DNA from: Clostridia bacterium UC5.1-1E11 | GTDB lineage: Bacteria; Bacillota; Clostridia; Oscillospirales; Acutalibacteraceae | Direction of reading: 5' to 3' | NCBI GenBank assembly: GCA_001305115.1 | Contig: BCAA01000004.1 | Location: forward strand, 124,001-188,000 | DNA length: 64,000 nucleotides | Part shown: in pieces, positions 1-64,000 of the stretch | Numbering within the stretch: the first letter of the stretch is position 1 | Layout: each line of letters starts with the position of its first letter | The notes under the pieces: model-generated | Seen by the model: only the letters and a program-made list of their open reading frames with translations | What the model was told of the DNA's origin: nothing | Databases searched by the model: none | Program-made: the position numbers and the translations under genes

Positions 1-1
1 T

Positions 2-2062
2 TTGGGAGACCAAAAGAATATGGTCTTTTCCGGCTCATTGGTGACCTATGGACGTGCAACCGTGGTGGTAACGGGAACGGGTATGCACACAGAGATCGGG
101 AAAATTGCCTCTCTGATGAATCAGACGCAACAGCGGAAAACACCCTTGCAGCAAAGCCTGGACGATTTCAGTAAAAAGCTGGCGGTTATTATCCTGGCGA
201 TTTGTGTGGTGGTGTTTGGCCTGTCCCTCTATCGAGAGATGCCCATCCTTGATTCGTTGATGTTTGCGGTGGCACTGGCAGTAGCAGCTATTCCGGAGGC
301 ACTTAGTTCGATCGTAACCATTGTCTTGGCGATGGGAACCCAAAAGATGGCTAAGGAAAATGCGATTATTAAGGACCTGAAAGCAGTGGAAAGCCTCGGC
401 TCGGTGTCTGTAATTTGTTCGGATAAGACTGGCACGCTGACCCAAAACAAAATGTGTGTTCAAAAAATCTATGCCGATGGACAACTTCTGGATGGGAAAG
501 ACCTGCAATTGCCAAACGATCCACAGCGTTTCCTGTTAAAGATTGCCCTTTTAGCGAGCGATGCAACCTCTGTAGATGGTGCGGACATCGGAGATCCAAC
601 GGAGGTGGCGCTGGTTCAGTTGGGGGAACTCTTTGGTATAGAAGAAGTCTCCTATCGAGAACAACATCCGCGCCTGGGAGAGATCGCTTTTGATTCAGAC
701 CGGAAATTGATGAGTACGCTTCATGACATCGACGGGACACCGACCTTGTTGACCAAAGGAGCCATCGACGTATTGTTGAGCCGTGCTACAAAGATTTTTA
801 CAAGCAATGGGGTCCTGCCGTTGGATCAGGGCGGCAAACAGGAGATTCTTCGTGTGAATCAGGAACTCTCCGAACAGGGCCTGCGTGTGCTGGCTTTTGG
901 CTATCGTCCATTGGAGGCGGTACGTCCGATCTCCCTGGACGATGAAACAGATATGACGTTTGTGGGGCTCATCTCGATGATCGATCCACCCCGTGTGGAG
1001 TCGGTACAGGCGGTTGCAGACGCAAAGCGGGCCGGAATTCGAACCGTCATGATCACCGGCGACCATAAAGTCACCGCAACAGCCATTGCCCGTAAAATCG
1101 GAATTTTTTCTGATGGCGACATGGCGCTGGAAGGCGTGGAGCTGGACGCAATGAAAGAGGAGGAGTTAGACCAAAAACTTCCGAAGATTGCGGTCTATGC
1201 GCGCGTTTCACCTGAAAATAAAATCCGCATTGTAGACGCCTGGCAGCGCAAGGGGCGGATTGTATCCATGACGGGGGATGGCGTAAATGATGCGCCAGCT
1301 TTAAAGAAGGCGGACATTGGCGTTGCGATGGGGATTACAGGAACCGAAGTCAGCAAAGACGCGGCTTCCATGATTTTGGAGGACGACAATTTTGCAACCA
1401 TTGTCAAAGCGGTGTTGAATGGACGCAATGTGTATGAAAACATCAAAAATGCGATACAATTTTTGCTTTCTGGGAATATGGCAGCTATTTTGTCCGTTCT
1501 ATTTGCATCCATTGTGGGATTGCCGATGCCGTTTGCACCAGTACACCTGCTGTTCATCAATCTACTGACCGATAGTTTACCAGCCATTGCCATTGGGATG
1601 GAACCCGCCCGCAAGGATCTTCTGGACCGCAGCCCCCGTGACCCAAAGGAACCTATTTTAAACCGCTCGCTCCTGGGAAAAATATTTGGACAGGGTCTTT
1701 TGATCGGTATTGCTACGATGACGGCCTTTTACCTTGGCTACGGTTCCACGCGGAATGCGGCTCTGGCGACCACGATGGCCTTTGCGACCTTGACCCTTGC
1801 CCGTTTGTTCCACGGTTTCAATTGCCGGGGACAAAAATCGATTTTCCGGTTGGGATTGAGCAGCAACCCGTATTCTCTTTTGGCGTTCGCCGCGGGGGTT
1901 GTCTTATTGGCCGCTGTGCTTCTATTGCCATTCTTGGAGACATTGTTCCAAGTGGCTCCACTGACATTGACCAATGTGGGGATGATTGTATTGCTCGCCA
2001 TACTGCCGACCATATGCATCCAACTTTTTAAAGGAATCCGCGATAGGATGGACCGGAATTGA
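2..2062 (+). CDS. P-type cation-transporting ATPase (Ca2+-type), N-terminus outside window
   Basis: This is the C-terminal 686 residues of a P2-type ATPase that pumps cations (probably Ca2+) across the membrane using ATP. Visible are the M4 segment with IPEAL (residues 98-101), the phosphorylation motif DKTGTLT with Asp141 of the fragment, the hinge GDGVNDAPALKKADIGVAMG, and the M5-M6 region with NLLTDSLPA. Full-length relatives carry DKTG near residue 330, so roughly 190 residues lie upstream of the window. PEAL instead of PEGL is seen in several Firmicutes Ca2+ pumps; the exact ion is inference. The first codon listed is only the window edge, not a real start. Confidence 0.93.
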   Translation: MGDQKNMVFSGSLVTYGRATVVVTGTGMHTEIGKIASLMNQTQQRKTPLQQSLDDFSKKLAVIILAICVVVFGLSLYREMPILDSLMFAVALAVAAIPEALSSIVTIVLAMGTQKMAKENAIIKDLKAVESLGSVSVICSDKTGTLTQNKMCVQKIYADGQLLDGKDLQLPNDPQRFLLKIALLASDATSVDGADIGDPTEVALVQLGELFGIEEVSYREQHPRLGEIAFDSDRKLMSTLHDIDGTPTLLTKGAIDVLLSRATKIFTSNGVLPLDQGGKQEILRVNQELSEQGLRVLAFGYRPLEAVRPISLDDETDMTFVGLISMIDPPRVESVQAVADAKRAGIRTVMITGDHKVTATAIARKIGIFSDGDMALEGVELDAMKEEELDQKLPKIAVYARVSPENKIRIVDAWQRKGRIVSMTGDGVNDAPALKKADIGVAMGITGTEVSKDAASMILEDDNFATIVKAVLNGRNVYENIKNAIQFLLSGNMAAILSVLFASIVGLPMPFAPVHLLFINLLTDSLPAIAIGMEPARKDLLDRSPRDPKEPILNRSLLGKIFGQGLLIGIATMTAFYLGYGSTRNAALATTMAFATLTLARLFHGFNCRGQKSIFRLGLSSNPYSLLAFAAGVVLLAAVLLLPFLETLFQVAPLTLTNVGMIVLLAILPTICIQLFKGIRDRMDRN

Positions 2063-2101
2063 ACTCCCACAGAATGTCAAGAAATTTTACTCGACGATGA
2101 C

Positions 2102-2130
2102 TTGCCAATTCCTCTCGCTTGAACTATAGT
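2102..2130 (+). promoter_or_regulatory. Possible sigma-A promoter for the small membrane protein
   Basis: TTGCCA (2102-2107) and TATAGT (2125-2130) are separated by 17 bases, upstream of the gene starting at 2169. The left arm of the inverted repeat at 2111-2158 lies inside the spacer. Confidence 0.45.
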
Positions 2131-2158
2131 AATTTTAAAGGATCTTACAAGCGAGAGG
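2111..2158. repeat. 11-bp perfect inverted repeat ahead of the ribosome binding site
   Basis: CCTCTCGCTTG (2111-2121) is matched by CAAGCGAGAGG (2148-2158). The right arm overlaps the purine-rich ribosome binding site of the gene at 2169. No T-run follows, so this is less likely a terminator than an operator or an RBS-masking hairpin. Confidence 0.5.
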
Positions 2159-2168
2159 GGTGGAGCAT

Positions 2169-2653
2169 ATGGGCGCATTTCTACGCCGTCATGCGGGTGT
2201 CATTCAATCAGCCTTGTACGTGATAATCTTGTTGTTACTGATCGTGTTTTTTGCGCGCCAGTCTATGAGGTTGCCTGTATTTTTACCGGGTTAGTAGTTT
2301 GTTGCTTTCGCGCTTGGCTCTCCTTTTATTCCTGCCGGGAGGAAGCGCGGGAAGAAGGGCGGACTTTTCTCGGCTGGAGAGAGCCGGTATTTTTGGACGT
2401 CCTGGAGAGTGCTTGTTTTGTATTTGTGATGCTATTATCCTCTTTGGGACGGCAATTTCCAGAATATGGATTGTTTTTATGTGTTCTGGGGATTGGCGCC
2501 TGGGGTATTACCGTTGTTCTGTCCTGGCTGGGGGCAAAAAGCCGCTGTCGGATAGAAGGAAAACCATTCATTTGGTATTATACGGCGGGTATATGGGCGT
2601 CGTTGTTTGGTCTCGCCGTGACCGGCGTGATGTTGGCCGTCTCAATCGTTTGA
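2169..2653 (+). CDS. Small membrane protein, frameshifted in this sequence
   Basis: As read, an ATG with a good RBS (GAGGGGTGGAG) opens a 41-residue frame that stops at 2294. The coding pattern continues in another frame to the TGA at 2653. Adding one T to the T5 run at 2280-2284 joins the two into one product of about 160 residues with four predicted hydrophobic segments (near residues 12-28, 38-50, 80-95 and 98-118) and a last one at the C-terminus. I do not recognise the family. The joined reading fits better than a separate TTG start near 2390, which has no RBS. Confidence 0.55.
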
Positions 2654-2741
2654 GCGCGGCGTATAGGCAGCGGCTCTTAGAGCATATTGAAGATTGCTTT
2701 TGCGATGGGGTGGAAGGCCACCCGGTCCGCTTTACACAGAA

Positions 2742-2785
2742 GGACGCCCTGAATTGCGGCATGTTTAGCCGGATGCAGGGCGTCC
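2742..2785. terminator. Hairpin between convergent genes
   Basis: GGACGCCCTG (2742-2751) pairs perfectly with CAGGGCGTCC (2776-2785), with a short inner stem CGGC/GCCG. It is followed by a T-rich stretch on the plus strand. It could end transcription of the membrane protein gene and of spoIID from the other side. Confidence 0.4.
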
Positions 2786-2848
2786 GATGTTTCTTTTATG
2801 AAGTTTTTCAATAACCAGACCCTTGCCCTTTTTGCTGGCTCTTTTTAT

Positions 2849-3829
2849 TTACAAGGGCGCCAGTGTGGTATTGGGGTAATACCAGGCCAAAATCTCCTGA
2901 TAGTCCGAACCTTGTTGCGCCATGAATTGGGCGCCCGTTTGGCTCATCCCTACGCCATGGCCATATCCCAGGACTGTAAAGGTAAAGATTCCATCCGCAT
3001 AGGCAATGGTGAAGTCGGAAGAACGCAGTCCAAAGGCGCTTCGTATGTCGTCGCCGTCCACCTCCTGCCCACCGATGGTTACATATTTTACCGTACCGGA
3101 ATTTGTCCGGTCGTATGTACCAACCCAGGAGGAAGGGTCGCTGGAAAAGTCTGCGTTGGGTGCCTTTTCCCGGACGGCATTCTGGAATTCTTCGGCGCTA
3201 AACGATGCCGTGGTCTGATAACCGCTGGCAAACAGATCTCCCGGGCTGGCCACTGGGACAAGGTAGTCCAATTTTCCTCCCCAGACGTCCTCTGAGCTCT
3301 CTGTCTTGCCGGAAGAAATAGCAAAATAGGTCGCGTCGATCAGTTCTCCATTGCTTTGTAGTGTTTGACCCGCTATGCTGTTGATGACCTCCGTGAGTTT
3401 CTCGTAATAGGCCTGATAGGAGTCGCCCCATCGTTCCTGCATCTGTTCTTTGCTGACATAAACTTTCCAATTCTGTGGATCTGCGGAAAAATCGCTGTCC
3501 GCGCCTTTTTCATGTGCCTGTGCCCGCTGCCGGCTGTAGTAGGTATAGGCGGCCACTGCCTGCGCCTTTAATGCCTCCGGTTCTGCATTTGGGGACATCT
3601 CCGTGACAATTGCACCATAGAGAAAGTCCCTGTCCCCGACCGTTAAAATCTGATTGGTGGATTCATCCCGAATGCGGAATGAGGCCTTCTCAAAATCTGC
3701 TGATGGGCCGGAATCGGTTACCCTTGGAGAATCCAACAGCGAGTCGGGCAGATTCGCTCCAACGGCCAGGAAGGGAATGCATAGCATGGCGAGAAATAAC
3801 AGCAAGCATAAAATCGTAGTACCTTTCAT
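2849..3829 (-). CDS. spoIID: SpoIID/LytB-domain protein (stage II sporulation protein D)
   Basis: The product (326 aa) is a lytic transglycosylase-type enzyme. In spore formers it works with SpoIIP and SpoIIM to remodel septal peptidoglycan during engulfment. An N-terminal membrane anchor/signal (residues 5-24) precedes the SpoIID domain, which has the conserved Glu in TEMSP (Glu77) and the family signature GYGHGVGMSQ at 288-297. The start at 3829 is chosen because GGAGG lies seven bases upstream; an in-frame ATG at 3865 has no RBS. The gene stands alone between convergent and divergent neighbours. A germination SpoIID/LytB paralogue is the alternative. Confidence 0.9.
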   Translation of the reverse strand: MKGTTILCLLLFLAMLCIPFLAVGANLPDSLLDSPRVTDSGPSADFEKASFRIRDESTNQILTVGDRDFLYGAIVTEMSPNAEPEALKAQAVAAYTYYSRQRAQAHEKGADSDFSADPQNWKVYVSKEQMQERWGDSYQAYYEKLTEVINSIAGQTLQSNGELIDATYFAISSGKTESSEDVWGGKLDYLVPVASPGDLFASGYQTTASFSAEEFQNAVREKAPNADFSSDPSSWVGTYDRTNSGTVKYVTIGGQEVDGDDIRSAFGLRSSDFTIAYADGIFTFTVLGYGHGVGMSQTGAQFMAQQGSDYQEILAWYYPNTTLAPL

Positions 3830-4014
3830 CTTTACACCTCCGCAAACAAAGCCCCTTGTCCGCATTTATACGGCTATCCCATTTTTACATGGCAAGCGTT
3901 TCAATTATGCATGAGGATGGTGCATTTCGGGAAAATCTTTGCTATTTCGCCTATAAAATGAAATAATTGCTAATTTTTCATGCAGAGTTTTCTACAATGT
4001 CTCTATTCCAATGA

Positions 4015-4048
4015 TTGACTTTGGCATAGCAATCTTATAAAATAAAAT
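4015..4048 (+). promoter_or_regulatory. Probable promoter of citrate synthase
   Basis: TTGGCA (4021-4026) with TAAAAT (4043-4048) at 16 bases is one reading; TTGACT (4015-4020) with TATAAA (4036-4041) at 15 bases is another. The rest of the 3830-4121 gap between the divergent spoIID and citrate synthase genes is AT-rich and shows nothing else. Confidence 0.4.
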
Positions 4049-4121
4049 CGTTGCGTAAAGGGGAACGGGCGAAATAAGTCGATTTTGCCCGATGAAATAA
4101 GAGAACGGAGTGAATCGCATA

Positions 4122-5489
4122 ATGAAAGAGATACAGCAGGATGAAAAGAAAATGGAATTTCGAGCGCTCTGTCAGGAATTTCGAGCGAACAATCAAATTC
4201 CACCGGAAAAGTTTGATTTATATCAGGTAAAACGCGGATTGCGAAATCCGGATGGAACCGGTGTTATGGCTGGTTTGACGTTGATTTGTAATGTGCATGG
4301 TTATTTGATCGACGACGCGGAGCGGATTCCGGATAAGGGAATCCTGACCTACCGTGGAATGAACGTAGAGGACATTGTGGAGGGGTGCCGCAAGGAGAAT
4401 CGCTTTGGATTCGAAGAGGTCGTGTGGCTTTTGCTGTTTGGCAAACAACCGACCCGCTCGCAACTTGAAGGATTCAGCAAACTGATTAACAGCTGCCGGG
4501 AGTTGCCGGAATATTTTGCAGAGGACATGATTATCAAGGCGCCCTCCCGCAATATTATGAATAAGTTGGGACGTTCGGTCTTGGCGCTGTATTCCTACGA
4601 TGAGAATCCGGATGATCCCTCTTTAGAAAACAATATGCGGCAGGCGATTCAGCTGATCGCCCGTCTTCCCACTATTATGACATATGCCTATCAGGTAAAG
4701 CGCCGCCATTTTGACCGGCAGAGCATGTTTTTCCATCCGCTTGACCCGAACCATTCCACAGCAGAGGCGATTCTCAATGCAATCCGCCCGGATCGTGTGT
4801 TCACGGACGAAGAAGCCAAGCTTCTGGATTTGTGCATGATTCTACATGCAGAACACGGCGGCGGCAACAACTCCACCTTTACCACACGTGTGCTTTCCTC
4901 GACGGGGACGGATATTTATTCCGCTATTTCCGCGGCGATTGGCTCTTTGAAGGGACCGCGACACGGCGGAGCAAATCACCGCGTTATGACGATGATGGAT
5001 GATTTGATGGAGCATGTGGAAAACTGGGAGAGCGACGACGAGGTGGAGAGTTACCTGGAAAAGATTGTCCGAAAAGAGGCAGGGGACCGCTCTGGTTTGA
5101 TCTATGGAATGGGCCATGCGGTGTATACACTTTCCGATCCACGTGCAGTTATTCTCAAGGAAAATGCGCGGAAGATGGCGGAAGAGCATGGACTGCTTCG
5201 CAAGTTCGAGCTGTTTGAGCGTGTTGAAAAGCTCTCCCCGGATGTATTCGCAAAGGTAAAGAACGATCAAAAAGTCATCTCGGCCAATGTGGATTTCTAT
5301 TCAGGATTGGTATACGAAATGTTGGGAATCCCGAGCGACTTATATACGCCGATGTTTGCAGTCTCCCGTATTGCAGGTTGGTGCGCCCATCGAATCGAAG
5401 AGATGGAGACCTGCGGGCGGATCATGCGTCCCGCATATCGCTCTTTGACACACGAAAAAACATATATCCCAATCGACCAGCGCGATTGA
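4122..5489 (+). CDS. gltA: Citrate synthase
   Basis: The product (455 aa) condenses acetyl-CoA and oxaloacetate to citrate, probably feeding 2-oxoglutarate and glutamate synthesis in an anaerobe with a partial TCA cycle. The two catalytic histidine regions are clear: HAEHGGGNNSTF (His242/His245) and GMGHAVY (His332), with the later catalytic Asp in ANVDFYSG. The N-terminal extension before the core is usual for the long Clostridia form of the family. ATG at 4122 is preferred (GGAG 12 bases upstream) over an in-frame GTG at 4110 that overlaps the RBS. It is monocistronic, followed by a strong terminator. Confidence 0.95.
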   Translation: MKEIQQDEKKMEFRALCQEFRANNQIPPEKFDLYQVKRGLRNPDGTGVMAGLTLICNVHGYLIDDAERIPDKGILTYRGMNVEDIVEGCRKENRFGFEEVVWLLLFGKQPTRSQLEGFSKLINSCRELPEYFAEDMIIKAPSRNIMNKLGRSVLALYSYDENPDDPSLENNMRQAIQLIARLPTIMTYAYQVKRRHFDRQSMFFHPLDPNHSTAEAILNAIRPDRVFTDEEAKLLDLCMILHAEHGGGNNSTFTTRVLSSTGTDIYSAISAAIGSLKGPRHGGANHRVMTMMDDLMEHVENWESDDEVESYLEKIVRKEAGDRSGLIYGMGHAVYTLSDPRAVILKENARKMAEEHGLLRKFELFERVEKLSPDVFAKVKNDQKVISANVDFYSGLVYEMLGIPSDLYTPMFAVSRIAGWCAHRIEEMETCGRIMRPAYRSLTHEKTYIPIDQRD

Positions 5490-5500
5490 GGCCTATTTTA

Positions 5501-5539
5501 GCTGCCAAACAGTAGAATCCTCTGTTTGGCGGCTTTTTT
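5501..5539 (+). terminator. Rho-independent terminator of citrate synthase
   Basis: GCTGCCAAACAG and CTGTTTGGCGGC form a stem with one mismatch, followed by TTTTTT, eleven bases after the stop codon. Confidence 0.9.
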
Positions 5540-5649
5540 GCCTTTTGCAACATTTTATTCTATTTTATAAATTGGAAAATTAAGGGTGTTTTTATTGTGT
5601 AAAATAGAATACAGCGTCGGTTGATTCTATGTAAAAAGGGGAATCGCAT

Positions 5650-6518
5650 ATGTCTATGAAACATGCCTGGATTGTTTTCCTTGTCGCTTTGGTTGTGGCG
5701 CTTCCAGTGCGCCTTTATCAGCTATTGGTATTGATGGAGGAGGACACTGGCTTTTTGAATGGTGGCGCGATGTCAACAACTCTGCTTGTGATTGTACTTT
5801 TGGTTGCACTTGCCGCTATCGTGGTAATTTGTATGGGGAGTAAGCGGATGCCCGTTGGCTATACGCCTTTGCGGAGTATTCCCACAGCCGTTTTAGCAGG
5901 ATTGACAGGCGCTCTGCTTCTGTTTGAATCCATTGGCAATATTTTTACGTATAGCGCGCTCTTATCACAGGTTCCGGCAAACGGCGAGAGCACGACCCCG
6001 GCCGGGTGATCGGTCTGGCGATGGCAATCGTGGGTATTTTGGCAGCTTTGGCGATTTTTCTTGCCGCCTACGGCTTTGCAACAGGGAGCAATCCCATGGG
6101 GATGCATCCATTGATTGCGCTTTTACCCGCTGTTTGGGGTTGTATCTGTCTGGTTCTACTATTCATTTCGTATACCGCAGTGGTCAATGTTTCTGAAAAT
6201 GTTTACGATATGTTCTCGGTTGTCCTTCTTCTGTTGTTTCTGTTTGCGCAGGCAAAATTGTTTGCCGGCGTTGACAGCGTGAAGAGCGGACGTATGATGG
6301 TTGCCACCGGACTGCCCGCCGCACTGATGGCGTTGTTGACCTCTGTTCCAACTTTATTGATGGCGGCAATGGGGAGAACGGTTCCGGGACTATTCCCTGC
6401 GGGGTTGCATTTGGTCAATTTAAGCATGGCGTGTTATATTTTATCCTTTTTATTTGCGGCTCGCCAATTGCCAAATAACGTTCAAGGGATGGTTCGCACG
6501 GTAAAGGGACAGAATTGA
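5650..6518 (+). CDS. Polytopic membrane protein of unknown function, frameshifted in this sequence
   Basis: As read there are two frames, 5650-6009 (119 aa) and 6006-6518 (170 aa, GTG start overlapping the first stop). Adding one G to the GGG at 6004-6006 gives a single protein of about 289 aa with about eight hydrophobic segments and a short polar loop (PANGESTTPAG) at the join. Two membrane proteins ending and starting within a segment is less natural than one interrupted gene, though translational coupling cannot be excluded. RBS AAGGGG precedes the ATG. No family recognised; it sits alone between citrate synthase and GAPDH. Confidence 0.6.
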
Positions 6519-6571
6519 AGTGTTTTCCAGAAAAATATTTAAAAAATGTAAGTTAAATTTATGACAAACTC

Positions 6572-6600
6572 TTGTATTATCGTTTCGAATGCTATAAAAT
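6572..6600 (+). promoter_or_regulatory. Promoter of GAPDH
   Basis: TTGTAT (6572-6577) and TAAAAT (6595-6600) are 17 bases apart in an AT-rich stretch, about 45 bases before the gene. Confidence 0.5.
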
Positions 6601-6623
6601 AATAGCAGGATAGACCACTATAA

Positions 6624-7664
<1,041 letters not shown>

Positions 7665-7698
7665 TTTGGTCTGCGGTTAAAACCGAAAACAAGCGTTG

Positions 7699-7745
7699 AA
7701 TCCCCGCTCCTTTGTAAAACAAAGGAGCGGGGATTTTGTATTTTA
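7699..7745 (+). terminator. Strong terminator of GAPDH
   Basis: A perfect stem formed by AATCCCCGCTCCTTTGT and its complement around an AAA loop (7699-7735) is followed by TTGTATTTT. Confidence 0.92.
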
Positions 7746-8219
7746 TTTAAGGCTGATATGTAGTTGTATCGAGAGCAATGGTGCGAAAGTAAACGGTTGG
7801 CAGGCAATTTTGGCGGTTCACACGGTGAAAAGGGATACATTTTATTACGCCTTGGAAATCGTACAGGATAAAAGTTTGCGTTTGGGATTCTCCTATCGAA
7901 ACGTTGCTGATCGGCTAAATCATAAAAAGGTGCGAATTAGAGCGTTGTTTTAAGAAAATGAGGAGGGCGGCCGCAGGCTGTCCCTAAAAAGTTTCTTATC
8001 TCACCGCTCTTCTTTTTTAAAGTTTTCTGTTTTATATTTGTTAGAGCATTGTAATGCAAGCATGAGTGGGGAGAAGAAGCAAAATCTGACAAGCACCGTA
8101 TGGTATACTGATTTTTGGAAATTAGAGCGTTACAGAGAAAAACTTGGGCGTTTTATAACAAAGTGACCAAAAAATTTTATATATATCCGTAGAATATCTA
8201 ATCAAACGACTAAAAACAC
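7746..8219. other. Intergenic stretch without a supportable gene
   Basis: About 470 bases between the gap terminator and the glgB promoter. An open frame to 7953 has no RBS and begins inside the terminator. AGGCTGTCCCTA near 7976 matches the core of the dispersed repeat seen at 24854 and 58411, so a decayed copy may lie here. Confidence 0.35.
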
Positions 8220-8247
8220 TTGCTATTTTGTCAGTTTGTGATATGAT
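8220..8247 (+). promoter_or_regulatory. Promoter of the glgBCDA operon
   Basis: TTGCTA (8220-8225) and TATGAT (8242-8247) are 16 bases apart, about 40 bases upstream of glgB. Confidence 0.5.
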
Positions 8248-8285
8248 AATCCTAAAGAAAATGTTACCAGGGGGGAGCGGTTCAA

Positions 8286-10340
8286 ATGCCAGATGTGAAA
8301 AAAACGGAAGAAAGTAATTTTCCGCTATATTTATTCCATGAGGGAACAAATGTAAAGGCCTACGAATACATGGGGCTGCATAAGGTTACCGTAAACGGAA
8401 AAGAGGGAATGGCTTGTCGGGTGTGGGCGCCCAATGCACAGGCGGTGTCGCTCGTCGGTCCGTTCAACGATTGGGACGATCAGAAAAACCCAATGAAGAA
8501 AATCAGCGACGGCGTTTGGGAATGTTATCTGTCGTTTGTCCTCCCTATGTATGAAATTTATAAATTCAGCATCACAGGTAAAGATGGAAAAAAAGTCATG
8601 AAAAGCGACCCATATGCCTTTCACTTTGAGGCTGGAATTGGACACGCTTCCCGTTATTATGACATTGAGGGGTATCAGTGGAACGACCAGGCGTGGTATC
8701 AATACAAAAAAGAAAAGCCACATTACAACCAACCGGTCAACATCTATGAGGTGCATTTGGGCTCTTGGCGCCGGTATGCGGATGGCAATGTGTTTTCCTA
8801 TGATAAACTTGCAGATGAGCTAATTCCTTATATAAAGGATATGGGCTACACCCATGTGGAACTCATGCCCATCACAGAGTATCCATTTGACGGGTCTTGG
8901 GGTTATCAGGTGATGGGGTATTTTGCACCGACATCCCGCTATGGAGAGCCAAAGGATTTCATGAACTTTGTGGAAAAGTTCCACCAGGCGGGAATTGGCG
9001 TCATTATGGACTGGGTCCCCGCGCATTTTCCAAAGGATGAGGCGGGATTAGCGCGTTTTGATGGGACGCCCTGCTACGAGTACGCCGATTGGCGCAAGGG
9101 CGAGCATAAGGACTGGGGCACGTTGGTGTTCGACTATGGCCGCAATGAGGTGGTCAGTTTCCTGATTTCCAGCGCGGTGTTTTGGCTGGAAAAATACCAC
9201 ATTGATGGTATTCGCGTGGATGCCGTGGCTTCCATGCTTTACCTCGACTACAGCCGAAAAGAGGGAGAATGGGTACCCAATAAGAACGGCGGCAAAGAAA
9301 ACCTGGAAGCGGTCGCTTTTCTACAAAAGTTGAACGAATCCATCTTTGAGCTGTTCCCCGAGGTTATGATGATCGCGGAGGAATCCACCTCCTGGCCTAT
9401 GGTGAGCAAGCCCACGTTCTGCGGCGGGTTGGGATTCAACTATAAATGGAATATGGGTTGGATGAACGACATGCTCCATTATATCTCCCTCGACCCAATT
9501 TATCGTAAATTTAACCATGACAATATTACATTTTCGTTCTTTTATGCATTTTCCGAGAACTTCGTACTTCCCATTTCCCACGATGAAGTGGTGCATGGAA
9601 AGTGTTCTCTGTTTAATAAAATGCCCGGCGACCGTGACCAGAAATTTGCGAGCGTTCGCACCTTCCTTTCATACATGATGGCGCATCCTGGGAAAAAATT
9701 GAATTTTATGGGGACAGAGTTTGCCCAAGAGATCGAATGGAATTATGAAAAGGAGCTCGACTGGTGTTTGCTCAGCGATGAACGGCATGCACAAATGGAG
9801 CGTTTTTCCAAAGATTTAAACCATTTCTATTTGGAGCATGCGCCTTTGTGGGAGGTTGATTTTTCTTGGGAGGGTTTCTCCTGGATCTCCAACGACGATT
9901 ACACCCAAAGCGTCATCGCCTTCCGGCGCTTTGACAAGCAGGGTGAGGAACTGATCGTGGTGTGCAACTTCCTGCCGGTTCTGCGGGAAAATTACTGCAT
10001 AGGGGTGCCTTATTTGGGCGTTTATGAGGAAATCTTCTCATCGGATGCGGTGATTTATGGCGGCAGCGGCCTCTCGAACGGGACGGAGATCAAAACGTTG
10101 GATGACGAGCCGATGCATGGGATGGAACAGAGTATCAGTCTGAATCTGGCGCCTCTGTCCGTTGTTTTCCTTCGCTGCAAGCAGAAGAAGGTCCGCCGTA
10201 CAAAGAAGGCCCCGGCTAAAACAAAACCAAAGGCGGCATCGGCAGGAAGGGCTAAAAAGGCGGCTACCGCCAAGACCTCTTCCGAGACAGGCGCTAAAAC
10301 AGCACGCCCTCGCAAGAAGAAGGCCGAACCAAAAGCGTAA
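8286..10340 (+). CDS. glgB: 1,4-alpha-glucan branching enzyme with H1-like tail
   Basis: This 684-residue enzyme adds alpha-1,6 branches to glycogen. Domains in order: N-terminal CBM48 (about 25-130), GH13 barrel, and C-terminal beta domain to about 630. The catalytic triad is visible as Asp312 (GIRVDAV), Glu365 (MIAEES) and Asp433 (ISHDEVVHG). Residues 634-684 form a low-complexity tail of Lys, Ala, Pro, Thr and Arg that resembles histone H1 and is not part of known GlgB folds. The RBS is GGGGGGAG. First gene of glgB-glgC-glgD-glgA. The gap to glgC is 72 bases. Confidence 0.97.
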   Translation: MPDVKKTEESNFPLYLFHEGTNVKAYEYMGLHKVTVNGKEGMACRVWAPNAQAVSLVGPFNDWDDQKNPMKKISDGVWECYLSFVLPMYEIYKFSITGKDGKKVMKSDPYAFHFEAGIGHASRYYDIEGYQWNDQAWYQYKKEKPHYNQPVNIYEVHLGSWRRYADGNVFSYDKLADELIPYIKDMGYTHVELMPITEYPFDGSWGYQVMGYFAPTSRYGEPKDFMNFVEKFHQAGIGVIMDWVPAHFPKDEAGLARFDGTPCYEYADWRKGEHKDWGTLVFDYGRNEVVSFLISSAVFWLEKYHIDGIRVDAVASMLYLDYSRKEGEWVPNKNGGKENLEAVAFLQKLNESIFELFPEVMMIAEESTSWPMVSKPTFCGGLGFNYKWNMGWMNDMLHYISLDPIYRKFNHDNITFSFFYAFSENFVLPISHDEVVHGKCSLFNKMPGDRDQKFASVRTFLSYMMAHPGKKLNFMGTEFAQEIEWNYEKELDWCLLSDERHAQMERFSKDLNHFYLEHAPLWEVDFSWEGFSWISNDDYTQSVIAFRRFDKQGEELIVVCNFLPVLRENYCIGVPYLGVYEEIFSSDAVIYGGSGLSNGTEIKTLDDEPMHGMEQSISLNLAPLSVVFLRCKQKKVRRTKKAPAKTKPKAASAGRAKKAATAKTSSETGAKTARPRKKKAEPKA

Positions 10341-10412
10341 TCCACCTTTTTGGTGGACGTTCATAAACCGAAATCCCTTTACACTGAAATATGAAGCCAA
10401 GGAGGAATCATT

Positions 10413-11636
10413 ATGATGCCAAAACAAGAAGTAGTCGCTATGCTCCTTGCAGGCGGCCAGGGCAGCCGGTTGGGCGTGCTCACAAAGAACCTGGCAAAAC
10501 CGGCGGTGCCATACGGCGGTAAATACCGAATCATCGATTTTCCACTTTCAAACTGTGTCAATTCCGGTATTGAAAGTGTAGGTGTACTTACACAGTATCA
10601 GCCTCTTCTGCTGAATGAGTACATTGGCAGCGGTCAGCCTTGGGACCTGGACAGTATGAATGCTGGCGTACGTGTCCTGCCCCCGTATCAGCGCAGCCGC
10701 AAGTCCGATTGGTATAAAGGCACGGCAAACGCAATCTATCAGAATATCAATTTTATCGAACGGTATAATCCCGATTATGTGGTCGTTTTGTCCGGAGATC
10801 ATATCTATAAGATGGACTATTCCAAAATGGTGGCGTTTCACAAAGAAAATGACGCTGCATGTACCATTGCAGTGATTGAAGTCCCAATGGAGGAGGCATC
10901 TCGTTTTGGTATCTTGAATACCAATGAAGATGGATCGATCTATCAATTTGATGAGAAGCCAAAGGTACCAAAGAGCAATAAGGCCTCGATGGGAATCTAT
11001 GTATTTACGTGGAGTAAATTGCGCAAGTACCTAGAGGAGGATGAGGCCAATCCAAAGTCTTCAAATGACTTTGGAAAAGATGTTCTTCCGGCCATGTTGA
11101 ACGCTGGGGAGCGCATGTTTGCCTATCCGTTCCAGGGATATTGGAAGGATGTCGGAACCATCGAGAGTTTGTGGGAATCCAATATGGACCTGCTCAATCC
11201 GAATGTGGATCTGGACTTGAGCGAAGAAAGTTGGAAGATCTATTCACGCAACCCAGTCATGCCGCCGCATTACGTAGCAAAGGACGCCAAGGTACAAAAT
11301 TCCTTGGTAGCAGAGGGATGTAATGTGTATGGTGAGATCGACTTTGCAGTTTTGTTTGCAGGCGTTTACATTGCGCCAGGCGCACAGGTAAAGGATTCAA
11401 TCATTATGCCAGGTGCGCGTATTGAGGAAAACGCCATTGTCCAATATGCGATTGTTGCGGAAAATGCGGTGATTGGCAAAGGCAGCGTTGTAGGCGCACG
11501 GCCGGAGGACATTGAGAATAAGGACGAATGGGGTGTTGCGGTCGTTGGAAGCGGCTGCGTCCTTGCTCCGGGCACAACCGTACCCCCCAAGGCGATGATT
11601 GATGCGGAAACACTTGCAGAGGAGGGGTCAAAATGA
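10413..11636 (+). CDS. glgC: Glucose-1-phosphate adenylyltransferase, catalytic subunit
   Basis: The product (407 aa) makes ADP-glucose from glucose-1-phosphate and ATP, the committed step of glycogen synthesis. The pyrophosphorylase signature [13 protein letters not shown] (12-24) with [15 protein letters not shown] is intact, as is [10 protein letters not shown]. The C-terminal third has left-handed beta-helix hexapeptide repeats. RBS AAGGAGG precedes the ATG pair (10413 or 10416). Its stop overlaps the glgD start (ATGA), so the two are translationally coupled and probably form a heteromeric enzyme as known in Bacillus. Confidence 0.97.
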
Positions 11637-12751
11637 TGCGCGGAAATAACATACTGGGAATTTTGTTTGCAAATGTCCACGAAGAAAAAATTCGGGAATT
11701 GACGGAAAAACGCACCATGGGTTCGGTGCCCTTTGGCGGCCGTTATCGTCTGATCGATTTCCCGCTATCCAATTTGGTGAATTCCGGAATCAATAAGGTC
11801 GGTGTGGTTACAAAGGGCAACTACCAATCATTGATGGATCATCTCGGCTCAGGGAAAGCGTGGGACCTGTCTCGCAAGAGCTCCGGCCTGTTTATGCTTC
11901 CGCCGTTTGGCCACGAATCCCTGGTCAACAACAGTCGGATTGAATCGCTGGAATCCATCATGCGGTTCCTCACGAATTCCCAGGAAGAATATGTAGTTCT
12001 GAGCGATTGCGATGTGATCTGTAACATTGACTATCGCGACGTGATGGTTACTCATATGAAAAATCAAGCGGACATCACCGTGGTTTACCGCTATGGAAAG
12101 TTGCCAAAGATGATCAGCAATCCATCGGTTTATACCATTGACCCAGATGGCCGTGTGCGGGACATGGTAATCAATCCACGGCAGAGTGGTGAGTGCAACT
12201 TCGGCATGAGTATGCTCTTGATGCGCCGTGATCTGCTGATCCAGATGGTCACCGAGTGTGTGAGCCGCAATCTCTATAATTTTAAGAGAGATTTCCTGCA
12301 AAGAAATATTGAGAAATATCGCATTTATACCTATGAGTTTACGGGATTCGCGCAAAATATTTGCTCAATGAACTCCTACTTCGAGGCCAATATGGCCCTG
12401 ATGCTGCCAAAGGTACGCAGCCAGCTATTTGATTCAAATCGTCCGATTTTCACCAAGGTGCGCGACAACATGCCTGCACGCTACGGCTTAGGGGCGAATG
12501 TCAGCAATTCCCTTGTGGCGGATGGGTGCGTCATCGAAGGATCGGTCGAGAATTGCGTGCTGTTCCGCGGCGTGAAAGTCGACAAGGGCAGCAAGCTGGA
12601 AAACTGCGTTATTATGCAGGACAGTGAGATTGGGCCGAATTGCAAGCTCAACTATGTCGTGATCGATAAAGATGTTGTAATTAAAAATGATCGTTCCCTC
12701 ATGGGGTTCCAGTCTTATCCGGTCTTTATCAGCAAGGGTAGCGTGGTTTGA
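11633..12751 (+). CDS. glgD: Glucose-1-phosphate adenylyltransferase-like subunit GlgD
   Basis: This 372-residue paralogue of GlgC is the regulatory partner in Firmicutes ADP-glucose pyrophosphorylases. The fold is the same ([15 protein letters not shown], beta-helix C-terminus). The Gly-rich triphosphate-binding motif of GlgC is replaced by [14 protein letters not shown], and the catalytic [10 protein letters not shown] region by [12 protein letters not shown]. This indicates little or no own catalysis. It overlaps glgC by 4 bases. Confidence 0.95.
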
Positions 12752-12800
12752 TAGGACTGCTTAGATGCAACATGAAAAGCGAAGGAGGAGATCGAAAACC

Positions 12801-14225
12801 ATGAAAGTATTATATTGTACCAGCGAGGCGCGGCCGTTTGCCGCGACAGGCGGCCTAGCGGATGTGGCGGGTTCTCTGCCACAAGCGCTCCGCGAACGGC
12901 TGATCGGGTGCCGGGTAGTGATGCCGCTCTACGAAGAGGTTCCGCAGGAGTTACGGGATGGTATGCGTTTTGTCACCAGTTTGTCGGTGCCGGTTGCTTG
13001 GCGCCGTCAGTACTGTGGCGTATTCGAAGCGCGTTCCGGCGGTGTGATCTATTACTTAATTGACAACCAGTATTATTTCAAGCGCAAGGGATTGTATGGC
13101 CATTATGACGACGCAGAACGTTTTGCGTTCCTGTCCCGTGCCGCATTGGAAATGCTGCCTTACATCGATTTTAAACCGGATATCATTCACTGCAACGATT
13201 GGCAAACCGCTCTAGTGCCGATCTATTATAGCATCTTCTATGCCAACAACGAGTGGTACCGTGGAATCAAGACCATTATCACGATCCATAATATCCAGTA
13301 TCAGGGGAAGTATGGCAAGGAGCTGGTAGAAGATGTACTGGGCATTCCGAAGTCAGAAAACCATCTGTTGGAGTATGACGATTGCGTCAATCTGATGAAG
13401 GGGGCAATTGAAACGGCCCACCGCGTAACGACGGTCAGCCCGACCTATGCCCAGGAGATTCTCGATCCGTGGTATTCCCATGAGTTGGACGGTATCTTGC
13501 GGGAACGTTCTTGGAAGCTCAGTGGTATCCTGAACGGGATTGATACAGTCAGTTATGATCCGGCGACGGATAAGGACATCTATGCCAATTATACAGCGGA
13601 CGATTTTGCCAACAAAGCGGAGAATAAACGCGCGTTGCAGGAGCGCCTGTGCTTGTCACAGGACCCGGATGTTCCGCTGATTGGCATGGTTACCCGCATG
13701 GTGGCCCATAAGGGCCTTGATCTTGTCAAGGAAGCGCTGGACCAGTTGATGTGGGAGACAAACGCACAGTTTGTGATTCTTGGCTCTGGTGATTTTGAAT
13801 ATGAGAATTTCTTCCGTGATATGCAAAATAAGTATCCGGGCCGCCTATGTGCGTGCTTCGGTTTTGTCCCGGAGCTGTCCCGCAAGATCTATGCGGGCGC
13901 AGATATTTTCCTGATGCCCAGTAAGAGCGAACCCTGTGGCTTGGCACAGATGATTTCTCTGCGCTATGGCACAATCCCGGTGGTGCGTGAGACCGGCGGT
14001 CTGAAGGATTCCATCCAGGATAGCGGCGACGGCTATGGAAATGGCTTTACGTTCCGTACATATAACAGCGGCGATATGCTGCATGCGCTGCATCGTTCGA
14101 TCGACGGTTATTACAACCGTGATGGCTGGAAGATCTTGGTTGAACGCGCCATGCGTTGTGACAATAGTTGGGGCAAGTCGGCGAATGAATACATTCGTTT
14201 GTATCGTGAACTTGTCAAAGAATAG
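12801..14225 (+). CDS. glgA: Glycogen synthase (GT5, ADP-glucose)
   Basis: The product (474 aa) extends alpha-1,4-glucan from ADP-glucose. It has the GT5 N-terminal domain and the GT1-like C-terminal half with SEPCGLAQMISLRYGTIPVV and the ETGGL motif. Start at 12801 follows GAAGGAGGAG at ten bases; an upstream in-frame ATG at 12765 lacks an RBS. Odd point: the family motif K-x-G-G-L at residues 15-19 reads ATGGL, so the Lys that contacts ADP-glucose in E. coli (Lys15) is Ala here. Last gene of the glycogen operon, followed by a perfect terminator. Confidence 0.96.
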   Translation: MKVLYCTSEARPFAATGGLADVAGSLPQALRERLIGCRVVMPLYEEVPQELRDGMRFVTSLSVPVAWRRQYCGVFEARSGGVIYYLIDNQYYFKRKGLYGHYDDAERFAFLSRAALEMLPYIDFKPDIIHCNDWQTALVPIYYSIFYANNEWYRGIKTIITIHNIQYQGKYGKELVEDVLGIPKSENHLLEYDDCVNLMKGAIETAHRVTTVSPTYAQEILDPWYSHELDGILRERSWKLSGILNGIDTVSYDPATDKDIYANYTADDFANKAENKRALQERLCLSQDPDVPLIGMVTRMVAHKGLDLVKEALDQLMWETNAQFVILGSGDFEYENFFRDMQNKYPGRLCACFGFVPELSRKIYAGADIFLMPSKSEPCGLAQMISLRYGTIPVVRETGGLKDSIQDSGDGYGNGFTFRTYNSGDMLHALHRSIDGYYNRDGWKILVERAMRCDNSWGKSANEYIRLYRELVKE

Positions 14226-14267
14226 GATTTGTGATAGAGTGTGTTTGAAAATGCACTCTGGCATAAG

Positions 14268-14304
14268 GAACAACCTGCCAGGATTTGGCAGGTTGTTCTG
14301 TTTT
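14268..14304 (+). terminator. Terminator of the glycogen operon
   Basis: A perfect 13-bp stem (GAACAACCTGCCA / TGGCAGGTTGTTC) with a 5-base loop is followed by TGTTTT. Confidence 0.9.
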
Positions 14305-14327
14305 GGGAGCTTGAGGGGGAACGAAGG

Positions 14328-15629
14328 ATGAGGATAAAAAATATTGCAGTTTTTCTGGCGACGGTTTTGTTGCTGTTAGGGGTTGCGTGCACAGCTGTTC
14401 CAGCGGGGGAAACCGGACCGTCTTCGGCCTCCACCGCCCCGGCAAAATCGGAGACGGATGTATCGAGTGAGGAAAGTGCAGTCGTGGAAAGCCGTCCAGA
14501 AGGAAATCCCTCTTCAGAGACACCTTTTGAGGCGTTTTCAGATTCTTCTTCGGGACAAGCAATGCTTCCCAGCGCTCCGGAAATGGCCCAGGGACTTTTT
14601 TCGCAGGGGTATCCGCAGGCACAGGTAGAATTGGAGAAAATGACCCTTGAGGAGAAAGTGGCGCAGGTATTCCTGTTCCGCTGTCCTTCGGAGGGGGCGC
14701 TTTCCACAGTACAGACATATCAGCCAGGCGGATTTATGCTCTTCGCAAAGGATTTCGACGGAAAGACGGCGGATCAGGTTCGTATGGAGCTGGAGTCGTA
14801 TCAGAACGCCAGCAAAATTCCCCTGTTTTTGGCGGTGGATGAGGAAGGGGGCACCGTTGTACGAGTCAGCCGGAATCCCAACCTAGCACCAAATAGGTTT
14901 GAATCGCCGCAACAGGTATTTGAACAAGGGGGAATGCAGGCGATTGTAGAGGATACGGTTCAAAAGACCCAACTGCTTCAGTCCTTAGGGGTGAATGTGA
15001 ATTTGGCACCTGTAGCAGACGTCTCCATCAATCCGGGGGATTTCATGTATGCGAGGACCTTTGGACAGGATGCGCCGGGCACAGCGGAATATGTAAAGAC
15101 CTCTGTGAAAACTTACAACCAGCAGCGAATGGCCTGTGCGTTAAAGCACTTTCCCGGCTATGGGAATAATGTGGATACCCACACCGGCATGGCGCAGGAT
15201 CATCGTCCCCTTGAGACGTTTACAGATTCCGATTTTTTACCGTTTGAGGCAGGAATTGCGGAGGGCGTGCCCATGATCTTGGTATCGCATAATATTGTGA
15301 CCTGTATGGACCCGGACCGGCCGGCTTCCCTCTCACCGGAAGTGCATCGAATTCTTCGGGAGGATCTTGGATTTACGGGGCTGATATTGACCGACGACCT
15401 GGCAATGGAGGCGATTCCTGACTACACAGGTGGAGAAAACCCCTGCGCAGCGGCGCTCAATGCGGGTAACGATCTGCTGCTTTCCTCCAACGTACAGGAA
15501 GACTATAATGCCCTGCTGGAAGCGGTCCAAAATGGGACTGTCACCGAGGAACGTCTGAATGAGGCAGTGCTTCGGATTTTAGCGATGAAATATTGTACAC
15601 AATATCAATGGGAAAGGGTGGTAGGATAA
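14328..15629 (+). CDS. nagZ: Lipoprotein beta-N-acetylhexosaminidase-like (GH3, NagZ type)
   Basis: The product (433 aa) begins with a lipoprotein signal ending near Cys24 (LLGVAC), then a Ser/Glu/Ala-rich linker to about residue 95, then a GH3 N-terminal barrel. Diagnostic NagZ features are KHFPGYGNNVDTHTG (Lys273-His274) and LILTDDLAMEA with the nucleophile Asp at 356/357. Known members hydrolyse GlcNAc-(anhydro)MurNAc or other beta-GlcNAc linkages of peptidoglycan. The anchor suggests work outside the membrane. ATG at 14328 follows GAGGGGGAA; an upstream GTG lies before the glgA terminator. The next gene starts right after its stop. Confidence 0.88.
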   Translation: MRIKNIAVFLATVLLLLGVACTAVPAGETGPSSASTAPAKSETDVSSEESAVVESRPEGNPSSETPFEAFSDSSSGQAMLPSAPEMAQGLFSQGYPQAQVELEKMTLEEKVAQVFLFRCPSEGALSTVQTYQPGGFMLFAKDFDGKTADQVRMELESYQNASKIPLFLAVDEEGGTVVRVSRNPNLAPNRFESPQQVFEQGGMQAIVEDTVQKTQLLQSLGVNVNLAPVADVSINPGDFMYARTFGQDAPGTAEYVKTSVKTYNQQRMACALKHFPGYGNNVDTHTGMAQDHRPLETFTDSDFLPFEAGIAEGVPMILVSHNIVTCMDPDRPASLSPEVHRILREDLGFTGLILTDDLAMEAIPDYTGGENPCAAALNAGNDLLLSSNVQEDYNALLEAVQNGTVTEERLNEAVLRILAMKYCTQYQWERVVG

Positions 15630-16067
15630 ATGAATCCGAATGGAATGTACGAAAAAATTCTCCTGACAATGCGGGAAGGGCGTTTCCCTGTGGCGCGTTT
15701 TGAGCTACATAACGATGCGGAAAAAGAGTTGGTGATGACGGCGTTGGACAATATATATATGATTGCTCCAGAGGATGAAATGGACCTTGTGAAAGCACGC
15801 GGAGATGTCCTTCGCAATTTGGAGGAACAAGGGCTCATTTCGATTGATTTTGATTCACCTGTCTGGGTAGCCGGGGATCATCAAATCTACTACAAAAGTA
15901 AAATCTATGAACTGCTTTGCCACACGGCGCTGGAGGCATCGCGCGCAATAGAGGGATGTCTATTCAATTTGCCAGTGTTGCGAAAGGGCTATGCAGAGCT
16001 TACTCCGAGGGGCCGGAAGGAGTCGCGCCGTCTGTTGGCTTGCCGCCGGATGAATCACGCTCGCTAA
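15630..16067 (+). CDS. Conserved-looking protein of unknown function (145 aa)
   Basis: ATG at 15630 directly follows the TAA of the GH3 gene, and the RBS (AAAGGGTGG) lies inside that gene, so the two are probably coupled. The sequence is soluble and mixed alpha/beta with no signal peptide. The central part (about 45-75, DEMDLVKARGDVLRNLEEQG) and the basic C-terminus could be a winged-helix-like fold, but I do not recognise a family. No Cys or catalytic motif stands out. Confidence 0.7.
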   Translation: MNPNGMYEKILLTMREGRFPVARFELHNDAEKELVMTALDNIYMIAPEDEMDLVKARGDVLRNLEEQGLISIDFDSPVWVAGDHQIYYKSKIYELLCHTALEASRAIEGCLFNLPVLRKGYAELTPRGRKESRRLLACRRMNHAR

Positions 16068-16273
16068 ACAAAAAGAGAAAGTCCAAAGAGGTGGACGTCA
16101 GGCCCATTATTCTCTCATGCAGGCTGCTTTGGCAACCATGTGGATCAATGCATTCTAGTAAGCGTTTCAACCGTTTTGTAGAAGGGCGCTGGTGGAATGA
16201 CTTTTTGGATGGGCGGCAAAGTGGCAGAGGTGCTTTGCATGTATCTGCGTGACAGAAAAGGGGAGAGGTAAAA
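16068..16273. other. Gap between convergent genes
   Basis: Several short open stretches are present but none has both an RBS and a plausible length; a fragment ending VAEVLCMYLRDRKGER at 16259 could be the tail of a decayed or frameshifted small gene. Nothing firmer is seen. Confidence 0.25.
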
Positions 16274-16308
16274 TACATAAAAAGCCGTTCCACTCTTTGT
16301 GGAACGGC
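16274..16308 (-). terminator. Terminator of the XRE regulator gene
   Basis: On the minus strand GCCGTTCCAC and GTGGAACGGC form a 10-bp stem followed by TTTTTA. It lies 60 bases past the stop of the XRE gene. Confidence 0.85.
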
Positions 16309-16368
16309 AATCAAACGATTGTTTGCATTTTTATAAGGTTCCTGTTATAATGGAACTGTTTTCAGCGA

Positions 16369-17100
16369 TTATTTTCGGGCGGTAGGATGGGGCTTTTCCA
16401 TGGGCTTCTTTCCACCGCCCATGCGTCCCTCCGCATTTTGAATCAGGTTGAACAGGGAGGACGCGAAAAGAGGATATTCCTCTGAAAGTTGTTCCGGAGA
16501 GAGAGGCGGGGCCTGATCCTTTTTGAGTCCTTCCATGTCTTCTATATCTTCACCACAGGCAAGCGCCTCGGCATTGGAAATGGCAACCTCCTGTGCCGCA
16601 TTAGAGCGACCGTTGCTCAACCGCTGCGGAACCGAAAACAAACCCTGCGGGTTTTTGCCATTTGCCGAATACAACAGACGGAAGGCTTTGTAGACCGCAA
16701 CACTTAGAAAAGACGAAATTTCCGTCGTCAGATGCTTGTTATTACATTTTTGGAGAATGCCGTAGATCACATTTAAGGAATTGGCAATCAGCTTTTTATT
16801 CAATGTGGGGAGCAGGCTGCCTTTAAACACGTTTTCCTTGCCGGCGGCATCCGGCTCCGGAAGATCTTCTACGGTGATCATCGCACCACTGCGGTGTGGA
16901 GAACGGCCAAGAAGATAATCGGTGGAGACATTATAAAAATCTGCAACCTTTACAACAAATTCAAGGCCGCATTCCCGAATGCCTTTTTCATAGTGGGATA
17001 GCAGTGCCTGAGAGACACCCAATTGTTCTGCGGCGCTTTTTTGGCTTAAACCGCGCTCCTTGCGCAGCAGCGTGATAATCCTTGGAAAATGACTGTTCAT
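16369..17100 (-). CDS. XRE-family helix-turn-helix regulator
   Basis: The product (243 aa) has an N-terminal Cro/C1-type HTH (about residues 6-62; LSQKSAAEQLGVSQALLSHYEKG, ending in STDYLLG). A longer C-terminal region is of unknown fold, with a Gly/Lys/Pro-rich end. The ATG at 17100 is chosen because GGAGG sits 9 bases upstream; an ATG at 17115 would overlap that RBS. It is divergent from the histidine phosphatase gene. The palindrome AGTATATACT in the shared gap may be its operator. No phage or toxin genes are nearby, so a housekeeping regulator is likely. Confidence 0.88.
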   Translation of the reverse strand: MNSHFPRIITLLRKERGLSQKSAAEQLGVSQALLSHYEKGIRECGLEFVVKVADFYNVSTDYLLGRSPHRSGAMITVEDLPEPDAAGKENVFKGSLLPTLNKKLIANSLNVIYGILQKCNNKHLTTEISSFLSVAVYKAFRLLYSANGKNPQGLFSVPQRLSNGRSNAAQEVAISNAEALACGEDIEDMEGLKKDQAPPLSPEQLSEEYPLFASSLFNLIQNAEGRMGGGKKPMEKPHPTARK

Positions 17101-17433
17101 GTTGCTGTCCTCCACCCCTATGCTGGATAGTATTTCGGAATGCGTTCCAAAGCGAACGCACCGTCAAGATCGTTTCAGAAGGCCGCGCAGAAAGCAAAGC
17201 TCCAAGTCGCCTTGCTCCAACGCGCTGGACCGCATCCATTTCACACATTTCGACCAAATGGCACAGGAAGAAATGGACGGGATACGTCGAAAAAGCGTAT
17301 ATTTTGCAGAATAACGTATAGTAAAGTATATACTAAATACAACATTTTGTAAACCACTAGATACAGTACTTTTTTCAGGCTTTGCCACAAGAACAAGTGC
17401 TCAGTGAAGGATATTTACGAAAGGTGGTGGCTG
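17101..17433. promoter_or_regulatory. Divergent regulatory gap with palindrome AGTATATACT
   Basis: The perfect 10-bp palindrome at 17325-17334 lies in an AT-rich block next to TATAGT (17317-17322). It is placed where an autoregulated XRE protein would bind. The remainder (17104-17310) is GC-rich, has open frames on both strands but no supported gene. Confidence 0.35.
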
Positions 17434-18195
17434 GTGAAATATCTGTTTCACCGTTATCTTATGAAATCCTATACCATACATCTGATCCGGCACGGGATTG
17501 CCGAGGGGAATTTACTGGGGCAGTACATCGGGAGGACCGATTCCCCTCTTGCCGACGAAGGCCGTAAAGCCCTGCAAGCGCTCAAGGAAACATATGCATA
17601 TCCTTCCGCACAGGTTTTTTATTGTAGCCCTATGAGCCGGTGTGTGGAGACTTTGCGGATTCTTTACCCGGAGGCAGAACCTGTCTTGATCGATGGGTTC
17701 CGTGAATGTGATTTTGGCGACTGGGAGGGAAAGACTGCCAAGCAGCTGGCAGAAGAGGACCCGCGTTTCTTGCAATGGATGGAAAGCAGCCGCTCCGTAG
17801 CGCCGCCCCATGGGGAGAGCACCGGCGTGTTGGTCCAACGTACCTGTGCTGCCTTTGAAAAGTTGGTAGAGGAACTGATGCGTTCCGGTACAACGTCAGC
17901 AGTGGTGGTGGCGCACGGCGGCACGCTGATGTCGATTCTTTCGGCGTATGGTTTGCCGCGCGCCAGCTTTTACGACTGGATGACTGAAAATGGCTGTGGT
18001 TACTCCATGCGGATCACGCCGGGATTGTGGATGCGTTCCATGGTGGCCGAGGTGTACGACACCATTCCAGCGGGACGCAACGCAGAGGGTGGCGACGAAA
18101 AATTCATCGTCGATCTTGCGCGAGAAGCTGCAAATCGTGCATTTCGAAAGAATACCCCAGAATTGGACGGAAAAAATGCCCCGGCGGAGGGTTGA
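17434..18195 (+). CDS. Histidine phosphatase family protein (phosphoglycerate mutase-like)
   Basis: The product (about 253 aa) belongs to the histidine phosphatase superfamily. The RHG motif is in LIRHGIAEGN (nucleophile His20), followed by SPMSRCVET, the acid FRECDFGDWEGK and the second His in VVVAHGGTL. Members dephosphorylate sugar phosphates, alpha-ribazole phosphate or similar; the substrate cannot be read from sequence. GTG at 17434 follows AAAGGTGG at six bases; ATG at 17461 is possible but has no RBS. The C-terminal 50 residues are variable. Confidence 0.85.
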   Translation: MKYLFHRYLMKSYTIHLIRHGIAEGNLLGQYIGRTDSPLADEGRKALQALKETYAYPSAQVFYCSPMSRCVETLRILYPEAEPVLIDGFRECDFGDWEGKTAKQLAEEDPRFLQWMESSRSVAPPHGESTGVLVQRTCAAFEKLVEELMRSGTTSAVVVAHGGTLMSILSAYGLPRASFYDWMTENGCGYSMRITPGLWMRSMVAEVYDTIPAGRNAEGGDEKFIVDLAREAANRAFRKNTPELDGKNAPAEG

Positions 18196-18220
18196 CATTT
18201 TTGCAAAGAACCGTTAATAT
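18192..18220 (+). promoter_or_regulatory. Promoter of the Leu T-box/leuA transcript
   Basis: TTGACA (18192-18197) and TAATAT (18215-18220) are 17 bases apart. It overlaps the end of the phosphatase gene. Confidence 0.8.
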
Positions 18221-18227
18221 AAATATC

Positions 18228-18492
18228 ATAAAGAAAAGGCGATGACGGGAATAAGACTTGCGTTTTTTCTTCAGAGAGCCAGCGGTTGGTGTGAGTTGGT
18301 GGGAAGGCGTTGGTGTATAGCTCATCCCTGAGCTGCCGGTTTGATTGGTTTGCGTAGAACCGGACGTATGGCTGCGTTATAAGCAAAGGCCTTGTTGGAG
18401 GCTGAAGGGCGCGTAAGCGCTGAATTTGGGTGGTACCGCGGATTTATAAATTCGCCCCGAACTTTCTGAGGAAGGTTCGGGGATTTTTTATT
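18228..18492 (+). promoter_or_regulatory. T-box leader, leucine specifier CTC
   Basis: The T-box sequence GGGTGGTACCGCGG is at 18428-18441 and the terminator hairpin (CCCCGAAC...GTTCGGGG, then ATTTTTT) at about 18458-18490. Stem I contains GAGAGCC and the specifier region CTC-ATCCC-TGAGC. CTC at 18321-18323 is a Leu codon, matching leuA downstream. Uncharged tRNA-Leu is expected to favour the antiterminator. Confidence 0.9.
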
Positions 18493-18511
18493 TCTATAGG
18501 AGGATCTTGCT

Positions 18512-20221
18512 ATGTACGAAAGTTTTCACAAGTATATTCCTTTCCAGCCAGTCCCACTGCCGGACCGCACTTGGCCGGAAAAAGTGATTACAAAAGCGCC
18601 TGTCTGGTGCAGCGTTGACCTGCGCGACGGAAACCAGGCGCTGATTGACCCCATGAATCTCGAGGAAAAATTGCGTTTTTTCCAGACGCTTGTGGACATC
18701 GGTTTTAAAGAGATTGAGATCGGATTCCCGTCCTCTTCGGAGACGGAATATGAGATCTGCCGGACCCTCATCGACCGAAACTTGATTCCGGACGACGTGA
18801 CCATCCAAGTGTTGGTACAAGCGCGCCCTCATTTGATTAAAAAGACCTTTGAGGCGATTCAGGGCGCTAAAAACGTGATCGTACATTTCTATAATTCGAC
18901 TTCGACCTTGCAGAGAAAAGTGGTATTTAAGACCGATATGCAGGGCGTCATCGACATTGCGGTCAACGGTGCAAAGCTGATCAAAGAACTCACCGATGAA
19001 GAGGTCGCCAGGACAGGGATGAACATCCGCTATGAGTATTCGCCGGAGAGTTTCTCGGGAACAGAGATGGACAATGCCGTTGCGATCTGTGAGGCGGTGA
19101 TGGATGTTTTAAAACCTACACCGGACAATAAACTGATTCTAAACCTGCCGAATACGGTGGAGATGAGCACCCCGAACCACCACGCAGACCAGATCGAATA
19201 TTTTTGCCGTCATATCAAAAACCGCGACAGCGTTATCATCAGTCTACATCCGCACAATGACCGCGGCACCGCAACGGCTGCTACAGAGTTGGGGCTGTTG
19301 GCAGGGGCGGAACGTGTGGAAGGCACCCTGTTTGGAAATGGAGAGCGCACCGGGAATGCAGACATCATGAATGTTGCAATGAACCTGTACTCCCAGGGGG
19401 TGGACCCAGAACTGGATTTCTCCAATATCCGCGAAATTCGTGAAATTTATGAAAAATGTACCCGCATGAAGGTACATGACCGCCATCCCTATGCGGGCAA
19501 TTTGGTGTTTACCGCGTTCTCCGGTTCACACCAAGATGCCATCAAAAAGGGTGTCGATTATATGCGTGAACACGACACCCAGTACTGGGAAGTCCCGTAT
19601 CTTCCGATTGACCCAGCAGATGTCGGGCGTAAATATGAGCCGATCATCCGCATCAACAGCCAGTCTGGCAAGGGTGGAGCGGCCTTTATCATGCAGCAGA
19701 GCTTTGGCTATGAGCTTCCAAAGGCAATGCATCCGGAGTTCGGGGCTATGGTCAAGGCGGCTTGCGACGAGGCAGGGCGAGAGTTATTGCCAAACGAGAT
19801 TTTCGATATTTTCCGTGCACATTATCTCGATGTCAAATATCCATACAACCTCAAAAAATATAAGCTCTATGAGGAAAACGATGTGGACGGTGAAACCGTT
19901 GTGCATTTTGAAGGCAATCTGCGTTTCCGCCATGAGGACCATCAAATCAGCGCAGCTGGCAACGGCCCGATCGATGCCTTCTTTAAGGCGTTGCGTACAG
20001 TGGGAATTCACGACTACAAATTCGTCACCTACCGCGAGCATGCAGTCTCAGAAGGTGCGGACTCTAAGGCCATTTCGTATATCCAACTGACGGCGCCGAA
20101 TGGAAAGACAGTGTTTGGCGTTGGCATGGACGGAAACATCAGCTTGGCTTCCATCAAAGGCATTATCTGCGCCATTAACCGCGCATGTAGTGAAGAAGAG
20201 ACCGCTTCCAAGGCGGATTGA
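18512..20221 (+). CDS. leuA: 2-isopropylmalate synthase (LeuA type 2)
   Basis: The product (569 aa) condenses acetyl-CoA with 2-oxoisovalerate, the first committed step of leucine synthesis. The HMGL-like barrel has WCSVDLRDGNQAL, the metal motif SLHPHNDRGTA and LFGNGERTGN. The C-terminal domain (about 430-560) is the leucine-binding LeuA dimer domain. Length and sequence fit the long LeuA2 form. RBS AGGAGG precedes the ATG. Controlled by the Leu T-box. leuB follows after 312 bases; leuC and leuD are not in the window. Confidence 0.97.
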   Translation: MYESFHKYIPFQPVPLPDRTWPEKVITKAPVWCSVDLRDGNQALIDPMNLEEKLRFFQTLVDIGFKEIEIGFPSSSETEYEICRTLIDRNLIPDDVTIQVLVQARPHLIKKTFEAIQGAKNVIVHFYNSTSTLQRKVVFKTDMQGVIDIAVNGAKLIKELTDEEVARTGMNIRYEYSPESFSGTEMDNAVAICEAVMDVLKPTPDNKLILNLPNTVEMSTPNHHADQIEYFCRHIKNRDSVIISLHPHNDRGTATAATELGLLAGAERVEGTLFGNGERTGNADIMNVAMNLYSQGVDPELDFSNIREIREIYEKCTRMKVHDRHPYAGNLVFTAFSGSHQDAIKKGVDYMREHDTQYWEVPYLPIDPADVGRKYEPIIRINSQSGKGGAAFIMQQSFGYELPKAMHPEFGAMVKAACDEAGRELLPNEIFDIFRAHYLDVKYPYNLKKYKLYEENDVDGETVVHFEGNLRFRHEDHQISAAGNGPIDAFFKALRTVGIHDYKFVTYREHAVSEGADSKAISYIQLTAPNGKTVFGVGMDGNISLASIKGIICAINRACSEEETASKAD

Positions 20222-20533
20222 ACCATCATGGTTTGAACTGCTTTTGTGGCAAGATGGAGGGCGGGGTGTTTGCAGCCTTCTGTGAAAAGATCTCTGTTTT
20301 CACCCCTAATTGGCCCGTTCTTAAAGAATGCAGGGGGCTTTTGACACATCTCTTATAGAAATAAGGGTACGCTTTCATTCTTGGAAAAGATCGTCTTAAT
20401 AGTGAGCATCCTTGTTTTTTCAGCAATAGATTGCGGTGTCTAGAATTTGGCAGAGAACAGAGAAAAAGATTTTGTGCATCCCGTATGGAATTTATACGAC
20501 ATTTCTATGCTATATAATGAGGAGGTACATCCA
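20222..20533 (+). other. leuA-leuB gap
   Basis: GTGAAAA/TTTTCAC (20282-20303) makes a small hairpin, and TTGACA occurs at 20341-20346 without a good -10 partner. TATAAT at 20513-20518 lies too close to the leuB RBS to be its promoter. Not recognisable as a second T-box. Confidence 0.35.
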
Positions 20534-21607
20534 ATGAATACATACAAAATTGTATTGTTAAAGGGTGACGGCATTGGTCCTGAAATTGTGGACCAGGCAG
20601 TCAAAGTTCTCACCAAAGCCGGGGAGAAATTCGGCTTTGGTATCGATTACGAAGAGGCCTTGCTGGGCGGAAGTGCTATTGATGCCACAGGCACTCCGCT
20701 TCCACAGGAAACAATCGACAAGTGCAAGGCGGCGGATTCAACGTTACTCGGTGCAGTAGGCGGTCCCAAATGGGATACGTTGCCGGGCGACCAGCGGCCG
20801 GAAAAGGGCTTACTGGGAATTCGCGGCGCCCTTGAATTATTTGCAAATCTGCGTCCAGCCGTCATTTTTGATGAGTTGCGCGACGCTTCACCGCTCAAGA
20901 CGGAAATCATCGGGGAAAAGCTCGACGTGATGGTGGTCCGTGAACTGACCGGCGGCATCTATTTTGGAGAGCGCGGCCGTAAAGAGGTCAACGGGGTTCC
21001 TGCTGCATACGATACCGAGATGTATACGGTGCCTGAGATTGAGCGGATTGCACGTGTCGCCTTCGAAATGGCCCGCAAGCGCAATAAGAAGCTGTGCAGT
21101 GTAGACAAGGCCAATGTATTGGAGTCCTCCCGTCTGTGGCGTGCAACCGTTGCGCGCATCGGCGCGGAAGAATTTCCAGATGTAGAACTCAGCAATATGT
21201 ATGTAGACAATTGTGCGATGCAGTTGGTGCGCAATCCGCAGCAATTCGATGTGATTGTCACATCGAATATTTTCGGCGACATTCTCTCCGATGAGGCGTC
21301 CATGATTAGCGGCAGCATTGGCATGCTGGCTTCTGCAAGCCTGGGTTCCGGAAAGGCCGGATTGTATGAACCGATCCATGGATCGGCGCCGGACATTGCA
21401 GGGACGGGAAAAGCCAATCCTCTGGCAACTATTTTGTCCGCGGGAATGATGCTCAAGTATTCTTTGGAGCAGCCGCAGGCAGCTCAGGCCATTGAGGATG
21501 CCGTTTCTGCCGCCTTAAAACAGGTACGTACGCCGGATATTGCGACAGAGGGGCTTCGTACGGTTACCTGTGAAGAAATGGGCGATCTGGTTTGCAGCCT
21601 TCTGTGA
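20534..21607 (+). CDS. leuB: 3-isopropylmalate dehydrogenase
   Basis: The product (357 aa) oxidatively decarboxylates 3-isopropylmalate with NAD+ in leucine synthesis. Family features: [56 protein letters not shown], and the NAD-binding [21 protein letters not shown] at 20534 follows GAGGAGG at seven bases; in-frame upstream codons from 20447 have no RBS. It is followed within 35 bases by azlC, suggesting one transcript for synthesis and export. Confidence 0.97.
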
Positions 21608-21641
21608 GAGGGTACGTTAAAGAGTTGGGGCGATTGAGAGA

Positions 21642-22375
21642 GTGGAACAGAAAGCTTTGACCTTTCGGAAAGGTCTCAAGGACGGCATGCCGATCTGTTT
21701 GGGTTACCTCAGCGTATCCTTTGCCTTTGGAATCATGGCGACGCAAGGGGGACTGCGGCGTGGGTGGCGCTTCTGATCTCCATGACGAACTTGACCTCTG
21801 CGGGACAGGTCGCAGGGACGCAGCTGATTTTGGCGGGTGGAATGTACGTTGAAATCGCGGTTACGACGTTTATCATCAATATCCGGTATATGCTGATGTC
21901 GCTGTCTCTTTCGCAGAAGGTGGAGTCCAAGATGACCAATCTGGAGCGTTGGGTGTTGGCTTTTGGTATTACGGATGAAATTTTTGCGGTTGCTATGCAA
22001 CAGAGGGAGGAGATCAACGCAAAATACCTGTCCGGGTTGATTGCTACGCCCTATGTGGGATGGGCCTTAGGGACCCTGCTTGGCGCTACCGCGACAGGAC
22101 TCTTGCCGGATTCTCTGCGCAATGCCCTCGGTATTGCCATCTACGGCATGTTTATTGCGATTATCATACCGCCTGCTTGTAAGGCAAAGCCCATCGCAAT
22201 GGTGGTGCTTCTTTCGACGGCTTTAAGCTGTTGTTTCCAATGGCTCCCCTTCCTCAACCAGATTTCGACGGGCTGGGTTATCATCATCTGCGCAGTGGTT
22301 GTGTCCGCTTATGCGGCAGTGCGCTACCCGATGGATGAAGAGGAACCGCCGGAGAAAGCGGGTGGCGTAGGATGA
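21642..22375 (+). CDS. azlC: AzlC branched-chain amino acid exporter subunit, frameshifted in this sequence
   Basis: The first 40 codons from a GTG at 21642 encode the usual AzlC N-terminus (FRKGLKDGMPICLGYLSVSF) and run into a stop at about 21776. The rest, from WVALLISMTNLTSAGQ, is in another frame and ends at 22375. One extra G in the G5 run at 21747-21751 restores a single protein of about 244 aa. AzlC with AzlD exports branched-chain amino acids (and azaleucine), which fits its place after leuAB. The start codon is uncertain. As read, the longest intact piece starts at 21764. Confidence 0.88.
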
Positions 22376-22797
22376 CATTGGATTTGCAACGAATATTGAT
22401 CTCCGTGGCGATTATGGCCGGTGTGACATATGTCATTCGCGTATTGCCATTGGCAATCTTTAAAAAAAAGATTCAAAACCGGTTTATCCGATCCTTTTTG
22501 GCTTACGTACCCTATGCGGTGCTGGCAGCCATGACTTTTCCAGCAATTCTGTTTTCCACTGCGGAAACAGTGACCATACAAAGCATTTTGAGCGCAGCCG
22601 CGGGGTTGGGAGTTGCCCTGGTGCTGGCTTACAAAGACAAGGGGCTGCTTACGGTAGCGGTGGGGGCGACGGCGGCAGCGTTCTTGGTGGATCAGATTAC
22701 AAGGATTTTTTGGTATAAAAGGAAAAGTGGACGATGCGCGCGGCTCGTCCACTTTTCTTATTCTTATAAATATTTTAGTAGCCAAAGGTCCCGCTGA
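22372..22797 (+). CDS. azlD: AzlD branched-chain amino acid exporter subunit, 3' end probably frameshifted
   Basis: The start overlaps the azlC stop (ATGA). AzlD is a small hydrophobic partner of about 105-115 aa; hydrophobic segments and the typical VRVLPLAIFKKK-type opening (here YVIRVLPLAIF) are present. As read it is 141 aa, and its last 26 residues are encoded by the terminator hairpin, which is implausible. One extra T in the T6 run at 22706-22711 creates a stop at about 22716, just ahead of the hairpin, giving a normal length. Confidence 0.88.
   Translation: MTLDLQRILISVAIMAGVTYVIRVLPLAIFKKKIQNRFIRSFLAYVPYAVLAAMTFPAILFSTAETVTIQSILSAAAGLGVALVLAYKDKGLLTVAVGATAAAFLVDQITRIFWYKRKSGRCARLVHFSYSYKYFSSQRSR
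22723..22756. terminator. Bidirectional terminator between azlD and the dCMP deaminase gene
   Basis: A perfect 12-bp stem, AAAAGTGGACGA / TCGTCCACTTTT, with a 10-base loop. It has A-rich and T-rich flanks and so can serve both strands. Confidence 0.85.
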
Positions 22798-23263
22798 GTG
22801 ACTCGTCCTGTTCGATCCAATCGGATACAGCAACCGAGATGAACGCATTTTTATTTAAACGGATCACTACGCGGGCAATACCAGCGTTGATGATCTGCCG
22901 CTTGCACATGGAGCAACTGGAGGCATTTTCTACATATTCCCCGGTTTTGGCGTCCTTTCCCACGAGATATAGAGTGGAACCAATCATATCCCGGCGGGCA
23001 GCGCTGATGATTGCGTTTGCCTCTGCATGAACAGAACGGCAGATCTCATAGCGCTCTCCACGGGGAATGCCCAGCTTCTCCCGAATACAAACGCCCATGT
23101 CGATACAGTTCTTGCGCCCACGCGGTGCGCCGTTGTAGCCGGTGGAGACGATCTCGTCGTTATGTACAATAATTGCGCCAAAATTGCGGCGCAGACAAGT
23201 TCCGCGCTCTGCGACGGTCTCCGCAATATCCAGATAGTAATTTTCTTTGTCAGTCCGGATCAT
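22775..23263 (-). CDS. Deoxycytidylate deaminase (ComEB-like)
   Basis: The product (162 aa) deaminates dCMP to dUMP for dTTP synthesis. The zinc and catalytic motifs are RSVHAEANAI (His and catalytic Glu) and SSCSMCKRQI (two Cys ligands). Family features GYNGAPRG and the N-terminal YYLDIAETVAERGTC are present. The ATG at 23263 follows GGAAAGAGGG; upstream ATGs (23296, 23371) lack an RBS. Convergent with azlD and sharing its terminator. Confidence 0.92.
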   Translation of the reverse strand: MIRTDKENYYLDIAETVAERGTCLRRNFGAIIVHNDEIVSTGYNGAPRGRKNCIDMGVCIREKLGIPRGERYEICRSVHAEANAIISAARRDMIGSTLYLVGKDAKTGEYVENASSCSMCKRQIINAGIARVVIRLNKNAFISVAVSDWIEQDESLSGTFGY

Positions 23264-23553
23264 ACTTTCCCTCTTTCCTTGTGCGTTTTTATCCATCTCT
23301 ATGATAGGGGATTTTCGCGCGAGAATCAATGGCATTCCAAGAATTTCTGTGATATAATAGGCAAAAACCACAATCGAGCAAGAGGATCATGCCGGATGTG
23401 TTCGGTTTGCTATAGAATAGAATTTTGACTTGTATTTCAGAAGAACTCTGGCTGCGGAATGCCGCCGGTGTGCGGTTTTCCTGTTGCAGCCCGTTTTTAT
23501 TGTGGGAAACTATGAAGAAATTTGCCCTTTTGGGGCGTTCGGAGGGAATCATT

Positions 23554-24420
23554 TTGCAGGAAATCCAACGGCTGTCCGACCCATCGGCAGTAAAAGCACT
23601 GTTAGCAAGGCACGGATTTACATTTTCCAAATCTTTAGGACAGAACTTTCTCGTCAATCCTTCCGTATGCCCTCGGATGGCAGAAGAATGCGGCGTGGGT
23701 CCGGGCGTCGGAGTATTGGAAGTTGGCCCCGGGATCGGCGTGCTGACAGTGGAACTGGCGAAACGTGCGGAGAAGGTAGTTTCCATAGAACTGGATAAGC
23801 GTCTCTTGCCCGTTTTGGGGGAGACGCTCGAAGGGTATCCAAACACCAAAGTAGTAAATGACGACATTCTGAAGGTTGACCTGCAGCCGCTTTTGCAGAG
23901 GGAATTCGCCGGCATGGAGGTGGTTGTATGCGCCAATCTGCCATATTATATCACATCGCCGGTGATTATGCGGCTGCTAGAGGAGCGCTTGCCGATCCGG
24001 GCCTTGACCGTGATGGTACAGAAGGAAGCAGCACAGCGCCTATGCGCTTTACCAGGGACACGGGCATGTGGCGCGGTGAGCATAGCGGTACAGTATTATG
24101 CGGTGCCGCGTGTTCTTTTCCAAGTATCCCGTGGGAGCTTTTTGCCGCCGCCCAACGTGGATTCCACCGTGATTCGGATGGACGTGCGTGAGCATCCACC
24201 GGTTACGGTGTCAAATGAAACGCACTTTTTTGCACTGGTGAAGGCGGCGTTTGGACAGCGGCGTAAGACCATTCTGAATGCAGTTTCTGCGGGCCTTTCG
24301 CTTCCCAAAGAGCGGGTAGCACAAGCCTGCGTTCAGGCAGGAATCTTACAAACTGCCCGCGCGGAACAGCTCACCATGGAACAGATGGCTGCTTTGTGCA
24401 GCGCCTTAGATTTGAAATGA
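23554..24420 (+). CDS. ksgA: 16S rRNA (adenine1518/1519-N6)-dimethyltransferase
   Basis: The product (288 aa) dimethylates two adjacent adenosines in helix 45 of 16S rRNA. It has SLGQNFLVNPSV, the SAM motif LEVGPGIGVLT, the acidic SIELDKRL and the catalytic NLPYYIT. The TTG at 23554 is chosen: GGAGGG lies seven bases upstream and the protein then has the usual length. An in-frame ATG at 23512 would add 14 unconserved residues. A TATAAT at 23353-23358 may be its promoter. A small membrane protein gene follows 14 bases after the stop. Confidence 0.95.
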   Translation: MQEIQRLSDPSAVKALLARHGFTFSKSLGQNFLVNPSVCPRMAEECGVGPGVGVLEVGPGIGVLTVELAKRAEKVVSIELDKRLLPVLGETLEGYPNTKVVNDDILKVDLQPLLQREFAGMEVVVCANLPYYITSPVIMRLLEERLPIRALTVMVQKEAAQRLCALPGTRACGAVSIAVQYYAVPRVLFQVSRGSFLPPPNVDSTVIRMDVREHPPVTVSNETHFFALVKAAFGQRRKTILNAVSAGLSLPKERVAQACVQAGILQTARAEQLTMEQMAALCSALDLK

Positions 24421-24434
24421 GAGGGGGTCTCCAG

Positions 24435-24788
24435 ATGTCCGACCATAAGCTTGCCTTTATCTTTTTTGAAATTGGGATGATCTTATGTGTGGTAGCCATG
24501 ATTTTAGGTCCCATTGGGATAGAAGTCTGGTCTGTAGCCTGTTCAGCGGTTGCCATCTTTTTGGCGTGTGCCGGTATTTATCTTGCTTTTTGCAGTTGGG
24601 ATTCGGCACCTGAGCAGCAGAAAAGAATCCTACGGGGAGATGATGGAACAGAAGCAAAATCCGTCGCTGTTATGGAGGAATCTGGGATACCGGAAGAGGA
24701 ATTTTCTGAAGAAAAATCGAATCTTGTGCCGGGGGAGACCTTCTCATTTAGGCCTTCTGGTATAGATAGTCAGGAGAAAGAGTCGTAG
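24435..24788 (+). CDS. Small membrane protein of unknown function (117 aa)
   Basis: ATG at 24435 follows GAGAGGGGG. Two hydrophobic segments (about 6-28 and 33-54) are followed by a charged, Glu-rich C-terminal half. It probably shares the ksgA transcript and is closed by the hairpin at 24941. No family recognised. Confidence 0.65.
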   Translation: MSDHKLAFIFFEIGMILCVVAMILGPIGIEVWSVACSAVAIFLACAGIYLAFCSWDSAPEQQKRILRGDDGTEAKSVAVMEESGIPEEEFSEEKSNLVPGETFSFRPSGIDSQEKES

Positions 24789-24853
24789 GATTTGCCCACA
24801 CAGACAAAGGAGTCCCTCTGTGGACGGGAAACAATCGAAAGAAAAATCAAAGG

Positions 24854-24913
24854 AATGAATATTTTTAATAGGGACAGCCTCCGCAAAAAGCAGGGCATCC
24901 CTATCGCTATTAA
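24854..24913 (-). repeat. Dispersed imperfect palindromic repeat, copy 1
   Basis: Read on the minus strand, this 60-base element matches 58411-58469 with about seven mismatches, ending in the shared CCCTATTAAAAATATTCATT. Both copies carry short inverted ends (AGGGA...TCCCT) and lie in gene-free gaps. It is separate from the terminators beside it. Confidence 0.7.
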
Positions 24914-24940
24914 ACGAATCTTTGTTTGTATCGATGCCAA

Positions 24941-24992
24941 CAAAGGAGTATCCCAAAAGTCCTGAAAGGACGGAAGGATACCCTTGTTTTTT
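24941..24992 (+). terminator. Terminator of the ksgA transcript
   Basis: GTATCC/GGATAC outer stem with an inner GTCCT-GAA-AGGAC hairpin, followed by TTGTTTTTT. Confidence 0.65.
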
Positions 24993-25019
24993 AAAACTCA
25001 AATATTATACCAAAAAGAA

Positions 25020-25071
25020 AAGAGGATGCCCCTCCTATGAATCGAACAATTCGTAGTTTGGGCATCCTCTT
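25020..25071 (-). terminator. Terminator of the ddl-murI-argS operon
   Basis: AAGAGGATGCCC and GGGCATCCTCTT form a perfect 12-bp stem; on the minus strand it is followed by TTTTCTTTTT. It lies 83 bases past the last gene of the operon. Confidence 0.75.
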
Positions 25072-25153
25072 GCTGGTTCCTATGCGTATCATACAAAAGT
25101 GGTGTGTTCATTTTTAGAGTGCCTGAATCTCAATCGTGTCCTCTGAAAGACAC

Positions 25154-26380
25154 TCAGTAAAGAATCGCACCATATTTGGATGAGAGAGGTTCCAATATCT
25201 CGTCCTCAATCTGGCATTCACTGTCAACGATCAAACGCCCTTGGAAGTACCGTAGGGCCGCTTCCAAAATCGGTGCACTGTCGCAATGTACAGCAATCGG
25301 AAGACGGGTCATGCTGCTGTTTTCTGCGAGTACATAGGCGTCATCGATGCTTTCAATTTCCACCAGGGCTGTATTGCAACGGTCGTCGTCCAAGTCGATT
25401 AGGTCGTCGTCCAGATGCCCGGTGCAGGCCAAGGGTTCGCTGAATACAAGGTCGTCCCCTAAGAAAAAGGCCTCCGTTTCGATCGTGGCCGCATAATTGT
25501 CAGGCTCTTTTGCAATTTCGGGAGGGCCGAATTCCTGCGCCACCTTTTTCAGCGCAGAAATATGCGCAGGAGTAGAATCGTCGTATCCGCCTACGATGCG
25601 GGCGCCGGCCTGCATCAGCAGGCGCATTTTCTCGGCAAAGGCCGCGGGGGAGAGGAGCGTACCATCGGAGTTTCGGGCATTTGGCTTTGCGATGATGGGA
25701 ACCGCTGTGTGGAGGCGAACTTCCTCGATCAAAGAAAGCATAGGGTCGAGCAAGCAGTTCAGGCCGATGGCATCCACTCCCATGGCCTGTAGCGTGATGA
25801 CCACCGGAAGCAAAGAACTGCCGGTAACCGTATGACCACTTTCGTCCACTGCGATGGTGACGAATACAGGCAGATCGGTTGTACGCGCGGCAAGAACCGC
25901 TGCGCGCATATCGGCCAAAGAGGTCTGCGATTCAATTGCAAGAAAATCGACGCCCGCTTGATCGAGTGCTCGGATCTGCTGGCGGTACAAGTCGTATATG
26001 TCGTCAAAGTCGGCCTCACCAAAAGGGGGGACGAACAGGCCGCTGGGACTGACATTACCGCCCACCAGTACCCCGCGTGGTTTTGCAATGCTCTGTGCCA
26101 GGCGCACCAGCTCGGTGTTCAATTCTACCACGCGCCCTTCCAGACCATAGGCGGAGAGCAGAGCCGCATTCGCCCCAAAGGTTGGAGCAAACACTGCCTG
26201 GGAACCTGCATCGATGTATGCATTCAATAAAGTTTGCAGCATTTGTGGGTGCTGCAAAACCCACTGCTCCATACCGAGCCCACCAGGCCGGCAGACATCT
26301 GCCGGCATACCAGCAGACAGAAGCGCTGTACCGGTGGCTCCGTCCAATAACATGGGTAACGGATATGGGAAATCTTCCAT
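25154..26380 (-). CDS. Homocysteine S-methyltransferase-domain protein lacking the zinc Cys pair
   Basis: The product (408 aa) has the MetH N-terminal barrel (LLDGATGTALLSAGMP, APTFGAN, GGNVSPSG). MetH holds zinc with three Cys: GLNC and GGCCGT. Here GLNC (Cys209) remains but the second site reads GGYDDSTPAHI (264-274), so two of three ligands are lost. The C-terminal 60 residues (DSAPILEAALRYFQGR onwards) resemble the start of the MetH pterin domain. The true substrate is unknown; the annotation methionine synthase would be unsafe. Last gene of the minus-strand operon, 38 bases after argS; RBS AGGAG. Confidence 0.8.
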   Translation of the reverse strand: MEDFPYPLPMLLDGATGTALLSAGMPADVCRPGGLGMEQWVLQHPQMLQTLLNAYIDAGSQAVFAPTFGANAALLSAYGLEGRVVELNTELVRLAQSIAKPRGVLVGGNVSPSGLFVPPFGEADFDDIYDLYRQQIRALDQAGVDFLAIESQTSLADMRAAVLAARTTDLPVFVTIAVDESGHTVTGSSLLPVVITLQAMGVDAIGLNCLLDPMLSLIEEVRLHTAVPIIAKPNARNSDGTLLSPAAFAEKMRLLMQAGARIVGGYDDSTPAHISALKKVAQEFGPPEIAKEPDNYAATIETEAFFLGDDLVFSEPLACTGHLDDDLIDLDDDRCNTALVEIESIDDAYVLAENSSMTRLPIAVHCDSAPILEAALRYFQGRLIVDSECQIEDEILEPLSSKYGAILY

Positions 26381-26418
26381 GATTTTGTTCTCCTGTAAGG
26401 TTTCGTTTCAAGGCGGAA

Positions 26419-28113
26419 TCACATGGATTCGGGCGCTGAAATTTTTAGCAGGGACAACACATTGCGGATAACGGTTGCTGTTGCTTTGCACAAACAGATG
26501 CGTGCGGCGCGCAGACGGTCCTCTTCATCCTTCACACGGCAAGTATTGTAAAATTTATGGAACAGGTTGGCCAGTGTGATCACATAGCGCGTGATACGGG
26601 CGGGATCGTAATCCTTTGCCGCTGCGACGATTTCGTCCGTGTAGGCAGAAAGGTGACGGATGAGGTCGATCTCCTCCTGTGTATTTAAGAGAGAAAGTTC
26701 TTCGTCGGAACAGGCTCTCGGTTCAATTCCTTCCGCTTTAAGAGCCTTCAGGATACTGCAAATGCGCGCATGTGCGTACTGTACGTAATAGACCGGGTTC
26801 TGAGCGTCCTGCTGAACTGCAAGGTCAAGGTCAAAGTCCATCTGAGAGGTGGCTTCACGCATGTTGAACAAGAAACGTGCAGCGTCTACGGGAACCTCAT
26901 CCAGAAGGTCGGCCAGCTGGATCGCCTTGCCGGTACGCTTGCTCATACGGACCACTTCGCCATTGCGGACCAGGCGGACCAGCTGAATCAAAACGATGTC
27001 CAGTTTGCTGCCGTCAAGTCCGACTGCATCCATAGCGGCCTTCATACGGGCTACATGGCCGTGATGATCGGCCCCCCAAACGTCGATACAGCGGTCAAAA
27101 CCGCGCTTAGCAAATTTGTTGCGATGATAGGCGATGTCCGCCGCAAAATAAGTGGGGTTGCCATTCTGGCGGACCAGGACTTCATCCTTTTCCGCGCCGA
27201 AGGTGGTAGCGCGATACCAGAGAGCGCCTTCCTTGTCATAGGTCAGACCCTTGTCCTTTAGAATCTGGATGGTCTCGTTCAACTCGCCATCGTTGTGCAA
27301 TTTACTCTCCAAGAACCATTCGTCGTATTGAATGCCATATTTGGCGAGGTCTGCCTGCATTTTGGCAATGTTGCGCGGCAGCGCAAAGTCCACCAAGGCC
27401 TTTTGACGCACAGAAGATTCCACATTTACATAGCGGTCGCCGAATTCCTTCGAGAACTGTGCGGCGCGCTCTTTAATGTCGTCGCCATGGTAGCCGTCCT
27501 CTGGAAATTCCACCGCATCCTCGCCCTTATAAATCTGCAAATAACGCGCTTCCAAAGAATTGCCAAACTTTTCAATCTGGTTGCCCGCGTCGTTGACGTA
27601 AAATTCGCGCCACACGGAATATCCCGCCGCGTCCAATACCGCTGCCAAACAATCGCCCAGAGCGCCGCCGCGTGCATTTCCCATGTGCATAGGACCCGTC
27701 GGATTGGCGGAAACAAACTCCACCATGATCTTTTTCCCCTGGCCGTATTCACTGCGGCCATACGCGTCTCCCAGCGCCTCAATGTCTTTCAGTACATCCA
27801 CATAGAACTGCTTGCTCAGAAAGAAATTGATAAAACCGGGGCCGGCGATTTCAAAACGGTCAAAATAGGTGCCGTTCAAGGCCAGATTGTTTGTGATCGC
27901 CTCCGCGATTTTGCGGGGGGCTGCGTGGAAGGCGCGCGCGCTTACCATTGCAGCGTTGGTGGCCCAATCGCCGTGTGCCCGGTCTGCGGGTACCTCAATG
28001 GAAAATTCAGGAATGTCCGCCTGCGGCAGTTCGCCGTTGGCACAGGCTTTTTCCATGGCGGTACGGATAATATTCCTCAGTTCAGTGGTCGCCTGCTGCA
28101 CGAGTTTTGACAT
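26419..28113 (-). CDS. argS: Arginyl-tRNA synthetase
   Basis: The product (564 aa) is a class I synthetase that charges tRNA-Arg. N-terminal additional domain (about 1-110), then the Rossmann core with the HIGH-type motif HMGN in NPTGPMHMGNARGGALGD, the KMSKS-type motif VVRMSKRTGKA and the helical anticodon domain (YAHARICSIL onward). The RBS is AAGGAGG. The 3' end of the DUF1934 gene overlaps its first 32 bases, consistent with coupling. Third from last in ddl-murI-DUF1934-argS. Confidence 0.97.
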   Translation of the reverse strand: MSKLVQQATTELRNIIRTAMEKACANGELPQADIPEFSIEVPADRAHGDWATNAAMVSARAFHAAPRKIAEAITNNLALNGTYFDRFEIAGPGFINFFLSKQFYVDVLKDIEALGDAYGRSEYGQGKKIMVEFVSANPTGPMHMGNARGGALGDCLAAVLDAAGYSVWREFYVNDAGNQIEKFGNSLEARYLQIYKGEDAVEFPEDGYHGDDIKERAAQFSKEFGDRYVNVESSVRQKALVDFALPRNIAKMQADLAKYGIQYDEWFLESKLHNDGELNETIQILKDKGLTYDKEGALWYRATTFGAEKDEVLVRQNGNPTYFAADIAYHRNKFAKRGFDRCIDVWGADHHGHVARMKAAMDAVGLDGSKLDIVLIQLVRLVRNGEVVRMSKRTGKAIQLADLLDEVPVDAARFLFNMREATSQMDFDLDLAVQQDAQNPVYYVQYAHARICSILKALKAEGIEPRACSDEELSLLNTQEEIDLIRHLSAYTDEIVAAAKDYDPARITRYVITLANLFHKFYNTCRVKDEEDRLRAARICLCKATATVIRNVLSLLKISAPESM

Positions 28114-28542
28114 CTTTGTTTTCTGCCTCCTTGATGGTAATCAAAATTTCATTCGAACTGGACAGGTTGGAATTGATGTCCAGCGTATAGCGAACCTCCA
28201 ACTTGCCACCCTCGTCGGTCAAACTGGAGTGTAACTGGCTGGTGAAGATCCCGATCATCATGTTGCCGTAGCCGGTGTCGTACTGACAGAGGTGACGTTT
28301 GCCATTCTCCAAAACCAGTCGGGTACTTCCCGCACCGCGCATCAGAGTCACTTTGTCATTTCCTTCGACCTTCAGCACAGAGGTCACCGGCTTTCCGTTC
28401 TCTTCGCTGTCATATTCTTTATAGGTAATATAACGATTTTTTCCTTTTTTACATAGGAACCGAGCGTGGTGACCTGAACCTCGCCGGTTTCACCGTCCAC
28501 CTGCTGGCGTCCCAAAATGGAAATTAAATAATTTTCCTGCAT
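28082..28542 (-). CDS. DUF1934 (YwiB-like) protein, frameshifted in this sequence
   Basis: Two frames encode adjoining parts: MQENYLISILGRQQVDGE... and, after the shift, a piece from about 28387 with NDKVTLMRGAG and YDTGYGNMMIGIFTSQL. They join if one base is added in the T6 runs at 28437-28442 or 28445-28450 (A runs on the coding strand), giving about 153 aa. DUF1934 is a small calycin-like beta-barrel of unknown function that commonly sits next to argS in Firmicutes, as here. ATG at 28542 follows GGGGGAAT. Confidence 0.85.
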
Positions 28543-28565
28543 TTTTACATTCCCCCTACCTTGGG

Positions 28566-29377
28566 TCAATAGCGGTTGATGTCGATTTGGTGGACCTCCT
28601 GGCCGATGTCCCTGCCAAGAAAGATGCCCGCAATGCGGGAGAAATCGTCTACCCGGTCGCTCACATAGAAGGAACAGTCCCCCTTGGCGGGACGGTCACA
28701 CAAAAGGCCGCGCTCTTCCAGCACCTTGCTGCAACAAAAGGCAGTCTCCCGCCCGCTGTCGATCAACGTAACTTCCTTTCCCATGGTTGCGCCGATAATC
28801 CGGCTGATAATCGGATAATGGGTGCATCCCATGATGAGTGTGTCTACACCGGCATCTCGCAACTCCCCAAGATAACGCTCCGCGACAAGGCGGGTGACCT
28901 CATCGTCATCTGCAACAAAGCCGTTCTCTACCAAAGGAACAAATAGGGGGCACTCGCGGTCGTAGACCTGGATTTCCGAATCGATCTCTGCAAGGGCTCT
29001 GCGATAAGAACCGCTGCGGATCGTGGCAGAGGTCCCAATGACCCCCACGCGCTTGTTGCGCGTTGCAGCAGATGCTGCAAGGGCTGTCGGATGTAGGACA
29101 TCGATAAAAGGGACACCCTGGGGCTTTTGAGGTTTCTGGCCAGAGAACTGACGGTGCCGCACGCAACAACAATCATTTTGACACGGTTTTCCGTCAGAAA
29201 GTGGATGTCTTGGGCGGCATATTTTAGAATCGTCTCTTGGCTTCGGGAACCGTAAGGCACACGCCCCGTATCGCCAAAATAGACGATGTGTTCCTGTGGC
29301 ATAATCTCCAAAAGCTCTTTGACCGCCGTCAGGCCGCCGAGCCCGGAATCGAAAACGCCGATTGGTCGGTTATCCAT
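28566..29377 (-). CDS. murI: Glutamate racemase, frameshifted in this sequence
   Basis: MurI makes D-glutamate for peptidoglycan and is normally essential. The N-terminal half (29377 to about 29120) has IGVFDSGLGGLTAVKEL, YFGDTGRVPYGSRS and the first catalytic Cys in VACGTVSS. The second half, in another frame to 28566, has the second catalytic Cys in IMGCTHYP. One extra base in the GGGG at 29120-29123 (C run on the coding strand) joins them as KSPQGVPFIDVL, about 270 aa. Its intact motifs argue for a sequence error. It follows ddl by 28 bases. Confidence 0.93.
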
Positions 29378-29405
29378 ATTTTTTGCTCCCTATCCCTTCC
29401 CGTTC

Positions 29406-30485
<1,080 letters not shown>

Positions 30486-30688
30486 AAGATATAACCTCCT
30501 GGATTATTCGGGATTTTGCGTGTTAAGACTCATTGGCTACACGCGGACCCTTGAATATATATGATAACACACGGCCCAATTCTGCGCAATCTCTACATTT
30601 GCCAACGCAAGACGCTGCTACAAAGAATTGCTGGATATTTCGCCGATAAACCGTGGAAGGGGCAACGTGCCGCCAATAAATTAGTATG

Positions 30689-30716
30689 GTGACAAAAAAT
30701 AAATATGTAGTATAAT
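30689..30716 (+). promoter_or_regulatory. Promoter of the gene at 30788
   Basis: GTGACA (30689-30694) and TATAAT (30711-30716) are 16 bases apart. The rest of the 30486-30787 gap shows nothing further. Confidence 0.6.
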
Positions 30717-30787
30717 CAACAGAAAAAGGATCAGAACAGCCGTAGGGTCCGTGGGTGCGGACGGCTTTCATAGAGCAGGAGTGATAA

Positions 30788-31600
30788 TTGTTGGATCAGA
30801 AGGCATTTGACCTGATTGTAGAGAAAACGGGCGCTTCGCTCGCGCCGCAGGGATTCCAGCGGGACAAAAACGGTGAGAATGAAACCACCGCGTTGTTTGT
30901 CGGCGAGAGTGTGGCATACAGCGTCTTTTTTGACGAGCAGAAAAAGCAGTTTGAACTGCGGGCCTGCGCAATGACCGAGGATGGTCCGGACGAAAAGTGG
31001 AAGGTCCTTTCCCGCTGGCTGTTTGAGCCGGAAGAGCGGCCGCTCGCGGAGGCGGAGAGTATTGCCAACGATTTTGTGGAAACCATCGAAGGGCCTCGCC
31101 GTGTGGCAGCGGTCCAGACGGCAAAGCGCAAGTCAAAGGGCGGCGAAAACAATGCGGACCCGCTTTTCTTTTTTAACCGCCTTGTGGGAATTTTCCCGGA
31201 ATTGCGCGAGGAGATCACGGAAGAGCGTTCCTGGTATGGGATGGTGCGCGGGGTGACCTTTGCGCGGGAACACGTGTTGCCCAAGATAGAGTCCTTTTTA
31301 AACTCTGCGCGGCCGGAGCAGATGAAACGCCTTTGCGATGTTTTGGGAGATATGTATGTTGCAGGGGACATGGATGTGCGTTCGATTATCACCATCGTTC
31401 TGCTGAACGGGATTCACGACCCGGAGGTTGTGGAACAAAAGATGGTGCCTCAGTTCCGCAAAGAGCTGCAGGAAGCATACCGTGCGGGAAAAAAATATCG
31501 GGGAAAGACCGTAAAACCGGAAAAGAAAAAAGAAAGAAAAGAAATATTCAGCGGAGACGTTAAACGACTTGCGTTGAAGCAGGGAACTCTTATCAGCTAG
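30788..31600 (+). CDS. Conserved-looking protein of unknown function (270 aa)
   Basis: TTG start with AGGAG six to seven bases upstream. The protein is soluble and charged. An N-terminal alpha/beta part (1-95) carries a pattern FFDEQKKQFELRAC, then a mostly helical part, ending in a Lys-rich linker and KRLALKQGTLIS. There is no signal, membrane segment or catalytic motif I recognise. Its position next to the rpmG-secE-nusG-ribosomal operon and its own promoter suggest a housekeeping role; that is inference only. Confidence 0.75.
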   Translation: MLDQKAFDLIVEKTGASLAPQGFQRDKNGENETTALFVGESVAYSVFFDEQKKQFELRACAMTEDGPDEKWKVLSRWLFEPEERPLAEAESIANDFVETIEGPRRVAAVQTAKRKSKGGENNADPLFFFNRLVGIFPELREEITEERSWYGMVRGVTFAREHVLPKIESFLNSARPEQMKRLCDVLGDMYVAGDMDVRSIITIVLLNGIHDPEVVEQKMVPQFRKELQEAYRAGKKYRGKTVKPEKKKERKEIFSGDVKRLALKQGTLIS

Positions 31601-31724
31601 CGGCTGAGAGGGAGGCGCCGTTGCAGTGTCCGTTCATCGAGGCGCTACAACGGCTGTTTATCCCTTGTAATCGGGAAAGTCTAGGGAAATTGCGGCTTTT
31701 TCGCAAGTTTTTCGAAAAATTCCC

Positions 31725-31753
31725 TTGACCGTTGGGCGAGGGTATGGTATAGT
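31725..31753 (+). promoter_or_regulatory. Promoter of rpmG-secE-nusG-rpl operon
   Basis: TTGACC (31725-31730) and TATAGT (31748-31753) are 17 bases apart. A 5' leader of about 130 bases follows before rpmG. Confidence 0.8.
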
Positions 31754-31892
31754 TATCTTACCTCATAAATTGGGGTTCTTTTTTTGTGCCCTTTTTTGAG
31801 GGAGGCTGTGGGCCTGCAACGAACGTGGGTCCGGGGAACTGTGCAACCGCGCAGATCCTTGAAAATTGTTCCGTATAACGGGAGGTGCCGTC

Positions 31893-32042
31893 ATGAGAGT
31901 GAAAATCGTATTAGCCTGCACAGAGTGCAAACAGCGCAACTACAACACTATGAAAAACAAGAAGAATGATCCGGACAGACTTGAGATGAACAAGTACTGC
32001 CGTTTCTGCAGGAAGCACACGCTTCATAAGGAAACGAAGTAA
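31893..32042 (+). CDS. rpmG: 50S ribosomal protein L33
   Basis: A 49-residue protein with the two zinc-binding Cys pairs (ACTEC and YCRFC), i.e. the C+ form of L33. ATG at 31893 follows GGGAGGTG. First gene of the secE-nusG-rplKAJL cluster, as in many Firmicutes. Confidence 0.95.
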
Positions 32043-32062
32043 TCCGGACGGAGGGACAGAAA

Positions 32063-32365
32063 ATGCCAGAAAATACCGAGAAGTCCGTCAAGGACACCGA
32101 AAAGGCCGTTAAGGCTGACAAGCCGGCAAAGACGGAAAAGTCGGACAAGAAGGAAAACGCATTTGTCCGCTTTTTCAAGAACACAGGCAAGTTCCTTCGC
32201 GACGTTAAGAATGAGGTCAAAAAGATTGTGTGGCCAACCCCAAAGTCTGTGTTTAAAAACACAGGCGTTGTCCTGGTGACCATCCTTGTCATCGGTCTGT
32301 TCATCTTTGGGCTGGACACCGTATTTATGAACCTGCTGGGGCTGATTATGAACATCGCCAAGTAG
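32063..32365 (+). CDS. secE: Preprotein translocase subunit SecE
   Basis: The product (100 aa) is the small essential clamp of the SecYEG channel. It has a Lys/Glu-rich N-terminus, the conserved amphipathic helix with EVKKIVWPTPKSV (about 50-62) and one membrane segment (about 68-95). It lies 20 bases after rpmG and 17 before nusG. Confidence 0.96.
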   Translation: MPENTEKSVKDTEKAVKADKPAKTEKSDKKENAFVRFFKNTGKFLRDVKNEVKKIVWPTPKSVFKNTGVVLVTILVIGLFIFGLDTVFMNLLGLIMNIAK

Positions 32366-32382
32366 GAAGCGGAGGAATGGCT

Positions 32383-32904
32383 ATGCCCGAAGAAGGAAAA
32401 TGGTACGTTGTTCATACCTATTCCGGGTATGAAAACAAAGTGGCCTCCAACCTGGAAAAAACCGTTGAAAACCGTCAGTTGCAGGATCTGATTCAGGAGA
32501 TCCGCGTTCCCACCGAGACGGTTACCGAAATTAAGGATAACAAGAAACGCGATGTGGAGCGCAAGATTTTCCCTGGATATGTGCTGGTCAAAATGGTTTT
32601 GACGGACGAGTCCTGGTATGTCGTGCGGAATATCCGCGGATGCACAGGGTTTGTCGGTCCGTCCTCCAAGCCGATCCCGCTCACCAATGAAGAGGTGGCC
32701 AAGCTCGGCGTGGAAAAACGCGAGGTGGAAGTCAACTATGGCGTAGGCGATTCCGTCCAGATCGTCGATGGTCCTTTGGAGGGCTTTGTCGGCACCGTGG
32801 AGGAAGTCGACCTAGAAAAGAACCGCGTCCGTGTTACAGTCAGTATGTTCGGACGGGAAACGCCGGTGGAGCTGGAGCTCGACCAGGCGGAAACAATGGA
32901 ATAA
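32383..32904 (+). CDS. nusG: Transcription termination/antitermination factor NusG
   Basis: The product (173 aa) binds RNA polymerase and ribosomes. The NGN domain has WYVVHTYSGYENKVA and IFPGYVLVKM; the C-terminal KOW domain has GDSVQIVDGPLEGFVGTVEEVD. ATG at 32383 lies seven bases after GGAGG; an ATG at 32377 is too close to it. Confidence 0.97.
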   Translation: MPEEGKWYVVHTYSGYENKVASNLEKTVENRQLQDLIQEIRVPTETVTEIKDNKKRDVERKIFPGYVLVKMVLTDESWYVVRNIRGCTGFVGPSSKPIPLTNEEVAKLGVEKREVEVNYGVGDSVQIVDGPLEGFVGTVEEVDLEKNRVRVTVSMFGRETPVELELDQAETME

Positions 32905-33086
32905 GGACCCGAAGGTCCGGGCCGTTGGGGTTTGCCCAACGTGTCGGCAAGTGAGGTAATATGCGGGCAACCGCTTATTATGAGGGACGAAGTCCCCTGG
33001 GGAGCATAAAAGAACCGCTTCCCCTGTGGGAGGAACGGCTAAAATGCTTGTTCCGCCATTTACCACAAATTTTGGAGGTGCAGAAA
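32905..33086 (+). other. nusG-rplK leader with hairpins
   Basis: GGACC-CGAA-GGTCC and GTTGGG/CCCAAC hairpins follow the nusG stop, but no T-run. It may be an mRNA leader or processing region for L11/L1 control; no known motif recognised. Confidence 0.35.
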
Positions 33087-33512
33087 ATGGCTCAAAAGGT
33101 TACGGGCTTGATTAAGCTCCAGATACCGGCTGGCAAAGCAACGCCGGCGCCGCCTGTTGGACCGGCTCTCGGTCAGCACGGCGTCAACATTATGGCGTTC
33201 ACAAAGGAATTCAATGAGCGCACAAAGGGAGACGCAGGACTGATTATTCCTGTTGTTATCACGGTCTATGCGGACCGTTCGTTTACCTTTATCACAAAGA
33301 CGCCGCCTGCGGCCGTTCTGATCAAGAAGGCCTGCGGAATTGAAACCGCATCGGGCGAGCCGAACAAGAAAAAGGTTGCAAAGATTACCCGTGAGCAGGT
33401 CAAGAAGATTGCCGAACAGAAAATGCCCGACCTCAACGCTGCTACTGTCGAATCTGCTATGAGCATGATCGCTGGCACTGCACGCAGCATGGGCATCGAA
33501 GTCGTAGATTGA
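33087..33512 (+). CDS. rplK: 50S ribosomal protein L11
   Basis: The product (141 aa) has the exact family length. It has the N-terminal [26 protein letters not shown] segment in part ([17 protein letters not shown]) and the RNA-binding C-terminal domain ending [15 protein letters not shown] precedes the ATG at 33087. L11 forms the GTPase-associated stalk base. Confidence 0.98.
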
Positions 33513-33566
33513 TCACCCGGGTGGGAGGAACAAATCCGATTTACCACTCAATAGGGAGGAAAACCA

Positions 33567-34268
33567 ATGAAACACGGTAAAAAATATGTCGACAGCGCAA
33601 AGCAGGTCGACCGTTCCAAGTTCTATGATACGAACGAAGCGTTGGAGCTCTGTGTAAAGACTGCCACCGCAAAGTTCGACGAGACAGTAGAAGTGCACGT
33701 CAAGCTGGGCGTTGACAGCCGTCATGCGGACCAGCAGGTTCGTGGCGCTATCGTTTTGCCGAACGGCACTGGTAAAAAAGTTCGCGTTTTGGCAATCTGC
33801 AAGGGCGACGCTGCAAAAGACGCAGAAGCGGCTGGTGCAGAGTTTGTTGGCGCAGAAGAGATGGTTCAAAAGATCCAGAGCGAGAACTGGATGGACTTTG
33901 ACGTGCTGATCACGACTCCGGATATGATGGGTCTGGTTGGCCGCCTCGGTAAGATCCTCGGTCCCCGCGGTTTGATGCCAAACCCGAAGGCTGGTACCGT
34001 TACGCGTGAGATCGGTAAAGCAATCGCAGATGCAAAGGCTGGTAAGATTGAATACCGTCTTGACAAGACCAACATCATTCACTGCGTCATTGGTAAGGTT
34101 TCCTTCGGCGCACAGAAGCTGGAAGAGAACTTCGATGCGCTCATTGGCGCAATCATTAAGGCGAAGCCGGCTGCTGCTAAGGGTCAGTATATCCGTTCCT
34201 GCGTGGTCGCTACCACGATGGGCCCGGGTGTCAAAATGAACCCGAACAAAGTTGGCACTGCTTCTTGA
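33567..34268 (+). CDS. rplA: 50S ribosomal protein L1
   Basis: The product (233 aa) is the L1-stalk protein. It has [17 protein letters not shown], the conserved [17 protein letters not shown] and the C-terminal [22 protein letters not shown] precedes the ATG. Follows rplK by 54 bases. Confidence 0.98.
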
Positions 34269-34289
34269 CAAGGGCTTGTCCCTGTGTTA

Positions 34290-34477
34290 AGATAAATACT
34301 GCTTCCTGTAATATGGAGAGCAGATTCGTTGCTGTTCTTTATTCAAAGACAGCAGGCGCATTGCGTAATGGGGTTTCCCAGCCTGCCGAGGATAGAGCCG
34401 CAGAACATGTTTTGCTGTGTTAAACAGCGTGAGAATGTGTTTTACGCCCTTCCCGGTTTGGGAAGGGCTTTTTCTTT
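34290..34477 (+). promoter_or_regulatory. Ribosomal protein L10 leader with terminator
   Basis: A structured leader between rplA and rplJ contains the conserved-type CCTGCCGAGGAT and ends in a terminator (GCCCTTCCC / GGGAAGGGC at 34446-34468, then TTTTTCTTT). This is the arrangement of the L10 leader, where L10(L12)4 binding represses rplJL. The assignment rests on position and the GCCGAGG element. Confidence 0.8.
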
Positions 34478-34524
34478 GCTCCGTCCCCATGGGAATGTTA
34501 TTTTGGTTACGGAGGTGAATCCAT

Positions 34525-35058
34525 TTGCCAAGCGAGAAGGTATTGGAACAAAAGAAGCAAGTTGTTGCAGAACTTTCTGAGAGCCTGAAGGGCGCTTGTA
34601 TTGGCGTAATCGTCGACTACAAGGGTATCACTGTCGCAGAAGACACGAAGCTTCGTAAGCAGCTGCGTGAGACTGGCGAATATAAGGTTGTCAAGAATAC
34701 GCTGCTGAAGTTGGCCTTGAAGGATGCTGGAATTGAAGGTCTGGACTCCGTTCTGGAGGGAACGACTGCAATTGCCATCAGCAAGGACGACTACACCGGC
34801 AGTGCGAAAGCTCTGTGCGACTTTGCGGATAAGAGTAAGACGTTTGAAATCAAGGCCGGCTTCGTTGACGGAAAGGTCATCGATGCAGCGGGTGTTAAGA
34901 ACCTGGCAAAGCTCCCGTCCAAGGAAGTTTTGGTTGCGCAGGCTCTGTCCGGCTTGAATGCACCGATCACGGGCTTCGTCACCGTGTTGAATGGTACGAT
35001 GAAGGGCTTGGTTGTTGCGTTGAATGCAATCGCGGAGAAACAGGCTGCGAATGCATAA
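34525..35058 (+). CDS. rplJ: 50S ribosomal protein L10
   Basis: The product (177 aa) anchors the L7/L12 dimers on the ribosome. It has VVDYKGITVAEDTKLRKQLRE and YKVVKNTLLKLAL. It starts with TTG at 34525, eight bases after GGAGGT. Under the L10 leader. Confidence 0.97.
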   Translation: MPSEKVLEQKKQVVAELSESLKGACIGVIVDYKGITVAEDTKLRKQLRETGEYKVVKNTLLKLALKDAGIEGLDSVLEGTTAIAISKDDYTGSAKALCDFADKSKTFEIKAGFVDGKVIDAAGVKNLAKLPSKEVLVAQALSGLNAPITGFVTVLNGTMKGLVVALNAIAEKQAANA

Positions 35059-35130
35059 TTGTTTTTATTGGTCCAGCGCCATGTGGGCGTAAACAAATGA
35101 TTATGAATAAAAAATAGTGGAGGTATTATC

Positions 35131-35508
35131 ATGTCTGATAAAGTTGTTAAGCTGATCGAAGATGTTAAGGCACTCACCGTTTTGGAGCTCTCCGAGCTCG
35201 TTAAGGCTCTCGAAGAGGAGTTCGGCGTTTCCGCTGCTGCTCCGGTTGCTGTTGCTGCTGCTCCGGTTGCTGGCGCTGCTCCGGCTGCTGAAGAGAAGAC
35301 CGAGTTTGACGTCGTGCTGAAGAGCGCTGGCGGCAACAAGATCGCTGTCATTAAGGTTGTCCGTGAGATCACTGGCTTGGGCCTGAAGGAAGCTAAGGAA
35401 GTTGTTGACAACGCTCCGAAGGCTGTTAAGGAAGGCGTTTCCAAGGATGACGCTGACGCAATCAGCAAGAAGCTCACCGAGGCTGGCGCAGAAGTCGAAG
35501 TTAAGTAA
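35131..35508 (+). CDS. rplL: 50S ribosomal protein L7/L12
   Basis: The product (125 aa) has an N-terminal dimerisation domain, an Ala-rich hinge (about 35-55) and the C-terminal factor-binding domain with [31 protein letters not shown]. Codon use is strongly biased. A strong terminator follows and no rpoB lies next to it. Confidence 0.98.
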
Positions 35509-35525
35509 TTTAACAAAAGAATGTA

Positions 35526-35563
35526 AAACCGCTTGTGGAACTTTCCACAGGCGGTTTTTTTAT
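35526..35563 (+). terminator. Terminator after rplL
   Basis: AAACCGCTTGTGGAA and TTCCACAGGCGGTTT form a stem followed by TTTTTATT. Confidence 0.9.
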
Positions 35564-35921
35564 TAGTTTCAAAAAATCCTAGTTCTGTCGATGGTAATGC
35601 CCCACAAAAAGTTTTTTCTTCGAGTATCAAGTGAACGGGAGGCAACCAACAGTCTTTCGTAAACGGCAGATTGCGTGCCAACACTTTTAGGCGTGGGCTT
35701 GTACCATTGGGGCCTTGTCGCATCTGAAAATCACCTGTTTTGCTGCTGAGGGCCTATTGTATCAAGTACTGTCAAAAGTATACAATAGAATAAAAAGGTT
35801 TTAGCGAAATAAAGACGATAGGCCTTCTTACACCCCTATAGGCGAAATTGCCCAACATGTACATACGATTCTTGTCATAGTAAATGCTCCGGGATTTCCC
35901 TCCCCATAGTTCTTTATAGAA
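35564..35921. other. Gap between rplL and the zinc-ribbon gene
   Basis: No gene is supported on either strand and no repeats are seen, apart from the terminator that begins at 35922. Confidence 0.4.
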
Positions 35922-35959
35922 AAAGCCGCTCTTTTGCTGCTTCGCAAAAGAGCGGCTTT
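35922..35959 (-). terminator. Strong terminator of the zinc-ribbon gene
   Basis: A perfect 16-bp stem (AAAGCCGCTCTTTTGC and complement) with a 6-base loop; the minus-strand side continues into TTTTTC. Confidence 0.85.
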
Positions 35960-36015
35960 GAAAGGTATGTTTGGGTTTCAATCATCTATCTGCTCGACCT
36001 ACATGATGTAAAAAA

Positions 36016-36497
36016 TTAAAATGCTGTCAGGAAGATGGCAAAGAAATAGATTACTTCTACAATCAAACCGACGATTGTACCAATCAGGTTACAAACGAAC
36101 GCATTTTTGAGCTTCTTTTCCTGCCTTCGGGTGTGAACTCATTTTTGGCAGTAAGTGTAAAAACAAGGCCCACAATTCCGAGCGGAAGGCAGCAGCAAAT
36201 CAAGTTGATGATCGACCAAACCAACAGCACAGTTGGATTCGTCTGTATTCCACCACCATTGGGAGATGGCTGGTAAGGCGTATAACCAGGCTGCTGCGGG
36301 GGCGCCTGATAACTATCATACCCCTGTGGGGGGACGCTGTTATTTGGTTGCTGTGGGTTGTAAGCCGGTTGTGCATGGAACTCCGCCTGGGTAGCATTAT
36401 TGGCGCCGTCATTCTGCTCGGTCAAGTTATAAGAGCATTCTGGGCAAAATTTTGCACCATCTGGCACATTGCTGCCGCATTTTGGACACGTACTCAT
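36016..36497 (-). CDS. Zinc-ribbon membrane protein, frameshifted in this sequence
   Basis: Order: a double zinc ribbon at the N-terminus (CPKCGSNVPDGAKFCPEC, 4-21), a linker rich in Pro, Gln, Asn and Tyr (about 25-80), a membrane segment (NPTVLLVWSIINLICCCLPLG...), then as read a stop at 36084. In a second frame the minus strand continues KKLKNAFVCNLIGTIVGLIV and ends at 36016, a second membrane segment typical of the family. One extra base in the CC at 36124-36125 joins both (about 160 aa). It is a common Clostridia family with unknown function. ATG at 36497; an upstream ATG has no RBS. Confidence 0.8.
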
Positions 36498-36851
36498 GTT
36501 CTTTTCCTCCTGCAATAAATATAATGTTGTTTAAAATAATACCTGAATCAAAACTTGTGTACAAAGATTCATCCAATTTAGAACAGGCTCTTCTTCAAAA
36601 TTCTTAAATTTGGAGAGATAACAAAACCACATTCTTTCCCAAAAGGGATGTAATCCCCTTTTCTACTGGCAAAAGAGTTTAATCCACGAAATAAAAATCC
36701 GATACTTCGTTAGTCCCTTGGCCTTTTATGAAAGACAGCTTATCCAATACTTATGCTACTTCTGTGAGGGAAATGTGAATTGGATGGGATTTTCCTTTGA
36801 ATAGCTCAACATACGGTCCTTATTCCGCTCAGTCTCAGAAAAATCTATCTT
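36498..36851. other. Gap between two minus-strand genes
   Basis: AT-rich; contains no supported frame, hairpin with T-run or repeat. Presumably holds the promoter of the zinc-ribbon gene. Confidence 0.35.
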
Positions 36852-37259
36852 TCAGGGTGCCAAAAGAGAAAAGGGAAATACCGGAATATTCCGTAAAACC
36901 CAAAAGAGAAGGACCAAAAGCATAATACCATTATAAGCCGATAGGCCTATCTGGAAAAAAGGAAGTGGGTCCTTTCGGAATACAAAGCGAATATATTGCT
37001 TAATAAGATAATAAGCGACAAAAGGAAAAGCCAACAGAAAAAAGGCATTGTAGTGAAGCGCGGCCAAAAAATCTCCATGTACCATTGAAAATAATGCGCG
37101 CCCGGCTCCACATCCTGGACAGTAAAACCCCGTCCATTGATAAAAAACACAGACAAAAGGACTTCCATATCGATAGAGATAGAACAATCCTCCCAAAGCA
37201 AGCAGGGGAGCACCAATTCCTACAAGTATCCGCAACCAACGGGAACGACTGAATTTCAT
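36852..37259 (-). CDS. DUF2752 membrane protein
   Basis: The product (135 aa) has the DUF2752 hallmark FYCPGCGAGRALFSMVHGDF (residues about 45-64) with two Cys. It has four hydrophobic segments (about 10-29, 66-85, 105-122 and the C-terminal end). The biochemical role of the family is not known; the CPGCG pair suggests metal or redox chemistry. RBS GGGAG. Transcribed alone on the minus strand. Confidence 0.88.
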   Translation of the reverse strand: MKFSRSRWLRILVGIGAPLLALGGLFYLYRYGSPFVCVFYQWTGFYCPGCGAGRALFSMVHGDFLAALHYNAFFLLAFPFVAYYLIKQYIRFVFRKDPLPFFQIGLSAYNGIMLLVLLFWVLRNIPVFPFSLLAP

Positions 37260-37403
37260 AAAGCATGCTCCCTATCAGTCAAGAAATGTTTCTCATTAAA
37301 TATATCATTTCTGACACAGAATGTCAAATATATCCCAAACTATTTAGGATTCTATCACAAATATTGGTTATTATAGGGAAAGACGGAAAACAATGGAAAA
37401 CAG

Positions 37404-38755
37404 TTACATCCGGCGATATTTTTTAACCTTACGAAGATTTTTCTTTTTGCGGTTGTAGATCAAAGCGAGGATGAAATAGACCAACAACAGGAAAAGAATG
37501 ATCCCTGCGATGACAAGGAACCAGGTAGAAGTAAAGATCGATTTTACAGTGTCAGCTGAGTGTAAAAGTTCGCTGCGTTCTACGGATTCCGCGGCCACCA
37601 GGTCCACCGTGGCGAGATTCTGTCCCGCGTAACTCAGCGTGGCGGTGCCAATCTTTTGGCCCTTTTTCACTGGCGCCTCAATTTCTTCCGGCACATGTTT
37701 GGTCAAGATGATGCTGGAGACGTCTACGCTGTCCGGCATGATTGTAGAATAATTTTTTGCAGGGACCAGCAAGATCTTATCTTTATTCCAGGCATACTTG
37801 AGGGTGATCTCTCCCACCGCATCCTCACTGTTTAAGACATCTTTCATGCTCAGGTTGTTGAATGCCCATTCGTAGAGATTCTTCGAATCAATCATTTCAC
37901 CCCGTGTGGTGATTTTATTGCCGTTTTCATCCACACTCGGCGAACCGAGTGCAATGCACAGATAGCTGTAGCCGCCTCTGGTGGCTGTAGAAACCAGGCA
38001 GTAACCCGCTTGGTCATGGGAACCGGTTTTGATTCCGCGCGCGTAGCGGTAATAAAGGTCCGGGTCCAGGTTCGGGTCAATCAAACGGTTTGTCGTGACC
38101 AATGTACGCTGCTGGCCGGCCTCAGGGCCGCCTACAGGGGTATACGTATAACGTGTTTGGTCACAAATATCGGTAAAATGTGGCAGGGACATCGCGTATT
38201 TGGTGATGAGGTAGAGATCATGTGCGGTTGTGTAATGTTCATCATCGTGCAGGCCGTGTGGATTTGTGAAGTGGGTGTCCTGACAACCGAGTTCCTGCGC
38301 CTTTTCATTCATCAGTTCCACAAAGGCGTTGGAATCACCATTGCCGATATAATCGGCTAATACTAAGGCGGCATCGTTGCCGGAAGGCACCATCATGCAG
38401 TTCAGCAGCTGCATAACCGTAAGGACATCGTTTTCTTTGATGCCAGAGAGAGAGCTGCCCGTTCCCAACAACTGATCGACTACCTCCTTTGTCACCGTGA
38501 CCTGCGTGTTATCCAGGTCCTGAATCTGCTCGCTGACAACAATGAAGGTCATAATTTTTGTGGTAGAAGCTGGTTCCCGCCTGGCCGTTGCGTTCTTTTC
38601 ATAGACAATCGTATCCGTGTCCAGGTTTACCAACTCAATTGCGGCGGAATAGGTTTCAAAATCGATGTTAAAAGTTGCAGCGCCTGCTTGGGCTGCGGGA
38701 AGCATACAGCACAGCACCAAAAAGAAACACAGAATAGGAAAGAGCTTTTTTTCAT
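37404..38755 (-). CDS. dacF: D-alanyl-D-alanine carboxypeptidase (DacF/PBP5 type), frameshifted in the signal peptide
   Basis: This is a secreted, membrane-anchored class C penicillin-binding protein that trims the terminal D-Ala of peptidoglycan. Active-site motifs are in order: STTK (PASTTKIMT), SGN (MVPSGNDAA) and KTG (RGIKTGSHDQAG). A PBP5 C-terminal beta domain follows, with one membrane helix (FLVIAGIILFLLLVYFILAL) near the end. As read, the ATG at 38755 with its RBS (GGAGG) is out of frame. One extra A in the A7 run (T7 at 38746-38752) gives MKKKLFPILCFFLVLCC..., a perfect signal peptide. Otherwise the frame would have to start without an RBS near 38720. Confidence 0.93.
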
Positions 38756-38941
38756 GGAACTTTTGCCTCCAATGTGATATGATTATAAAATATATAGTAT
38801 GGTCGTTCAGGACAAATTCATCTTGGTATTGCGTTTCAAATAGCCTAATAAAAAGTATACCAGCTATTGGGCAAAAGATAAAGGCTGATACAAAAATCTT
38901 TACAATTAGCCATTCGGCAGTTGACTAAGGAGGGACACTCT

Positions 38942-39603
38942 TTGCTTTATATCACAGGAAATATGCACGGGGAGATGGCGCGCTTTGAGGACTCCCGCTT
39001 GCGCAAGCTGAAAAAGGGCGATACGTTGATCGTCTGTGGAGATTTTGGCTTTCTCTGGGACGGCGGGCCAAAGGAAGAAAAAAATCTCAAAAAGCTTGGA
39101 AGTAAAAAATATCAGATTCTGTTTGTGGATGGCACCCATGAGAATTTCGACTTATTAGACTCATATCCGATTTCAGATTGGAACGGCGGGAAGGTTCAGC
39201 AAATCAGCGGGAATCTTTATCATCTGATGCGTGGCCAGGTGTATACGCTTGAAGGGAAAAAATCTTTACCTTTGGCGGAGGAGAGAGCACGGAAAAGCAG
39301 ATGTATATAGACGCCGGTAAGTGGTGGGAACGTGAGATGCCCAATCTGAGTGAAATGCGCACGGCCGTCGATCAGCTGCGCGCCAATGAATTTCAGGTGG
39401 ATTACATTCTAACGCATGAGCCGGCGCCGGGCATGCCAGCACATAAAGTCAATCCCAAGGACAGTACGAATCAGTTGGATGCCTTCTTTGATGAGTTGGT
39501 CAAGCGGGTGACCTATGATCGGTGGTTTTTTGGTTCGCTCCACATCGACCGAAAGATCACTGCAAAAACATACGCTGTCTTTAACGAGGTTGTACCGCTA
39601 TGA
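38942..39603 (+). CDS. Calcineurin-like metallophosphoesterase, frameshifted in this sequence
   Basis: The TTG at 38942 follows AAGGAGG. Two frames (to 39310 and from 39301) join if one A is added to the A6 run at 39257-39262. This restores [19 protein letters not shown] and a protein of about 220 aa. Metal motifs seen: [24 protein letters not shown] and ILTHEP. The first motif reads ITGNMHGE where relatives have ITGDTHGD, so two likely metal-side residues (Asp to Asn, Asp to Glu) differ. The stop overlaps the start of sbcD (ATGA). Confidence 0.82.
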
Positions 39604-40731
39604 AAATTTTACATACCTCCGACTGGCATTTGGGGAAGATGCTGTATGGGCGTTCTCTCTTAGAAGATCAGTCGTACTTTATCAACCGGGTGTTTCTGCC
39701 CCTTATGGAGCAGGAACACCCCGATTTGATTCTTCTGGCAGGGGACGTTTTTTGACCGGCAGATTGCGCCCGTAGAGGCAATCCGGTTGTTTGACCATTT
39801 TGTGGAGGAGACCCACCGCCTTGGCATTCCGCTGGCGGCAATCAGCGGCAACCATGATGGGGCCGATCGAATGGCGCTGGGAACGCCTTTGCTGCGTCAA
39901 AGCGGGGTGACCATTGCAACCAAGCTGGAAGATGTCTTTCAACCGCTTTTGCTTCCGGAGAACGTGCATTGTTATCTATTGCCGTATTTTGAGCCCCAAC
40001 AAGTGCGCCAGCTTTTGGGCAGAGAGGTACGGGGCTTTCAGGAAGCCTACCGGGCGGTATTGGATCGTGTGCGCGAACAGCTTATCCCCGGGGCGGTCAA
40101 CCTATTGGTTGCGCACTGTTTTGTGATGGGAGGGGAGACCTCTGCCTCGGAAAGCCCCACCTTTGTCGGCGGAAGCTCGGAGGTCCATCCGGCATGTTTT
40201 GACGGTTTTTCCTATGTAGCATTGGGGCATTTACACCGTCCTCAGAAGGCGGGAACGAATGGACGTTATGCAGGGTCCCCGCTCAAGTATTCTTTTGACG
40301 AATCCATGCATCGAAAATCCGTTACATTGGTCACTTTGGAGGATGGACAGGTACAGACGGAATGCATCCCTGTGCAGCCGATGCGTGATTTGCGAACCAT
40401 CTCCGGGACCATGGAAGAACTTTTGGAACTGGGAAAGCATACGCCGAGTGAGGACTATCTCTATGTGGAATTGCTGGACGAATCTCCGGTGTACATGCCG
40501 ATGGACCGGCTGCGCCCCTATTTTCCCAATCTATTGGGCATTAACTCGCAATGGCTTTCTCGTGTGGGAACTGGAGAAAACGCCGCCCTGCGAGAGCAAC
40601 TTTTACATCGAAAGACAGACGATACAGCGATCTTTGAAGCATTTTTACAACAAATATGTGGAGCCGAAGTGGACGCGGCGGATCGAAATTTATTTTTACA
40701 GGCGATGCGTGGAGAGGGGGCGGACGTATGA
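39600..40731 (+). CDS. sbcD: Exonuclease subunit SbcD (Mre11-like), frameshifted in this sequence
   Basis: SbcD is the nuclease of the SbcCD complex that cleaves DNA hairpins and blocked ends. The N-terminus [13 protein letters not shown]..., LAGDVF, SGNHDG, LVAHC and ALGHLHRPQ are the phosphoesterase motifs. As read the frame stops after LAGDVF; here the T6 run at 39748-39753 has one T too many (T5 gives [20 protein letters not shown]). This is the only clear insertion among the shifts in the window. Corrected length about 377 aa. It overlaps both neighbours by 4 bases. Confidence 0.92.
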
Positions 40732-43432
40732 AGCCGGTCACTTTGACCATGCAGGCGTTTGGCTCGTACCTGAAACGGACAGAGCTGGATTTCCGTCTGT
40801 TGGGAGACAACCCCATTTTCTTGATTACCGGCGCCACTGGCGGCGGAAAGACGACGATACTGGACGCTATGTGCTTTGCACTCTATTGTAAGGCAACCGG
40901 CGGGCGGCGTAGTTGGGACAGTATGCGCTGTGCCGCCGCGCCGCAGGGCGCGGAAACCATGGTCGATTTTGTCTTTCAGTTGTCGGGCGAAACCTATCGA
41001 TTTACTCGGGCGCAATCCCAATATAAGGCGCGCGGGACAGGGGTTCTCAAGACAAAAGAGACGCATGCCTGTTACCGTATGGAGAATGGGGAATGGTCCC
41101 TGCTTTTAGCAGGTGCAGAATCCCGTGTGCGGGAAAAGGCAGAAGAAATCTTAGGACTGACCTGTGAACAGTTTTCGCAGGTAATCGTTCTCCCACAGGG
41201 GGACTTCCTGAAGCTGCTTCTGTCCAGTTCCCGTGAGAAAGCGCAGATGTTTCAAACCCTGTTTGCGACAGGTCGTTGGGAGCAGGCCGTTCACAACCTG
41301 AAAGAAATGGCCGCCCGATTGGGGAAGGAAGCAGGAGAGCTGGAAGCAGCGAAACGTTCCATCTTGGAGCGGGAGGGGGTGGAAACCCTTCCCCTTTTGG
41401 AAGAGCGAGAAGCTGTCCTCCGGGAAGAATTGGCCAAGGCGAAAGCAGCGCAGCTGGCTGCTTCCGTGGCGCTGCAAAAGCAAAATGGTGCATTGCGTGC
41501 AGCTGAGGCCTTGGCAGAACAGTTTACTGCATTAGAGAGACAAAAATACAGGCGCATGCATTGGAACAACAGCGGGAAGATCAGGAGAAAAAGCGCCAAA
41601 AACTGGCGTTGGCACGCCGGGCCGCAGGCGTATATCCGTACTTTACAGCATATAGGTCTGCACAAAAGGATCTCTTGACAAAACGGCAGGCATATACAGA
41701 TGCAAAGCAACAGCTGGCAAAGGCAGAAGCGGAGCAAAACGCTGCGCAAAAGCAGCTGCCCCTCGCAGAACGCTATCGTGCGGGGCTGTCGGAACTCGCA
41801 AAAGAGGAAGAACGGCTGCAGGGATTCCGCGAGAACGCCTGCAAGAGACAGGAGCTCCGGGAAAAGCAAAAGGAGCTTGCACAACGTTTTGTCTTATTGG
41901 AGAAGCAGCGGAAAGAAGCCCAGGAGCGCCTTAAAACGGCAGACCGGCAAGTTGCTGACGGCAATGCTTACATTGAAAATGCATTGCAGCAGAGCGCTCT
42001 TCTCCCGAAATTGTTGGAAGATGTACAGGGGTTGATCAAGGAGGATGCCGCAGCTTCCCTGGCAACACAGTTGCAACAGGGGATTCCCTGTCCTGTATGT
42101 GGATCGGTACAACATCCCAGGCCGGCGCAACGGAGTACGCGACTACAGGAGGCGCAAAATGCTTTACAACAGGCGCAGAAAGCGGCAAGTCTATTGGAAA
42201 GCGCGCAAAAACGGCTTCAGGAACGCCGTGCACAGCGCGAACAGGCGCAAGGAGATCTCTCCAGGTGCAATGAGAAAATCGCTTTTTTGCGCAGTGAACA
42301 GCAAACACAGGCATCCTTGGAGCAGGAGTTGTCGGACAAGTTGGGAGAGTGGAGAGAACTGTCTGCAATTGAACGCCGCGTAACCGAAGTGCGGAACCTG
42401 GCAAAGAAAAATGCCGATTTAGCCCGCCAGATTGAGGAACATGCAAATATTTCGAAACGGGCGGCAGCGGCTGCAGAAGCGGTATTGGAGAGCGCGGAGC
42501 AGGCATATCGAGAGGCAAAGGAGGCAGAGGCGGTTGCGGCCAAACAGCTTCAACAAGCCTTGGCGGACTCTGGATTGGGGAGAGACGATGATTATGCAGC
42601 GATGATGTTATCTCCGGAACAGTTGGAGGCCTTGGAGCGTGCGTTGCAGGCCTATGATGCCGCTGTGGAGAGTGTACGGCAACAGGTAAAACGATTGAAC
42701 CAGGAATTGGAAGGCAAGGATCGGCCGGATGTCGATGCGGAAAGAACCAAACAGTCTCAAGCACAAGAGGCGGCTGAGCAAGCGGCGCAGGCCGTGGGAA
42801 AACTTGAGCAAACGGCCCTTGCAGCCAAAGATTCTCTCGAACGGTTACAGAAACTGGAAGAGAAAGGGAAAAAGCTGGAAGAAAAGTACGGGCGTACAAG
42901 CCGCTTGTCAGCCCTCCTATCGGGTAAAAATTTGCGAAAGGTTCCCCTACATCAGTTTGTACTGGGGGTCATGCTGGACGATATCCTTTCTTCGGCAAAT
43001 CAATTTTTTGCTACATTGAGTTCTGGACGCTATAGTCTCAGCCGCGTAACGGCCATCACCAGCGGGAATGCCCTGGGAGGATTGGATCTGGAAGTATTTG
43101 ATGCCTATACGGGTGGAGCACGTGCGGTAGAAACCCTTTCCGGTGGAGAGCTTTTTCTCGCGTCTCTGTCCCTGGCGTTCGGTCTTTCGGATGTGGTGCA
43201 GAGTTATTCCGGAGGGGTTCATCTGGATTCCCTCTTTATCGATGAGGGATTTGGCTCCTTGGATCAGGAGACACTGGATACGGCGATGAAAGCGTTGGGC
43301 CAGTTACAACAAATGGGAAGGACCGTTGGGATTATTTCCCATGTGAGTGAATTGAAAAGCCGCATCGCGTCCCAAATCGTTGTGGGTAAAGATCGAGAGG
43401 GTGGAAGCACGGTAGTTTTTCGGAGTGTGTGA
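40728..43432 (+). CDS. sbcC: Exonuclease subunit SbcC (Rad50-like), frameshifted in this sequence
   Basis: SbcC is the SMC-like ATPase of SbcCD. N-terminal Walker A ITGATGGGKTTILDA, long coiled coils, the zinc hook CPVC (GIPCPVCGSVQHP), then the signature LSGGELFLASLSLAFGLSD and Walker B LFIDEGFGSLD at the C-terminus. As read there are two frames, 40728-41678 and from before 41561 to 43432. One extra A in the A5 run at 41542-41546 gives ERQKIQAHALEQQRED and a protein of about 901 aa. Its start overlaps the sbcD stop. Confidence 0.93.
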
Positions 43433-43573
43433 TAGAATATTTTTATATTCGAAAATGGATAAAGTGGCATTCATGTCCGTGCGGGCTAATTGTTCTCACA
43501 TGAAACACGATTCAGTAAAAAAGCAAAAGCACTTTCAAAAACAAAGACGCCTTGAATCTGAACTACCCTGAGC

Positions 43574-43929
43574 ATGGTGATTACCCTGTTGGAAAAGACT
43601 ATTGAAACCATACCAGATGGGACAGAGCGGCTCCTTCACTCGGACCAGGGTTGGCAATACCAGCACAAGCAATACCGGCGTATGCTCAAAAGAAAAGGAA
43701 TCCGGCAAAGTATGAGCCGCAAAGGCAACTGCTCGGACAACGAATTCATGGAATATTTTTTGGTTTGCTCAAAAGCGCGCTGCTTTATCTGCAAGAGCTC
43801 AAATCCGTGAAGCACTTCGAGCAGGAATGGATTGCCAATCTTGATTACTACAACAACCGGCGCATGAAGGCAAAGCGAAAGGGCGTGCTGCCTGCGATTC
43901 ACAGGCAACAAGCCCTTTCGGTTGCTTGA
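43574..43929 (+). pseudogene. IS3-family (IS150-like) transposase, 5'-deleted fragment
   Basis: Only the last part of the DDE transposase is left: HSDQGWQYQHKQYRRMLK with the second Asp, MSRKGNC, the region with the final Glu, FFGLLKS and YYNNRRMKAKRKG. The N-terminus, first Asp, orfA and recognisable ends are missing. A shift at the T6 run 43756-43761 divides what remains into two frames. It is the only clear mobile-element remnant in the window and sits between sbcC and recG. Confidence 0.88.
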
Positions 43930-44081
43930 ACAAATTTCTCTTAAAAGTATTGCCTAACTTTTTGAGGTCACTTCAAATCACGTCTGGCCGAATTTGGGGC
44001 GTTTTATCCTTGTATCCATTAGGCGGTTTAGATGGAATGAGAGGGTTCGTTGCCCATGGCGTTCTTTGCAGTGGGCAATGG

Positions 44082-46112
44082 TCAACCACCAACCAATGTT
44101 TGGAAGAGTTGATTGACTTCTGCACGCAAGCCTCGATGCTCCGGCTGCTCCAAGGCAAAATCTTGGGCTAAGATGGTACGTGCAACCTCCTGAGCCTGTT
44201 TGAGTGTTTCCAGATCCTGCGCCATATCGGCAATTTTCAAATCAGGCAGGCCATGTTGACGAGAACCGAAAAAATCACCCGGACCACGCAAACGAAGATC
44301 CTCATCGGCAATCTCGAAGCCATTTGATGTGCGGCACATCACCTGTAGGCGTGTCAGGGCCTCATCATTCTGTGCATCAGAGAGCAGAATACAGGTTGAG
44401 CGATGGGTTCCACGTCCAACGCGTCCACGCAATTGATGCAATTGAGAAAGACCATACCGTTCTGCATTTTCAATCAACATTACGACAGCATTGGGAACAT
44501 CCACTCCGACCTCTACAACCGTAGTGGAGACCAGAATATCCAATTGCCCCGAGGCGAAGTCCTCCATGACGCTCTCCTTTTCCCGCGCCTTCATGCGGCC
44601 GTGCAGAATTCCGATCCGAGTTCCGGGCATCCATTCCGTGCGGAGTTTATCCGCATACTGTAGAACGGCAGCCATATCGTTGTCGCCTTCTTCAATGGTG
44701 GGACAGATGATATAGCATTGCAATCCTTGATCGATATGCTTTTGCATATAGTGAAATGCACGTGTACGCTTTGAGCTGTCAATCGCATACGTTTCAATCT
44801 TCTGACGGCCGGGAGGTAGTTCGTCCAGCACAGAGAGATCGAGATCACCATAAATCATCAATGCAAGCGTGCGGGGGATCGGTGTCGCACTCATCACCAG
44901 AAGATGTGGATTATTTCCTTTGGACGCTAGCGCGGCGCGCTGTGCCACACCGAAACGGTGCTGTTCATCTGTGACAACCAATCCCAAATTTTGAAAAGTC
45001 ACGCCTTCTGAAAGCAGGGCATGTGTACCGATGACCAGACGAATCTCGCCCGCCTGTAGTTGTTCTGCAAGTTTTTTCTTTTTGCTTGCGGTCAATGATC
45101 CAGTCAGGCGTGCGATGGGAATATCTGCAGGGGCTAAAATGGAGGAGAGCGTTTCGTAATGCTGATGGGCAAGAATCTCTGTAGGGGCCATCAATGCGGC
45201 CTGCATCCCATTTTCCACGACATTGTAACACAATGCAGCGGCCACCGCTGTTTTTCCGGACCCCACGTCTCCCTGTACAAGACGGTTCATTGGACGTCCT
45301 CCCGTCATATCTGCCATCGCTTCCTGTACAGCGCGCTTTTGGGCATTGGTGGGCGTAAAGGGCAACAGGCGATAGAATTCCTCTGTATAGTCTTTTGTCA
45401 AACACAAAGAAGTCCGTTCTCGCTCGCGGCTTTTCATGCGTAGAAGCCCCAATTGAAGGACCAACAGCTCTTCAAAGATCATTCGATGGCGAGCTTCTCG
45501 CAATTCTTCCATGTTAGAAGGGAAATGAATTTGCTCTAAAGCATTGCGAAGCGGGCAAAGATGTTGCTGCGTGCGCAGAGGCGCAGGAATCGGGTCACGC
45601 AGGTCATGTGGAAGCAGTAAAAATGCGTGTTTGACCGCATTGGAAATCATGCGGGAACTGAGCCCCTGGGTCTGTCGGTAGATGGGAATAATGGGCGGGC
45701 AACTTTCGATTGGATAGAATTCCGGCGAGAGCATTTCACGTTTCAGAAAGTTCGCAGATAACTTTCCATAAAATAGATAGGTTTCTCCTTCGACTAACCG
45801 GTCTTTTACATAGGGATTGTTAAAAAAAGTGATCTCCAAATCACTCACACCGTCTGTCACACGGCATTTACATAACAACATCCCGCCACGTACGCGCGTT
45901 TCTGTGGGAGCGCGGTATAGGGTCGCTTGGATGGCGCACGGTTCGTTGAGAGGGGCTTCTCGAATGGGATAGGGAGAGGTCATATCCTCGTATGCGCGCG
46001 GATAGAGACGTAGCAGTGCCCCAACGCTGGGCGCCCCAATCTTTTCGAAGAGTCTGGCCCGCTTTGGTCCTACGCCTTTTAAATCCTGAATGGGCATGCG
46101 AAATAAGGACAT
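44082..46112 (-). CDS. recG: ATP-dependent DNA helicase RecG
   Basis: The product (676 aa) remodels stalled replication forks and branched DNA. The N-terminal wedge domain (LKGVGPKRARLFEKIG, OB fold) is followed by the SF2 helicase with NRLVQGDVGSGKTAVAAAL (Walker A), the DEQH box in TDEQHRFGV, MSATPIPRTLAL, GRMKAREKE, and the C-terminal QLRGRVGRG and FEIADEDLRLRGPGDFFGSRQ. ATG at 46112 follows GGAGG at five bases; an upstream start at 46148 lies in a hairpin. Follows yloV on the same strand, as in B. subtilis. Confidence 0.97.
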   Translation of the reverse strand: MSLFRMPIQDLKGVGPKRARLFEKIGAPSVGALLRLYPRAYEDMTSPYPIREAPLNEPCAIQATLYRAPTETRVRGGMLLCKCRVTDGVSDLEITFFNNPYVKDRLVEGETYLFYGKLSANFLKREMLSPEFYPIESCPPIIPIYRQTQGLSSRMISNAVKHAFLLLPHDLRDPIPAPLRTQQHLCPLRNALEQIHFPSNMEELREARHRMIFEELLVLQLGLLRMKSRERERTSLCLTKDYTEEFYRLLPFTPTNAQKRAVQEAMADMTGGRPMNRLVQGDVGSGKTAVAAALCYNVVENGMQAALMAPTEILAHQHYETLSSILAPADIPIARLTGSLTASKKKKLAEQLQAGEIRLVIGTHALLSEGVTFQNLGLVVTDEQHRFGVAQRAALASKGNNPHLLVMSATPIPRTLALMIYGDLDLSVLDELPPGRQKIETYAIDSSKRTRAFHYMQKHIDQGLQCYIICPTIEEGDNDMAAVLQYADKLRTEWMPGTRIGILHGRMKAREKESVMEDFASGQLDILVSTTVVEVGVDVPNAVVMLIENAERYGLSQLHQLRGRVGRGTHRSTCILLSDAQNDEALTRLQVMCRTSNGFEIADEDLRLRGPGDFFGSRQHGLPDLKIADMAQDLETLKQAQEVARTILAQDFALEQPEHRGLRAEVNQLFQTLVGG

Positions 46113-46146
46113 AGGTTCCTCCTTCCTATCGGTTGATAGAATCGAC

Positions 46147-46170
46147 AAAAGCCGGATTACTCCGGCTTTT
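46147..46170 (-). terminator. Hairpin just upstream of recG
   Basis: AAAAGCCGGA and TCCGGCTTTT form a perfect 10-bp stem with a 4-base loop. On the minus strand it ends in only four T, so it may attenuate transcription from yloV into recG. Confidence 0.5.
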
Positions 46171-46494
46171 GAAAAACGGTTTCATTCACTTACTGCGTAA
46201 ACACTGGACAGAATCAAAAAGGTTCCGTCCGTCCATATTGCTGAACAAATTTTTCTGAAAACTGGAAAGGCTTTTTTCTAACCGGATGACAGCATGCATC
46301 CATTCTGTAAAAAGGTTTGTACAGGCCGCACCTAGAAGATCGGCTGATCAAGGAAACAAGATATAAACCTTCCTTTATCCATCAACAGGATAGGACCGCG
46401 TTCTGAGAAGCCGGAAGCCGATTCTTTCTATCCAGCGAAGAAGATCTGTTTTACAGAAAAATTCGCGTCGGTCGTACCTTCCAACTCCGTTTGA
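46171..46494. other. yloV-recG gap
   Basis: About 320 bases with no supported gene. It is weakly palindromic (AAGGAAG/CTTCCTT near 46350-46375; CTGT/ACAG near 46450) but has no strong promoter or terminator. Confidence 0.3.
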
Positions 46495-48165
46495 TTATTC
46501 GACAGAGATGATAAAATAGTAGACGGGTTGACCGCCATTCACGAGCGTTACTTCGATGTCGCCGCTGATCTTAGATTTGATACGGTTGTATGCGTCATTG
46601 GCCTGTGCTTCAGTGATGTCAGAGCCATAAATGATGGTGATAAAAGAGGTGCTGCGGTTCACCATAGAGCGTGTCAGTTTGCTGCATGTGTGGACAATAT
46701 CCTTTTCAATCAATTCCATTTTGCCATTGCGTAACCCAAGAATGTCCCCTTCGCGGATTTTGTGCCCACCAAATTCCGAATCACGTGCAGCAAAGGTCAC
46801 GGTACCCGTTGCCACGTTGCCGGCGGCTTCCATCATGGAAACAGCATTCTGTTCGGTGGAAACATCTGGATCATAGGCTAGCATCGCAGAGAGTCCCTGG
46901 GGAATGGTGCGTGTTGGTAACACGATCACCTTGCGGTCCTTTACCAACGGCACGGTCTGTTCCGCCGCCATGATGATGTTCTTGTTGTTTGGAAGAACCA
47001 TGACCGTCTTAGCCGGAGTAGCCAGAATTGCCTCCAGAATATCATTGGTACTGGGGTTCATCGTTTGGCCGCCGCTCACTACATGGGTGCATCCCAAATC
47101 CGTGAACAGAGTTTTTAAACCATCTCCCACTGCGACGGAGACAAATCCGATCTCCTCTGTGGGCTCTACCGGCTCTAAAGGCTTCTTCTCCGCGGCTGCT
47201 TTTGCTTTAGCCGCTTCATTGGCCTCTGCAGCTTTGCGGTGCTGCTCTTTCATATTTTCAATCTTTACAGTGAGCAACTGACCGAATACCAACGCTGCCT
47301 GCAAAGCATTGCCAGGCTCTTCCGTGTGCACGTGAACCTTGATGATTTCATCGTCATCCACGACCACAACGCAATCTCCGATTCCTTCCAAATACTGGCG
47401 AAGATCCTGTGGATCTTTTTTACATGCGGGGTCACGACCCACGATAAATTCCGTACAGTAGGTGAAATGAATTTCTTGGTCAAATTCCGCCGCCGCATTG
47501 CGGAAGAATTCGTCTGCACTCAAATTGGACATATCAGCAGAGGGCTCATTTGCAATGATGGTATGATCCTTAAACACAGACATCATACCGTCAAAAATAT
47601 GGCACAAGCCTTTGCCGCCGGCATCGACTACGCCAGCCTTTTTGAGGACAGGCAACAATTCAGGAGTTTCTTCCAGTGCCTCTGCGGCGCCTTTGCAAAT
47701 GGCACTCCAAACATAAACGGGGTCATTATCGATCTCCGCGGCTGCTTTTCCCTTCTCACATGCCACACGGGAGACGGTCAGGATAGTCCCCTCTGTTGGC
47801 TTCATAACAGCCTTGTATGCTGCCTCAACGCCCATTCCTAGGGCATTGGCCAATTCGGTACCGCCGATTTCCTTCATCCCTTCTACACCCTTGGAAAATC
47901 CACGGAACAAAAGGGAGAGGATTACGCCGGAGTTCCCTCGCGCGCCGCGCAATAGAGCGGAAGCCGCTTTGTGCGCAATTTCACCCGCGCTGCCTTCCGC
48001 GTTTTCAAGCTCCCGCGCGGCAGCACCCATTGTCATACTCATATTTGTTCCAGTATCGCCGTCTGGCACAGGAAAAATATTTAATTCGTCCACAGAAGTT
48101 TTATGCTTTGCGATATTATTGGCGCCAGAAATCATGGCGTCCCGCAATTCCAATCCACTGATCAT
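46495..48165 (-). CDS. DhaL/DegV-type dihydroxyacetone kinase family protein (YloV/FakA-like)
   Basis: The product (556 aa) has an N-terminal DhaL domain (NIFPVPDGDTGTNMSMTM, GARGNSGVILSLLFRGF, VVDAGGKGL) that binds ADP-Mg2+. A middle domain has IKVHVHTEEPG, and the C-terminal DAK-type domain has VVSGGQTMNPSTNDI and VLPNNKNI. This is the FakA architecture; FakA with FakB phosphorylates exogenous fatty acids. ATG at 48165 follows GAGGGAG and a good promoter; longer in-frame starts lie in the spoVS terminator region. An Ala/Glu/Lys linker is at about 320-350. Confidence 0.92.
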   Translation of the reverse strand: MISGLELRDAMISGANNIAKHKTSVDELNIFPVPDGDTGTNMSMTMGAAARELENAEGSAGEIAHKAASALLRGARGNSGVILSLLFRGFSKGVEGMKEIGGTELANALGMGVEAAYKAVMKPTEGTILTVSRVACEKGKAAAEIDNDPVYVWSAICKGAAEALEETPELLPVLKKAGVVDAGGKGLCHIFDGMMSVFKDHTIIANEPSADMSNLSADEFFRNAAAEFDQEIHFTYCTEFIVGRDPACKKDPQDLRQYLEGIGDCVVVVDDDEIIKVHVHTEEPGNALQAALVFGQLLTVKIENMKEQHRKAAEANEAAKAKAAAEKKPLEPVEPTEEIGFVSVAVGDGLKTLFTDLGCTHVVSGGQTMNPSTNDILEAILATPAKTVMVLPNNKNIIMAAEQTVPLVKDRKVIVLPTRTIPQGLSAMLAYDPDVSTEQNAVSMMEAAGNVATGTVTFAARDSEFGGHKIREGDILGLRNGKMELIEKDIVHTCSKLTRSMVNRSTSFITIIYGSDITEAQANDAYNRIKSKISGDIEVTLVNGGQPVYYFIISVE

Positions 48166-48243
48166 TGCGAACACTCCCTCGGTAGTATTTTCTATAGCTA
48201 CGACTGTGTTTCTCTCGGTTTTCTTTAGAGATTTTATTGAAAT

Positions 48244-48272
48244 ATTATACCATATTCCCATGTGGTATTCAA
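48244..48272 (-). promoter_or_regulatory. Promoter of yloV/fakA-like gene
   Basis: On the minus strand TTGAAT (48267-48272) and TATAAT (48244-48249) are 17 bases apart. Confidence 0.8.
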
Positions 48273-48327
48273 TCAATATTATTGCCATAAAAAAGCGAAG
48301 ATAGGCGAAAGAATCGGAAGGATTCGC

Positions 48328-48396
48328 AAAAAGGGTTCCCGCGCGGTTTGACATGCCAAAAGTTCTTTGGCATGGGTACCGTGCGGGAACCCTTTT
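48328..48396 (-). terminator. Long terminator after spoVS
   Basis: An outer stem AAAAGGGTTCCCGC/GCGGGAACCCTTTT is extended by CGGT/ACCG and an inner stem CATGCCAAA/TTTGGCATG. The minus strand runs into TTTTTG. It starts 6 bases past the spoVS stop. Confidence 0.85.
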
Positions 48397-48401
48397 GTTC
48401 A

Positions 48402-48662
48402 TCATCGTTGCTCCACAATTAAGCGGATCGCTGTACGTTCTTCGCCGTCGATGACTACGCTGGCAAAAGCCGGGATACAGACAAGATCGATCCCGGCAGG
48501 GGCGAGATAGCCGCGGGCAATAGCGACTGCTTTGATCGCTTGATTTGCAGCGCCAGCACCCACGGCTTGCAGTTCTGCGCTGCCAGACTCACGGATGACC
48601 CCGGCAATCGCGCCGGCCACTGCGTTTGGTGCGGACTTTGATGACACTTTTAAAGGTTCCAT
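48402..48662 (-). CDS. spoVS: Stage V sporulation protein S
   Basis: The product has the exact family length (86 aa) and sequence (LKVSSKSAPNAVAGAIAG, AVGAGAANQAIKAVAIARGY, CIPAFASVVIDGEERTAI). SpoVS is a small Alba-like protein needed for coat assembly and septation control in spore formers. ATG at 48662 follows GGAGGG. Lies downstream of ymdB, the order known from Bacillus. Confidence 0.96.
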   Translation of the reverse strand: MEPLKVSSKSAPNAVAGAIAGVIRESGSAELQAVGAGAANQAIKAVAIARGYLAPAGIDLVCIPAFASVVIDGEERTAIRLIVEQR

Positions 48663-48802
48663 AAAGCCATCCCTCCAACATCCCTGTATTGGAAATGTAC
48701 AAAACCATTGCGGGTCTCCCAACCATATGATAAAACATTTTGTACAAAGTTTCAAGCAGAAGAGAAGAATAACTAGCAATTCTTTTTACAATTTTTCCGG
48801 GT

Positions 48803-49569
48803 CTATTCAATTTTTAACCGTTCAACAGCGATTGTTTTCCCTGTTTTTTCGTCTATTGTAAAAAGAACGCACCCCATTTCGCAGGCGCCGTCAGCAAGGT
48901 CGAACCGGACGGGCATCTTAGACCGCATCTTCTGAATGACAAGTTCGGGCTTTACACCGAGAACAGAGCGCTTGGGGCCGGTCATGCCAAGGTCAGAGAT
49001 ATAACCGGTACCGTGCTCCAAAATACATTCGTCCGCAGTCTGTACATGCGTATGGGTACCAAAAACCGCAGATACACGACCGTCCAAATAATATGCCAAG
49101 GACTTCTTTTCTCCGGTGGCCTCGGCGTGGAAATCGACCAAAGTAATTTTTGGAACGCCTTCTGCCAGAATGCGATCCGCTGCATCAAAAGGGGAATCCA
49201 TACTTTCCATATAGACGACCCCCATCAGGTTCAAAATCCCGACCTGGATACGCCCCATATCGACCACGCAATATCCGCGCCCCGGCGCCAACGATGGAAA
49301 GTTTGCAGGGCGCAAAAGGGTTTCGCAGGAATCGAAAAGGTCATAGGATTCTTTTCGGCGAAAGGTATGATTGCCAGCAGTAATCACATCCACACCGCTG
49401 TCAAACAAGAAGCGGGCAGACACGGGCGTAATCCCATTTCCATCTGCGGAATTTTCCCCGTTTGCAATGACGAGATCTACACCTTTTATTTTTTCAGTTG
49501 GGGCAGATGTGCGCGCAAAAATTTGCAGCCAATGCTGCCAACAACGTCGCCGATGGCGAGAATATTCAT
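48803..49569 (-). CDS. ymdB: YmdB-type 2',3'-cyclic-nucleotide phosphodiesterase, frameshifted in this sequence
   Basis: YmdB is a calcineurin-like phosphodiesterase acting on 2',3'-cAMP, linked in Bacillus to RNase Y. The ATG at 49569 with TAGGAGG opens MNILAIGDVVGSIGCKFLRA but stops after LKK. One extra A in the A6 run (T6 at 49489-49494) continues IKGVDLVIANGENSADG and joins the long frame with TAGNHTFRRKE, VDFHAEATGEKK and FGTHTHVQTADE. Corrected length about 255 aa. Lies between acylphosphatase and spoVS. Confidence 0.93.
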
Positions 49570-49634
49570 AATCGATAGCCTCCTAGAGCTCTTTAGCATG
49601 ATTAAAATCGGAAACATACTTAGGCGTCTTTTTA

Positions 49635-49907
49635 TCAATAGAGCACGCGAAAAGAAGTATCCGCGGCCGCCTCTGTCATCTCACGCATTTCAATGTGGTC
49701 GATCAAACTATAACCGTTTCCACGCCGGATTGCGGAAGAAAAGATTGCCACCGCTTCATTGGTACCCTGTACTTCCAGTTCTACAGCACCGTCCGCGCGG
49801 TTGCGAACCCAGCCGGATAGACCGTTCTTTCGTGCAATTTGTAGGCAGGTCCAGCGAAATCCTACGCCTTGTACGCGCCCGTATACGGTCATTTTATAGC
49901 GTGGCAT
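49635..49907 (-). CDS. acyP: Acylphosphatase
   Basis: The product (90 aa) hydrolyses acyl phosphates. The catalytic loop GRVQGVGFR (8-16, with Arg16) and the Asn in GLSGWVRNRADGAVELEVQG are intact. ATG at 49907 follows GGAGGG. Sits between rny and ymdB, where Bacillus has no gene. Confidence 0.95.
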   Translation of the reverse strand: MPRYKMTVYGRVQGVGFRWTCLQIARKNGLSGWVRNRADGAVELEVQGTNEAVAIFSSAIRRGNGYSLIDHIEMREMTEAAADTSFRVLY

Positions 49908-49936
49908 GTCCAGTTCCCTCCTTTTTTGAATGAAAA

Positions 49937-49958
49937 GAGCGGGCAGAATTGCCCGCTC
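49937..49958 (-). terminator. Hairpin after rny
   Basis: GAGCGGGCA/TGCCCGCTC, a perfect 9-bp stem with a 4-base loop, followed by TTTTC on the minus strand. It probably reduces read-through from rny to acyP or stabilises the rny mRNA. Confidence 0.7.
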
Positions 49959-49966
49959 CAAATCTC

Positions 49967-51527
49967 TTATTTTGCGTATTCGATCGCGCGGCTCTCACGA
50001 ATAATGTTGACCTTAATCTGGCCCGGATATTCGAGGTCGCTCTCGATCTTTTTACAGATGTCACGTGCCAACAGGATCATCTTATCATCGGAGATCACCT
50101 CCGGTTTTACCATCACGCGGATTTCACGGCCTGCTTGAATCGCATAGCAACGCTCTACGCCGTCAAAGGAGGAAGCAACCTCTTCCAACTTTTCCAAACG
50201 TTTGATGTAATTTTCCAGGTTTTCACGCCGTGCCCCCGGCCTTGCTGCCGAGATTGCATCTGCAGCCTGCACAATGCAGGCGATTACGGTCTTAGCCTCC
50301 ACATCGCCGTGGTGAGCCTGGATCGCATGAATAACGGTTTCGCTCTCCTTGTATTTACGCGCCACATCGACGCCGATGTCCACATGGGAACCTTCGATCT
50401 CATGGTCCAGCGCCTTGCCGATGTCATGCAACAAACCAGCGCGGCGAGCGATGGTTGGGTCGAGACCAAGCTCCGACGCAATGACACCGGAGAGATACGC
50501 GACTTCCAAGGAATGATTCAAAACATTCTGGCCGTAACTGGTGCGATAACGCAGACGGCCCAGCAATTTGACCAACTCAGGGTGAATGCCGTTGACACCA
50601 GCCTCGATGACCGCACGTTCGCCCTCCTGCTTGATGGTTGTATCCACCTCGCGGCGAGCCTTTTCAATCATTTCTTCAATGCGCGCCGGATGGATACGGC
50701 CGTCTGCAATGAGTTTTTCCAATGCAATACGGGCGACTTCGCGACGCACCGGTTCAAAGCTTGAAAGGGTGATAGCCTCCGGGGTATCATCGATAATCAG
50801 ATCCACGCCGGTCATGGTTTCAATGGTTCGAATATTGCGGCCCTCGCGGCCGATGATGCGGCCTTTCATTTCATCGTTTGGCAGCGGCACCACCGAAATC
50901 GTGGCCTCTGCCACATGGTCAGCAGCACAACGCTGAATCGCCATAGAGATGATCTCGCGGGCGGACGCCTCGGCGTCTTCCCTTGTCTGCTGCTCAAATT
51001 CCATGAGCTTGACCGCTTTTTCGTGCGTGAGCTCGTCTTCCAGATTTTTCATCAAATAGTCTTTCGCTTGTTCGACTGTAAAACCGGAAATACGCTCCAA
51101 CATTTCAAACTGGCTCTTTTTCACGGCCTCCGCTTCGGCCAACCGTTCATCCGCCTGCTTGTTTTTGTTGTTGAGGATTTCGTCTTTTGCCTCCAGGCTT
51201 TCCATTTTTTGTCGAGTGTTTCTTCCTTTTGCTGGATGCGGCGCTCTTGACGCTGAACCTCCTTGCGGCGTTCGTTCAGTTCCTTTTCAGCTTCTGCACG
51301 TTGGCGATGGATTTCATCCTTGCCTTCCAGAACAGCTTCCTTTTTCTTTGCTTCTGCGGTTTTGATGGCTTCGCTTACAATGCGTTTTGCCTCATCTTCG
51401 GCAGAGTGAATGGCAAATTCTGCCGTTTTTTGCGGTGCGCAACGCCTGCAAAGAAGGCGATTGCAGCACTGATCACAGCGCACACCAGTGCTATGACAAT
51501 ACATACGGGGATCGAAATTTGATTCAA
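49967..51527 (-). CDS. rny: Ribonuclease Y, frameshifted twice in this sequence
   Basis: RNase Y is the membrane-anchored endoribonuclease that starts mRNA decay in Firmicutes. The reading goes: membrane anchor ([23 protein letters not shown]), long coiled coil, KH domain with [15 protein letters not shown], and HD domain with [10 protein letters not shown] and LLHDIGKA. Two shifts break it: T6 at 51426-51431 (after AHRKK, before [11 protein letters not shown]) and T6 at 51205-51210 (before MESLEAKDE); each needs one more A on the coding strand. Corrected length about 520 aa. TTG at 51527 follows GGAGGT; ATG at 51554 is an alternative without RBS. Confidence 0.93.
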
Positions 51528-52155
51528 TTCTGTTGGCACCTCCTTGTTTTCCATTTGATTCAAGGGGGCACTGAACCAGAACTGCACAGATCAACCTGTC
51601 CAGTGGCAATCCACTGGGAAAGGGTCCCTTGGTTCTTTCCGACGTGGCACAAAGGCGCAAAAATCCAACCGGCCTGCTCTTCCTTAAAAACAAAACCGAA
51701 GTTCTTGCCTGCAATTGGCATATCGGATTTTTCGGGTTCCTTCCATTTTAGGGATGGAAAAGCGCAAAAATACGGTTATCTATGGGAGCGAGACAGGGCA
51801 GCCATATACCGGATGGCCTGCCGTGCTGATGACACACTTCCCGATGCGCTTAGGACATGTTCGAAACATAAAATAAGAGAAACGGAGAAAAAGAACCGCC
51901 GAGCAGCAAACAACCTGAAAAACTGCGCCAGCGGGTTCCAGATCCCTTATGGATGGGTTTCCCAAACATGCACAAAGCAAAAAGTATTTTTAACACAAAT
52001 CCGGCCGAACATCCGCCGGCGTTGATATTGAGCGAGTTCCTTCAGCGTCTCCCCATGGGGATTCCCGGATGTCCGGACCATCCCACATTTGAAGTTAAAG
52101 TCATTGGAATCTGCGGATGAAAAACATCCGCTGTGAAAATAAGATCACGCTTATA
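51528..52155 (-). other. Long structured leader or small RNA region upstream of rny
   Basis: The good minus-strand promoter at 52156-52185 lies about 620 bases before rny with no supported gene between. Hairpins seen on the minus strand include GCGGATG/CATCCGC (near 52110-52128), TTCCAT/ATGGAA (near 51741-51760) and CCAGTGG/CCACTGG (near 51600-51617). I do not recognise tmRNA, RNase P, SRP or a riboswitch. It may be an autoregulatory leader of rny or an independent small RNA. Confidence 0.45.
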
Positions 52156-52185
52156 ATTGTATTACGATATATACCCGAATGTCAA
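52156..52185 (-). promoter_or_regulatory. Promoter reading toward rny
   Basis: On the minus strand TTGACA (52180-52185) and TACAAT (52156-52161) are 18 bases apart. Confidence 0.75.
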
Positions 52186-52263
52186 GAATTTTGATGTCAA
52201 TATGTATAAATTATGAATAGAATTTTAGGGATTGCTTTTGAACAATCACAAGAGATTCTCTGC

Positions 52264-52292
52264 TTGACAATCGTTGAGGGGAATGATAAGAT
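52264..52292 (+). promoter_or_regulatory. Promoter of the Thr T-box/thrS transcript
   Basis: TTGACA (52264-52269) and TAAGAT (52287-52292) are 17 bases apart. Confidence 0.8.
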
Positions 52293-52299
52293 AAAAACC

Positions 52300-52558
52300 A
52301 GAACATAATAATACCAACGCGTTGATGAGGACGCCGCAGATTCCGGCCAACAGAGAGTATGGGCAGTAGCTGTAAGCCCATACGGCGAAGGGGATTTTGC
52401 AAGGGCCACCACCTCGGAGCGCACGCTGAAAGCATTGCAGAAAGCGTGCCGTTTGGCCGCGTTATAGGCCGCTGAAAGGACAGCAATGCTGTCGAATCAG
52501 GGTGGAACCGCGGGTTATTCAGCCTGCCCCTTTGGAACGAAGGGGCAGGCTTTTTGTT
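52300..52558 (+). promoter_or_regulatory. T-box leader, threonine specifier ACC
   Basis: The T-box GGGTGGAACCGCGGG is at 52500-52514 and the terminator AGCCTGCCCCTT/AAGGGGCAGGCT with TTTTT at 52521-52558. The stem I end reads ACC-ACCTC-GGAGC; ACC at 52408-52410 is a Thr codon, matching thrS. Confidence 0.9.
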
Positions 52559-52589
52559 TGTTGAAAATCAAAAAGGAGACGAAGAAACC

Positions 52590-54500
52590 ATGGTAAAAGT
52601 AACGCTGAAAGGCGATGTGCGGGAATACGAAGCTGGCACGACAATCGCTGAAATCGCAAAATCCATTGGAGCAGGTCTGTATAAGGCAGCCTGCGCTGGC
52701 AAAATCGACGGTGAGGCAGTAGACCTGCGTACACCAGTGACCAAGGACTGTACTGTGGAGATCATGACGTTTGACTCTCCCGAAGGGAAGCACGCCTATT
52801 GGCATACCACCTCGCACATTATGGCGCAGGCGGTCCAGCATTTGTTCCCAGATGCGGTGTTTGCCATTGGCCCGGCTATCGATAATGGCTTCTATTACGA
52901 TATGGATCTGCCGCGCACGCTTACGCCGGAGGACCTGGAAAAAATTGAAGCTGAGATGAAGAAAATCATCAAGCAAGATTTGCCATTGGAGAAGTTTGAA
53001 CTCAGTCCAGAAGAGGCCAAGGATATGATGGCCCAAAATAAGCAGATATACAAAGTAGAACTGATTGAAGAACACTCCGGAAAAGGGGAGAAGATCAGCT
53101 TTTATAAGCAGGGCGATTTTACCGATCTTTGTGCCGGACCGCATCTGATGTCCACTGGGGGCGTCAAAGCGGTGAAACTGCTCAATTGTACAGGCGCCTA
53201 TTGGCGGGCTGATGCCAACAATAAGATGTTGCAGCGTGTTTACGGCATTTCTTTCCCAAAGGCATCCCAGCTGGAGGAATATGTCACGATGCTGGAAGAG
53301 GCCAAAAAGCGCGACCATCGAAAGATTGGCAAAGACCTAGAACTCTTCACCATTATGGAGGAGGGACCCGGATTCCCGTTCTTCCTGCCCAAAGGAATGG
53401 TGCTGAAGAATCTATTGATCGATTATTGGCGTGAAATTCATCGGGAGGCGGGGTATCAGGAGATCTCCACACCCATTATCCTGAGCCGGAAGCTTTGGGA
53501 GCGCAGTGGACACTGGGATCACTATCAACAGAATATGTACACCACGGTCATTGACGATGAGGACTTTGCGATCAAACCCATGAATTGCCCGGGTGGAATC
53601 CTAGTATATAAGACAAAACTACACTCCTATCGTGACCTGCCCCTGCGTATTGGCGAGCTGGGGCTGGTTCACCGCCATGAGCTTTCCGGAGCGCTGCACG
53701 GCTTGATGCGCGTGCGTTGCTTCACACAGGATGACGCACATATTTTTATGACGCCGGAGCAGATCAAAGAGGAGATTAAGGGTGTGGTACGCCTGATTGA
53801 TAAAGTGTACAGCACCTTTGGTTTCAAATATCATATTGAACTGTCGACCATGCCGGAGGACCACATGGGTGCATTGGAAGATTGGAACACGGCAACCGAT
53901 GCATTGCGTGCGGCGATTACAGAGCTGGGTTATGACTATGAAGTCAACGAGGGCGATGGCGCCTTCTATGGCCCGAAGCTCGACTTCCATCTGACAGATT
54001 GTCTTGGCCGCACTTGGCAGTGCGGTACCATTCAGCTGGACTTCCAGTTGCCTGAGCGCTTCGAATTGGAATATACCGGTGCAGATGGTGCAAAACATCG
54101 CCCGATTATGATTCATCGCGTCGTATTTGGCAGTATTGAGCGTTTCATTGGCATTCTGACAGAACATTTTGCAGGCGCGTTCCCGATGTGGCTGGCGCCG
54201 GTTCAGGTGAAGATCCTGCCGATTGCAGAACGTCACCATGACTATGCCGCTCAGCTGGAAAAGGCGCTCACCAGTGCGGGTCTACGCGTAGAAAATGATC
54301 TTCGAAGCGAAAAGATCGGATACAAGATTCGTGAGGCACAGCTCCAGAAGATTCCATATATGATCGTAGTGGGAGACAAAGAAGCAGAGCAAGGAAATGT
54401 TGCTGTGCGCAGCCGTAAAGAGGGCGATCTGGGAACGATGCCGGTGGAAGCTTTTATCGAAAAAGCACAGAAGGAAGTCGCAGAAAAAGCGCATGATTAA
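52590..54500 (+). CDS. thrS: Threonyl-tRNA synthetase
   Basis: The product (636 aa) is a class II synthetase for tRNA-Thr. It has the N-terminal TGS domain (1-62), the editing domain with HTTSHIMAQAVQ, the catalytic core with SGHWDHYQQNMY, MNCPGG and the zinc site, and the C-terminal anticodon domain. ATG at 52590 follows AAAAGGAG; an in-frame start at 52554 lies within the T-box terminator. Regulated by the Thr T-box. Confidence 0.97.
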   Translation: MVKVTLKGDVREYEAGTTIAEIAKSIGAGLYKAACAGKIDGEAVDLRTPVTKDCTVEIMTFDSPEGKHAYWHTTSHIMAQAVQHLFPDAVFAIGPAIDNGFYYDMDLPRTLTPEDLEKIEAEMKKIIKQDLPLEKFELSPEEAKDMMAQNKQIYKVELIEEHSGKGEKISFYKQGDFTDLCAGPHLMSTGGVKAVKLLNCTGAYWRADANNKMLQRVYGISFPKASQLEEYVTMLEEAKKRDHRKIGKDLELFTIMEEGPGFPFFLPKGMVLKNLLIDYWREIHREAGYQEISTPIILSRKLWERSGHWDHYQQNMYTTVIDDEDFAIKPMNCPGGILVYKTKLHSYRDLPLRIGELGLVHRHELSGALHGLMRVRCFTQDDAHIFMTPEQIKEEIKGVVRLIDKVYSTFGFKYHIELSTMPEDHMGALEDWNTATDALRAAITELGYDYEVNEGDGAFYGPKLDFHLTDCLGRTWQCGTIQLDFQLPERFELEYTGADGAKHRPIMIHRVVFGSIERFIGILTEHFAGAFPMWLAPVQVKILPIAERHHDYAAQLEKALTSAGLRVENDLRSEKIGYKIREAQLQKIPYMIVVGDKEAEQGNVAVRSRKEGDLGTMPVEAFIEKAQKEVAEKAHD

Positions 54501-54529
54501 TAGGTGGGCATCCACTGCTTGTTGGTAAG

Positions 54530-54598
54530 AAAGGCCAGGAGGTACACGGTTGGGAAAGATCACTTCTTTTCCAACGGATGGACTCCCGGCCTTTTTCC
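54530..54598 (+). terminator. Terminator of thrS
   Basis: A long imperfect stem (AAAGGCC...GGCCTTTTT outside, CGTTGGAAAAG-type inside) ends in CTTTTTCC. Confidence 0.75.
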
Positions 54599-54879
54599 TT
54601 AGTTTTAGGAAATGTTCGCATTTTGTCCCAAAGATTATGTAAAGCAATTTTTTTGAAATTTTTCCACGGAATTGCACAGCAACTTTTCCAGCTCTAGTGG
54701 AAAAGTGGGCGGAAACAGAGGAAAATGCCGCTCTATCTTGTGGAAAACTCAGTGGAAAATGTGGAATACCATAATTCCCGCAAAATATGGAGGGTTTAGG
54801 CCTATGGAAATTATGTAAAGCTCTGACAACACCATACTGAAAAGTTTGATTCTCTGCAATCTTTCTGTAAAAAGAGGCT

Positions 54880-54907
54880 TGCAACTCGATACAATATATG
54901 GTAGAAT
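54880..54907 (+). promoter_or_regulatory. Promoter of tRNA-Gly
   Basis: TTGCAA (54880-54885) and TAGAAT (54902-54907) are 16 bases apart, 33 bases before the tRNA. Confidence 0.6.
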
Positions 54908-54940
54908 AGTAAAGCTTTCAAAAAAAGTTTTATAGTATAT

Positions 54941-55014
54941 GCGGCTGTAGTTCATCGGTAGAATAGAAGCTTCCCAAGCTTCGGAGGTGGGTTCGACTCC
55001 CATCAGCCGCTCCA
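54941..55014 (+). tRNA. tRNA-Gly (anticodon CCC)
   Basis: The acceptor stem GCGGCTG/CAGCCGC, T loop GTTCGACTC, and anticodon stem-loop GAAGC-TTCCCAA-GCTTC fold as a standard tRNA; the anticodon CCC reads the Gly codon GGG. The discriminator T is at 55011 and CCA is encoded (55012-55014). It stands alone with its own promoter and terminator. Confidence 0.97.
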
Positions 55015-55054
55015 AAGCTACGGTATGTCTTGCACATACCGTAGCTTTCTTTTT
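55014..55054 (+). terminator. Terminator of tRNA-Gly
   Basis: AAAGCTACGGTATGT/ACATACCGTAGCTTT, a perfect 15-bp stem with a 5-base loop, then CTTTTTG. Confidence 0.92.
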
Positions 55055-55895
55055 GTTGCAAATCGTGGTGGCTACTTCCGCATTTTCGCCATAGGACAGA
55101 GGATTCATTCCGATCATTCGCGTTCGTACAAAAGATAAGACGATAAGACACCGAAATTACAACGAATTTCCGTAATATGGCATAGAGATTCTTTGCTATA
55201 GAATCGTGCAGAGCTTTATTCCTGCTTCTATTGTGATGGTTTATCACAATAAAACTTGCCATAGATCATCCGATTATTCGTACAAATATAGGATTTAAAC
55301 ACGATTCATCAATCCCAAAACAACCATTTTACCGCAGATTTGCTACGGTTGAACGATCCCTGATATGATACAAAAGGAGTGGGGGAGTTTACACCAAAGC
55401 CGTGGAGTTCCCTTTTTTCAAGGGTATCACCCCACTGTACTTTAAGCCCAAAATAGAGCTTCTCTTCTGATCGCATAATTTGTCGCTTGTAAATAAAAAT
55501 AGACCGGTGGGGAGCCTCGGATAGGCTGACAGGCTTGATAAGCTTTTCATTGAATTCGTATGCAAGAGAATGGTAGAATTTCCTTTTGTCCCTGAAAATC
55601 CTATACTAAAGAAGATCAGAAACGAGAAACGCAAAAATAGAGATTGTTTAAGATTTGTGGGAAAAGTCAAAAGAATAAAAGGGTGCTTTTGCAAAAGATT
55701 CATTTGTTTGATGTCTTTTCTACCAGCCTACTTTTAACCAAAACAACCCAAGTTTTGTCTGGCTTAGTGTTGTTTCGGTAGAATCTGCCAAAAATCGCCT
55801 CGATCGGTTGACGGACTACACATCCTTCCTCTACAATAAAGATACAAATCGCATGTTTTCATGTGTGCAAAAGATCTGAGGAGGAATTCATACTT
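55055..55895. other. Long AT-rich gap, possible transposase remnant
   Basis: About 840 bases without a supported gene. On the minus strand a short frame at about 55700-55840 includes CVVRQPIEAIFGRFYRNN, reminiscent of the C-terminal region of some transposases, but no catalytic motif or ends are visible. The rest (55060-55690) shows nothing I can assign. Confidence 0.3.
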
Positions 55896-56771
55896 ATGAA
55901 AAAGATGTCCCGTGCGCTCCTGTCCGCTGTTTTAACAGTCGCTCTGCTGCTGTCTCTCGCTGCGTGCAGCAATGCGGACAACCATTCCAGCACCGTTTCT
56001 TCCGAGTCTGTTTCTACGGCTGAAACCAGTTCTGAAGCATCCAGCACCGTTTCCGATGCTTCGGAAAGCAAGCCGATCGGTATCATTACTGCAATGTCTA
56101 ATGAATTGGCGATGTTGCTTGAAAAAGCTGAAATCAGCGAAACCAAAACCATCGGTGGCGTGGATTACAACATCGGGACATTGGAAGGTCAAGATGTTGT
56201 CCTTGTACAGGGCGGTATCGGAAAATCTATGGCAGCCGCGGGTACAACGGTTTTGATTAATGAATTTGATGTGAAATCCATCATCTTCACAGGGATTGCC
56301 GGTGGAGTAGGCGATGAAGTTCAGGTTTTGGACGAGGTCATTGCAACAGATTTGGTATTCCACGATTATGGCAATCAGACAAACGATGGATTTGTTTGGG
56401 ACGCAGCGGCAGGCGTCAATGAAGATGGCACCATTCCTGTAGATGAAGAACTCAGCAAGAAAGCGTATGAAGCAGCCGTTTCCGTTCTGGGGGAGGATCA
56501 TGTATTCCAGGGCCGCATTGCTACAGGCGATCAGTTTGTTGCCAGTGCAGAGTATGTCACTTATCTACAGGAAGAGTTTGACGCTATTGCCTGCGAGATG
56601 GAGGGGGCGGCAGTTGCGCGCATTGCTGCTCAATATGAAGTTCCTTGCTGTGTTATTCGCGCGATGTCGGACAAGGCAGACGGTGCTGCACATGACACCT
56701 ATGAGAACTTTGGTGATACAGCCGCCGACAATTCTGCGAGCATTGTCCTGGCAATGTTGCAGAGTATGTAA
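55896..56771 (+). CDS. Lipoprotein 5'-methylthioadenosine/S-adenosylhomocysteine nucleosidase
   Basis: The product (291 aa) has a lipoprotein signal with LSLAAC (Cys24), a Ser/Thr/Glu-rich linker (25-58), then a complete MTAN/Pfs nucleoside phosphorylase-fold domain. Catalytic equivalents of the E. coli enzyme are present: Glu70 in IGIITAMSNELAML (Glu12), the EMEGAAVA Glu (Glu174) and the Asp of SDKAD (Asp197). Known MTANs are cytoplasmic and cleave adenine from MTA, SAH or 5'-deoxyadenosine. Here an active enzyme seems to be exported. RBS GAGGAGG at 11 bases. Own terminator. Confidence 0.9.
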   Translation: MKKMSRALLSAVLTVALLLSLAACSNADNHSSTVSSESVSTAETSSEASSTVSDASESKPIGIITAMSNELAMLLEKAEISETKTIGGVDYNIGTLEGQDVVLVQGGIGKSMAAAGTTVLINEFDVKSIIFTGIAGGVGDEVQVLDEVIATDLVFHDYGNQTNDGFVWDAAAGVNEDGTIPVDEELSKKAYEAAVSVLGEDHVFQGRIATGDQFVASAEYVTYLQEEFDAIACEMEGAAVARIAAQYEVPCCVIRAMSDKADGAAHDTYENFGDTAADNSASIVLAMLQSM

Positions 56772-56800
56772 CAGCATTTTCAATCGAATGGATCGGTCGA

Positions 56801-56841
56801 AATCCCCCGCAGTCCCAAAACTGCGGGGGATTCTTTTTTTA
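56801..56841 (+). terminator. Terminator of the lipoprotein nucleosidase
   Basis: AATCCCCCGCAGT/ACTGCGGGGGATT with a short loop, followed by CTTTTTTT. Confidence 0.92.
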
Positions 56842-57238
56842 AGTTGGCATGTGTGCATATTTCCAATGGAAATGACCTTATATACAATGCTTTCCAACGG
56901 TTTTACCGGCTATCTCCGGTTGGAATAATATGATAACAAGAAAGAATATTGTGTTGTTCCAGTTTGTTTTTGGCGGAACCGATTCCTTTTAAACATGCAA
57001 TAGCATAGAAAGATGCCATCCTTTATCATGGAAACTACTTTCGGAATATTTCTCAGAGGAATGGGACGGGAACGATTCAGAAGGATTGCTGAACGAAGTT
57101 GTTTCAAGTTCCTGGAAAACGATTGACCATTTTAAAGAATGTGTTCCGCTGATTCAACAAGCAGTGAAGCGCACAGAACATCAGGAGAAAAGTGTCCGCC
57201 TTTACTATAATGGTATCACACAGAAGGGGGAGAAATCG

Positions 57239-58108
57239 TTGAATTGGACCGCTGCATTGCAAAATGCAATTGACTACATGGAGGATCATCTGACAGAGAC
57301 CTTGGATTATGCTGAAATTGCAAAGTGTGCTTGTTCTTCCAGCTTCCATTTTCAGCGAGTTTTTGGTATTGTCTGTGGGTATACGCTGGGGGAATATATC
57401 CGCAACAGGAGACTCACCCTTGCAGGAAGTGAACTAGTCTCTTCCGATGCCAAAGTCATCGATGTTGCGCTGAAATATGGTTATGACAGTCCAGAAAGCT
57501 TTGCGAGAGCCTTTGTCCGGTTTCACGGCATTACACCATCCCAGGCAAAGTCAAATGCAGCGAGCCTAAAGTCTTTCTCCCGTCTTTCCGTAAAATTGGT
57601 GATGGAAGGTGGAAATGTAATGGATTATCGCATCGAAAAGAAGGGGCCAATTCAGTTGGTTGCACACAAGGAACGCTTTCAGGGCGGTGATGTTGGAAAG
57701 CAGGAGATTCATGCCTTATGGAACAAATTTTGGAAAGACGGCACTATAGAGATACTAAGCCGTTATATCCGTCCCGGAAATGCCATTGGGGATGCACTTG
57801 TGGGTATCTGCTTTGACAATCCAGAACAGGGAGATTTCGACTATGCGATCGGCGTCGCTTATGGGGGCGGAGAACTGAAAGATACGCTCTCTTTCGAAGA
57901 GATTCCTACCAATACCTGGGCGATTTTCCCCTGCGTAGGGCGTATGCCAGAGGCCTTTCAAAGCTTGTGGAAAAGAATTTATACAGAATTCTTTCCCACC
58001 AGTGAATATCAGCCATCGGGAGGCATATGCTTAGAGGTTTATCCGAGCGCCAATATTACTGCTCCGGATTATACCTGTGAGTTTTGGATTTCTGTCGCGA
58101 AGAAATAA
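57239..58108 (+). CDS. AraC-family regulator with GyrI-like effector domain
   Basis: The product (289 aa) has an N-terminal double HTH of AraC type (about 1-100: AIDYMEDHLTETLDYAEIAK, FHFQRVFGIVCGYTLGEYIRNRRL, YGYDSPESFARAFVRFHGITPSQ). A C-terminal GyrI-like small-molecule-binding domain (about 125-289) is arranged as in Rob and related multidrug regulators. TTG at 57239 follows GGGGGAG at six bases and gives the usual MNWTAALQNAIDYME start. The same frame is open upstream from about 56992 and encodes plausible protein, see findings. A palindromic terminator follows. Confidence 0.88.
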   Translation: MNWTAALQNAIDYMEDHLTETLDYAEIAKCACSSSFHFQRVFGIVCGYTLGEYIRNRRLTLAGSELVSSDAKVIDVALKYGYDSPESFARAFVRFHGITPSQAKSNAASLKSFSRLSVKLVMEGGNVMDYRIEKKGPIQLVAHKERFQGGDVGKQEIHALWNKFWKDGTIEILSRYIRPGNAIGDALVGICFDNPEQGDFDYAIGVAYGGGELKDTLSFEEIPTNTWAIFPCVGRMPEAFQSLWKRIYTEFFPTSEYQPSGGICLEVYPSANITAPDYTCEFWISVAKK

Positions 58109-58122
58109 TTCGTTTTCTGTCG

Positions 58123-58150
58123 AAAAAGGGTATGCATATGCATACCCTTT
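58123..58150 (+). terminator. Terminator of the AraC regulator
   Basis: AAAAGGGTATGC-ATAT-GCATACCCTTTT, a fully palindromic 12-bp stem. Confidence 0.8.

Positions 58151-64000
<5,850 letters not shown>

Follow-up and report, generated by a model that had tools for sequence, protein, structure and literature searches.

MTA/SAH nucleosidase (MTAN), which normally acts inside bacterial cells and splits adenine off spent SAM by-products, is regarded as a housekeeping enzyme and as a drug target, and in the available part of one report (PMC7557402) most bacteria are said to possess just one, cytoplasmic, copy. Why would a bacterium encode a copy that appears to be built for export? The question arises from a 64,000-nucleotide stretch of the genome of Clostridia bacterium UC5.1-1E11 (contig BCAA01000004.1, positions 124,001 to 188,000; hereafter the window), in which a first-pass annotation, made from the letters alone, had described a catalytically intact MTAN with a lipoprotein signal and had suggested that it scavenges adenine at the cell surface.

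A nucleosidase gene with a predicted lipoprotein signal

The open reading frame runs from ATG55896 to TAA56771 on the forward strand and encodes 291 amino acids, with the same limits as in the first-pass annotation. Its flanking signals and N-terminal part are as follows:

55808..55837, + strand: promoter-like site TTGACG-18-TACAAT, 58 bases 5' of the start codon (consensus scan only, 10/12)
55878..55884, + strand: Shine-Dalgarno sequence GAGGAGG, duplex energy -11.2 kcal/mol
55896..55967, + strand: predicted lipoprotein signal peptide ending in the lipobox L21-A22-A23-C24 (sequence, pattern test and dN/dS)
55968..56069, + strand: Ser/Thr-rich tether, residues 25-58, a low-confidence coil in the AlphaFold2 model
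56801..56832, + strand: terminator-like hairpin with a T tail, 13 pairs (pattern scan)

The consensus scan returned 18 promoter-like sites in the scanned tract versus 8.9 in shuffles, and terminator-like sites numbered 6 in the tract versus 4.7 in shuffles, the one at 56801-56832 having the most G-C pairs. The upstream DNA of the closest orthologue (L036) shares both TTGACGG and a GAGGAGG 5' of the start.

Translation from ATG55896 is well supported. A start after residue 50, downstream of the signal, had been named in advance as evidence against a lipoprotein, and the start codons speak against it. Of 7 in-frame candidate starts, listed from the upstream stop codon as far as residue 80, ATG55896 is the only one with a strong Shine-Dalgarno sequence; the same listing contains no in-frame start at residues 5-66, and the next possible start, residue 67, is located beyond the opening strand of the domain, which the AlphaFold2 model places at 61-65. 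Together with purifying selection on the signal (below), these are our reasons for preferring ATG55896.

The N-terminus, MKKMSRALLSAVLTVALLLSLAAC, has a positive n-region, a hydrophobic core and a lipobox with its cysteine at residue 24, and it matches a strict Gram-positive lipoprotein pattern. The tether that follows is Ser or Thr at 18 of 34 positions, against 10.7% in the enzyme domain. In a comparison with L036, whose domain is 91% identical and for which synonymous sites are near saturation, dN/dS was 0.25 for the signal, 0.32 for the tether and 0.023 for the enzyme domain, values that indicate purifying selection on the signal. The LAAC signal, the Ser/Thr-rich tether and the terminator described in the first-pass annotation were thus all recovered, and we infer from these features that the protein is lipidated at Cys24 and located outside the cytoplasm.

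The enzyme domain keeps the MTAN active site and has a rebuilt pocket loop

The remainder of the protein is a complete nucleosidase domain, with the following features:

56070..56768, + strand: MTAN (PNP_UDP_1) domain, residues 59-291 (Pfam, NCBIfam, AlphaFold2 and PDB matches)
56103..56105, + strand: E70, equivalent of E. coli E12, aligned in 22/24 clade A rows (L048 and L049 are truncated there)
56286..56288, + strand: F131, at the position of E. coli N73, marker of the exported lineage, in 24/24 clade A rows versus 1/95 others
56367..56399, + strand: rebuilt loop YGNQTNDGFVW, residues 158-168, aligned to E. coli residues 100-112
56601..56603, + strand: E236, equivalent of E. coli E174, in 24/24 clade A rows
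56670..56672, + strand: D259, equivalent of E. coli D197, in 24/24 clade A rows

Clade A denotes the closest relatives of the window protein, described in the next section. The window protein scores 159.1 bits against Pfam PF01048 (cut-off 25.1), 218.9 against NCBIfam NF004079 (cut-off 169) and 143.9 against TIGR01704 (cut-off 73.8). Its AlphaFold2 model (pLDDT 88.3, from a 60-row alignment) has the MTAN fold, superposing on 4f1w_A with Z 31.9 and rmsd 2.7 over 228 aligned residues, and its top PDB matches in Foldseek are MTANs, some of the Helicobacter entries being titled futalosine hydrolase. We take E. coli E12, E174 and D197 to be the MTAN catalytic residues (E12 and D197 are also mentioned in PDB titles); all three are retained, and F214, M235, R255 and S258 align with E. 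coli F151, M173, R193 and S196. Identity as futalosine hydrolase (MqnB) was considered and rejected, the TIGR03664 score of 98.6 lying under the per-domain cut-off of 124.7.

Two features set this domain apart. Where most other MTANs have Asn73, clade A has Phe; the one exception among the 95 other rows (L100) has no signal, and Phe is also found here in proteins from Cetobacterium and Persicobacter. The second is the loop at E. coli residues 102-107, which in that enzyme lines the 5' side of the substrate (the 5'-alkylthio pocket). Throughout clade A (24/24 rows) the alignment has gaps at F105-G106-Y107, Gly takes the place of D101 (G159, 24/24 versus 0/95 others) and a Trp is added (W168, 24/24 versus 0/95), yet this loop is variable in ordinary MTANs too. 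Because the E. coli 101-107 loop is replaced, the substrate may differ from MTA and SAH. The earlier label of a catalytically intact "MTA/SAH nucleosidase" therefore stands as regards profiles and catalytic residues; the specificity it names is an annotation. We file the window protein as a predicted MTAN-fold nucleosidase that passes the MTAN profiles, with putative MTA/SAH activity.

Relatives with export signals form a distinct clade

A pattern scan of genome contigs yielded 48 related loci, 17 of which were 51-82% identical and set apart from the remainder at 30-40%. In whole-genome samples, and counting the window's own genome (G000) each time, this group, clade A, was found in 3/398 genomes of the same family (G000, G182, G340), 5/394 of the order (G000, G864, G1004, G1072, G1087) and 3/391 of the class (G000, G503, G627), the domains of G182 and G1087 being identical to those of L036 and L046, respectively. 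Clade A thus comprises 22 distinct proteins with 24 domains, and it has 100/100 support in a tree of 119 rows. Its members from Spirochaetota and Chloroflexota rest on metagenome-assembled genomes and could reflect mis-binning.

Reading of the N-termini revealed a clear signal in 18 of the 22 proteins. Twelve have a lipobox (the window protein, L084, L038, L040, L041, L042, L043, L046, L052, L085, L102 and L133) and six another type of signal peptide (L037, L039, L047, L101, L130 and L131); of the remaining four, L045 has a doubtful signal, L051 lacks one, and L048 and L049 are cut short at the N-terminus. The strict lipoprotein pattern was matched by 8/22 clade A proteins, by 6/7 proteins of a second lineage (clade B, below), and by neither L135 nor any of the other MTAN-like rows (0/87 outside clades A, B and L135); all other signal calls combine a simple rule with N-termini read by eye.

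Several members carry additional domains. L101 has a signal, a Cu_amine_oxidN1 domain and an MTAN domain by Pfam; L130 a signal, a stretch of about 140 residues to which Pfam assigns no domain, and two MTAN domains; and L131 a signal, two MTAN domains and S-layer homology (SLH) domains (1.7e-26). Because SLH domains are cell-surface anchors, the clade A lineage would be expected to work outside the cytoplasm, and the Cu_amine_oxidN1 and SLH architectures of these relatives point to a probable extracytoplasmic function.

The tandem proteins (L130:733-2832, minus strand; L131:541-2760, plus strand) have two complete MTAN domains per chain and may represent enzyme dimers fused within a single polypeptide. 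Three N-truncated clade A copies (L048, L049 and L050) are without the strand that bears the E12 equivalent. A long protein is encoded after each of them; the one after L048 contains three SBP_bac_3 stretches and a permease domain.

MTANs with predicted export signals occur in other lineages and on plasmids

Two further lipoprotein lineages are separate from clade A, and from each other, in the tree: clade B (L007, L068, L086, L087, L089, L094 and L095), a relative of which (L147) is without a signal, and L135. Related genomes thus hold lipoprotein MTANs of at least two lineages besides clade A. An export label (31 exported rows, 88 not) requires at least 4 changes, gains or losses, on the tree, and 0/500 shuffles were as low; the exported rows include L130, mistaken for a lipoprotein on account of an internal ALSC, and the truncated L048 and L049, mislabelled as signal-bearing, and the doubtful L045 also affects the labels. 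The tree was built after leaving out mis-oriented, broken or distant loci (L027, L030, L031, L032, L033, L034, L035 and L092), repeats (L006, L136 and L137) and loci with domains identical to kept rows (L036, L044, L050 and L132); two DeoD-like loci (L082 and L083) and one with an internal stop (L123) were never entered. The sister of L135 (L125, in G676) is an MTAN with an N-terminal hydrophobic stretch and no lipobox, and may be a further membrane-anchored form.

A plasmid search gave 136 matching records, 60 of which were listed across the ranking, and we read the first two. These are MTANs from Cetobacterium somerae plasmid p2 (L226, 44.9% identity) and Persicobacter plasmid 1 (L227, 43.0%), both from records that give a culture as their source. 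Like the window protein they have an N-terminal signal and the FTG marker, and they join clade A at 99/97 in a second tree of chosen rows (18/24 clade A, 5/8 clade B plus L135, 29/87 others and the two plasmid rows); unlike it, they have no lipobox and a loop of ordinary length.

The window protein thus belongs, as far as sequence can tell, to a sparse family of exported MTANs across several bacterial phyla. A survey of genomes with both MTAN types, suggested in the first-pass annotation, found, among the 20 matching loci that were read, an exported MTAN in at least 9/398 genomes of the same family (G000, G182, G340, G018, G183, G263, G323, G397 and G404), 8 of the 9 having another MTAN-type paralogue. 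The lineage markers FTG and HDYG...GF-W could help annotation to separate exported from cytoplasmic MTANs, which NF004079 names alike.

Comparison with known MTANs

An exported MTAN had seemed anomalous in the first-pass annotation; the signal-bearing copy is confirmed, and exported MTANs have precedents. Borrelia burgdorferi has the exported MTANs Bgp (BB0588) and MtnN (BBI06) beside a cytoplasmic Pfs, and a supply of transportable adenine is proposed as the role of such surface enzymes (PMC7557402, available part). Bgp is described as surface-exposed in the accessible portion of PMC13325309. The window genome resembles this arrangement in having a signal-bearing MTAN and a second MTAN. In pairwise comparison, outside the tree, the Borrelia/Borreliella plasmid rows listed are about 26-32% identical to the window protein, and PDB 4l0m is 27% identical. 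The Borrelia enzymes are placed on or near the spirochaete surface, and a Ser/Thr-tethered lipoprotein form is unmentioned in the part of PMC7557402 at hand.

Aeromonas hydrophila has an exported, periplasmic MTAN beside a cytoplasmic one (Xu et al. 2017, as cited in the available part of PMC6302742). Its PDB entries are 5b7g, 5b7n, 5b7p and 5b7q, the last of which also names the periplasmic MTAN in its title. The 5b7q fold is that of the window model (Z 30.0, rmsd 2.1, 229 aligned) at 25% identity, and a sequence search, likewise pairwise and outside the tree, aligns only domain residues 2-93 at 45 bits. This enzyme is not known to have a lipoprotein anchor. Cytoplasmic MTANs (Pfs/MtnN; E. 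coli b0159, and L001 of the window's own genome) share with the window protein the fold, the three catalytic residues and the four further equivalent residues listed above, and differ in having no signal and tether, in Asn73 and in the unreplaced 101-107 loop without the added Trp. No lipoprotein or S-layer-anchored MTAN from Bacillota was present among the matches listed in a search of titles and abstract starts of the openly licensed literature. To the known exported MTANs the present lineage adds a Bacillota branch that apparently extends to other phyla; its architectures include lipoproteins, stalk-like forms and S-layer proteins, some of its enzymes are in tandem, and its loop is rebuilt.

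Paralogues, purine salvage and LuxS

The window's own genome also encodes an ordinary MTAN without a signal (L001), which passes the curated MTAN cut-offs, a DeoD phosphorylase (L003) and an MTAN-like gene split over two frames (G000:C5:65109-65778; L004, L005). The genus mate G002 has an MTAN-like gene with a similar start (L216:8992-9684), near element-like genes downstream of thrS and a tRNA.

Among the nine clade A genomes, a second MTAN-type paralogue is clear in four (G000, G340, G1072 and G1087), more distant in two (G627 and G1004) and not recognised in three (G182, G864 and G503). All six clade B genomes examined have one by BLAST assignment (N-termini were read for two of the six), and in G1033, the genome of the third lineage (99% complete), the lipoprotein is the only PF01048 match. 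A division into inside and outside copies is therefore common but not universal, and a strict one fits poorly.

Adenine is the likelier gain for the window's organism, because the genome has an NCS2-type permease with a putative purine substrate and the methylthioribose kinase model found no match in this 93%-complete assembly. One NCS2 permease (G000:C6:33283-34454) is matched in two pieces. A LuxS-like gene is likewise split over two frames (G000:C3:153903-154309; L138, L139); both could be assembly indels or decayed genes. LuxS is fully matched in G627, gives only a short, sub-threshold match in G182 and has no match in G864, G503 or G1033.

Proposed function and its alternatives

The activity, substrate and physiological role that we infer for the window protein are as follows. 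The general secretion route would export the enzyme, which would be lipidated at Cys24 and held outside by the Ser/Thr-rich tether. There it would hydrolyse the adenine-sugar bond of MTA, SAH, 5'-deoxyadenosine or a close relative through the standard MTAN catalytic residues, acting on substrate that the host or the neighbouring community supplies. Freed adenine would enter through the purine permease for salvage; as the genome gave no match for methylthioribose kinase, the sugar part would probably stay outside or go to other users; and internal by-products would be handled by the ordinary MTAN encoded elsewhere. Such an exported, membrane-anchored, adenine-releasing nucleosidase is, as an overall shape, a reading we mildly favour. 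Against it count the replaced 101-107 loop, the lack of any conserved transporter or salvage neighbour, the clade A proteins without a clear signal (L051, L048, L049 and L045), the genomes in which the exported copy had no recognised partner (G182, G864, G503 and G1033) and the occurrence of the marker Phe in the signal-less L100. Its parts carry different weight: export of the predicted lipoprotein is very likely, activity on some 5'-modified adenosine is likely, MTA, SAH or 5'-deoxyadenosine is probably the main substrate, and for adenine scavenging as the main role we see an even balance. Of the surface scavenging proposed in the first-pass annotation, the intact MTAN built as an extracytoplasmic lipoprotein has held up and adenine release is plausible, while MTA/SAH specificity remains conditional.

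Suitable substrates do occur outside cells: in the available parts of the sources, a Synechococcus salvage mutant builds up 5'-deoxyadenosine in its medium (PMC8102628), compounds then called 5'-deoxy-nucleosides are reported in urine at 1-300 uM, and E. coli Pfs acts on both MTA and 5'-deoxyadenosine (both PMC10986504).

The rebuilt loop allows a different emphasis, in which the exported enzyme takes another 5' group, on a bulkier or plain adenosine derivative. We consider this unlikely but a serious contender. The clade-wide G159 and W168 and the gapped F105-G106-Y107 columns speak for it, as do slightly high futalosine hydrolase scores, 86-99 bits in six clade A proteins versus 64-88 in 13 others (L131 scored per domain). 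These ranges overlap, however, and all the scores are below 124.7 per domain; the six clade A proteins all score above both MTAN cut-offs, and the loop's variability in ordinary MTANs weakens the argument further. Quite improbable, in our estimate, is a quenching or detoxifying role, in which inhibitory 5'-deoxyadenosine, MTA or SAH outside the cell is destroyed, or the flow of autoinducer precursors altered, rather than adenine supplied. The patchy occurrence of LuxS among these genomes fits it badly, even with the frame-split LuxS-like gene of the window's own genome in its favour, and extracellular SAH is not known to be a source of autoinducer. On the side of detoxification, 5'-deoxyadenosine inhibits radical SAM enzymes (PMC8102628, available part).

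The precedent of Bgp, an exported MTAN that binds glycosaminoglycans (PMC7557402, available part), suggests a moonlighting surface adhesin with secondary enzyme activity. The S-layer and Cu_amine_oxidN1 architectures would suit the surface location that this needs; the kept catalytic residues and the strong purifying selection on the domain (dN/dS 0.023) are what is expected of an enzyme, and we consider an adhesin very improbable. We give least credence to a cytoplasmic protein, produced by a downstream start or with an unused signal. The signal-less relatives L051 and L147, and G1033 with its lipoprotein as sole PF01048 match, are the points in its favour, to be set against the lack of in-frame starts at residues 5-66, the unique strong Shine-Dalgarno sequence at ATG55896, purifying selection on the signal and the surface-anchoring domains of relatives.

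Beyond the favoured reading of an exported, adenine-releasing nucleosidase, we tentatively entertain a broader and rather doubtful picture: exported MTANs with the N73-to-Phe change would make up a subfamily of long standing, dispersed by horizontal transfer over Bacillota, Spirochaetota, Chloroflexota, Fusobacteriota and Bacteroidota, its main clade having a rebuilt 5' loop and being displayed as lipoprotein, stalk or SLH tandem. Its members would be dedicated community-level enzymes for 5'-deoxyadenosine or another excreted adenosine derivative, not relocated housekeeping enzymes. Gut and rumen communities are rich in radical SAM enzymes, and the exported lineage, with S-layer domains in one of its members, suggests that 5'-modified adenosines serve there as a common resource outside the cell or pose a common hazard.

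Genomic setting of the nucleosidase gene

The gene lies in a variable tract bounded by a tRNA gene:

54941..55014, + strand: tRNA-Gly (ccc), found by ARAGORN

DNA homology to the genus mate G002 extends from about 54603 to 55024, stopping just past this tRNA; beyond the break, the G002 genes resemble a recombinase-bearing element, judged by reading their translations. The genus mates G001, G002 and G003 gave no clade A match. Acquisition of the nucleosidase gene by transfer fits this end of homology and this absence from the genus mates. Insertion by a tRNA-targeting integrase is not supported by an attachment repeat, as the 3'-terminal 20, 16 and 14 bases of the tRNA have no exact copy in the window outside the tRNA itself. 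A virus origin was rejected, a search of the viral collection with the peptide patterns having hit no contig.

An AraC/GyrI-like regulator (Pfam) lies downstream, confirming the adjacency noted in the first-pass annotation. A functional or operon link was rejected, because the terminator-like hairpin stands between the two genes and relatives of the AraC protein (64% identity) in G001 and G003 sit at other places, where the neighbours listed include no MTAN. Flanking proteins were clustered for 18 loci and then again for 20. The largest cluster besides MTAN was shared by 5/20 loci and consists of generic regulators (AraC-type or response-regulator, by reading), including the AraC protein of the window; the other clusters shown were common to two or three of the 20. 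No conserved transporter or salvage neighbour emerged from either clustering. A Pfam search of ten neighbours identified YkuD, TMEM164, Beta_helix, YegS_C, Antibiotic_NAT and alpha/beta hydrolase domains and two fused chains of amino-acid-type binding protein and permease, and left two without a match. The nucleosidase thus appears unlinked to any common partner, with at most a weak tie to AraC-type regulators.

Elsewhere in the window, a T-box leader (18233-18462) and a ribosomal protein L10 leader (34325-34483) score above their gathering thresholds, and 58959-61655 encodes a long glycoside hydrolase of family GH2 whose N-terminus looks like a signal and which includes a Laminin_G_3 domain, its end overlapped by a further long frame that continues beyond it.
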